Part shown: positions 1 to 33,621 of the stretch, one piece after another
Position numbering within the stretch: position 1 is the first letter of the stretch
Layout: the number at the start of each line of letters is the position of its first letter
From: a virus
IMG/VR virus record: IMGVR_UViG_3300025759_014081
Coordinates: 1-33,621 of that record
Reading direction: 5' to 3' (one strand)
Length of the DNA: 33,621 nucleotides
Made by a program: the position numbers and the translations under genes
The notes under the pieces: generated by a model
Databases searched by the model: none
What the model was told of the DNA's origin: nothing
What the model saw: only the letters and a program-made list of their open reading frames with translations

Positions 1-611
1 CTCATAGGTAATTCTTTAATTTCGTGCCGATAGAAATTATGAATATAGTGGTCTCTAAAAGCTAACCATTCGTATGGTGCTTCTCTAAAACAATTGAGAT
101 GAAACTCAACTGCCATGTGTCTAACATTGTTTTTAAGAAATTCTACGTTCTCGGCAGTAAAGATATCGTACTCACCACCTTCACAATCAACCTTTAAAAA
201 ATCAACATGGTCTATATCGTATTCTTTAATGAACTCTTGGAATGTTAGCATTGGAGCACTATCATCATCACCATAGACGTTTAGCGATGCTCTTTTTCCA
301 TTACCTATCATTGCATGAACTGGAATAATTCTTGATCCTTTATGATCAATTGCAGCGTCAGTTGCATTACTCATTAAAGTTCTAAGATATTTTTTATTTG
401 GTTCTATTGCATATATTTTTTCAGCACCTAACTCTAAGGCGTGGCAACTAAATAATCCTACACACGCTCCAACATCTACTACGATATCATCGGGCATAAT
501 CTTATAATACATATCATAGTCTTTTCCCCAAATATGCTCGTAATACATGAGGTTGACTTCTCGCATTGAAAGGTCTGCAGTATCTAAGTTTGGATGAAGG
601 TAATGTTTCAT
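1..611 (-). CDS. FkbM-family methyltransferase, C-terminus cut by window edge
   Basis: 203 residues are visible from ATG (609-611) to the left edge, where the frame is still open. Residues 45-55 carry a Rossmann SAM-binding motif (VDVGACVGLFS), followed by an acidic residue at the end of strand 2 (AIEPN, about 68-72) and the FkbM signature DFLKVDCEGGEYDIF at about 137-151. FkbM enzymes O-methylate sugars or other small acceptors. In marine T4-like phages they are common accessory genes, probably modifying surface glycans. The ATG overlaps the stop of gp52 by four bases, so it is the third gene of the topoisomerase operon. The substrate cannot be read from sequence. Confidence 0.85.
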   Translation of the reverse strand, partial: MKHYLHPNLDTADLSMREVNLMYYEHIWGKDYDMYYKIMPDDIVVDVGACVGLFSCHALELGAEKIYAIEPNKKYLRTLMSNATDAAIDHKGSRIIPVHAMIGNGKRASLNVYGDDDSAPMLTFQEFIKEYDIDHVDFLKVDCEGGEYDIFTAENVEFLKNNVRHMAVEFHLNCFREAPYEWLAFRDHYIHNFYRHEIKELPM

Positions 612-1951
612 AATGTATTTAAATCTTCAATGAATTGATCTGTTGATGTAGTTGTTTTCCAAAACTTGAGCTTTTTCTTTGCTTCTGTAATAAACTTTTT
701 GAATGTAGCAGGTTCTGATTTCATTATAGATGATATAGGCATTCCCATAAGCTTACTAGTCTCGTTCGCACTACAACCAGTAATCTTTACAATTTGTTTT
801 ATTACTTCGGTTTTTGGAAGATTCATTATATCTATTTCACCATTCCTAACTGCTTCGATAAATTTTAGTTTGACGTCAAGCCAACGAACTTCTTCTTCAT
901 TTTCGAGAATTTTCTTTTCAATTCTCTTTTGAAGAATTGTAAGTCGATAATCGCAAAAGTCAGCAATGAGTTTCTTTGCGTCTTTGTATTCTCTTAGCTT
1001 GCCGTTATAATCAATAACCGTAAGGTTTTCTGAAAGTGGTCTTGACAATTTAAATTTTGCCATGATTTGTTTATTGTTCCACTTAGCAGATGTTATTTGC
1101 TTAAGCTTTATTTCAAATTTAAATCCTTCCTTATCGCAAAGATCTTCATAACCTACAATATCGCCATCATCTTCAAGCTTATCAAGAATCTTTACATAAG
1201 ACTCTCTGTCGAATCCGTAAGGAACTTCGTGAATTACGAGAGTAGTCTTACCCTTTTTTTCAAAACAACCAAGAACCTGATATTTGTTTTCTTCAAGTTC
1301 TTTTTTTACCATCCCTTTAAATTCAGGGAATTTTATTTGTGGCTCAGTCTTAATATTGCCAGTTTTAACATATTCAGAACATGCAACTATAAGATCTTGA
1401 GGATCTCTTGGAAGAATATGAGTGGCAAAGCCAGTAGCAATACCTTTTGTTCCATTGACAAGCACCAAAGGAATGATTGGTACGTAGAAAGCAGGTGGTT
1501 CATGTTCTGGATCCTCGTGTTGTGGAGATAAATCAGTATCTTTAATATACTTATCAAAATTACTCGATAGCTTAGTGTATACGTATCTTGGCGCGCCAGC
1601 TTCTTGTACGAGCCGCGTTCCAAAAGAACCTCGACCTTCTACTAAACAGATATTGTTATTCCAAGTAGCCGCCATTAATTGGCCAGCACCTGCAGCCGAC
1701 TGTTCACCATGTGAGTACCCGTAATCTGAAATGATACCTGATACTGCAGATACTTTTTTGAAGTCTCGCTTTGAGTTGAGGATCGAAGAATACAGGTAAA
1801 ATCTTTGTACGGGCTTGCACCCATCTATCATATTGGGAATGGCTCGAGCTTCAACGGTGTACATCGCAAAGTCAAGCCATTCATTTTTAGCTACATTTGA
1901 TATGGGATACTCATTAGTGTTATCACTCATAAACATCGTCAAATTAGTCAT
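608..1951 (-). CDS. 52: DNA topoisomerase II medium subunit (T4 gp52)
   Basis: 447 residues, close to the T4 gp52 length. This is the GyrA/ParC-type DNA breakage-reunion subunit. The N-terminal winged-helix region contains DGCKPVQR at 43-50 and the active-site segment QEAGAPRYVYTKLS. Tyr123 in APRY is the expected nucleophile that forms the phosphotyrosyl link to DNA. IPLVLVNGTKGIATGFAT (about 159-176) is the conserved GyrA segment, and the C-terminal third is a coiled-coil-rich arm (about 330-400). There is no GyrA beta-pinwheel, as in T4. The start overlaps the stop of gp39 by eight bases, indicating translational coupling. Partner of gp39/60 in relieving supercoils during replication. Confidence 0.95.
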   Translation of the reverse strand: MTNLTMFMSDNTNEYPISNVAKNEWLDFAMYTVEARAIPNMIDGCKPVQRFYLYSSILNSKRDFKKVSAVSGIISDYGYSHGEQSAAGAGQLMAATWNNNICLVEGRGSFGTRLVQEAGAPRYVYTKLSSNFDKYIKDTDLSPQHEDPEHEPPAFYVPIIPLVLVNGTKGIATGFATHILPRDPQDLIVACSEYVKTGNIKTEPQIKFPEFKGMVKKELEENKYQVLGCFEKKGKTTLVIHEVPYGFDRESYVKILDKLEDDGDIVGYEDLCDKEGFKFEIKLKQITSAKWNNKQIMAKFKLSRPLSENLTVIDYNGKLREYKDAKKLIADFCDYRLTILQKRIEKKILENEEEVRWLDVKLKFIEAVRNGEIDIMNLPKTEVIKQIVKITGCSANETSKLMGMPISSIMKSEPATFKKFITEAKKKLKFWKTTTSTDQFIEDLNTL

Positions 1952-3788
1952 ACATGAATTCCTTTCTCAATTCACTATTTTTACCAAACATCATTTCAAA
2001 ATACTTAACATCGTCAACTGTGACGACATCGTAGACTGGATGATTAATGATACGATCATATTCATCCTCGCGTAATGATCCCAAACCTTTTATGTATCGA
2101 TGTTTGCCATCTGATTTTTGTTTTCTCTCTTGAGCCTCAGCATAGGTGTAAGACCATGTCGACCAAGATTCATCACCTTTCATCCCACCTTTAGTTCCAC
2201 CCTCGGTGATCATAATCGGAGTTCGAGTAATCATCACCCTGTGTTCCTCTAATAATCGAGGCCAAAACTTATAAAAGAACGCTATGAGTAGAGGACTAAT
2301 ATGCCCGATTCCATCGTGGTCTGCATCAGTCAATGTAGCAATACGAGCATACGTCATATCGTCAACACTGTCTGGATTATTAATATCTAAACCAAGGACC
2401 GCAACCAATTCACTTAGCTCTTTATTTTTGAGCACGTCTGCTGGTTTCATATCCCAGGTGTTCATGATTACACCTCTAAGAGGAAACGCGCCAACCTTAT
2501 TAGGATCCCTTACCTTTAAAAGGAAGCCCATAGCAGAGTCACCCTCGACAATCTTCAAAGTAGCATCATCACTGTTTGCAGCAATATGCTTAGCAACTTT
2601 TACTTTACGAAGTTTTTTCTGAGCTAATGCTGCGGCTCTTTTGTCAGCAGCAAGCTTTTTAGCAAGCTGAGCCTCAATGATAGGATCAATGATCTCAGGC
2701 ACACTCATAATCTTACGACCCAAAGCTTGAAAGTCTTTTACTTTTGCCGCTTCAACGTGCTCTTTAATATTACCATAAGGATTCGTAAGTCTTTCCTTTG
2801 TTTGACTATCAAACTTTGGATTTGTAAAGTTGCGTGCAAATTTGACAAAGGTGAGCCCACTTTTGATTGTAGTCTTATTGACTTCAATCTTATGCCGACG
2901 CTTAATCATAGTGACGAGTTCATCGACAACGCCATTGACTATATAATCAACGTAATTACCACCTTGCCTCGTGTTCACTCCATTCACAAATGAATTAGAA
3001 CGAAATCCGTCTTCAGATGGGGCGAAAAAGAAAGATAAATTGTCAGATTTTTCAATCACAGTTGCGTCACTAAAAAGTGCTGCGTACTTTTTCAAATCAC
3101 TTACCTTAATTCTTTTCTTATTAAAAGAAAAGGCAATCTCTGGAAAAGCCATTTGAAGCCCAATTAAACGATCTTCGATAAGAGCAACTGTGTCAAGCTC
3201 TTGTAAGCTATCAACTTCGAATAAATCAAAGTCTGCTATGAAGGATACTTCTGATCCAGAGCCGTCACGACTACCTTCCTTTATATCTACCTGTTCTGCA
3301 CCTGCTGTGCAAGAAATCGTAAGAAGCTTATTTAAACTCCAAGTTTTTCCTACGAATTTTCTTGATAAAAAGTTTGTTGCAGCAGAACCAACACCGTTCG
3401 TACCGATCGTAACTCGTTCATCATCAAACGATGTACCGGCATTGACTTTTGTCCACGCTGCAACTGGTCTTAAAATATGCTCACCTTGTGTTTCATCGTA
3501 GACTTCATCTTGTGGAATTCCTCTACCGTTGTCAGTAACAGTAATCTTGTCACCGTCGATCGAAACATTAATTTTATTGGCGTGCTTAAAGTTCGTACGG
3601 ATTGCTTCGTCTATTGAGTTATCGAGAATTTCGTCAACCATCTTTGATAAAGCAGGCACGTACGTAGCTTTTTTCCACTCACCTAACACGAATCGCTCGA
3701 TTTCTTCTCGAGCACTCGATCCCATGTACATACCAATTCGCTCCCGCACATGTTGTCGAGCTGTTAAAATTTTAAATTGTTCGGACAT
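1944..3788 (-). CDS. 39: DNA topoisomerase II large subunit (T4 gp39 and gp60 in one polypeptide)
   Basis: 614 residues with GyrB/ParE architecture. The GHKL ATPase includes DEILDNSID (52-60, catalytic Glu53 and Mg-binding Asn57), DNGRG (86-90), the GTNGVGS lid (129-135) and the QTKERL transducer lysine loop (329-334). A TOPRIM domain follows, with EGDSAM (415-420, canonical EGDSAGG changed to AM) and DADHDG (488-493). In T4 these parts are divided between genes 39 and 60, and gene 60 holds the 50-nt translational bypass. Here they are continuous with no interruption, which is the usual state in other T4-like phages. First gene of the minus-strand operon, driven by the promoter at 3812-3840. 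Confidence 0.95.
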   Translation of the reverse strand: MSEQFKILTARQHVRERIGMYMGSSAREEIERFVLGEWKKATYVPALSKMVDEILDNSIDEAIRTNFKHANKINVSIDGDKITVTDNGRGIPQDEVYDETQGEHILRPVAAWTKVNAGTSFDDERVTIGTNGVGSAATNFLSRKFVGKTWSLNKLLTISCTAGAEQVDIKEGSRDGSGSEVSFIADFDLFEVDSLQELDTVALIEDRLIGLQMAFPEIAFSFNKKRIKVSDLKKYAALFSDATVIEKSDNLSFFFAPSEDGFRSNSFVNGVNTRQGGNYVDYIVNGVVDELVTMIKRRHKIEVNKTTIKSGLTFVKFARNFTNPKFDSQTKERLTNPYGNIKEHVEAAKVKDFQALGRKIMSVPEIIDPIIEAQLAKKLAADKRAAALAQKKLRKVKVAKHIAANSDDATLKIVEGDSAMGFLLKVRDPNKVGAFPLRGVIMNTWDMKPADVLKNKELSELVAVLGLDINNPDSVDDMTYARIATLTDADHDGIGHISPLLIAFFYKFWPRLLEEHRVMITRTPIMITEGGTKGGMKGDESWSTWSYTYAEAQERKQKSDGKHRYIKGLGSLREDEYDRIINHPVYDVVTVDDVKYFEMMFGKNSELRKEFMYD

Positions 3789-3811
3789 ATCATCTCCAAA
3801 TTTGAATTGCC

Positions 3812-3840
3812 ATTCTACACTAATACATATTAAATGTCAA
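3812..3840 (-). promoter_or_regulatory. sigma70-like promoter of the topoisomerase operon
   Basis: Read on the minus strand: TTGACA (3835-3840), a 17-nt spacer, TAGAAT (3812-3817), preceded by a run of A then CGG. It lies about 25 bases upstream of the gp39 start and matches the other members of this promoter family in the window (3939, 4625, 5541, 16150, 19312). Confidence 0.85.
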
Positions 3841-3870
3841 CCGTTTTTTTCATTACTTTTTTTGTTAATA

Positions 3871-3912
3871 AAAACAATAACTTATAATGGTTGGTATGTA
3901 AGTTATTGTTTT
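3871..3912. terminator. AT-rich perfect inverted repeat, probable bidirectional terminator
   Basis: A 14-bp perfect stem (AAAACAATAACTTA at 3871-3884 with its complement at 3899-3912) encloses a 14-nt loop. The descending arm ends in TTTT, and the reverse strand also ends in a T run. It separates the minus-strand topoisomerase promoter from the plus-strand promoter at 3939. A transcriptional terminator or insulator is the likely role, although the stem is poor in GC. Confidence 0.6.
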
Positions 3913-3938
3913 ATATAGACAAATTATTTGACAAAACG

Positions 3939-3967
3939 GTGTACTTTTACGTGAAACTGTATAGAAT
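3939..3967 (+). promoter_or_regulatory. sigma70-like promoter, GTGTAC variant
   Basis: AAAACGG leads into GTGTAC (3939-3944), then a 17-nt spacer and TAGAAT (3962-3967). It has the same spacing and -10 as the TTGACA members of the family but a different -35. The same GTGTAC variant recurs at 5541. It drives the gene at 4007. Confidence 0.7.
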
Positions 3968-4006
3968 AGCTACTATCAAATAAACAAATTGAAAAGGAAA
4001 AAGTGC

Positions 4007-4282
4007 ATGAGACACGAAATCTACGAAGAGTTTACCTTTGCTAATGTTGGTGACGCCATTGGCTGGAAGTCTGCTGCTGGATATCTTGAAGGCAAAATCG
4101 TGCGGATTGACCGTAAAAAAGACACCGCGTCTCCAATCCATAAGAGTGATTGGGTTTCAGTTTTACTTGATCCTTACTTTGCTCGATTTGAAGGTGAAAC
4201 TGCGTATCTTAATGCAACCTTTCTAACCACCCAAGCGAAAGTGAGAGTTGTTTCTAGTGGATTTGAAGAGGAGGTAGCGTAA
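4007..4282 (+). CDS. small protein of unknown function
   Basis: 91 residues from ATG at 4007. I chose this start over the in-frame ATG at 3989 because AAGGA lies at 3994-3998 with 8-nt spacing, and because the upstream sequence belongs to the duplicated leader. The protein is soluble, with no membrane segment. It contains GDAIGWKSAAGYLEGKIVRI and a later strand-rich part, compatible with a small beta-barrel. No family recognised. First gene of a promoter-driven pair; its stop overlaps the next ATG (TAATG). Confidence 0.75.
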   Translation: MRHEIYEEFTFANVGDAIGWKSAAGYLEGKIVRIDRKKDTASPIHKSDWVSVLLDPYFARFEGETAYLNATFLTTQAKVRVVSSGFEEEVA

Positions 4283-4536
4283 TGGATGATTATGATATTT
4301 TTGAAGGAATGCTTAACGAACTCGAAGCCTTGTCTAAGAGGTCTGTAGCACTGATTGGGGATGAGGTCTTAGACGATAATTGGTTTCTGCGTGTAGAGTC
4401 CAACGATAAGGTCTATGAAGATATTGCCATAGAGATGGTGAATCGTTATGTGGATTCAGGTGCTTGTGAAGAATGGTCGGCAAACCAATGGGCATTCTGG
4501 TTTATCAATGGCATTCTTGATAAGAGGTATGTGTGA
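4282..4536 (+). CDS. small acidic protein of unknown function
   Basis: 84 residues, strongly acidic at the N-terminus (MDDYDIFEGMLNELEAL), with several Trp residues near the C-terminus (EEWSANQWAFWF). Translationally coupled to the gene before it by TAATG, with GAGGAGG just upstream. No recognised family. The downstream gap contains the second hairpin-promoter cassette. Confidence 0.7.
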   Translation: MDDYDIFEGMLNELEALSKRSVALIGDEVLDDNWFLRVESNDKVYEDIAIEMVNRYVDSGACEEWSANQWAFWFINGILDKRYV

Positions 4537-4555
4537 TATATCAAGTTTGTTAATA

Positions 4556-4597
4556 AAAACAATAACTTATAATGGTTGGTATGTAAGTTATTGTTTT
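4556..4597. terminator. AT-rich inverted repeat, second copy
   Basis: Identical to the 3871-3912 hairpin: a 14-bp perfect stem with a 14-nt loop. It ends the 4007-4536 pair just before the next promoter. Confidence 0.6.
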
Positions 4598-4624
4598 ATA
4601 TAGACAATTTATTTAACAAAACGG

Positions 4625-4653
4625 TTGACATTTGATAAGTATTAGTGTAGAAT
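4625..4653 (+). promoter_or_regulatory. sigma70-like promoter
   Basis: AAAACGG, TTGACA (4625-4630), 17-nt spacer, TAGAAT (4648-4653). It is close to the bacterial consensus and drives the small genes from 4695. Confidence 0.85.
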
Positions 4654-4694
4654 AGCTACTATCAAATAAACAAATTGAAAAGGAAAAAGTGTAT

Positions 4695-4931
4695 ATGAAT
4701 GATTATTTTTTTGAAATGTGTGGTGCTCGTGCTGAACTTGCTAGTAGTCGTGTTACCATCGAAACCCTGATGAATGCAGTGGAAGGTGACCCAGTGATGC
4801 GAAAAGCAGGTAAACATGCAATCGGATTGCAAGTTGCTCTGAAATTAGCAAAGCAACAGATTGAAAGTATTGATACAGTCTTAAAGAACGCGTCGTACAG
4901 AAGGAGGCGTAATGTTAAAGTTCGAACATAA
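4695..4931 (+). CDS. small helical protein of unknown function
   Basis: 78 residues from ATG at 4695, placed downstream of AAGGA in the repeated leader. A GTG at 4689 in the same frame is less likely. Mostly helical, with a very basic C-terminus (SYRRRRNVKVRT) that could bind nucleic acid. No known family. Overlaps the next gene by 20 bases. Confidence 0.7.
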   Translation: MNDYFFEMCGARAELASSRVTIETLMNAVEGDPVMRKAGKHAIGLQVALKLAKQQIESIDTVLKNASYRRRRNVKVRT

Positions 4932-5211
4932 TCCAAGCGGTTCTGGTACTTCACTTCAAGGTTTTGTAGTAGCCTCTTACGATCAACTCGTTGAAGTGTT
5001 TGGTGATCCTACTTACAGCGAAACGTCTGGCGATGATAAAGTCGACTTTGAGTGGATCCTTAAATTCAGCGATGGTACAGACGCTACGATCTATAACTGG
5101 AAAGACTATGATGGTGGACTTACGGCCCGCTCAAATCCGGAGTATGAATGGCATATTGGTGGTCATAATGCAATAGCTGTTTCTAACGTTCTAGAAAGAT
5201 TAGGAATATAA
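4912..5211 (+). CDS. conserved small phage/bacterial protein of unknown function
   Basis: 99 residues with a strong AAGGAGG Shine-Dalgarno. The sequence FDYE-like WILKFSDGTDATIYNWKDY followed by EWHIGG, with an N-terminal segment naming a conditional position (VEVFGDP), resembles a small domain seen in many phage hypothetical proteins. I cannot name a function. It overlaps the end of the preceding gene and belongs to the 4625 transcript. Confidence 0.75.
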   Translation: MLKFEHNPSGSGTSLQGFVVASYDQLVEVFGDPTYSETSGDDKVDFEWILKFSDGTDATIYNWKDYDGGLTARSNPEYEWHIGGHNAIAVSNVLERLGI

Positions 5212-5228
5212 TAGTTTACTTCTGTTCT

Positions 5229-5259
5229 TGGGTATAGCTACGATAAATAACTATACCCA
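5229..5259. other. hairpin with late-promoter-like loop
   Basis: A 9-bp perfect stem (TGGGTATAG at 5229-5237 with CTATACCCA at 5251-5259) and a 13-nt loop containing GATAAATA (5242-5249), one mismatch from the T4 late octamer TATAAATA. It sits directly upstream of the ribosome-binding site of the 5271 gene. It could be an mRNA leader structure, a weak late promoter or both. Confidence 0.45.
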
Positions 5260-5270
5260 CAAACAGGAGT

Positions 5271-5462
5271 ATGAATATGCCTAACTACAAGCAGGTGCTA
5301 CAAGAAATGACTGAACTCAATTCAGATGGTAATGAAAGCCGTGGTAGATATGGCGAAGACTTTAGAGCTCAAAAAGTTTGGATAGATGATGACAAATATC
5401 TAAGTGATTATGAGCTACAAAAAAAGCGCCAGGCCCAGGATACTTCGCACAATCAATTTTAA
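5271..5462 (+). CDS. small charged protein of unknown function
   Basis: 63 residues with an AGGAG ribosome-binding site six bases before the ATG. Hydrophilic and helical, with no membrane segment or recognised domain. The C-terminal part (SDYELQKKRQAQDTSHNQF) looks disordered. Separated from its neighbours by a hairpin on each side. Confidence 0.65.
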   Translation: MNMPNYKQVLQEMTELNSDGNESRGRYGEDFRAQKVWIDDDKYLSDYELQKKRQAQDTSHNQF

Positions 5463-5468
5463 AATCCT

Positions 5469-5518
5469 AATAAAAACAATAACTTACATACTAACCGACA
5501 TAAGTTATTGTTTTTATT
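5469..5518. terminator. AT-rich hairpin, third copy with inverted loop
   Basis: An 18-bp perfect stem (5469-5486 with 5501-5518) contains the same AACAATAACTTA core as the hairpins at 3871 and 4556. Its 14-nt loop (catactaaccgaca) matches the reverse complement of the loop in the other copies at most positions, so this copy is inserted in the opposite orientation. The T-rich descending arm makes it a plausible terminator for the 5271 gene. Confidence 0.6.
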
Positions 5519-5540
5519 ACAAAAATAAAATGAAAAAACG

Positions 5541-5569
5541 GTGTACTTTTTCCACGAGTGTGGTAGAAT
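5541..5569 (+). promoter_or_regulatory. sigma70-like promoter, GTGTAC variant
   Basis: AAAAACG then GTGTAC (5541-5546), 17-nt spacer, TAGAAT (5564-5569). Same variant -35 as at 3939. It drives the gene run from 5607. Confidence 0.7.
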
Positions 5570-5606
5570 AGCTCTATATTAAATAAAACTGATTAGGAAA
5601 AGCTAT

Positions 5607-5792
5607 ATGATGTCGTATGAAGAAGAATTGCGCAAAATGGATCTTGAGTTTGAACTCGAAGATCGTCGCAACAAAAAAGCTCTTAATAAAATGACTAAGA
5701 GTGCAGACTTTAGTCCCTTCTTAGAAGAAGATCGAGTGACTCCTTACCAAGATGTTGAAGACATTAACGGATCGTTTAATGGCCGTTGGTAA
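5607..5792 (+). CDS. small acidic coiled-coil protein of unknown function
   Basis: 61 residues. The first 30 form a charged amphipathic helix (EEELRKMDLEFELEDRRNKK), followed by a Pro/Asp-rich tail. AGGAAA lies upstream; the second ATG of the ATGATG start is equally possible. Its stop overlaps the next ATG. Confidence 0.65.
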   Translation: MMSYEEELRKMDLEFELEDRRNKKALNKMTKSADFSPFLEEDRVTPYQDVEDINGSFNGRW

Positions 5793-5935
5793 TGCTACAT
5801 ACATTACTTGTTTGCACGATACTCTTGTGCTTTGCTTGGATTTTCGCTAAACTTTCGTATGAATTACTGAAGATGATATTTGCAAATCCAGTATGGGCGA
5901 TTATCATTTGTTTCATATTGCTGTCATTAGTATAG
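5792..5935 (+). CDS. small membrane protein, 47 residues
   Basis: TAATG overlap with the previous gene. Almost entirely hydrophobic: one segment at residues 3-20 and a second at about 31-46, joined by a short KLSYELLKM linker, so probably two membrane spans. It could affect the host inner membrane. No family recognised. Confidence 0.6.
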   Translation: MLHTLLVCTILLCFAWIFAKLSYELLKMIFANPVWAIIICFILLSLV

Positions 5936-5944
5936 GAATTTGTT

Positions 5945-6367
5945 ATGGCTCTTAATGTAATAGTGTGTGGTCCCAGAATGGGAAAAGTAGACTTTGATTT
6001 ATTTGCTTATGCTATAGATGCAGTCCATAATTTCTCTCGGCAGTTAGGTATTGATCGGTTCAAAGCAAACATCACTCTCCGAATTCATGAACGTTTATCA
6101 TTAGCGAATAGCAATTCCGAAGGTGAAATTGAACCAATAGATGATCGTACCTTTGTGATAGATGTTTGTCTCTATGGAAATTGGTTATCTACATTAGCTC
6201 ACGAAATGGTTCACCTTAAACAGTATCTTCGCAAAGAAATTAATTGGAGTCTTTCTCAATGGAAAGGCAAAGACTATTCTAATACTGAGTACTGGAATCA
6301 GCCTTGGGAAATAGAAGCAAGGAAGTTGCAACACTCTATGGTTGGAAGATTTGAGAGGTTAATATAA
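5945..6367 (+). CDS. putative zinc metallopeptidase-like protein (HExxH)
   Basis: 140 residues. LAHEMVHLKQY gives HEMVH at 86-90 (zinc ligands His86 and His90, catalytic Glu87). A downstream acidic cluster PWEIEA (120-125) offers the third ligand. The arrangement resembles the minimal SprT/ImmA-like metallopeptidase folds found in phages. The N-terminal half is strand-helix and ends in a conserved-looking SLANSNSEGEIEP. A protease acting on a host or phage protein is possible; an inactive relative cannot be excluded. Coupled to the next gene by a TAATG overlap. Confidence 0.7.
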   Translation: MALNVIVCGPRMGKVDFDLFAYAIDAVHNFSRQLGIDRFKANITLRIHERLSLANSNSEGEIEPIDDRTFVIDVCLYGNWLSTLAHEMVHLKQYLRKEINWSLSQWKGKDYSNTEYWNQPWEIEARKLQHSMVGRFERLI

Positions 6368-6543
6368 TGGATAGCAAAAATGGAACCGGTAATTGGTTAC
6401 CACCTTATGATAGGCGCAAAAAGCCTGTTCCAATCTATGCAGTTGACGATATTGAAGGTGGTATGTTTTTTTGGCTTAAAACTCTAATGGGTTTCGTCTG
6501 GTTTATTATCGGAGCGTTTTTCGTGATAGAGGTATTCCTATGA
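6367..6543 (+). CDS. small single-span membrane protein
   Basis: 58 residues: a soluble basic N-terminus (DRRKKPVPIYAVDDIE) and one strong membrane segment (about 33-57, FFWLKTLMGFVWFIIGAFFV). Overlaps the genes on both sides (TAATG before, ATGA after), so it is co-translated with the metallopeptidase-like gene. Function unknown. Confidence 0.6.
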   Translation: MDSKNGTGNWLPPYDRRKKPVPIYAVDDIEGGMFFWLKTLMGFVWFIIGAFFVIEVFL

Positions 6544-6710
6544 GCAAAATTGGTGATTGGGTTCTGGCCATGCAAGAAGATGCTCCTGAGCTAACTCGCG
6601 AAGAATTTATTGAAAAGTATGGTGAAACAAATGTTCATGTATGGGATTACATTCACCATCCTGAAGATTATTATGTTAATGATCACTATTGTCGCGATAG
6701 TGTCCATTAA
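6540..6710 (+). CDS. small acidic protein of unknown function
   Basis: 56 residues, starting in an ATGA overlap with the membrane-protein gene. Soluble, rich in Asp, Glu, His and Trp (HVWDYIHHPEDYYVNDHYC). The His/Asp/Cys-rich C-terminus could bind metal, but no motif is recognised. Confidence 0.55.
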   Translation: MSKIGDWVLAMQEDAPELTREEFIEKYGETNVHVWDYIHHPEDYYVNDHYCRDSVH

Positions 6711-6767
6711 TGAAAAAGACGAGCAAGGCAATATATATAAAGGGTGGTATATAATAAAGGATTTAAT

Positions 6768-7331
6768 ATGGTTCTCGTGAGTGAAGAATACAAAGCTATT
6801 CTAGAAAATACCCACAAACAAACTAACCATCGTTGGGGTCAATCGGCGCCTGCTTATACAAAAAATTTGATTTCTTTTATTCGTAAAAACGATATCAAAA
6901 GTTTGTTAGATTATGGATCTGCGTGGGGCTCTCTTAAAAATTCATTTAAGGAATCAAATATTTTAGAAGAACTTGAATGCTTTGAAGAATACGATCCTGG
7001 CTATCCAGAAAAAAGTAGCAATAATACTCCTCAAGAATTTGTTGTTTGTGTGGATGTTTTAGAACACGTGGAACCAGAGTTAATTGATAATGTTTTAGAT
7101 GATTTGCAAAGGTGCACCTTACGCGCAGGTTTTTTTGCTATAGCTACTCGATCAGCTAAGCAAATTCTTAGTGATGGAAGAAATGCTCATTTAATAGTAC
7201 AACCGCGTGAGTGGTGGGAACCAAAAATTTTAGAAAGATTTAATATATTAAAATCTTCTGTTAATAGTATTGGTGATGTATTATTGTATGTAGTAAATAA
7301 AAATGTAGATCAAGAAACAATTGAGGTGTAA
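6768..7331 (+). CDS. class I SAM-dependent methyltransferase
   Basis: 187 residues from ATG 6768, chosen because AAAGGA lies six bases upstream; an in-frame GTG at 6744 lacks this. Motif I is LLDYGSAWGSL (46-56) and the acidic motif is EEYDPGYP (73-80). The motif IV/V region is VVCVDVLEHVEP (92-103), typical of Methyltransf_11/12/23-type small-molecule or sugar methylases. Members of this type are frequent in marine myoviruses. Acceptor unknown. Confidence 0.8.
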   Translation: MVLVSEEYKAILENTHKQTNHRWGQSAPAYTKNLISFIRKNDIKSLLDYGSAWGSLKNSFKESNILEELECFEEYDPGYPEKSSNNTPQEFVVCVDVLEHVEPELIDNVLDDLQRCTLRAGFFAIATRSAKQILSDGRNAHLIVQPREWWEPKILERFNILKSSVNSIGDVLLYVVNKNVDQETIEV

Positions 7332-7334
7332 TAT

Positions 7335-7517
7335 ATGGAAATACTGCCAACAAACGTTGTCGCTTTTCCAAAAAAACAAACTTATGATTATTCTGTTATT
7401 AAGATGGAAGGTTATAAGGAAATCAAGACAACGTATTCGATTGGTTTATATGATAAAAACGGCATGATTCAATCGTATACGATAACAAACGTTAATGATG
7501 TGGATTATTTGATTTAA
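7335..7517 (+). CDS. small protein of unknown function
   Basis: 60 residues, four bases after the methyltransferase stop. Strand-rich, Tyr/Thr-rich (TTYSIGLYDKNGMIQSYTIT), suggesting a small beta-sheet protein. No recognised family. The tRNA cluster begins three bases after its stop. Confidence 0.6.
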   Translation: MEILPTNVVAFPKKQTYDYSVIKMEGYKEIKTTYSIGLYDKNGMIQSYTITNVNDVDYLI

Positions 7518-7520
7518 TTT

Positions 7521-7597
7521 GTCCCTATAGTTTAGGCGGCCTAGAACGCCAGGTTCTCAATCTGGAAACGGGGGTTCGAATCCCTCTAGGGACACCA
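7521..7597 (+). tRNA. tRNA-Glu (anticodon CTC)
   Basis: Acceptor GTCCCTA pairs with TAGGGAC followed by ACCA. D-stem GTTT/GAAC, anticodon stem CCAGG/TCTGG with loop TTCTCAA (anticodon CTC), 4-nt variable loop, T-arm GGGGG-TTCGAAT-CCCTC. CCA is encoded. The D-arm segment GGCCTAGAAC also resembles bacterial tRNA-Glu. Confidence 0.85.
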
Positions 7598-7601
7598 ACT
7601 C

Positions 7602-7676
7602 GCCGCTATAGCTGAGTCGGTTTAGCAAAGCACTTGTAATGCTTAGACGTAGGTTCGAATCCTACTGGCGGCACCA
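7602..7676 (+). tRNA. tRNA-Thr (anticodon TGT)
   Basis: Acceptor GCCGCTA/TGGCGGC with encoded ACCA. D-stem GCT/AGC, anticodon stem AAGCA/TGCTT, loop CTTGTAA (anticodon TGT), T-arm GTAGG-TTCGAAT-CCTAC. Four bases after tRNA-Glu. Confidence 0.9.
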
Positions 7677-7690
7677 ATTAAGGAGTAAAA

Positions 7691-7864
7691 ATGGTTTATC
7701 CAGGTAAGACTTCAATATATGACGATTTAAGAGTTCGTATTATAGAACTTTCTAAGACTAATGATAGCCTTAGAACAGAAATTGAATACTTGAGAAAAGA
7801 ATTAGCAGAAGAAGTTGCTTTAAAATATAAAGCTTACGAAAAGTTAGGTAAACTGGAAAATTAA
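7691..7864 (+). CDS. small coiled-coil protein
   Basis: 57 residues with an AGGAG ribosome-binding site. Residues 12-55 form one long charged helix with heptad-like Leu/Ile spacing (LRVRIIELSKTNDSLRTEIE), so an oligomerising coiled coil is likely. It lies inside the tRNA cluster. Function unknown. Confidence 0.65.
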   Translation: MVYPGKTSIYDDLRVRIIELSKTNDSLRTEIEYLRKELAEEVALKYKAYEKLGKLEN

Positions 7865-7940
7865 TTCCCTACTAGCTCATGTTAAAGAGCAAATGACTGT
7901 TAATTGTTTCTTATAGTATACAATGTATATTTTATGAAAC

Positions 7941-8050
7941 ACGACTCGAGGAGTTATCTGTGCTAACTCGGAAAGCACAGTGAGGATGGGATGGCAGGCC
8001 CCTTTCAATATACCCAACCGCGTTCGGTTAGCTACCGTTAAACGAAGTCT
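7941..8050 (+). ncRNA. candidate structured RNA with an H-type pseudoknot
   Basis: No convincing reading frame lies between 7865 and 8112. GAGTTA (7951-7956) pairs with TAACTC (7964-7969). The loop segment CTGTGC (7958-7963) pairs with GCACAG (7975-7980), giving an H-type pseudoknot with a 1-nt loop 1, no loop 2 and a GGAAA loop 3. A second hairpin AACCG-CGTT-CGGTT lies at 8016-8029. The local GC content is higher than in the surroundings. The tRNA-cluster position recalls the small stable RNAs of T4, but I recognise no family. It could also be a 5' leader of the HNH gene. Confidence 0.45.
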
Positions 8051-8085
8051 GCTTTTTAAATTGATCGGACTAAAGTTCTGTTCGT

Positions 8086-8093
8086 TATAAATA
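8086..8093 (+). promoter_or_regulatory. T4-type late promoter octamer
   Basis: Exact TATAAATA, 20 bases upstream of the HNH gene start. In T4-like phages this -10-only element is read by the gp55 sigma factor with the gp33 co-activator. Confidence 0.6.
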
Positions 8094-8112
8094 AAAACAA
8101 AAAGAGGTTTTT

Positions 8113-8544
8113 ATGAGACAAGGAACAATGAAACTGACCGATGAAATGATTATGGAAGCTTATGAGCAAAAGATCACTCAACAAGAGGCCTGTGCCAAAC
8201 ATGGCGTAACTGTTGTCACATGGTGGAGAAGGGCTAAAAAGTTAGGTTTGAAATGGAGTGATCTTCCCGCTCATGAAGGTGCGAAAAAGTTGGATCTAAA
8301 TGAAATATTGAATGGTGAACATCCACAGTATCAAACATATAAATTGAAACAACGTTTGATTAATGTTGGCTTAAAATCAAATAAGTGTGAAGAATGTGGT
8401 GTGGCTGAATGGAATGGGAAACAACTCAATATTCAGCTAGACCATATAAACGGTAATTCGCACGACCATAGGTTAGAAAACCTTAGAATGTTATGCCCAA
8501 ATTGTCATAGCCAGACAGAGACATATTCGGGCAAAAACAAATAG
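8113..8544 (+). CDS. HNH endonuclease with N-terminal helix-turn-helix
   Basis: 143 residues. Residues 7-45 look like a helix-turn-helix (TQQEACAKHGVTVVTWWRRA). The C-terminal HNH domain has zinc knuckles C92-x2-C95 and C128-x2-C131, and the catalytic core LDHINGNSHDHRLENLRMLC (109-128), which supplies the His and Asn residues. These are free-standing homing endonucleases common in T4-like phages. RBS AAAGAGG. Its TAG stop shares a base with the first position of tRNA-Tyr, so it sits seamlessly in the tRNA array, consistent with a mobile gene inserted between tRNAs. Confidence 0.9.
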   Translation: MRQGTMKLTDEMIMEAYEQKITQQEACAKHGVTVVTWWRRAKKLGLKWSDLPAHEGAKKLDLNEILNGEHPQYQTYKLKQRLINVGLKSNKCEECGVAEWNGKQLNIQLDHINGNSHDHRLENLRMLCPNCHSQTETYSGKNK

Positions 8545-8627
8545 GAAGGGTGGGTGAGTGGTTAAAACCATAGCACTGTAAATGCTACGCGAGAGCTACG
8601 TTGGTTCGAATCCAACCCCTTCCACCA
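8544..8627 (+). tRNA. tRNA-Tyr (anticodon GTA)
   Basis: Acceptor GGAAGGG/CCCTTCC with encoded ACCA. Anticodon stem TAGCA/TGCTA with loop CTGTAAA (anticodon GTA), a long class II variable arm (CGCGAGAGCTACG), and T-arm GTTGG-TTCGAAT-CCAAC. The long variable arm fits bacterial tRNA-Tyr. Confidence 0.9.
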
Positions 8628-8637
8628 ATTTATATTC

Positions 8638-8713
8638 GGGTGAGTGGTGTAAAGACTAAACATCCTGGTGTCCACAGCCAGAGCTTGGGGTTCAAATCCC
8701 TGCTCGCCCGCCT
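8638..8713 (+). tRNA. probable tRNA-Trp (anticodon CCA), atypical D-loop
   Basis: Acceptor GGGTGAG (8638-8644) pairs with CTCGCCC (8703-8709). The discriminator is G, and the 3' end reads GCCT rather than an encoded CCA. D-stem GTGT/ACAT with a 9-nt loop lacking the usual GG pair, anticodon stem CTGGT/GCCAG, loop GTCCACA (anticodon CCA), T-loop TTCAAAT with a weak stem. G73 and CCA fit Trp, but the unusual D-loop leaves identity and function uncertain. Confidence 0.6.
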
Positions 8714-8727
8714 AATGAGAAAAGAGT

Positions 8728-8859
8728 ATGAATGATACAGAGCAAATAGTAAATCAACTCTTAAGAAGAGAATTAACAGTATTTCAGCTTAATGAAAAGC
8801 GTACAAGAGAAGCTCTTATATTTTTACTACAAAAAGTAAGAGAAAACCAAAGAAGATAA
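8728..8859 (+). CDS. small helical protein, 43 residues
   Basis: ATG 8728 to TAA 8859 (an alternative ATG at 8732 is out of frame). A single amphipathic, Arg/Glu-rich helix (VNQLLRRELTVFQLNEKRTR). The ribosome-binding site is weak (AAAAGAG). It fills the space after the tRNA array. Function unknown. Confidence 0.45.
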   Translation: MNDTEQIVNQLLRRELTVFQLNEKRTREALIFLLQKVRENQRR

Positions 8860-8899
8860 AACAAAAACTTGCCCAACCCAAAAAGGTGAGGGTGTGATT

Positions 8900-8907
8900 T
8901 ATAAATA
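8900..8907 (+). promoter_or_regulatory. T4-type late promoter octamer
   Basis: Exact TATAAATA, 19 bases upstream of the ATG at 8926. It is the likely late start for the run of small genes leading into the virion genes at 9657-12062. Confidence 0.7.
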
Positions 8908-8925
8908 ATAATGAAGGAGCTAACA

Positions 8926-9057
8926 ATGCACCAAACAGAATTAAACATTGCAGTAAAGCTAGATCCCCCTTATAACGGGAAGTTTTTTTGCTTCATTAGA
9001 CAAGGATTATATCCTTGGCCAGAATTTATTAATTTCTATAAGAATAAAAGGCTATGA
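8926..9057 (+). CDS. small protein, 43 residues
   Basis: ATG preceded by AAGGAG at good spacing. The sequence has a Pro/aromatic-rich core (LDPPYNGKFFCFIRQGLYPW). Its TGA overlaps the next ATG (ATGA), supporting a real gene. Function unknown. Confidence 0.6.
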   Translation: MHQTELNIAVKLDPPYNGKFFCFIRQGLYPWPEFINFYKNKRL

Positions 9058-9239
9058 GCGAAGTTAGAACATTCCAATGGCAAGGCGAAACTATTACTGG
9101 TACAATTGAAACTACTCATCACACAGCAAATGGAACTCGCCATTTTGTCAAGTTAACTGAAAAACCAAAAAAAGAATTTTCAAGGGAAGGCCATGTTTGG
9201 CCTATTGCTGGTTCTGTTGTTTTAGCGGATTTCGAATAA
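9054..9239 (+). CDS. small beta-rich protein of unknown function
   Basis: 61 residues. Alternating polar and hydrophobic strands (RTFQWQGETITGTIETTHHT, HFVKLTEK, GSVVLADFE) suggest a small beta-barrel. Starts in an ATGA overlap, and its TAA abuts the next ATG. No family recognised. Confidence 0.6.
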   Translation: MSEVRTFQWQGETITGTIETTHHTANGTRHFVKLTEKPKKEFSREGHVWPIAGSVVLADFE

Positions 9240-9434
9240 ATGGATAAAATTTTTAGAGTTGTTTATAAACATTGGAAAGATGTAGATAGAGAACTAGAAA
9301 TTCATGGTGATATGCCAGAAGACATTAATAACGATGCTAGTGATTTTGTTTTTGTAAAAAGACATGATGGACTTATCATGGATATACGAAAAGAATCACT
9401 TGTGTCAATAGAACAGGTTAAACCAGTATTATGA
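9240..9434 (+). CDS. small acidic protein of unknown function
   Basis: 64 residues, immediately after the previous stop. Mixed strand/helix (FRVVYKHWKDVDRELEIHGD, then FVFVKRHDGLIMDIRKESLV). It overlaps the next gene by four bases. Part of the tightly coupled 8926-9646 block. Confidence 0.6.
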   Translation: MDKIFRVVYKHWKDVDRELEIHGDMPEDINNDASDFVFVKRHDGLIMDIRKESLVSIEQVKPVL

Positions 9435-9646
9435 ATAACGTAATTAGTTTGTGTGATTACAGACAACAAAAACTCGATGAAATAATGGAAATGGAATTCG
9501 AGCAAGATCTCGAATTTGATTGGAATTTGGCTGATGCAGTAGTGTCTAATATTTTAATAGCTGATGATATAACAGTACTTTCAGTAGTAGATAAGTGTGA
9601 TACTATGACGATCACTCTTACTATTTCACCATTTAAACCAAAATAG
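9431..9646 (+). CDS. small acidic protein of unknown function
   Basis: 71 residues, starting in an ATGA overlap. The N-terminus NNVISLCDYRQQKLDEIMEM is followed by an acidic stretch and two hydrophobic strands (ISNILIADDITVLSVV-like). The MxNVISLxDYR opening is reminiscent of short phage proteins with a conserved IxLxDYR start, but the function is unknown. Confidence 0.6.
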   Translation: MNNVISLCDYRQQKLDEIMEMEFEQDLEFDWNLADAVVSNILIADDITVLSVVDKCDTMTITLTISPFKPK

Positions 9647-9656
9647 AGAGAAAAAA

Positions 9657-10964
9657 ATGTCTAGTTTCGCGCCCAACGGTGCAATATCATTCGAAAACGC
9701 CGCAGAAGTTTTAGAAAACGATGGTTTAACAAGAAGCATAGTAACTGTCTATGGCGGAACAAGACCTCATGCTATCAGCGAGTACTATAATGCCGGGACG
9801 GGTATACCTGCGTCCGGGACAATTTCAATGAGTAATATTAGAGCTAGCACAAATCAAGGTTATGATGGTTTATCAGCTACCACGAACAATATAAACGAAG
9901 AAAGCGTATCTGGACCGGGAACAATATGTAGATTTACATTAGATTGCGAAGGAATTCCTGCAGCTTCTACTGTAACATGGAACGCTACTGGAAGTACTGT
10001 TTCGCTCGATGGTAGTGATCTTGAATATTCTTTAGATGGTTCCACCTATAATCCTCTCAATATATCTACTGGAACATTAACAATCGATGAACCTAATCAA
10101 CGATATCGCTTTTGGATTAAAGGTATTGCTGATGGAATTAACGATCCCGGTGAAGAATTTCATTTTAATATTGAACAATTCGATAGCAATGGCATAAATA
10201 CTAGTAGCCCTTCATTAGTTGTTACAGTTAATAATGATAGTATTACTCCTCCAGATCCTGATCCATATCCAGACCAAACTAGTTTTTCTCTTGTTCGCCC
10301 GTATGACGGATTGGGATGGGGTTCTGATGCTGCAGATGTATCTTTTACAACACAGACGATAAAAAATGATGAAGGAGGTACTCCAGAAGCTTATAATTAT
10401 TTTAATTTTAAAGTTATAACAAATGGATTTGAATTAAGAATTGCGCATCCGAGTAACCTCGCCGCTTCTACTTACGTAACAGCGTATTATAACCCATCCA
10501 ATACTTATGTTTCTGATGTGCCAGAGAATATAGGAACACCTTGGATATTCATGATAGGAAATATTCAGCCGGCAGAAATTATGTGGAGATCGAGTACGGT
10601 TGGATTGCCTGAAGATGTACCAACGGGAAAATTTACACAGCCGCTAGCAAACTTTAGTAGTGTTGTTGGTCCAGTTCCGGCGAACGATGGTTTTATTACT
10701 TCTATGAGAGGAAACACAACTTTAAACCCAAACACGTGGGCAGCGGTATCTGCTGGCGATTCTACTCAATTTATACACAGTGCGACTGGACTTTTTAATA
10801 TAGCTCCAACCGAGCAAGTTGCGTTCGCTTCACTCACCGCTTATCGTACTATTGAATTTTGGGGGAGAGGATCTGGTAATCCAAATAATCCAGAGGCAAC
10901 ACTATTACTTAGAATATTGTCAAAACTTCAATGTGCTGACAGTATAAACAATGTAGCTCTATAA
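9657..10964 (+). CDS. putative virion/tail-fibre structural protein
   Basis: 435 residues, Thr/Ser/Asn/Gly-rich and low in Lys, typical of secreted or virion beta-structures. The N-terminus has SFAPNGAISFENAAEVL and AGTGIPASGTISMSNIRAS, a SGxISxSxIR module common in marine phage structural proteins. Residues about 65-195 look like a Calx-beta or Ig-like domain (FTLDCEGIPAASTVTWNATG, DPGEEFHFNIEQ). A Pro/Asp linker (PPDPDPYPDQ, about 198-207) precedes a C-terminal beta domain. It is followed by two further proteins of this style. Host-binding or head-decoration role inferred. Confidence 0.65.
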   Translation: MSSFAPNGAISFENAAEVLENDGLTRSIVTVYGGTRPHAISEYYNAGTGIPASGTISMSNIRASTNQGYDGLSATTNNINEESVSGPGTICRFTLDCEGIPAASTVTWNATGSTVSLDGSDLEYSLDGSTYNPLNISTGTLTIDEPNQRYRFWIKGIADGINDPGEEFHFNIEQFDSNGINTSSPSLVVTVNNDSITPPDPDPYPDQTSFSLVRPYDGLGWGSDAADVSFTTQTIKNDEGGTPEAYNYFNFKVITNGFELRIAHPSNLAASTYVTAYYNPSNTYVSDVPENIGTPWIFMIGNIQPAEIMWRSSTVGLPEDVPTGKFTQPLANFSSVVGPVPANDGFITSMRGNTTLNPNTWAAVSAGDSTQFIHSATGLFNIAPTEQVAFASLTAYRTIEFWGRGSGNPNNPEATLLLRILSKLQCADSINNVAL

Positions 10965-10986
10965 TTTATCATGGGATATACTCAGT

Positions 10987-11562
10987 ATGACTTTTCTTGT
11001 TGCAAATAATATATCTGGCGAAATTTATTACGTTAACACAGAAGCAAATACAGAATTCTTAGATATAGACGTTAATGATAGCGTACATTTTTATGGAAAT
11101 ACCGTTTTTAACGATATTGTAACTCATTGGTGGGATCAGGAAAACTATACCACTGTACCTAAACAAGAATTTGCTCTTACATATTCTCATCCTCATACTA
11201 CTTACGGCCCATTTGAAGAAATCAATGTCGGGCCCGGCACGATAAGTAGAACATTAGACGAAAACGTATATCGGCCGATGTTTGATGAGGAAGCAAATAC
11301 CGTTGTAGAAGTAGCGATTCCACTAAATGATGTCGATGACGCAATTACTTTTTTTCACCCTTCTGACAAAATTGAAGTAAATGGTACCCAAGATATAACA
11401 ATAAGTGGTATACCGACAGAGCCATATACTGCTGTTTTTCTTGATGAATCTACACTCGATATTGAGTCGGGTACAATAACATTTTCATCTTCTAACAATC
11501 ATATTATCACAATTGTGTCGCCCAAATATATAACTAAGACAATAGAAATTATAAAGGTTTAA
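10987..11562 (+). CDS. putative virion structural protein
   Basis: 191 residues, beta-rich and acidic, with an Ig-like C-terminal repeat (EVNGTQDITISGIPTEPYTA, then DIESGTITFSSSNNHIITIV). YSHPHTTYGPFEEINVGPGT near residue 65 resembles short motifs in tail-fibre-associated proteins. It lies 22 bases after the previous structural gene and two bases before the next. Exact role unknown. Confidence 0.55.
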   Translation: MTFLVANNISGEIYYVNTEANTEFLDIDVNDSVHFYGNTVFNDIVTHWWDQENYTTVPKQEFALTYSHPHTTYGPFEEINVGPGTISRTLDENVYRPMFDEEANTVVEVAIPLNDVDDAITFFHPSDKIEVNGTQDITISGIPTEPYTAVFLDESTLDIESGTITFSSSNNHIITIVSPKYITKTIEIIKV

Positions 11563-11564
11563 GT

Positions 11565-12062
11565 ATGCCAACTCCAGGTTCAGGCACAATTAGTATTGAT
11601 GTGTTAAGTAATTTTATGGGTGGTGGGCGACCTGATAGAGCCACTGATTATCGCGGGCTCGACGGATCTTGGAATAGAGGTGCAATTACTTATTCATGGA
11701 ATTCTTACTATGCGCGCCCCCAAGGATATTTTTCTCCTGCCCCTGGGCCAGAAAGAATCCAGTTTTGGTTTTTTGATGGCTCGATTAATCGATGGAATCT
11801 AAGATTCAATCCAACAGTGACAGCTGCAGGCTCTGGGAGCGTTGTTTATTACGTTCAATCGCTTGGTCCAAGCGGAGTAACACCAAGCCAGTTTAATTAC
11901 GCTAGTAATCAATTTTCAATTATAGCAGGGAATCAATGGAAACAGATTAATAGATTTTATCAAAAGCCGGGTGATGGGACTCGCTATTATAGAATTCAGG
12001 CACATAACGGTGTGCCTGGATATCGAGCTCTTTTGCCTTATTACTGGATTGCAACTGTATAA
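11565..12062 (+). CDS. putative virion/tail-fibre protein
   Basis: 165 residues. It opens with PTPGSGTISIDVLSNFMGGG, again the SGxISxxxL module of the 9657 protein, followed by an aromatic- and Gly-rich domain (RIQFWFFDGSINRWNLRFNP). The shared opening suggests all three proteins at 9657-12062 use a related assembly or adaptor segment. AAAGG precedes the ATG. A receptor-binding or adhesin tip is possible but not proven. Confidence 0.55.
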   Translation: MPTPGSGTISIDVLSNFMGGGRPDRATDYRGLDGSWNRGAITYSWNSYYARPQGYFSPAPGPERIQFWFFDGSINRWNLRFNPTVTAAGSGSVVYYVQSLGPSGVTPSQFNYASNQFSIIAGNQWKQINRFYQKPGDGTRYYRIQAHNGVPGYRALLPYYWIATV

Positions 12063-12068
12063 TACACA

Positions 12069-12266
12069 ATGGAAAACGAAGAAGACGAATTTACGCCACT
12101 CATCGAAAGAGCAAAACAAAAATGGTTAAAGGATAATCCTTCGGCTACTGAATTTCAATGGGAATTAATTTCAGATTTTGAACGGGATTCTTATGTATTT
12201 AAAGAATTTAGAAATGCTGGTTATGAACAATATGAATATATGGGAAAACCGGCTTTTATAAAATAA
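12069..12266 (+). CDS. small acidic protein of unknown function
   Basis: 65 residues, helical and acidic (ENEEDEFTPLIERAKQKWLK, then EFQWELISDFERDSYVFKEF), ending in an aromatic strand. It follows the structural genes after six bases. No recognised domain. Confidence 0.6.
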   Translation: MENEEDEFTPLIERAKQKWLKDNPSATEFQWELISDFERDSYVFKEFRNAGYEQYEYMGKPAFIK

Positions 12267-12278
12267 AGGAACTATATT

Positions 12279-12740
12279 ATGAACTTAGCTAATGTCGTAT
12301 TTAAAACAAGAACTCGAGGTATTATTATTGGTGGTACCCTGGGTATTTTATTTCACTATGCTTTTATTGCAGAAGCTAGTGCAAATGAATTAACTGTGAA
12401 AGACCATTACAAAACAGTATACTATGAACAGCCTTATACCACAGAAGAGTGTAAAGAGGTTTATGTTGGTGGAGATAAGACCGGCGATACATTAGGCGGA
12501 GCAGTACTAGGCGCAGCAATTGGTAATGCTATCGGGAAAGATACCGAAGCAACATTAGCCGGTGCAGCCATTGGCGGTTTGATCGGGCATAATAAATCAG
12601 ATGCACGTGCCCAAAAGAGAATTCATTGCCAAGTTCTTACTCGATATGAAAAGAAGACACGAGAAGTGTATAGTCATAGTACTATACAGTTCGTATACGA
12701 AGGTAAAACTTATTTTGAGAGATTTAATAAACATGAATAG
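12279..12740 (+). CDS. glycine-zipper 2TM membrane protein (17-kDa antigen / SlyB-like)
   Basis: 153 residues with AAAGGAA before the ATG. An N-terminal hydrophobic stretch (about 14-32, signal anchor or signal peptide ending ASA) is followed by a periplasmic part. A glycine-zipper pair follows (GGAVLGAAIGNAIG and LAGAAIGGLIGH, about 72-103), as in Rick_17kDa_Anti/SlyB-type envelope proteins. The C-terminal tail is soluble and basic. It may insert in the outer or inner membrane; a role in lysis or superinfection immunity is conceivable. Confidence 0.75.
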   Translation: MNLANVVFKTRTRGIIIGGTLGILFHYAFIAEASANELTVKDHYKTVYYEQPYTTEECKEVYVGGDKTGDTLGGAVLGAAIGNAIGKDTEATLAGAAIGGLIGHNKSDARAQKRIHCQVLTRYEKKTREVYSHSTIQFVYEGKTYFERFNKHE

Positions 12741-13029
12741 AAAATCTAAGCACATTGATAATAGAAACTATCCTAAAGAAGCTTACGAACTCACTAAAAA
12801 TCTTAACAAAAGTCAATTGCATGGCTTATATGAGATTGTAATTAATGAGCTTAAAAAGTCAACTTCCGAAGAACGTCTAAAAGAATTGTATGCAGTTCAA
12901 GATGAAATTCGAAAAAATCCAAAAGTTGAACACGGTGTTATTAAAAGACTCGAAACCGGATACGGAGAAATGGCGTCTAATGCTCGAGCAAAAGACGGTA
13001 ATACAATTAAGTATCAAAAGAAAGTTTAG
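12733..13029 (+). CDS. small basic helical protein of unknown function
   Basis: 98 residues from ATG 12733, overlapping the previous stop by eight bases. A longer in-frame start at 12601 would lie inside the glycine-zipper gene and is rejected. Lys-rich, helical (KEAYELTKNLNKSQLHGLYE, then SEERLKELYAVQDEIRKN). No domain recognised. Last gene of this plus-strand run; the palindrome at 13029-13048 follows. Confidence 0.65.
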   Translation: MNRKSKHIDNRNYPKEAYELTKNLNKSQLHGLYEIVINELKKSTSEERLKELYAVQDEIRKNPKVEHGVIKRLETGYGEMASNARAKDGNTIKYQKKV

Positions 13030-13048
13030 GTGGGAATTAATTCCCACC
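13029..13048. terminator. perfect 20-bp palindrome between convergent genes
   Basis: GGTGGGAATT followed directly by AATTCCCACC. It covers the last base of the plus-strand gene and the stop codon of the minus-strand gene at 13037, where two transcription units meet head-on. A bidirectional terminator or RNA-end hairpin is likely; no T-tract is obvious. Confidence 0.5.
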
Positions 13049-13564
13049 ACTCAACTTAGCGTTCCACAGGTCGAACAGAGTTTCAATCTTCTCTTCTTGG
13101 GTACTAATATCGACCTCTTGTCGAGTTACCTGGGATGATAATGTACTTAATCTATCTAATTGTTTTTCGACATTTTCGATTCGATTAGCAAGATACTCAA
13201 TTCGTATCTCTTGTTCATTATTTTTGCGAACAGATTCTTGAACTTCGATTGGTGGTTTCCATGTAGTTCTAAAATCTGTATTCGCATCAACCTCCCTTTT
13301 AAGAGATTCGAGTGCAGCATTCTGCATCATATCATCAGGTAATGAACCTAATTCACCTCGAGGCCATCGAATACGAAACTCATTATTTTGAGTAATATAG
13401 GTTTCAGCTAGATGTAGCTCTCGTTCTAAGATTGATATTCTTTCAGTCAATTCAAAATATCCCATCACCACGACACCAGTTGCAAAAATCATTGCCACCA
13501 AATTGCGAATTGGTATTGTGATGGCGGAATCCTCGCTGACCGAGAATCCGTCATCTTTTTTCAT
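13037..13564 (-). CDS. single-span membrane protein with periplasmic coiled coil (spanin-like?)
   Basis: 175 residues: a short cytosolic N-terminus, one membrane span (about 19-38, RNLVAMIFATGVVVMGYFEL), then a long charged region with coiled coil at about 40-55 and 115-165 (RIEYLANRIENVEKQLDRLS). This topology matches inner-membrane spanins (Rz-like), and the position in a block of small membrane proteins supports a lysis role. No sequence signature proves it. Confidence 0.55.
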   Translation of the reverse strand: MKKDDGFSVSEDSAITIPIRNLVAMIFATGVVVMGYFELTERISILERELHLAETYITQNNEFRIRWPRGELGSLPDDMMQNAALESLKREVDANTDFRTTWKPPIEVQESVRKNNEQEIRIEYLANRIENVEKQLDRLSTLSSQVTRQEVDISTQEEKIETLFDLWNAKLSGGN

Positions 13565-13567
13565 TTG

Positions 13568-13918
13568 TTAGTCCTTCTTTTTATTCCCTACTGCATCGGC
13601 CGCAAAGAATGCTGAAACCAAAACAGCAATCGATGCGAAATATGTAGGAGCGATATCAGCAATGAGTCCTGCTGCTTGGTCTAAACCAAAGCCAGAGGTC
13701 ACACCGATACCCAGAGGATAAATCAAAAGTCCACATAATGAGAACCAAGCCATCTTACGAATGGCGTCTCGTTGTGCATCTTGATCTTCTAGTTCTTTTC
13801 TTTTGAACTCGAGATTCATGTGCGCTTCGAGTTCTTCCATGGTGACATGTCCATCACCATTAATGTCAGCAGCGTGTAAAGACTCATCTACTGTCACATC
13901 TTTTTTCTTACCAGCCAT
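13568..13918 (-). CDS. EF-hand holin-like membrane protein
   Basis: 116 residues. A canonical EF-hand loop DINGDGHVTMEE lies at 18-29, with ligands at Asp18, Asn20, Asp22, His24 (backbone position), Thr26 and Glu29. It is followed by a charged helix and two membrane spans (about 55-75 and 88-108), with a lysine tail (GNKKKD). Two-span small proteins next to a spanin-like gene suggest a holin. The calcium-binding loop would be an unusual regulatory addition. Three bases separate it from the spanin-like gene. Confidence 0.6.
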   Translation of the reverse strand: MAGKKKDVTVDESLHAADINGDGHVTMEELEAHMNLEFKRKELEDQDAQRDAIRKMAWFSLCGLLIYPLGIGVTSGFGLDQAAGLIADIAPTYFASIAVLVSAFFAADAVGNKKKD

Positions 13919-13919
13919 T

Positions 13920-14081
13920 TTAGCTCTCCGTCTTTAGTAAAGTGTATATACCATAAATCAATCCGGCCCAAGCTACTAATTTAACTACGCCGCCTAATAA
14001 TATAGTTGCACCACAAATACCAATCAACATAGCACCATCTAGGCTAGTTCTTTCACCCATTATTTTTGTTATGTATTTCAT
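13920..14081 (-). CDS. small two-span membrane protein, 53 residues
   Basis: ATG at 14079-14081 with AAAGGAG upstream; TAA one base before the EF-hand gene. The sequence begins KYITKIMGERTSLDGAML and has two hydrophobic stretches (about 17-32 and 34-48). Small proteins with this GERTSxDGAM opening are widespread in marine T4-like phages. Holin or antiholin role possible. Confidence 0.65.
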   Translation of the reverse strand: MKYITKIMGERTSLDGAMLIGICGATILLGGVVKLVAWAGLIYGIYTLLKTES

Positions 14082-14142
14082 TAGTGTAACTCCTTTGTCG
14101 TATTATTTTTTATAATATACGGTCATCAGAGACATTTTAATT

Positions 14143-14784
14143 TTATATCTTTACACTCTTTATCATTTTTAATTCTTTTAATCCATTATCTACAATTTCA
14201 AAACTCAAGCCGTGTTTTTCATAAGCTTGTTCCCAAAAGCGCGGCCATTCTCTTTTAAATGCTAATTGTGACCCATCATACATATAAGTTTCTTTTGGCT
14301 GTACATGATTTTGTTTTTTATTCCCAGGCCATAAACTACTATAAAATACCGCATCGTCTTTCATTACACTTCTTATGCTCGATAAACATTTGTGTACTAA
14401 GTCTTTATTTAAGTGTATTAGAACTGCGTAGCACCAAATATAATCCATTTTTTCGCCGTTCAACTCATCAAAATTAAAATCACCATTAACAATAAATTTT
14501 GGTAACTTGTTTTGTTGGGTTCTATTACTGAGTTCGGCTGCTATACCTTTATCAATCATTATTTTACTTATATCTGTGCCAATATAACAATTAGCATCTA
14601 ATTCAGGTATGAGTCGAGCACCTAGTCTTAAAGAGCCACAACCTACGTCTAAAAATTTCATATCTGTTTTAAATTCTTTTGATTGTTTTATAAACTCAAA
14701 AGAAAAACTTTGAACGTTAGTCCAATCTCCACCCACATATTGTTGATAATGTCTGTGCTCACCATTGTTTACAAATTCTGTCAT
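14143..14784 (-). CDS. class I SAM-dependent methyltransferase
   Basis: 213 residues. Motif I is KFLDVGCGSLRLGA (43-56), followed by YIGTDIS (about 67-73) and DYIWCYAVLIHL (about 114-125, motif IV). This is a standard Rossmann methylase of the Methyltransf_11/25 type. The N-terminus NNGEHRHYQQYVGGDWTNVQ is characteristic of a subgroup seen beside glycan genes. Substrate unknown. Confidence 0.8.
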   Translation of the reverse strand: MTEFVNNGEHRHYQQYVGGDWTNVQSFSFEFIKQSKEFKTDMKFLDVGCGSLRLGARLIPELDANCYIGTDISKIMIDKGIAAELSNRTQQNKLPKFIVNGDFNFDELNGEKMDYIWCYAVLIHLNKDLVHKCLSSIRSVMKDDAVFYSSLWPGNKKQNHVQPKETYMYDGSQLAFKREWPRFWEQAYEKHGLSFEIVDNGLKELKMIKSVKI

Positions 14785-14825
14785 TGTTTCATTTCGAGTT
14801 TTTTAATCCTCTCATCCGGTTTAAG

Positions 14826-15044
14826 CTACACATCAAACTCATGTAGTTCTTTTTCAGTTAATGGGCAATTTGAGTCTGACTCTTCTCCGCCTGTAATATA
14901 CATATCAACCCAGTATAGCTCCGCTATGATTTTATTATACCACAATCTATCGTATTGATCATGACACTTAGCTGCTTCTTCTTTGAGATCTTCCATTCTC
15001 ATTTCAATATAATCATGTATACTGGGGGTTTTATTTCTTCGCAT
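14826..15044 (-). CDS. small conserved-looking phage protein of unknown function
   Basis: 72 residues. The helical core IEMRMEDLKEEAAKCHDQYD is followed by WYNKIIAELYWVDMY and an acidic tail. Soluble. No family name; this type recurs in marine myophages near lysis genes. Eight bases separate it from the next gene of the same strand. Confidence 0.6.
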   Translation of the reverse strand: MRRNKTPSIHDYIEMRMEDLKEEAAKCHDQYDRLWYNKIIAELYWVDMYITGGEESDSNCPLTEKELHEFDV

Positions 15045-15052
15045 TTTTATTA

Positions 15053-15325
15053 CTAATCAAGTGTTTCTAGTTTGGTCAGTCTTGCTTCCAAATCGTCTAT
15101 TTTGCTGGTGATTTTTGGGTACTTTTTTCTCCAAGCTTCTGGATCATTTTGTAACCAAGTCCAACCCCAACGAATGGCTAGATATTCAAGAAATCCGTCG
15201 AATTTAGCGACACCCCACGTAGCCATTTTTGTATCTTTAAACCAAAATAAAAACGCTGCACCAAGCAGTGATCCTGCAATAGCTGTGTAGATCCACAGCG
15301 TATCATCAAACATTTCTGTTAACAT
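15053..15325 (-). CDS. small membrane protein with C-terminal coiled coil
   Basis: 90 residues: one span (about 9-28, LWIYTAIAGSLLGAAFLFWF), an amphipathic Trp-rich middle and a C-terminal coiled coil (KITSKIDDLEARLTKLETLD). Overlaps the lipase gene by 20 bases, so the two are translationally linked. Could be a spanin- or holin-related envelope protein. Confidence 0.65.
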   Translation of the reverse strand: MLTEMFDDTLWIYTAIAGSLLGAAFLFWFKDTKMATWGVAKFDGFLEYLAIRWGWTWLQNDPEAWRKKYPKITSKIDDLEARLTKLETLD

Positions 15326-16088
15326 CTACTTCTTCTCCGGTGTATTGTGAATAATATGCAGAGCTGTGATCGAAGAAGTTATCAAATGGTTGACCCTTCT
15401 TCAATGCAGCCCAACGACCTTTCATTTTATCTCTGAATCGAGCCCACCAAGTTAAATTGGCATGAATGTTACCGTGAAAATCGATATACATTGGGCCACA
15501 ATGATGACGATAACCCATAAGAGCTAAAGGTACTGTTGGTACTATATCATTGTTATTAACAAAACGAAAATGTTTCACATGTTCAAACGCCTTCACAAAG
15601 GCTTTGGTTCCTGTTCTTGGTGAACCGTATGTGAATAAACAATTAACATTTATATCCATTGAAAATCGCGATGCAGCAACAGTAGCCATAGCACCGCCTA
15701 AAGAATGTCCGCATAAAGTTAATTTCTTACCTAGATGTGGTGTTATTTCTCTAGTGATAACAGGCCATAATTTTTCTAATTCATTTTGAAAACCATTGTG
15801 AACTTTGCCATGACCAATCATGGGTTCATCGGGCCAAGCGTTAAGATCTGCAAGGATGTCTGTAAATTCTGAAGGTTCTGTTCCTCTAAACGCAATAGCA
15901 ACTTCATCTTTATTCCACACAACATGACACTGTGCTCCATCAATATCGATGAATTTGTGTCCTGTCCATCCTAGTTTTTTAAATTTGGGTTTTGCTTCAG
16001 GACCATCTAAATAAGCTTCTTGGGCCATAACCGCGTGCCTATGACACTCAACAACATCTTCATGACAAAAATCTATTTTCTTATTCAC
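15306..16088 (-). CDS. class 3 (fungal-type) lipase / esterase
   Basis: 260 residues from GTG at 16086-16088, chosen because a GGAG ribosome-binding site lies 8 bases upstream; the frame extends to a TTG at 16121 with no such site. An alpha/beta hydrolase with the nucleophile motif GHSLGG (Ser129), Asp181 in NNNDIVPTVP and His241 in DHSSAYY. Other family marks are the oxyanion segment AFRGTE (about 66-71) and YGSPRTGT. Lipase_3 enzymes cleave acyl esters of triglycerides or phospholipids. There is no signal peptide, so access to the membrane may depend on the neighbouring small membrane proteins. Lysis or membrane remodelling is the likely role. Confidence 0.85.
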   Translation of the reverse strand: MNKKIDFCHEDVVECHRHAVMAQEAYLDGPEAKPKFKKLGWTGHKFIDIDGAQCHVVWNKDEVAIAFRGTEPSEFTDILADLNAWPDEPMIGHGKVHNGFQNELEKLWPVITREITPHLGKKLTLCGHSLGGAMATVAASRFSMDINVNCLFTYGSPRTGTKAFVKAFEHVKHFRFVNNNDIVPTVPLALMGYRHHCGPMYIDFHGNIHANLTWWARFRDKMKGRWAALKKGQPFDNFFDHSSAYYSQYTGEEVDVNRNV

Positions 16089-16124
16089 AGATTTTTCTCC
16101 GTTAAAAATTTTAGCATTCAATTG

Positions 16125-16132
16125 TATTTATT
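16125..16132 (-). promoter_or_regulatory. late-promoter-like octamer (one mismatch)
   Basis: On the minus strand the sequence is AATAAATA, one base from TATAAATA, about 37 bases upstream of the lipase GTG. It would be a late promoter for the lipase and membrane-protein block. Weak because of the mismatch and AT-rich context. Confidence 0.35.
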
Positions 16133-16149
16133 ATTTTTTACAAAAGGGG

Positions 16150-16178
16150 TTGACATTTGTGTATATATAGTGTAGAAT
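16150..16178 (+). promoter_or_regulatory. sigma70-like promoter of the bfd-tmRNA-bilin block
   Basis: TTGACA (16150-16155), 17-nt spacer, TAGAAT (16173-16178), preceded by AAAAGGGG. Same family as 3939, 4625, 5541 and 19312. It lies 17 bases before the BFD-like ATG, and I see no other promoter before the bilin reductase. Confidence 0.85.
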
Positions 16179-16194
16179 TACCGGATTAGTAAAC

Positions 16195-16356
16195 ATGTAT
16201 ATATGTATATGTAACGCCATTACAGAATCTGATCTCGCTGAGAACAGTTTTTTACTTCCCATTATAGGAAGCAAATGTGGAAAGTGTATAGAAGAACAAT
16301 TTATTAATGATGGCGAACGTGTTACGTATTTAACCAATTCTAAGAAGCAAAACTGA
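16195..16356 (+). CDS. mini BFD-type [2Fe-2S] protein
   Basis: 53 residues, too short for most gene callers. The opening MYICICNAITESDL and GSKCGKC match bacterioferritin-associated ferredoxin (Fer2_BFD). Cys4, Cys6, Cys28 and Cys31 form the CxC...CxxC cluster ligands. The central helical part is about ten residues shorter than in E. coli Bfd. Bfd reduces bacterioferritin to release iron; related domains pass electrons to other enzymes. Here it precedes heme oxygenase and a ferredoxin-dependent bilin reductase, so it may be a dedicated electron donor or iron-handling partner (inference). No strong Shine-Dalgarno is visible. The last codons overlap the predicted tmRNA acceptor piece. Confidence 0.8.
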   Translation: MYICICNAITESDLAENSFLLPIIGSKCGKCIEEQFINDGERVTYLTNSKKQN

Positions 16357-16590
16357 AAGCTGTGCGGACGTGGGTGCAAATCCCACCACCTCCACCAATA
16401 AACTTCAATGGGGGGTGTACTAGATTCGACGGGCGGTAAATAAGAATTGTGGAGAATCGTCAAGTACTGACGTTAAAAAGAACGCACTAAATATAAACGC
16501 AAACGATAATGTTTATGACATGCCAATGGCTGCCTAGCGGCAATAGCTATTGACGGGGTTTCGGGATCGCCTGGCAACAGAAAGGTCCCA
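16331..16590 (+). ncRNA. ssrA: circularly permuted (two-piece) tmRNA, tag ANDNVYDMPMAA
   Basis: The 3' half comes first: T-arm GTGGG-TGCAAAT-CCCAC and acceptor strand CACCTCC plus ACCA, ending at 16398. After a short spacer the 5' half starts with GGGGGTG (16410-16416), which pairs with CACCTCC. The pairing includes the G3-U70 wobble that marks alanyl-tRNA synthetase substrates. Then comes the tmRNA D-loop signature TAGATTCGACGGG. AGAATTG (16443-16449) pairs with CAATTCT (16335-16341), joining the two pieces (P2). The tag reading frame runs from GCA 16499 to TAG 16537 (ANDNVYDMPMAA), with the stop in a small TGCC/GGCA hairpin loop. This order is the permuted form known from alphaproteobacteria. 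The exact ends are estimates. Confidence 0.9.
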
Positions 16591-16602
16591 CTTATTTTTT
16601 TT
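16563..16602 (+). terminator. hairpin plus T-tract at the tmRNA 3' end
   Basis: GGGATC (16563-16568) pairs with GGTCCC (16584-16589), followed closely by eight T residues (16595-16602). It looks like an intrinsic terminator or the 3' helix of the tmRNA coding piece. Heme oxygenase begins 15 bases later, so its expression would need read-through unless another promoter exists. Confidence 0.6.
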
Positions 16603-16616
16603 GGGGTATTTCGCGT

Positions 16617-17231
16617 ATGTCTAACAATCTTAAAGAATTGACTTGGGAGCACCATCAAAATGCTGAGAGAACTGAGTTCGCAAATATATTAATTGATGGA
16701 GATATACATCCAAGGCTTTATCAAAAATATTTACATTCACAACTCATTATTTACTCAACACTCGAGTCGCTTGTTGATTTACCTTTAAAGTTAGAGGGTG
16801 TTTTTAGATCTTCTCTTATTCTGGAAGATTTGCAAGAGCTTGAAGCAGAACATCGTTTAAAGGAGCTTACAGATTTTTTACCTTCGGTTGACGATTACGT
16901 TGAACATTTAAGTCATCTGGATAATGAAAGTTTGATTGCACACGTATATGTTCGGCATTTTGGAGATATGCATGGCGGACAAATTATTAAAAAGAATGTA
17001 CCCGGTTCTGGTTTGATGTATGAATTCGAGAATCGTTCTGATCTCATAGCTGGTATCAGAGAACTTTTAAATGATGACATGGTAAAAGAGGCCAAAATAT
17101 GTTTCAGCTTTGCTGAAAGATTATTCTATGAGCTAATAGATTTTTGGCGATTAGAAGATGGGTTAGATGAAATCACAAGTTTCATAGATCCTGAATACGA
17201 AAACGAGTCTGATTACAATGACGACTATTAA
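16617..17231 (+). CDS. heme oxygenase
   Basis: 204 residues, normal for bacterial/phage HO. The N-terminal TxxxHxxAE motif gives the proximal heme ligand His13 (TWEHHQNAE, 9-17). The distal helix is FGDMHGGQ (115-122), equivalent to the canonical GDLSGGQ with Ser replaced by His. HO opens heme to biliverdin, CO and Fe(II) using electrons from ferredoxin or another reductase. The bilin reductase at 17413 would use the biliverdin. The C-terminus has an acidic extension (EYENESDYNDDY) not needed for catalysis. Possible Shine-Dalgarno GGGG at 16603. Overlaps the next small gene by 14 bases. Confidence 0.9.
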   Translation: MSNNLKELTWEHHQNAERTEFANILIDGDIHPRLYQKYLHSQLIIYSTLESLVDLPLKLEGVFRSSLILEDLQELEAEHRLKELTDFLPSVDDYVEHLSHLDNESLIAHVYVRHFGDMHGGQIIKKNVPGSGLMYEFENRSDLIAGIRELLNDDMVKEAKICFSFAERLFYELIDFWRLEDGLDEITSFIDPEYENESDYNDDY

Positions 17232-17397
17232 CTATAACGACTGCCTGATCGGCGGAGGAAAAAAAATACAATTAATGGAAGCAATGAATAAAATTTTAAA
17301 TAAGCTTAATACTACAGAAAATATGCAAGCCGCAGAAATTGTCATTATTGGTGTAATCATGTTTGGATTGTTTGTACCAATAGCACAATTGGCTTAA
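17218..17397 (+). CDS. small single-span membrane protein between HO and bilin reductase
   Basis: 59 residues if started at ATG 17218 (overlapping the HO stop), or 40 if started at ATG 17275, downstream of GGAGG. An amphipathic N-terminal part precedes one membrane helix (about 40-57, EIVIIGVIMFGLFVPIAQLA). The I-x-I-G...LFV-x-P pattern recurs in the 18693 protein. The position between two bilin enzymes suggests a membrane anchor or partner (inference). No known family. Confidence 0.6.
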   Translation: MTTINYNDCLIGGGKKIQLMEAMNKILNKLNTTENMQAAEIVIIGVIMFGLFVPIAQLA

Positions 17398-17412
17398 AAA
17401 AAGACTTATATT

Positions 17413-18102
17413 ATGGACAGTGTGATTTGGAATAGACTAAGGTTGCTATCTAACGAAATCGAAAATATTTTCGACCAAAATCTTGCTCGCTATGAAAACC
17501 CAAAACTGACAAAACATTTTGATGGTTGGACTGATAAGTTTTGGAAATCTGAATCTATTAGAAAGGCTCACTTAAAAATTATTGAACCAGGAACAGAAGG
17601 AAATAAAAAGCTTTGGTTGTTACACATTAATGTGTTTCCGCAACCTTGGATGAATCTTCCTATCCTTGGATTTGATATTGTCTCAGGACCAAATAAAATT
17701 AGCGGGTCGTTTATGGACTACTCGCCGGTTTCGAGTGAGAATCATTCTTATATGGAATACTTTGCAGGATTAACTTCTAATCTGAGCTGGAAGAAAGAAA
17801 GAGAACTTCCTGAGTGGGCTCTTGAAATCTTTTCACCAAACATCGTGGCGGCGGGTGGAATTGATAATGAAAATGAGCTTGAACAATTTTGTAAAGTAGG
17901 ATTGACTTCTGTTTCGTTTTATATGAACGGGATTACCTCAAAAGTTTATCGAAACATGGGTCAAGATTTTTTACCAGCTCAAAATAAGTATTGCCATAAT
18001 CAAAAGAAAAACGTACAATTACATCGCTCAATTTTATCGATGGGTATATCAGAAGAAGATAAAAACGACTACGTCAATAATGTTCTCTTCGAAGAATTGT
18101 GA
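17413..18102 (+). CDS. pcyX: ferredoxin-dependent bilin reductase, PcyA/PcyX-like
   Basis: 229 residues, matching FDBR size. The core HINVFPQPWMNLPILGFDIV (71-90), SGPNKISGSFMDYSPVSS (91-108), and C-terminal QNKYCHNQKKNVQ (190-202) with VLFEEL end are the FDBR hallmarks. The GFDIVxGP...S...DYSP form is closer to PcyA than to PebA/PebB/PebS. Asp102 in DYSP lines up with the PcyA catalytic Asp (Asp105). By position, no Glu or His stands where PcyA has Glu76 and His88. This fits PcyX, the virus-encoded branch reported to make phycoerythrobilin from biliverdin. Needs reduced ferredoxin; heme oxygenase upstream supplies biliverdin. Product assignment is inferred. Confidence 0.85.
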   Translation: MDSVIWNRLRLLSNEIENIFDQNLARYENPKLTKHFDGWTDKFWKSESIRKAHLKIIEPGTEGNKKLWLLHINVFPQPWMNLPILGFDIVSGPNKISGSFMDYSPVSSENHSYMEYFAGLTSNLSWKKERELPEWALEIFSPNIVAAGGIDNENELEQFCKVGLTSVSFYMNGITSKVYRNMGQDFLPAQNKYCHNQKKNVQLHRSILSMGISEEDKNDYVNNVLFEEL

Positions 18103-18304
18103 TCAAAAACGGTTCATACTCATCTATAACTTGTGTTTATTGAACCAATACTTTCCATTCATAAATGGAATATAATAGTTGAGCTATATTTTATAACTTT
18201 TTTACACAATATTAACGGTCTTATGAAAAAAGCATTATATATATGTACCGTGATTTGCTGAATCACTGAGCCCAACCCATGTATAATATTTAAGGAGTTT
18301 TCTA

Positions 18305-18532
18305 ATGAAGAAAATTATTGCATTCGTATGTCTTTTAATCGCGCTGCCCACAAGCGCAAGCCCTCAACCAGCAGTACAAGAAACAGCCAAACTTACCGAA
18401 GATGGAAAGTTTTGTGCACGTATCGAAGTTCGTGGACCTGCTGGTCTTCCTATGAAAAAAAGAGTGTGTCGTACTCTCGAACAATGGGAAAAGGCAGGTT
18501 ACACAGTAACTGCTCCTAAGGCGGCTGAATAA
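18305..18532 (+). CDS. small secreted protein of unknown function
   Basis: 75 residues with AAGGAG before the ATG. Clear signal peptide (KKIIAFVCLLIALPTSASPQ, cleavage after SAS near residue 19). The mature part has two cysteines (Cys38 and Cys56) that could form a disulfide, and a compact charged fold (RIEVRGPAGLPMKKRVCRTL). Periplasmic. It follows the bilin reductase after about 200 bases without a clear terminator. Confidence 0.65.
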   Translation: MKKIIAFVCLLIALPTSASPQPAVQETAKLTEDGKFCARIEVRGPAGLPMKKRVCRTLEQWEKAGYTVTAPKAAE

Positions 18533-18535
18533 GAC

Positions 18536-18676
18536 ATGCTAATTAAATTAAGAAATTCTGCGCTTGCCTTTTTGGTAGTAAGTGCTTGTGTGATGGGGCT
18601 TTTGGGTCCCATCATGTACCCAGAATTAATGCCGTTCAGCCACATGGCTGGTTATAATTTCACACCTTACCTGTAG
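18536..18676 (+). CDS. small membrane protein, 46 residues
   Basis: ATG three bases after the previous stop. Hydrophobic helix at about 8-28 (SALAFLVVSACVMGLLGPIM) followed by a short polar tail (YPELMPFSHMAGYNFTPYL). No known family. Tight linkage to its neighbours argues that it is a real gene of this block. Confidence 0.55.
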   Translation: MLIKLRNSALAFLVVSACVMGLLGPIMYPELMPFSHMAGYNFTPYL

Positions 18677-18692
18677 GAGATAACTAAATTTA

Positions 18693-18812
18693 ATGAAAAA
18701 GTATATGAGCAACAATTTTCAAGATTCTAAAAAAGATCAAATGATTGCAATTGGCCAATTAGCTCTGGCGTTATTTGTAGTACCAGTGTTTTTAGTGATA
18801 GCGGTATCTTAA
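18693..18812 (+). CDS. small membrane protein, 39 residues
   Basis: AGGAGATAA lies upstream of ATG 18693. A polar N-terminus (KKYMSNNFQDSKKDQ) and one membrane helix (MIAIGQLALALFVVPVFLVI). The I-x-IG...LFVxxP pattern resembles the 17218 protein, hinting at paralogy. Last plus-strand gene before the hairpin at 18826. Confidence 0.5.
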   Translation: MKKYMSNNFQDSKKDQMIAIGQLALALFVVPVFLVIAVS

Positions 18813-18825
18813 ATAGAATACAAGG

Positions 18826-18882
18826 TTTGGCGAGAGTTCCTTGGGCCTGGGAAGGGCCACTTACAAAAACTCTCGCACCAAA
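18826..18882. terminator. strong hairpin between convergent genes
   Basis: TTTGG (18826-18830) and CGAGAGTT (18831-18838) pair with AACTCTCG (18868-18875) and CCAAA (18878-18882) across a 2-nt bulge. The interior contains an imperfect TGGGCC/GGGCCA stem. It lies where plus-strand and minus-strand transcripts meet, so a bidirectional terminator is likely. Confidence 0.55.
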
Positions 18883-18898
18883 CTATCCAACTAGCAAT

Positions 18899-19237
18899 TC
18901 ACCAAGTAAATCGAATCTCTGTTTCGAGTTTAGTCTTTGCTTCCGTGCCTCGTTCGCGTTTGCCTTCGAGTTTGCCTTTGATGGTGAGGGTATCGGACAA
19001 ACGAGTTTTGTATCCTGCTTCCCAAGATGAACCACCCGTCATGTGCCCTGCTTCGAAGTACACGTTACTGCCTGTGAGTGATTTTTTCTCGTATCCGAAA
19101 CGAGTATGATTGACTGCATCAGTAGTAGCAAAATCTTTGTATGTTACTTCAGATTTGATTTCTACGTATGGTCCTGCCTTGACTGAACACGCAGCAAGCA
19201 TACACAAAACACCTATTGCAAGAATTAAGTATTTCAT
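18899..19237 (-). CDS. lipoprotein, small beta-rich envelope protein
   Basis: 112 residues with AAGGAAT before the ATG. Signal peptide with lipobox LAAC (Cys17), then an antiparallel-strand pattern of alternating residues (ATTDAVNHTRFGYEKKSLTG, TLTIKGKLEGKRERG) ending in a terminal FTW like an outer-membrane beta strand. Probably outer-membrane associated; superinfection exclusion or host-surface change are possibilities. Function not recognised. Confidence 0.7.
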   Translation of the reverse strand: MKYLILAIGVLCMLAACSVKAGPYVEIKSEVTYKDFATTDAVNHTRFGYEKKSLTGSNVYFEAGHMTGGSSWEAGYKTRLSDTLTIKGKLEGKRERGTEAKTKLETEIRFTW

Positions 19238-19311
19238 ATTAAGATTCCTTTAATTTATTAAGATTTCTTATATATTTAAGATATGTTTAATCGGCATTGA
19301 TAAATAAACGG

Positions 19312-19340
19312 TTGACATTTGTCCTTGACTATGGTAGAAT
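19312..19340 (+). promoter_or_regulatory. sigma70-like promoter of the replication block
   Basis: AAACGG, TTGACA (19312-19317), 17-nt spacer, TAGAAT (19335-19340), 21 bases before the gp33-like ATG. It serves gp33-gp59-gp32. Confidence 0.85.
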
Positions 19341-19361
19341 AGCCACTCAATAAGGAATTAA

Positions 19362-19625
19362 ATGAAAGAAAGGGAGGATCCATTTGACATGGTAGTTTCA
19401 ATGACACCTGAAAAAATTCATCATGCAATTTCAGAAATGATTGCTAGTGGTGTACCTTACATCGACGCCCTTATTACATACGCAGAAAAAAATAATCTTG
19501 AAATTGAATCTGTCGCAGATGTAGTAAAAAAGTCTTCTATTCTTAAAGAAAAAATTAGATCAGAAGCCGTCGGTTTAAAAATGGTAAAAAAAGATGAAAA
19601 GGACCTCACCGACATCGTTAAATGA
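19362..19625 (+). CDS. 33: gp33-like late transcription co-activator
   Basis: 87 residues with AAGGAA before the ATG. The helix EMIASGVPYIDALITYAEKN and EIESVADVVKKSSILKEKI resemble the gp33 family of marine T4-like phages, in which a short helical protein bridges host RNA polymerase, the gp55 sigma and the gp45 clamp at late promoters. Position immediately before gp59 and gp32 matches the T4 order. TATAAATA late promoters in this window would be its targets. Called from synteny and motif resemblance. Confidence 0.65.
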   Translation: MKEREDPFDMVVSMTPEKIHHAISEMIASGVPYIDALITYAEKNNLEIESVADVVKKSSILKEKIRSEAVGLKMVKKDEKDLTDIVK

Positions 19626-20199
19626 TCCGGGTTATAATGTTTATATAGAATATCTAGCACTTAAAAAACATTTTAGTTCAGATCAATACGATTATCATAA
19701 ATATAATGGTAAAGTGAAAGCGTCAATCGAGACGTTTAGAACAAGAAATGATGCTTACTTTTTTACTAAACTGGCATCAAAAGAAAATTGTTTCGAACTT
19801 ATATTATCGAATGTATTGCGTAATCCAAATGTATGGATTAGACAATTACTCGATGATGAGGGAGAAAAAAATTATTTAGATTGGAAAAAAAGAATTGATT
19901 CGTTGAGTCATAACTTTAAGTCTGATTTAAATAAACTCCGAGATGATTACTCGGAAAACTTTATATCCGTGGATGGTCAACATCCTTACATCATGAGGTT
20001 GTACGTAGAAAGAAAGATTACACTTGAAACTTTTTCTATTATTACAGCCTATGCGAATATTTTTGATTATTGGGATCAAAAAATAGTTGACAAAATCGTA
20101 TCACGTGATATAATTAGATATGCTAGAAAGTATAAACCCTTTCTAACATACGATCAAAAACGCTTTAAGCAATACGTTAAAGATCGATTTACGTTATGA
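19594..20199 (+). CDS. 59: DNA helicase loader (T4 gp59)
   Basis: 201 residues, near the T4 gp59 length of 217. The start is GYNVYIEYLALKKHFSSDQY, DYHKYNGKVK being the family mark. An all-helical basic protein; the C-terminal part has FDYWDQKIVDKIVSRD. It loads the gp41 helicase onto gp32-coated forks. The start overlaps gp33 by 32 bases, and gp32, its partner, follows after 39 bases. Confidence 0.85.
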   Translation: MKRTSPTSLNDPGYNVYIEYLALKKHFSSDQYDYHKYNGKVKASIETFRTRNDAYFFTKLASKENCFELILSNVLRNPNVWIRQLLDDEGEKNYLDWKKRIDSLSHNFKSDLNKLRDDYSENFISVDGQHPYIMRLYVERKITLETFSIITAYANIFDYWDQKIVDKIVSRDIIRYARKYKPFLTYDQKRFKQYVKDRFTL

Positions 20200-20238
20200 A
20201 AATAAAATGCAATATTACGCAATATAAGGAGAAATACA

Positions 20239-21168
20239 ATGGCACAAACAGATTTTGCCTCACTTAAGAAAAACCGCAATAAGTCCCTCGACAAGTTGAC
20301 TTCTCAGCTTGATAAAATGTCATCTAAGTCCTCGTACTCAGATCCAAACGAAGGTAAGTTTTGGAAACCTACTCGCGATAAAGCTGGTAATGGGTTTGCA
20401 ATTATTCGTTTCCTACCTGCCCCTAAAAATGAAGAAATGCCGTTTGTTCGCATTTGGGATCATGGATTCCAAGGCCCTACTACTGGTCAATGGTATATCG
20501 AAAACTCTTTGACTACACTTGGTCAAGACGATCCTGTTTCCGAGTTTAACTCTAAACTATGGAACTCTGGAATTGATTCCGACAAAGATCAGGCACGTAA
20601 GCAAAAGAGACGACTCAAGTATGTTTCAAACATTTACGTAATTAAAGATTCAGCCAAGCCTGAGAATGAAGGTAAAGTATTCTTGTACTCATTTGGCAAA
20701 AAAATCTTTGATAAGCTCAATGATTTGATGAACCCATCTTTTGAAGATGAGAATCCCGTTAATCCTTTCGATTTCTGGGAAGGTGCAAACTTTCGTTTGA
20801 AAATTCGACAGTTTGAAGGATATCCTAATTACGATAAGTCTGAGTTTGATCCACCAGAACAACTTGCTGATGATGACGACCTTGAATCTATTTGGGAACA
20901 ACAGCACTCTCTTCAAGAGTTGCTTGATCCTAAAAACTTCAAGACCTATGCTGAATTAAAAGCTAAGCTCTATCGAGTACTTGGTGAATCAGCTGAGGTT
21001 TCTCGCAGTCAAGATAACTTTGAAAATGATGAAGATAATGAACTTGACTTGAGTTCACTTGGTAAAACTGCTGAAGCTCCTAGTATGCAAGAGAGTACTA
21101 GTGAGTCACCTTCTATTGACGATGATGACGATGATTTGTCAATCTTTAAGGAACTCGCTAAAGGTTAA
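20239..21168 (+). CDS. 32: single-stranded DNA-binding protein (T4 gp32)
   Basis: 309 residues. The N-terminal basic B-domain (FASLKKNRNKSLDKLTSQLD) provides cooperativity. The OB-fold core contains FWKPTRDKAGNGFAIIRFLP and WDHGFQGPTTGQWYIENS. The acidic C-terminal tail (DDDDDDLSIF) recruits replication partners. No cysteine occurs anywhere, so the T4 zinc site (His and three Cys) is absent; YIENSLTTLGQDDPVSEFN stands where T4 has its Cys cluster. AAGGAG ribosome-binding site. Ends at a strong terminator. Confidence 0.95.
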   Translation: MAQTDFASLKKNRNKSLDKLTSQLDKMSSKSSYSDPNEGKFWKPTRDKAGNGFAIIRFLPAPKNEEMPFVRIWDHGFQGPTTGQWYIENSLTTLGQDDPVSEFNSKLWNSGIDSDKDQARKQKRRLKYVSNIYVIKDSAKPENEGKVFLYSFGKKIFDKLNDLMNPSFEDENPVNPFDFWEGANFRLKIRQFEGYPNYDKSEFDPPEQLADDDDLESIWEQQHSLQELLDPKNFKTYAELKAKLYRVLGESAEVSRSQDNFENDEDNELDLSSLGKTAEAPSMQESTSESPSIDDDDDDLSIFKELAKG

Positions 21169-21175
21169 TTATAAC

Positions 21176-21212
21176 ATAGGGATGGCGTGAGTCATCCCTA
21201 TTTCTCTTTCTA
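21176..21212 (+). terminator. intrinsic terminator after gp32
   Basis: ATAGGGATG pairs with CATCCCTAT (9 bp, loop GCGTGAGT), followed by TTCTCTTTCT. It would cap the abundant gp32 transcript, although the downstream genes run in the same direction 10 bases later. Confidence 0.75.
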
Positions 21213-21222
21213 GGAGGTTTCT

Positions 21223-21504
21223 ATGTCAACTATTAATGATCCATTAGACTTTGATTTTGGATTCTCGGTTGTATCAGAAGATGAGCTCGAAGTTGTTCGT
21301 GAAAAAAATGAGCAAAACGTAAACCTTTATCGTCGTCTTGAAGAGGAAGGTACTAAAGCTCAACAAATTTACAATGCAATTGTTCCATTGCTCACCAATC
21401 TTAAATCTAATCCTGAAAAAGATTACATTTATTGGCCTAATCGTTATGAAAAACTCGAAGCCTTTGAAGATATGTTATATAAACTTTTGAATTCAGGAGA
21501 TTAA
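21223..21504 (+). CDS. conserved small phage protein between gp32 and uvsX
   Basis: 93 residues with a strong AGGAGG. The N-terminal NDPLDFDFGFSVVSEDEL, the helical middle and the tail DYIYWPNRYEKLEAF make up a protein present in the same place in marine T4-like phages. No experimental function is known to me. Its constant position suggests a recombination or replication accessory role. UvsX starts two bases after its stop. Confidence 0.75.
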   Translation: MSTINDPLDFDFGFSVVSEDELEVVREKNEQNVNLYRRLEEEGTKAQQIYNAIVPLLTNLKSNPEKDYIYWPNRYEKLEAFEDMLYKLLNSGD

Positions 21505-21505
21505 T

Positions 21506-22573
21506 ATGAGTTTAATGGATAAAATGCTTAAGGCTGGTACAGTCAAAGGTTCATCAATTCTTGCGGATTCTTCTTTTTTTAAAGAAAAAGATCCTATTCG
21601 AACTGATTTGCCTATTTTAAATATCGCTTTCTGTGGTTCACTCGATGGTGGATTACTTCCCGGCTTAACAGTATTGGCTGGACAATCAAAGAGTTTCAAG
21701 ACTCTTCTTGGTCTCTATTGTATGAAAGCGTATCTTGACAAGTATGATGACAGTATTGCAATTCTTTATGATTCTGAGTACGGCGCTACTCCAGATTATT
21801 TAGAGAGTTATGATATTGATACGAGTCGAGTTCTACACGTTCCTCTTGAGGATGTTGAACAACTTAAGTTCGATATGACAAAGCGTCTAGACGAACTTGA
21901 AAAAGGTGATCATGTCTTTGTACTTATTGATTCAATTGGTAATCTTGCTTCGAAGAAAGAAGTTGAGGATGCTATGAATGAAAAGTCAGTTGCTGACATG
22001 TCACGAGCTAAACAACTCAAGTCACTTTTTAGAATTGTCACGCCAAGACTCACTACTAAAGATATTCCTTGTGTTGCAATCAATCACATTTATCAAGAGA
22101 TTGGTTTGTTTCCAAAGAACATTGTTAGTGGTGGTACTGGTATATACTATTCTGCTAATCAAATCTTTATCATTGGTAAATCTCAAGAAAAAGATGGAAG
22201 TGATTTGGCGGGATTTAAATTTACGATTAACATTGAAAAATCGCGTTATGTTAAGGAAAAAGCTAAGCTTCCATTCCGAGTCATGTTTGACACAGGTATA
22301 GATAAGTGGTCTAGCTTATTTGACTTAGCACTTGAATCTGGCCATTTGACAAAAGCCAGTACGGGATGGTATAATATAGTCGATCCAAAAACGGGTGAGA
22401 TTGATGATACAAAGCGAAGAGCAAAAGACATCGAAAAAGATGATGAGTTCTTTAAAGCTTTAGTTGAAAATTCTAAGTTCAAGACATTCGTTGAAAATAA
22501 ATTTAAACTGACGACATCTAATAAGGAACATGATGATAGAGACTACGATACTGTCGAATCTGATTCTGAATGA
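21506..22573 (+). CDS. uvsX: RecA-like recombinase UvsX
   Basis: 355 residues, compared with 391 in T4. Walker A is GQSKSFKT (59-66). The Walker B strand is HVFVLIDSIGNLAS (about 135-148). The loop segment CVAINHIYQEIGLFP and KSRYVKEKAKLPFRVMF follow the UvsX pattern. It catalyses strand exchange for recombination-dependent replication. Its 3' end overlaps gp41 by 44 bases. Confidence 0.95.
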   Translation: MSLMDKMLKAGTVKGSSILADSSFFKEKDPIRTDLPILNIAFCGSLDGGLLPGLTVLAGQSKSFKTLLGLYCMKAYLDKYDDSIAILYDSEYGATPDYLESYDIDTSRVLHVPLEDVEQLKFDMTKRLDELEKGDHVFVLIDSIGNLASKKEVEDAMNEKSVADMSRAKQLKSLFRIVTPRLTTKDIPCVAINHIYQEIGLFPKNIVSGGTGIYYSANQIFIIGKSQEKDGSDLAGFKFTINIEKSRYVKEKAKLPFRVMFDTGIDKWSSLFDLALESGHLTKASTGWYNIVDPKTGEIDDTKRRAKDIEKDDEFFKALVENSKFKTFVENKFKLTTSNKEHDDRDYDTVESDSE

Positions 22574-23963
22574 GGATTACTACCGCAAGGTATTTCCTTA
22601 CATCAAATCTGATTACTTTGAAGACAATAATCTTAGCAAAATCTTCAATACGTTTTCTCAATATGTAGAACAATACAAAGAGCCTCCATCCATAGAGGCT
22701 CTGCGTTTGTCTATTGAAAAGAGAAAGGATCTCAATGAAGACGGCTATAAGATTATACAAGAACAACTGTCTGATCTTAAAATCGATACAGACACTAACA
22801 CGCAATTTTTAATAGATGAAACTGAAAAGTTTTGTCAAGATAAAGATTTATATAATTCAATACGAAAAGCAATTTTAATTCTCGATGGAGAAGAAAAGAA
22901 TTTAGATAAAGGTGAAATTCCAAAACTCTTGTCTGATTCTCTTGGTGTTACATTTGACAGCAGCGTTGGTCATGATTTCTTAGACGATTATGACGAGCGT
23001 TACGATTATTATCATAAGAAAGAAGAGCGCATTCCATTCGACATTGATCTCTTAAACAAGATAACAAAGGGTGGTCTACCTCGTAAGTCAATGACTGTGT
23101 TATTGGCAACAACCGGTGGTGGTAAATCGTTGGTAAAATGTCACATGGCGTCGTCTATGTTAATGCACGGTAAAAACGTTTTGTTTGTTACTATGGAGTT
23201 GGCTGAGGAAGAAGTTGCTCGACGTATTGATGCTAATATAATGGATATTACCTTAGATGAAGTTGGTGAAATTCCTCGTGATGTACTCGAAAAGAGAATG
23301 AATCGATACAAATCAAAAACACCTGGGAAGCTTGTGATTAAAGAATATCCTACTGGCTCAGCCCATGTTGGTCACTTTCGACATTTGTTGAATGAACTTA
23401 GGATGAAGAAAAACTTTGTTCCTGATGTTGTGTTTGTCGATTACTTAAATATTTGTGCATCCTCGAGAGTAAAAGGTGCTGCAGCAGCCAATAGCTACAC
23501 TCTTGTCAAGTCAATTGCAGAAGAAGTTCGGGGTCTAGCAATGGAGTTCAATTGCGCTATCGTCACTTCATCACAATTCAATAGAGATGGTTATGGCAAC
23601 TCTGATGTTGATCTCACGAATACTTCTGAGTCAATGGGTATTACGCATACAGCCGATGCAATTTTTGGGTTAGTAACTTCTGAATATCTCGATGAGCTTG
23701 GCCAACTTATGTTTAAACAATTGAAAAATCGCTGGGGTGACTTGAGCTATTATCGTAGATTTTTAGTAGGTATTGATCGAGCTAAAATGAAAATATATGA
23801 TCTCGAAGAATCTGCTCAAGAAGGTATTACAACTGACAAACCCAAAAAATCAAAAGAGGAAGAAGACAAACCTGTTTTTGATAATACCGAGTTTGGATTT
23901 CAAGATAGTAATAGAAAAAAGAAATTTCATGGAGTAAAAGAACTCAAGTTTGATTTTAAGTGA
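22530..23963 (+). CDS. 41: replicative DnaB-like helicase (T4 gp41)
   Basis: 477 residues, T4 size. The N-terminal helical domain (MMIETTILSNLILNEDYYRK) is followed by a RecA-type motor with Walker A ATTGGGKS (193-200), VLFVTMELAEEEVARRID (motif 1a), PDVVFVDYLNICAS (Walker B, about 300) and VTSSQFNR (motif 3). AAGGAAC precedes the first ATG; the next ATG three bases later is equally possible. Works with the gp59 loader and gp32. The long overlap with uvsX implies coupled translation. Confidence 0.95.
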   Translation: MMIETTILSNLILNEDYYRKVFPYIKSDYFEDNNLSKIFNTFSQYVEQYKEPPSIEALRLSIEKRKDLNEDGYKIIQEQLSDLKIDTDTNTQFLIDETEKFCQDKDLYNSIRKAILILDGEEKNLDKGEIPKLLSDSLGVTFDSSVGHDFLDDYDERYDYYHKKEERIPFDIDLLNKITKGGLPRKSMTVLLATTGGGKSLVKCHMASSMLMHGKNVLFVTMELAEEEVARRIDANIMDITLDEVGEIPRDVLEKRMNRYKSKTPGKLVIKEYPTGSAHVGHFRHLLNELRMKKNFVPDVVFVDYLNICASSRVKGAAAANSYTLVKSIAEEVRGLAMEFNCAIVTSSQFNRDGYGNSDVDLTNTSESMGITHTADAIFGLVTSEYLDELGQLMFKQLKNRWGDLSYYRRFLVGIDRAKMKIYDLEESAQEGITTDKPKKSKEEEDKPVFDNTEFGFQDSNRKKKFHGVKELKFDFK

Positions 23964-23964
23964 T

Positions 23965-23972
23965 TATAAATA
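23965..23972 (+). promoter_or_regulatory. T4-type late promoter octamer
   Basis: Exact TATAAATA directly after the gp41 stop, 26 bases before ATG 23999. It marks the switch from replication genes to predicted head-packaged proteins. Confidence 0.75.
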
Positions 23973-23998
23973 ACTAAAATTGCTTAAGAGATAAACAA

Positions 23999-25000
23999 AT
24001 GATTCGCTTTAAAGCTTTTATGGCAGAAGCTAAAGTTCCCTTTAGAACATTAACTATATCAGATTTACGTAAAGATGAAAATCGCCCTCTTAATTTTATT
24101 AAAAAAATTCAAGATGGTATTCCTTTTGGTGGTGTAGATCATGATGAAGTTATTATCAATAAAAGCGAACTTCAAAAAGTAACAGAGTTTATGAAAGCTG
24201 ATGACGGCAAGTTTCCTCTAAAGGGCGGTAAACTTGAAGTTGAAACAAATAAAGGTTCGCTTTCGATTCCTAAAGATTTTTTAAAGACTCCTTCTTTTGG
24301 AGGTAAAGGTGCTGGTTCTGGTACTTCTGCCGAAGAAATGGCAAGGTCTGATTTTAATAATAAGCTTGAAGCAATATTAGCAAAAGAAAATCTTCCACAA
24401 ATTAAGATAAAGATTAATGGAAGAATTGTTGATGCTGCACATTTGGCTAGTACTACTGGTAAATTTGAAGGTAGAGATCCTAAGTCTGACTTTACACTTG
24501 TAAATGCAATTGGAGAACCTCAAGCTTATATTTCTCATAAAGCCGGTAAGAGCGCTAAAGACTATCAACAATATGGTGGATTGTCTTCAAAAAGATATAA
24601 TAGAAACAGAGATGTTGCGGCATTTATGAAAGCGGTTGCCAAAGCAGCGCCTAATGGGCTTAAATCAGGTCAAAGTTTTTATAGAGTAGTAAAAGATAGA
24701 TCAATGGTTTTTGATTCAATATATGGACCGGAATACGGTGGCAAACCTAGTATTAGTAATTGCGATGAGTTTCACTTAGGTAATATGTCTTTGAAAGGTT
24801 CTGGTGAAGGTCCTTATGAAATTATTTCTAGTCACAAAGGAACCAATGGAGATTTTCCTAAAGGTGAATTTGAAGCTTATTACTTTATTAGATATCAAGC
24901 TAGAAGAGGTGATGCTAAGGCTGCTAGCGTTACAGTAAAAAATGCTCGTGTCGGTATTTTTCCTAAGGCTAAAATCGTAGGAACAAGTACAAAAATATGA
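23999..25000 (+). CDS. predicted head-packaged protein, possible nuclease-like fold
   Basis: 333 residues. The N-terminus MIRFKAFMAEAK resembles the T4 capsid-targeting sequence (IPIII begins MKTYQEFIAEA), with a gp21 prohead-protease-type site after MAE. A Gly/Ser linker lies at about 100-112. Residues about 156-200 (PKSDFTLVNAIGEPQ, then YISHKAGKSAKDYQQYGGLS) resemble the Asp ... x-x-Lys core of PD-(D/E)XK nucleases, a weak match. Expressed from a late promoter and overlapping the next gene (ATGA). Packaging and nuclease activity are both inferences. Confidence 0.65.
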   Translation: MIRFKAFMAEAKVPFRTLTISDLRKDENRPLNFIKKIQDGIPFGGVDHDEVIINKSELQKVTEFMKADDGKFPLKGGKLEVETNKGSLSIPKDFLKTPSFGGKGAGSGTSAEEMARSDFNNKLEAILAKENLPQIKIKINGRIVDAAHLASTTGKFEGRDPKSDFTLVNAIGEPQAYISHKAGKSAKDYQQYGGLSSKRYNRNRDVAAFMKAVAKAAPNGLKSGQSFYRVVKDRSMVFDSIYGPEYGGKPSISNCDEFHLGNMSLKGSGEGPYEIISSHKGTNGDFPKGEFEAYYFIRYQARRGDAKAASVTVKNARVGIFPKAKIVGTSTKI

Positions 25001-25500
25001 AAACGTTTAAGAACTTTCTCGAAGAAGGATACTATAGAATAGATCACGGTGACGCTCCTAAAAAATTCTCTGGCAAACAATCTCACGGCCACGACGACGA
25101 CGGGAATCATATAACTGGCGTATATGCGACTCATAAAAAACACACTATAGGACATGCTTACGCTATTCCTAGAGAAACACCTTGGGTATATCACCATCAT
25201 GAAAATGGCGAAAAGCATTTATATGTTGATCAAAAACATAAAGATAAAGTAGAAAAGCATACAGCAACAATATCTCATTTTAAAAAAGATAGTGGTTTTA
25301 AAGGCCTTGACGGCGGAGATGAAGAAAATGTTAGTCAAAAAGATCAAATTCCACATAAACAACAAAAAATAAAATCTGCTAGTCATATTAGAAAACAAGG
25401 CATCAAAATAAATTACGTAGATAGTAAAAAGTTTAAAGAAAAAGCAAAACAAACAAATTCTGATAGAACACTTAAGGCAGCCGGTAATGAAAACGTTTAA
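24997..25500 (+). CDS. predicted head-packaged His-rich protein
   Basis: 167 residues. The N-terminus MKTFKNFLEEGYY again looks like a capsid-targeting sequence with a cleavable LEE-G site. Very rich in His and Lys (SGKQSHGHDDDGNHITGVYA, VYHHHENGEKHLYVDQ), with few hydrophobic residues, like T4 internal proteins. GVYATHKKHTIGHAYAIP distantly recalls ADP-ribosyltransferase-type folds, but I cannot support that. It overlaps both neighbours (4 and 14 bases). Confidence 0.6.
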   Translation: MKTFKNFLEEGYYRIDHGDAPKKFSGKQSHGHDDDGNHITGVYATHKKHTIGHAYAIPRETPWVYHHHENGEKHLYVDQKHKDKVEKHTATISHFKKDSGFKGLDGGDEENVSQKDQIPHKQQKIKSASHIRKQGIKINYVDSKKFKEKAKQTNSDRTLKAAGNENV

Positions 25501-26725
25501 AACGCATTTAGAAGAAGCGGCTACCGGTAAAAATCTTCACATGACTCATGCAGAAGATGCTGTTATAGATGGTGGAGTAATTGGTACACGTAATGTTATT
25601 AATTACTTTCGTGCTATTAGAGATATGCTCTCAGGTAACGCACGTGCCCCAGTTAACATTAGTGTGAAGTGGGATGGAGCGCCGGCAATTTTTGCCGGTA
25701 TAGATCCATCTGATGGAAAATTCTTTATAGCAAAAAAAGGCGTATTTAATAAGAACCCAAAAATTTATAAAACAAATTCTGAAATTGACAATGATTTAAG
25801 TGGTGAACTCAATGCTAAATTTAAAGTTGCTCTTGCCGAATTTTCAAAGCTCGGCATTAAGAAAGGCGTAATTCAAGGTGATTTTCTCTTTACGCAAGAA
25901 GATATATCTACGGATACGATTGATGGAGAATCGTATATTACTTTCCATCCTAATACCATTGTTTATGCGATACCGGAAAATAGCAGTCTCGCTAAGAGAA
26001 TCAAGCGATCCAAAATCGGTGTGGTCTGGCACACTCTATACGGAGGAGAATCATTTGAAACAATGTCAGCAACTTTTGGAAAGGCGATTACACCAGGCCT
26101 CAAAGAAGTAAGTTCTGTTTGGTCTGTCGACGCTACCTTCGAAGATAAATCGGGTAATGCCACATTTACAAAAGAAGAAACCGCTGCTCTTACTTCTATT
26201 CTTTCTCAAGCCGGTTCTCTGTTTAGAACTATTCCAAAGAATGCGCTTAATGACTTGGCTGATCCCGAATTAAACATGAGAGTGAATACGTATATTAATA
26301 GTTTAGTAAGACAAGGTCAAAGAATTACAAACGTAAAAACATTTGTAAAGGGTTTGATTGTATTTGTTAATGATTACTATGATAAGCAAGCAGATAAAAG
26401 ATCTACACCTAAAGGAAAGAAAAAACAAGATGATCTCAGAAATCAAGCATTAACTTATTTTAAAAAGAATAATGCAAGAGAAATAGAAAAAGTATTTACG
26501 CTTTATAATCATTTAGTTGATGCTAAATTAATGATTGTTCGTAAGCTTGAAAAGGTTGGTGGATTGAAAACATTTCTTAAGACGCGCAATGGTTATGAAA
26601 TTACGGGTCAAGAAGGATTTGTAGCTATTGATCATCTTGGTCAAAATTCTCTTAAGCTAGTTGATAGGCTTCAGTTTAGTAATGCTAATTTTTCAGATCA
26701 ATATATTAAAGGATGGCAAAAATAA
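25487..26725 (+). CDS. predicted head-packaged nucleotidyltransferase/ligase-like enzyme
   Basis: 412 residues. The first residues MKTFKTHLEEAATGK form a capsid-targeting-like sequence with a predicted cut after LEE. Further motifs match the ATP-dependent ligase/capping superfamily in order: K61-W-D-G64 (motif I, lysine that takes AMP), GDFLF at 131-135 (motif III-like), EGFVAI at 376-381 (motif IV-like) and LKLVDR at 389-394 (motif V-like). Motif IV lies unusually far from motif III, with a helical insert between. Similar proteins occur in cyanophages as an uncharacterised family. It could join nucleic acids after injection; activity is unproven. Confidence 0.65.
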   Translation: MKTFKTHLEEAATGKNLHMTHAEDAVIDGGVIGTRNVINYFRAIRDMLSGNARAPVNISVKWDGAPAIFAGIDPSDGKFFIAKKGVFNKNPKIYKTNSEIDNDLSGELNAKFKVALAEFSKLGIKKGVIQGDFLFTQEDISTDTIDGESYITFHPNTIVYAIPENSSLAKRIKRSKIGVVWHTLYGGESFETMSATFGKAITPGLKEVSSVWSVDATFEDKSGNATFTKEETAALTSILSQAGSLFRTIPKNALNDLADPELNMRVNTYINSLVRQGQRITNVKTFVKGLIVFVNDYYDKQADKRSTPKGKKKQDDLRNQALTYFKKNNAREIEKVFTLYNHLVDAKLMIVRKLEKVGGLKTFLKTRNGYEITGQEGFVAIDHLGQNSLKLVDRLQFSNANFSDQYIKGWQK

Positions 26726-28117
26726 ATGGCTCAATGGAATAAACAGACACAATCATATTTGCCTAATGGCACCTCGATATTTGAGACCGTTAATCTAGCA
26801 GATAAATTTGGTGCCCAGTCCGACTGGCGACCTTCGTTCACCTCTAAAAATCGTTTAAGAGTTAGTAATCCCCACACAGTATTCCATCATACATTTTCTC
26901 ATACACTTGTTGGAGATCCGACTTGGCTCGAAGAGAAGACTGGTACTGCTGAATCATATATTGCAAATAATGCAGCTAATCCTGCAGCGTTTGATCCTTT
27001 TAACCCTGGTGCTGATAGTATCATAGAAAATACTGCCGTACTTCATGTTATTGCTGCAAATGATTCGATACGAAGAGAAACCGCTACTATTATTCCTTAT
27101 GTGCCTGGTAAAGAGCAATTTGTAACTATGGCATGTCGATTCGACTTACCAGAAGTAGGAATCACTCGAAGAATAGGTATGTATGATGCAAATAACGGAT
27201 TCTATTTTGAAGATGACGGTACTGGAGATTACTTCCTTGTAGTTAAAAAGAATGGTGTCGAGACCGTTCGAGTAGGTAGAAATGCTGGAGAATGGAATGG
27301 TGATACCCTTGAAGGTGACGGCAGATCTCAAATTACTGCTAATCCACTTGCACAACAATTACTCGGTGTCGAATACGAGTGGTACGGAACTGGTAGTATT
27401 AGGTTTGGTTATGTTATTGATGGCGAATTTCATGTTATCCATACAGTTAATAATGCCAATAATACCATTGGTACCTGGATCAAAACTCCATTTCTTCCCC
27501 TAAGTGCTGAATTAATTGCTAGTCCAACCTATGCAGGTAGTGGTGCTTATTTTTATCTATCTTCTACATCAGTTATTTCTGAAGGTGAGTATGAAGAGGT
27601 TGGTCAAGTTCATACTGTAATCAATAAATTAGATTATACATCTAGTGCACCAGCTGTCGAAATCGATTCGTCTGGCAATAATATAGGAGCCGCAAATACA
27701 TTTTTCCCAATTTTAACAATGCGATTGAAAGATGTAGCAAAACAATCTGCTGTGAAATTGAGAGGAATCCAGGCTGCTACCACTGATAACACAACTGTAT
27801 TTCTTTTGATAGTGAGAAATGCCACACTTACCGGTGCTACATTTGCAGATCAAGGTGAATTATATTCCGCAGTTGAAGTCGATGAGGATGCCACGGACAT
27901 GTCTTTTACAAAAGACGATATCATTTATTCTGCTACTATTCTATCTGGTACTAGCGTTCCCGTTTTATTCGATAGAGATGTAGGTTATCAATTAAAAAGA
28001 AAATTCACTACAAATTCTTTTGCCTCAGTCGAATCAGAAACTATAACTATAGCTATGGCTTCGACGCTTGGTAATAAAACAGGTATAGCATCGTTGTCGT
28101 GGTCTGAACTACTGTAA
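26726..28117 (+). CDS. putative virion structural protein
   Basis: 463 residues, starting at the base after the ligase-like stop. The beta-rich, Asn/Thr-rich composition and NAGEWNGDTLEGDGRSQIT, GVEYEWYGTGSIRFGYVIDG resemble a structural protein type repeated in marine myophages (lectin/jelly-roll-like strands). N-terminal FGAQSDWRPSFTSKNRLRVS is a frequent opening in that group. Tail or baseplate-fibre role likely, not proven. Confidence 0.65.
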   Translation: MAQWNKQTQSYLPNGTSIFETVNLADKFGAQSDWRPSFTSKNRLRVSNPHTVFHHTFSHTLVGDPTWLEEKTGTAESYIANNAANPAAFDPFNPGADSIIENTAVLHVIAANDSIRRETATIIPYVPGKEQFVTMACRFDLPEVGITRRIGMYDANNGFYFEDDGTGDYFLVVKKNGVETVRVGRNAGEWNGDTLEGDGRSQITANPLAQQLLGVEYEWYGTGSIRFGYVIDGEFHVIHTVNNANNTIGTWIKTPFLPLSAELIASPTYAGSGAYFYLSSTSVISEGEYEEVGQVHTVINKLDYTSSAPAVEIDSSGNNIGAANTFFPILTMRLKDVAKQSAVKLRGIQAATTDNTTVFLLIVRNATLTGATFADQGELYSAVEVDEDATDMSFTKDDIIYSATILSGTSVPVLFDRDVGYQLKRKFTTNSFASVESETITIAMASTLGNKTGIASLSWSELL

Positions 28118-28121
28118 TAAA

Positions 28122-28343
28122 ATGGCTAATAATATTCTGCTCTTAACCGATATTATTGAGCAAAAAATTCGGAAAGAAAAAGAGTTAGAATACTATCAAG
28201 CAGAGCTAGATAAATTGCAACAAAAAATGTGGTGGATTCGTAAAGAAATAGAAGTTACTAATCTTTGTATTGAAGTAATACAATCAGAAAAAGCAGATCT
28301 TATTTCGGGAAGATTATTAAGTAATAATGTTACCGAAGAATAA
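28122..28343 (+). CDS. small coiled-coil protein
   Basis: 73 residues. One long helix (IEQKIRKEKELEYYQAELDK, then LQQKMWWIRKEIEVTNLCIE) with heptad spacing. It lies four bases after the structural gene. A structural adaptor or assembly role is possible. No family name. Confidence 0.65.
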   Translation: MANNILLLTDIIEQKIRKEKELEYYQAELDKLQQKMWWIRKEIEVTNLCIEVIQSEKADLISGRLLSNNVTEE

Positions 28344-28345
28344 TC

Positions 28346-28353
28346 AATAAATA
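28346..28353 (+). promoter_or_regulatory. late-promoter-like octamer (one mismatch)
   Basis: AATAAATA instead of TATAAATA, 28 bases before ATG 28382, the same spacing as the exact octamers at 23965 and 31773. It probably drives the glycan cassette. Confidence 0.45.
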
Positions 28354-28381
28354 GAATAAACTATAAGATGGAGTTTATATT

Positions 28382-28945
28382 ATGGGACGTATAAGAGACA
28401 GAGGGCACGACGGCGGTGATATGTGGAGATGGTTAGTAATTGAAAAAATGGCAAGATCTTTTGGCTGGACTAAAGGTGCTGAACTCGGTACTTGGGAAGG
28501 ACATACGTTTAGGCACTTAGTTAAAACGTGTCGAAATATGCATATGATCGGCGTTGATTTATATGCTCCTCAACCAGGAAACAATGGACCTGAAAAATGG
28601 ACTCCCGGCGAAAATGGCCATGCTTGGGATCATGACAAATATTATTCTAATATCATGGAATTTTGTGCTCAACATCCAGATCGAACAACGTTTATTCGAG
28701 ACTACACGTCAAAAGCCGCTGAGCAAGTTGAAGACGAAAGCTTAGATTTTGTTTTTATTGATGCTGATCATGGTTACGAAGGATGCTCAAGAGATATTAA
28801 GGACTGGACACCTAAGATTAAGAAAGGTGGTAGAATCATTGGACACGACATTCATTTTCCAACTGTACAACAAGCAGTAAAGGAAGCGTTTGGCGATACT
28901 TATACTACAGCAGACGATTTTGTTTGGTGGGTAGAAAAGGTATAA
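28382..28945 (+). CDS. class I SAM-dependent methyltransferase (Methyltransf_24-like)
   Basis: 187 residues. GAELGTWEGHTFRHLV (about 32-47) is motif I, MIGVDLYAPQPG the second strand, and LDFVFIDADHGYEGCSRDIK (about 122-141) the family signature with KKGGRIIGHDIHFP after it. These enzymes methylate sugars or small molecules. First gene of a run of five glycan-type genes, suggesting O-methylation of a surface polysaccharide. Confidence 0.85.
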   Translation: MGRIRDRGHDGGDMWRWLVIEKMARSFGWTKGAELGTWEGHTFRHLVKTCRNMHMIGVDLYAPQPGNNGPEKWTPGENGHAWDHDKYYSNIMEFCAQHPDRTTFIRDYTSKAAEQVEDESLDFVFIDADHGYEGCSRDIKDWTPKIKKGGRIIGHDIHFPTVQQAVKEAFGDTYTTADDFVWWVEKV

Positions 28946-28947
28946 AA

Positions 28948-29736
28948 ATGATACCCGAATTTCACGCATTAGTAGCTGAAAAAAGGGTTGCAGTTGTAGG
29001 AAACGCGCAATCTCTTAATTCTAAAACATATGGTGAAGAAATAGATTCACACGATGTCGTGATTAGAATGAATCATTCAGGAATTTTTTTTGTTGGAGAT
29101 GAAAGGTATGATAATGAAGAATATGATTTAAAGTCAGCTGTTGGATCTAAAATAGATGTTTGGTCTGTATGGGATACCGAAAATTATCACTTTTGGGTTA
29201 GTAGAATAGGTGCAGATCATCCTGGCGTAGTGCCAGGGCCTATAGCTGCACCAAAAATGGTAGATACTTTAAATGGAGATGATGGTGTTAAAGTTAATGT
29301 TTTAGACTTAGGTCTAGGCTTTAATAAAATGACAAAAGGCTTTTTTTGGCTTCCAAAAGGCACCCCTTTAAAATATCAAAATCCTCTTGCTAAAAAAGAA
29401 TTTGAACATGAATACAATGAAAAATATGCTAATGAAAGGGATTTAAAAGCGCTCCTTTGGCGAAAATTTAGAAACCCATCTACTGGTGTAACAGTATTAC
29501 ACATACTCGACGCATTTAATAAAAATATTAAAAGAAAAAATCGTGATCAAGTGCAATCAGTAAATATTTACGGTTTTGATTTTAAAGAAACACCTACATT
29601 TAGTTCTCCAAAAGAAAAAATTGAAATGACAGAAGAGGGTAAAAGACTTTGTTTTTTTAAACACGATTGGTTTGTTGAAAGAGATAGTGTATTGAAATTA
29701 TGTGATGATAATAAAAGGTGGAATTTAATACAATGA
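28948..29736 (+). CDS. GT29 sialyltransferase-like glycosyltransferase
   Basis: 262 residues from ATG 28948, with AAAGG upstream (a TTG at 28924 is rejected). RVAVVGNAQSLNSKTYGEEI followed by DSHDVVIRMN (13-42) is the sialylmotif L pattern (VxVVGN...GxEIDxHDxVxRxN). NPSTGVTVLHIL (176-187) is the sialylmotif S, and VNIYGFDF (205-212) follows. GT29 enzymes use CMP-sialic acid; bacterial and phage relatives may use CMP-nonulosonic acids. Overlaps the next gene by four bases. Confidence 0.85.
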   Translation: MIPEFHALVAEKRVAVVGNAQSLNSKTYGEEIDSHDVVIRMNHSGIFFVGDERYDNEEYDLKSAVGSKIDVWSVWDTENYHFWVSRIGADHPGVVPGPIAAPKMVDTLNGDDGVKVNVLDLGLGFNKMTKGFFWLPKGTPLKYQNPLAKKEFEHEYNEKYANERDLKALLWRKFRNPSTGVTVLHILDAFNKNIKRKNRDQVQSVNIYGFDFKETPTFSSPKEKIEMTEEGKRLCFFKHDWFVERDSVLKLCDDNKRWNLIQ

Positions 29737-30386
29737 TTGAAAAAAAAATTACTCAAATTTGGATAGGTCCTTATCAACCGCCTCTTCAATGGATGAATAC
29801 CTGGAAAGATAAACATCCAGACTGGGAGTATAAAATCTTTACAGATGATATGCTTAAGCAAAGAACATTTAGAAATCAAAAACTTATTGATCGTTATTAT
29901 TATACTCGTAAGTGGTGTGGAGTTTCTGATTTAATTCGTTATGAATTGATATATGAAGAAGGTGGCTTTTGGCCTGAAGCAGATATGGTTTGTTTAAATA
30001 ATTGTGAAGAACTTTTTGATTCTCCTGATAACTTTGCTTATACTTGTTTTGAAAATAGCAAGCATACAGATCCTAACTATAAAAACTTTGTGCAGCCAAT
30101 TATGGCAGCAAATCCTGGAAACAAATTACTTGAAGATATTATTGACGATCTTCATAAATTATATCCTGGACAACTAATGCCAGAACCTTATATGTCTACT
30201 GGTAACAAATACCTATCACGTTATGTTGATAGAGACGATTTAAGGATTTGGCCATCCCATTACTTTATCCCACAATATTATGCGCGCGGAGCTGAATATT
30301 ATAATGGACCAGATAAAGTATACGCTGAGCACCATTGGGGTTCTACTGGAATGCCATGGACTAAACAATATAATGAGGGACAATAG
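29733..30386 (+). CDS. glycosyltransferase of the DXD sugar-binding type (OCH1/Gly_transf_sug-like)
   Basis: 217 residues from ATG 29733 in an ATGA overlap (a GTG at 29718 is less likely). IPKIIHQIW-like opening KKITQIWIGPYQPP, then HPDWEYKIFTDD, and the core SDLIRYELIYEEGGFWPEAD (65-84). The usual metal-binding DXD is EAD here (Glu82, Asp84). Transfers a hexose from a nucleotide sugar. The conservative Glu for Asp change may retain activity. Confidence 0.85.
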   Translation: MIEKKITQIWIGPYQPPLQWMNTWKDKHPDWEYKIFTDDMLKQRTFRNQKLIDRYYYTRKWCGVSDLIRYELIYEEGGFWPEADMVCLNNCEELFDSPDNFAYTCFENSKHTDPNYKNFVQPIMAANPGNKLLEDIIDDLHKLYPGQLMPEPYMSTGNKYLSRYVDRDDLRIWPSHYFIPQYYARGAEYYNGPDKVYAEHHWGSTGMPWTKQYNEGQ

Positions 30387-31108
30387 TGTTTATATCACCA
30401 AGATACAAATTTATTTTTTTGAGGACACCTAAAACTGCCAGTAGTAGCATGATGGAATTTTTTCGTAAAAACGTCATGCCGCATGATCCAAACGCGATTA
30501 TTGGCCCAATCGAAGATACTAAATTTCAAGGCAATCTTCCTCAAGCAATAATGTTCAAATATCAAAAAAACTTTAAGATATATCATGTAACACTCGAAGA
30601 ATTGTATAAAGATGGTTTAATTAATCTTGACCACATTAGGCATTGGAATATATTTGCCGTTTTGAGAGATCCTATTGATCGACAAAAAAGTTTTTATTAT
30701 TTCTTTAAAAAATGGAGAGGTCATACTGGTCCCGGCACTCTTGAACATTATAACTCTTATGTAGATCAATTTGGTTGTTTTACAAATGAACCTAATTCAA
30801 GAATTCTCCAATACGACATGCTCAGATTTCAAGACAGTTATAAAGGCAAGTTTTGGTTGTATGAAAATTTAAATGATGAATTGGCCGAGTTCGTTCGTAG
30901 TTTAAATATAGATATAGTAGAAAAATTACCGAACTTTAAATCTGAGTTTAGAACAGAAAGAAATGCAGAATTTGAGTTCGATAGACCAACTGTACAAAAA
31001 ATGGCCAATCACTTCAGAGAAGATTTTGACCTATATTCAAAAATTAAGGTAGCCAAATATGAGCAACAATACGCACAAAGTGTCGAAGGCTTTTATTCTA
31101 AGAATTAA
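30386..31108 (+). CDS. sulfotransferase
   Basis: 240 residues starting at GTG 30386 (GAGGGA ribosome-binding site; TAG/GTG overlap with the previous gene). The 5'-phosphosulfate loop is FLRTPKTASSSM (11-22, Lys16 and the Thr/Ser run). The 3'-phosphate motif is AVLRDPIDRQKSFYYFFKKW (91-110, Arg94 and Ser102). This is Sulfotransfer_2-like and uses PAPS to sulfate carbohydrates. Lying among glycosyltransferases, it probably sulfates a glycan. It overlaps the next gene by 50 bases. Confidence 0.85.
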   Translation: MFISPRYKFIFLRTPKTASSSMMEFFRKNVMPHDPNAIIGPIEDTKFQGNLPQAIMFKYQKNFKIYHVTLEELYKDGLINLDHIRHWNIFAVLRDPIDRQKSFYYFFKKWRGHTGPGTLEHYNSYVDQFGCFTNEPNSRILQYDMLRFQDSYKGKFWLYENLNDELAEFVRSLNIDIVEKLPNFKSEFRTERNAEFEFDRPTVQKMANHFREDFDLYSKIKVAKYEQQYAQSVEGFYSKN

Positions 31109-31781
31109 TGAACCTAAATCTATAGAGTACGCCCAAGGTGCAGCCGAGTCTTGCGACAAGGTAGGATTAGCTTGGAGCTATTTCGACGGCTATTCTCATA
31201 TGACCGGAAGAGACGCGTGGAGCTTAACAGGTGTAAAAATGCGTTGGCCCATTTTAGAACCGCATCAACCAACCTTTTTATTAAATCCGTTGCCCGGTCA
31301 TAAAGCAGAATGTGCTTCTGCCGGTCATGGAGCGATGTGGAAAAGAATAGCCCAAGGTCCAGATGAAGCTGTTGTTATTTTAGAACACGATGCAATTATG
31401 CTGCATCCTTTAGAATTAGAAGTACCTGACTATAAAATAGCAGTTTTGGGCTATAAAATTCCAGATCCAGAAAAATATAATCATGTCAAAGCCGGCAATG
31501 CTAAAGAGTGGTTAAGTATAAATGGCCACGAAGGTGCCCATGCCTATGCAATTACAAAAAAGACAGCGCAGTTTTTAGTTGATGAAATTGAAGATGTGGG
31601 ATTGCTTGGTTGTATTGATAATGCTTATTTCCTTAGACATCAAAGAAAATGCCAATTGCCTCTCGTGTTAGCTAATCCAAATGTAGCTTTGGGCTATGTT
31701 AGAGATTCTACTATTTGGAATGAAGGATCTTCTACTTTGAATTATGATTTTATCCGTTCATTCAAAGAGAATTATAAATAG
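31059..31781 (+). CDS. GT25-like (LPS biosynthesis type) glycosyltransferase
   Basis: 240 residues. FILRINEPKSIEYAQGAAES (12-31), then VVILEHDAIML (105-115, DxD-type metal site replaced by EHD, Glu109-His110-Asp111) and GAHAYAITKKTAQFLVDEI (about 158-176), the GT25 G-x-x-x-Y-x-I-x-x-x-x-A-x-x-L block. GT25 enzymes add galactose to LPS cores. It overlaps the sulfotransferase by 50 bases, and its own last codons form the TATAAATA late promoter for the next gene. Confidence 0.75.
   Translation: MSNNTHKVSKAFILRINEPKSIEYAQGAAESCDKVGLAWSYFDGYSHMTGRDAWSLTGVKMRWPILEPHQPTFLLNPLPGHKAECASAGHGAMWKRIAQGPDEAVVILEHDAIMLHPLELEVPDYKIAVLGYKIPDPEKYNHVKAGNAKEWLSINGHEGAHAYAITKKTAQFLVDEIEDVGLLGCIDNAYFLRHQRKCQLPLVLANPNVALGYVRDSTIWNEGSSTLNYDFIRSFKENYK
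31773..31780 (+). promoter_or_regulatory. T4-type late promoter octamer inside a coding end
   Basis: Exact TATAAATA built from the last Tyr-Lys codons and the stop of the GT25-like gene, 32 bases before ATG 31813. Confidence 0.7.
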
Positions 31782-31812
31782 ATTTTATTGCTCAATAAGA
31801 TAGAGTTTTCAA

Positions 31813-33621
31813 ATGCCTAAATTAGATAAAGACGTTGAAACCGACGCTGAAGTAGATGTTGATGATGCTTCAAACAATTCAAACGACAAGAAAAAAGATA
31901 GAAAAAAACTCAAAAAGTTCAAATCTTTTGATTCTGATAGCAAAACGATTGACGGCGGAAAAAAGAAAGTTGCTTTTACAGAAATCGATCCAGAGAAATA
32001 CATAGAACTCGAACCAAACACTAGTGATAGTGATGCTGAAAAAAATAAAGAATCGGGCGCTGGCGCTAGTAAAGAAAAGGTTCAAAAAGTTAAAAGCGAA
32101 GCAGTTAACGGCGATAAAAAAATTGTTATCACTTTCGGTCGCATGAATCCACCTACCACCGGCCACGAAAAATTAGTAAGGGCATTAAATAAGACTGCTA
32201 AAAGGGTAGGTGGAGAAGCAGCAATTTATCTTTCTCACAGTCAAGATGCTAAAAAGAATCCTTTATCTTACAAAGACAAATTAATTTGGGCTCAGAAAGC
32301 ATTCGGTGATGTTGTTAAAAAATCTTCTGCTAGAAATATCATCGAAGTACTCAAAGAACTTGACTCAGCATATACAGATGTCACCATTGTCGTGGGTTCT
32401 GATCGCGTTAAAGAATTTGATACACTTGCCAACAAGTATAATGGTAAAGAATATAATTTTAAATCAATCCAAACAGTAACTGCCGGGGAGAGAGATCCAG
32501 ACTCAGAAGGTGTCGATGGTATGTCTGCTTCTAAAATGAGAGAGCTTGCTAAAGACGGTAAAATATCAAACTTTTTAATGGGCTTACCAAATAAGCTTGC
32601 TATTAATCAAAAATCTAGTAAAGCATTATATACTCTAACACGTAAAGGAATGGGTATTAGAGAAGCAACTGATCACGTGAATCGTGCTAAATCAGCTATT
32701 GAAAGAGAAAAAGCTTCAGATAAAGCTAAACATGATCGTATGCTCGATCGAGCAAGAATTCTTGCAACTCGAGATCAAAATAAAATGACCGAAGAAAATC
32801 TCGATGAAGCATTAAGTAGAGCTGCTCGAAGAAAGCGTGGTCTACTCATGAAAAGATTAGCAAAAAGAATTGCTATGAGAAGAAAAATTATGATGAGAAA
32901 AAAGGCTGACATTGGCCGATTAAAAATGAGAGCTCACAAAAAAGCTCTTCTCAAAGTTAAGCATATCGTTGCTGGAAAAAGAGATTATAATACATTGTCT
33001 ATTGATCAAAAAATGAAAATAGACGACAAAGCAAAAACTAAAAAAGGTTTAATAGATCGTCTTGCTAAAAGATTACTTCCTCAAGTTAAGCAGGCTGAGA
33101 AAGAAAGAATGCAAAGGCGAATGGTTCGCGAAGAAAAAGTTAATGAAGCCATCCCGCTCGCGGCACCTCTAGTTGGTTTGGCTGCACGCGGTGTAGCTAA
33201 AACAGCCGGAAGATATCTTGCCAAGAAAGCAACCAAAGCTGTCGCAAAGAAAGTGGCGAAAAGAGTAGCAGTTGGTGCTGCTGGTGCAGTTGGTCAGGCT
33301 GCGGCAGCAGCCGCAATCCCTGCTGCTGCCGCAGCATATACTGCTAAAAAAGCTAAAGACAAATTGGATGGAAACAAAGAGAAAAAAGAAAGCGTTAGAG
33401 AGATTATTACGCAAGAAGGATACCTTGGCGCCAAAGGCGAAAAGGGTCGCGACTATCGTAACGCTGGAACGTTCGATAAAGACACCGCATACAGCCATGC
33501 CAAAAAACATAATGGCGTTGTTCACAAAGATCCTTCCGGCAAGTACCTTGTTAAACATGGTAGAGGTAAACACGTTAGTGAAGAAAACCTTAATAAATCT
33601 TATCATAAAGGATTGTCTAAA
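31813..33621 (+). CDS. long modular protein with nucleotidylyltransferase domain, open at the right edge
   Basis: 603 codons with no stop before the window ends. After an acidic disordered N-terminus (about 1-90), residues about 108-250 form a nucleotidylyltransferase: IVITFGRMNPPTTGHEKLV carries the T/HxGH signature (TTGH), and DGMSASKMRELAKDGK matches the ISSTxIR-like motif. Such domains make NAD-type or CDP intermediates. The rest is very Lys/Arg-rich helix, an Ala-rich stretch (about 455-515) and repeated short sites (ENLDEALSRAA, EKVNEAIPLAAP, ENLNKS). The LDE-A and VNE-A sites could be cut by the prohead protease, so a polyprotein carried in the head is possible. Late-promoter driven. 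Confidence 0.75.
   Translation, partial: MPKLDKDVETDAEVDVDDASNNSNDKKKDRKKLKKFKSFDSDSKTIDGGKKKVAFTEIDPEKYIELEPNTSDSDAEKNKESGAGASKEKVQKVKSEAVNGDKKIVITFGRMNPPTTGHEKLVRALNKTAKRVGGEAAIYLSHSQDAKKNPLSYKDKLIWAQKAFGDVVKKSSARNIIEVLKELDSAYTDVTIVVGSDRVKEFDTLANKYNGKEYNFKSIQTVTAGERDPDSEGVDGMSASKMRELAKDGKISNFLMGLPNKLAINQKSSKALYTLTRKGMGIREATDHVNRAKSAIEREKASDKAKHDRMLDRARILATRDQNKMTEENLDEALSRAARRKRGLLMKRLAKRIAMRRKIMMRKKADIGRLKMRAHKKALLKVKHIVAGKRDYNTLSIDQKMKIDDKAKTKKGLIDRLAKRLLPQVKQAEKERMQRRMVREEKVNEAIPLAAPLVGLAARGVAKTAGRYLAKKATKAVAKKVAKRVAVGAAGAVGQAAAAAAIPAAAAAYTAKKAKDKLDGNKEKKESVREIITQEGYLGAKGEKGRDYRNAGTFDKDTAYSHAKKHNGVVHKDPSGKYLVKHGRGKHVSEENLNKSYHKGLSK

Follow-up and report, generated by a model that had tools for sequence, protein, structure and literature searches.

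The 53-codon open reading frame (ORF) at 16195-16356 (+) of the window (the whole analysed stretch of 33,621 nucleotides, from an IMG/VR virus record) is a real gene under purifying selection, and its product, here called mini-Bfd, is related to Bfd (bacterioferritin-associated ferredoxin), the small iron-sulfur protein by which bacteria free the iron kept in their storage protein bacterioferritin, a homology which is shown at the level of the family by profile comparison. The window's member comes from a marine phage, and the family is widespread and phage-only. Judged from sequence comparisons, the chances are about even that the protein is a miniature Bfd which passes electrons to the bacterioferritin of the host and so mobilises iron; by this means the phages may draw on the iron stored by the host.

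Table 1. Positions of the features around the mini-Bfd gene in the window, and of the in-frame fusions in related phage loci
Feature	Position	Strand	Remarks
Class 3 lipase	15306..16121	-	PF01764, E 1e-22; divergent neighbour; same side in L001 and L036/L037
Promoter-like TTGACA-N17-TAGAAT	16150..16178	+	11/12 consensus matches; consensus match only
Mini-Bfd ORF	16195..16356	+	53 aa, 53 codons; CxC-x21-CxxC; Cys4, Cys6, Cys28, Cys31
First Cys pair, C4-I5-C6	16204..16212	+	Invariant in alignment A2, search-biased
Second Cys pair, C28-G-K-C31	16276..16287	+	C28, G29 and C31 invariant in 53 phage sequences
Permuted tmRNA	16337..16537	+	RF04321, 119.6 bits; RF01849 (98 bits) and ARAGORN tmRNA* extend to about 16592-16628
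Heme oxygenase (HO)	16617..17231	+	PF01126, E 2e-19
Small ORF between HO and FDBR	17218..17397	+	59 aa, hydrophobic C-terminal segment; no convincing family
Ferredoxin-dependent bilin reductase (FDBR), PcyA/PcyX type	17413..18102	+	PF05996, E 1e-19
Mini-Bfd-exonuclease fusions, in frame	L111:1094-3040; L112:4001-5953; L116:4001-4759; L120:4001-4759; L125:3727-4476; L126:4001-4765		

The translation of the ORF is MYICICNAITESDLAENSFLLPIIGSKCGKCIEEQFINDGERVTYLTNSKKQN. An earlier note, made from the sequence of the window, had described a product of 53 residues with four cysteines in a CxC...CxxC arrangement, and this description is borne out. The window contains a single instance of the motif M-x(1-3)-CxC-x(15-35)-CxxC, against a mean of 0.013 in order-1 Markov windows. 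Between the ORF and its nearest relative (locus L001), dN is 0.105 and dS 1.18 (dN/dS = 0.09), codon position 3 takes 19 of the 31 changes, and the two proteins are 87% identical despite the high dS; in further pairs with measurable dS, dN/dS ranges from 0.07 to 0.38. A chance ORF is ruled out by the purifying selection against L001 and the rarity of the motif in the Markov windows, and an antisense ORF of 110 aa at 16131-16463 (-) was set aside because the codon-position pattern tracks the sense frame. The weak ribosome-binding site remarked on in the earlier note is a property of the window (CCGGATTAGTAAACATG is a poor Shine-Dalgarno sequence), but not of the sister locus L001, which has AAGGA at a normal distance from the ATG. 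The leader expected from the promoter-like sequence is only about 9-11 nt long, and such a short leader could explain the poor site.

The gene order in the window is lipase (-), promoter, mini-Bfd, permuted tmRNA, HO, small ORF and FDBR. The promoter is retained in L001, and an equivalent promoter arrangement is found in L001 and L036. The tmRNA gene, of the alphaproteobacterial permuted type, is circularly permuted (two-piece), with the 3' tRNA-like piece upstream of the 5' piece; marine phages are known to carry two-piece tmRNA genes (PMC9004378). The ORF had been placed before the tmRNA, which is correct for its start but not for its 3' end, where the last six codons and the stop (about 20 nt, 16336-16356) overlap the tmRNA, the Rfam match of which begins at 16337. 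AUUCU at 16337-16341, encoded by codons 48-49, is the 5' strand of tmRNA helix P2, and AUUC is also kept in L036, where the ORF is absent. Therefore, the last codons serve both the protein and the tmRNA; a protein gene here shares sequence with a two-piece tmRNA precursor.

L036 and L037 have the same genes as neighbours on either side, and in them the promoter leads straight into the tmRNA, without mini-Bfd. Mini-Bfd is therefore an optional gene set between promoter and tmRNA, and because of this position it can be expected to share a transcript with the pre-tmRNA, perhaps one that extends to HO and FDBR. The FDBR of the window scores 101.7 bits against the NCBIfam PcyA model, under the cut-off of 206. 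Short hydrophobic proteins lie between HO and FDBR or beside FDBR not only in the window (17218-17397) but also in L036 (about 4321-4446) and L038 (about 5798-5917). The window ORFs at 20239 and 19594, which we take to be gp32- and gp59-like, point to a T4-like phage.

The search for relatives in IMG/VR gave 31 loci with the single query and 102 with an alignment, and the 80 loci that were kept represent 53 distinct phage sequences, the window included. The conservation of the cysteines in related phages, on which the earlier note had staked its assignment, is complete: all four are present in 53/53 sequences. Positions C4, C6, C28, G29 and C31 are invariant across the alignment, although the N-terminal invariance is inflated because most relatives were retrieved by MYxCICN patterns. 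In the six relatives that came to light solely by their proximity to exonuclease or NifU genes, Y2 is always present, and position 5 is I in five and V in one. The sole departures from CICN that were found are variants with T7 or V5 (L230:3846-4040 and L231:6178-6345). The gap between Cys6 and Cys28 is 21 residues in 47/53 sequences and 17 in 6/53. One x17 member (L030:5001-5486) is continuous with a 120-aa in-frame region that has no Pfam match, but an internal ATG makes this fusion uncertain.

Taken singly, the window's protein scores below the cut-offs, with 16.2 bits against Fer2_BFD (PF04324; gathering cut-off 26) and 22.1 bits (E = 1.3e-4) against NCBIfam Bfd (PRK10509; cut-off 75). The name of 'very short BFD-type ferredoxin' given to it earlier, for which a profile search was proposed, is thus supported for the family rather than by the single sequence: 47/53 members match Fer2_BFD at E ≤ 1 (best 6e-6), and when the profile of all 53 sequences (A2) is compared with the PDB sequences, the only matches below 0.01 are the P. 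aeruginosa Bfd entries (E = 7e-5). The window's protein has no convincing PHROG, and tblastn with mini-Bfd gave no match in the 50,697 phage records of INPHARED; on these grounds, together with the scores below the Pfam and NCBIfam cut-offs, the family is likely to have been unannotated so far. No report of a phage-encoded Bfd was found in the open literature, a search that left most subscription journals outside.

At the level of structure the evidence is weaker. In AlphaFold models the core (residues 1-30) reaches a pLDDT of 80-95 and contains two short helices (11-16 and 18-23), and the tail is of low confidence. The top Foldseek entries for both models are Bfd chains, but the matches are weak (probability 0.75, then 0.18), as is the VIA Z against Bfd (2.0, then none), and a BFVD structure search gave no match. 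When bacterial Bfds were added to the alignment, the pLDDT of the model rose and the Foldseek match fell, so that the evidence from the fold stays weak. Compared with Bfd, mini-Bfd has lost about ten residues where helix 1 ends and helix 2 begins (part of the α1-α2 region), and the segment that forms a helix after CxxC in Bfd is also missing.

Bacterial Bfds were scanned for in one genome per species with the motif MY[VIL]CICNx[IV], and 54 loci with tblastn similarity were obtained. The Cys gap is 30-32 in 53 of these 54 loci that share the N-terminal motif, and a published Bfd Cys pattern has a gap of x32 (PMC11133741); with a gap of 21, the central part of the window's protein is indeed some ten residues shorter, as the earlier note had stated. 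The sole bacterial locus with a gap of 21 (L159; DNHN01000359.1, a contig of a 'Bacteroidetes' MAG) encodes a protein identical to that of phage locus L105, and is probably of phage origin, having entered the MAG bin as a contaminant. Being the only such bacterial match, it gives no ground for a bacterial origin of the short form. A ferritin-family gene (PF00210) lies 106-416 nt from the MY[IVL]CICN gene in 25/25 bacterial genomes tested, as expected if the bacterial genes are true bfd genes.

In Bfd of P. aeruginosa (Pa-Bfd), Y2 and L5 sit in clefts on bacterioferritin (PMC13136788). By sequence comparison, M1-Y2 plus C4-I5-C6 of mini-Bfd are the counterpart of this contact motif: phage mini-Bfd retains M1-Y2-x-C-I5-C, with Y2 kept and I5 a conservative replacement of L5. 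Four BFD domains that form part of larger proteins, NifU-like ones among them, were sampled in the same bacterial order, and the position of Y2 is occupied by L, V or E in these. Pa-Bfd has a structural anion site made up of R26, R29 and K46, and the phage protein does not retain these residues at the equivalent positions.

Of the two functions suggested earlier, iron release from bacterioferritin and electron donation to HO and the bilin reductase, the former is favoured, because the M1/Y2/I5 contact motif is kept and the bacterial counterparts adjoin a ferritin-family gene. Mini-Bfd would hold one [2Fe-2S] cluster, be reduced by a host NAD(P)H-ferredoxin reductase, bind to the bacterioferritin of the host by way of M1, Y2 and I5, and hand the electrons to the bacterioferritin heme, whereby stored Fe3+ would be reduced to Fe2+ during infection. 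The freed iron could feed iron enzymes of phage and host, such as ribonucleotide reductase, or the Fe-S clusters supplied through the NifU-like scaffold of the phage. Many mini-Bfd phage records are without bilin genes, as expected of a general infection function, and the presence of a NifU-like scaffold in what looks like the window's phage (contig G032, below) is counted for iron release. Counted against it are the lack of a ferritin gene in the 32 phage mini-Bfd records searched, the loss of the anion-site residues, the weak structure matches and the α1-α2 deletion.

The family has other associations as well. In six distinct sequences mini-Bfd forms the N-terminal part of a PD-(D/E)XK exonuclease (phrog_298, E = 5e-75; PF12705), joined in frame at the point where the unfused exonuclease homologues start (MFNH[IL]P...), which suggests another or an additional partner for mini-Bfd. 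Two of the fusions (L111 and L112) have an extra C-terminal region of about 390 aa without a Pfam match. In other phages, free x17 mini-Bfds follow the exonuclease match at a distance of 75 nt (L307-L310) or about 1.1 kb (L314-L321). Contig G032 (IMGVR_UViG_3300025769_000116, 59.7 kb; L034 and L225), which matches the window at 99.95% identity in the 6.5 kb compared, starting at 16585, and by that identity looks like the same phage, encodes both the exonuclease, unfused, and a NifU-like scaffold, elsewhere than at the mini-Bfd locus. From these observations mini-Bfd could act in DNA processing as an Fe-S module, either as a domain of the exonuclease or as its partner, with a structural or redox-sensing cluster and with the free copies acting in trans. 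This is considered unlikely, since only 19/79 exonuclease loci have a mini-Bfd, fused or within about 4 kb, most mini-Bfd loci are distant from an exonuclease, and the bacterioferritin-contact residues are retained even in the fusions. A similarly doubtful proposal combines the two functions: a minimal Bfd module, about 32 residues long, might be both a free unloader of host bacterioferritin and the [2Fe-2S] domain of the phage exonuclease, tying iron or redox state to DNA processing.

The second function suggested earlier, in which mini-Bfd would replace the host ferredoxin as the electron donor of the adjacent HO and FDBR in bilin making, has been weakened and is now thought improbable. Mini-Bfd shares the strand, and probably the transcript, with HO and FDBR, which begin 260 nt and 1.06 kb downstream, and the arrangement recurs in L001. 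Moreover, a plant-type ferredoxin is generally absent from FDBR phages (PF00111 in 1/46 records, inside a 1002-aa frame), so that this ferredoxin was rejected as an alternative donor. However, FDBR and HO occur together in only 2/32 of the first mini-Bfd records (the window counted) and FDBR in 0/50 further ones, that is, FDBR in 2/82, and conversely the mini-Bfd profile matches only 2/44 FDBR records; the records of both sets are fragments. The remainder of the FDBR records includes two truncated copies of the window's phage (L034 and L035), which are 99.95-99.98% identical to the window but begin just 3' of the ORF and are uninformative for mini-Bfd. L036 and L037, in contrast, are intact across the locus, and there, with an FDBR 76% identical, the order lipase-tmRNA-HO-FDBR is kept without mini-Bfd. 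The combination of mini-Bfd with the bilin genes is thus confined to the window's phage and one sister, and the cassette is also found on its own.

NifU has a BFD-type [2Fe-2S] domain in its middle, and mini-Bfd might accordingly be the redox partner of the phage NifU-like scaffold, that is, part of a split NifU. A NifU-like scaffold gene (NifU_N) lies within 2 kb in 13/53 representative mini-Bfd loci, across several unrelated mini-Bfd types, and NifU is present in 8/15 large mini-Bfd records selected independently of NifU and exonuclease; the other seven, which are fragments, show none. A mini-Bfd is within reach in only 4/80 NifU loci, however, and its N-terminus is Bfd-like and unlike that of NifU, which makes the split quite unlikely. 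The associations with exonuclease and NifU, though real, are incomplete, and the family as a whole is not explained by any one partner. It is very unlikely that mini-Bfd is a Zn-binding or clusterless derivative which occupies the bacterioferritin site and blocks iron release, as might be argued from the missing ten or so residues and C-terminal helix and from another marine phage system in which iron storage increased in virocells, with Bfd undetected (PMC12282109), since the four Cys and their exact spacing are retained and Pfam zinc-ribbon matches are few and weak (8/53 members, best E 0.018).

Published work deals with the iron of phage tails and with altered iron storage in the host, and iron handling in virocells has been called less known (PMC12282109). 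Mini-Bfd bears on the iron supply for virus production in iron-poor seas, and a phage unloader of bacterioferritin, if true, would make the iron sourcing of virocells directly testable with one protein of 53 residues, which would be unusually small for the [2Fe-2S] protein proposed.

Among known systems, the HO-FDBR cassette of the window is of the kind of the phage HO-PcyX cassettes (PMC11480375), in the main text of which the word Bfd is absent; the window adds mini-Bfd and the permuted tmRNA ahead of HO. Cyanophage PetF, a plant-type ferredoxin present in 44/153 genomes (PMC10452541), is likewise a phage-encoded [2Fe-2S] carrier and auxiliary gene, the cluster of mini-Bfd being predicted, but it belongs to the unrelated Fer2 family (PF00111), of which the window has no member. 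With the Fer2_BFD domains (the NifU middle domain and those of larger reductases) mini-Bfd shares the CxC...CxxC scheme of Fe-S binding; it differs in being free-standing, in falling below the Pfam cut-off and in its Y at position 2, which the sampled domains of larger proteins lack. The closest likeness is to Bfd itself (E. coli PRK10509; P. aeruginosa 4E6K/6E6R), with which it has in common the N-terminal M-Y-x-C-[IL]-C with contact positions 2 and 5, a second pair CGKC preceded by G, and a length of about 50-70 aa. In contrast to Bfd, in which the gap is 30-33, mini-Bfd has a gap of 21 or 17, no C-terminal helix and no anion-site residues, and, unlike the bacterial proteins, it is not encoded beside bfr, but by phages, and is sometimes fused.
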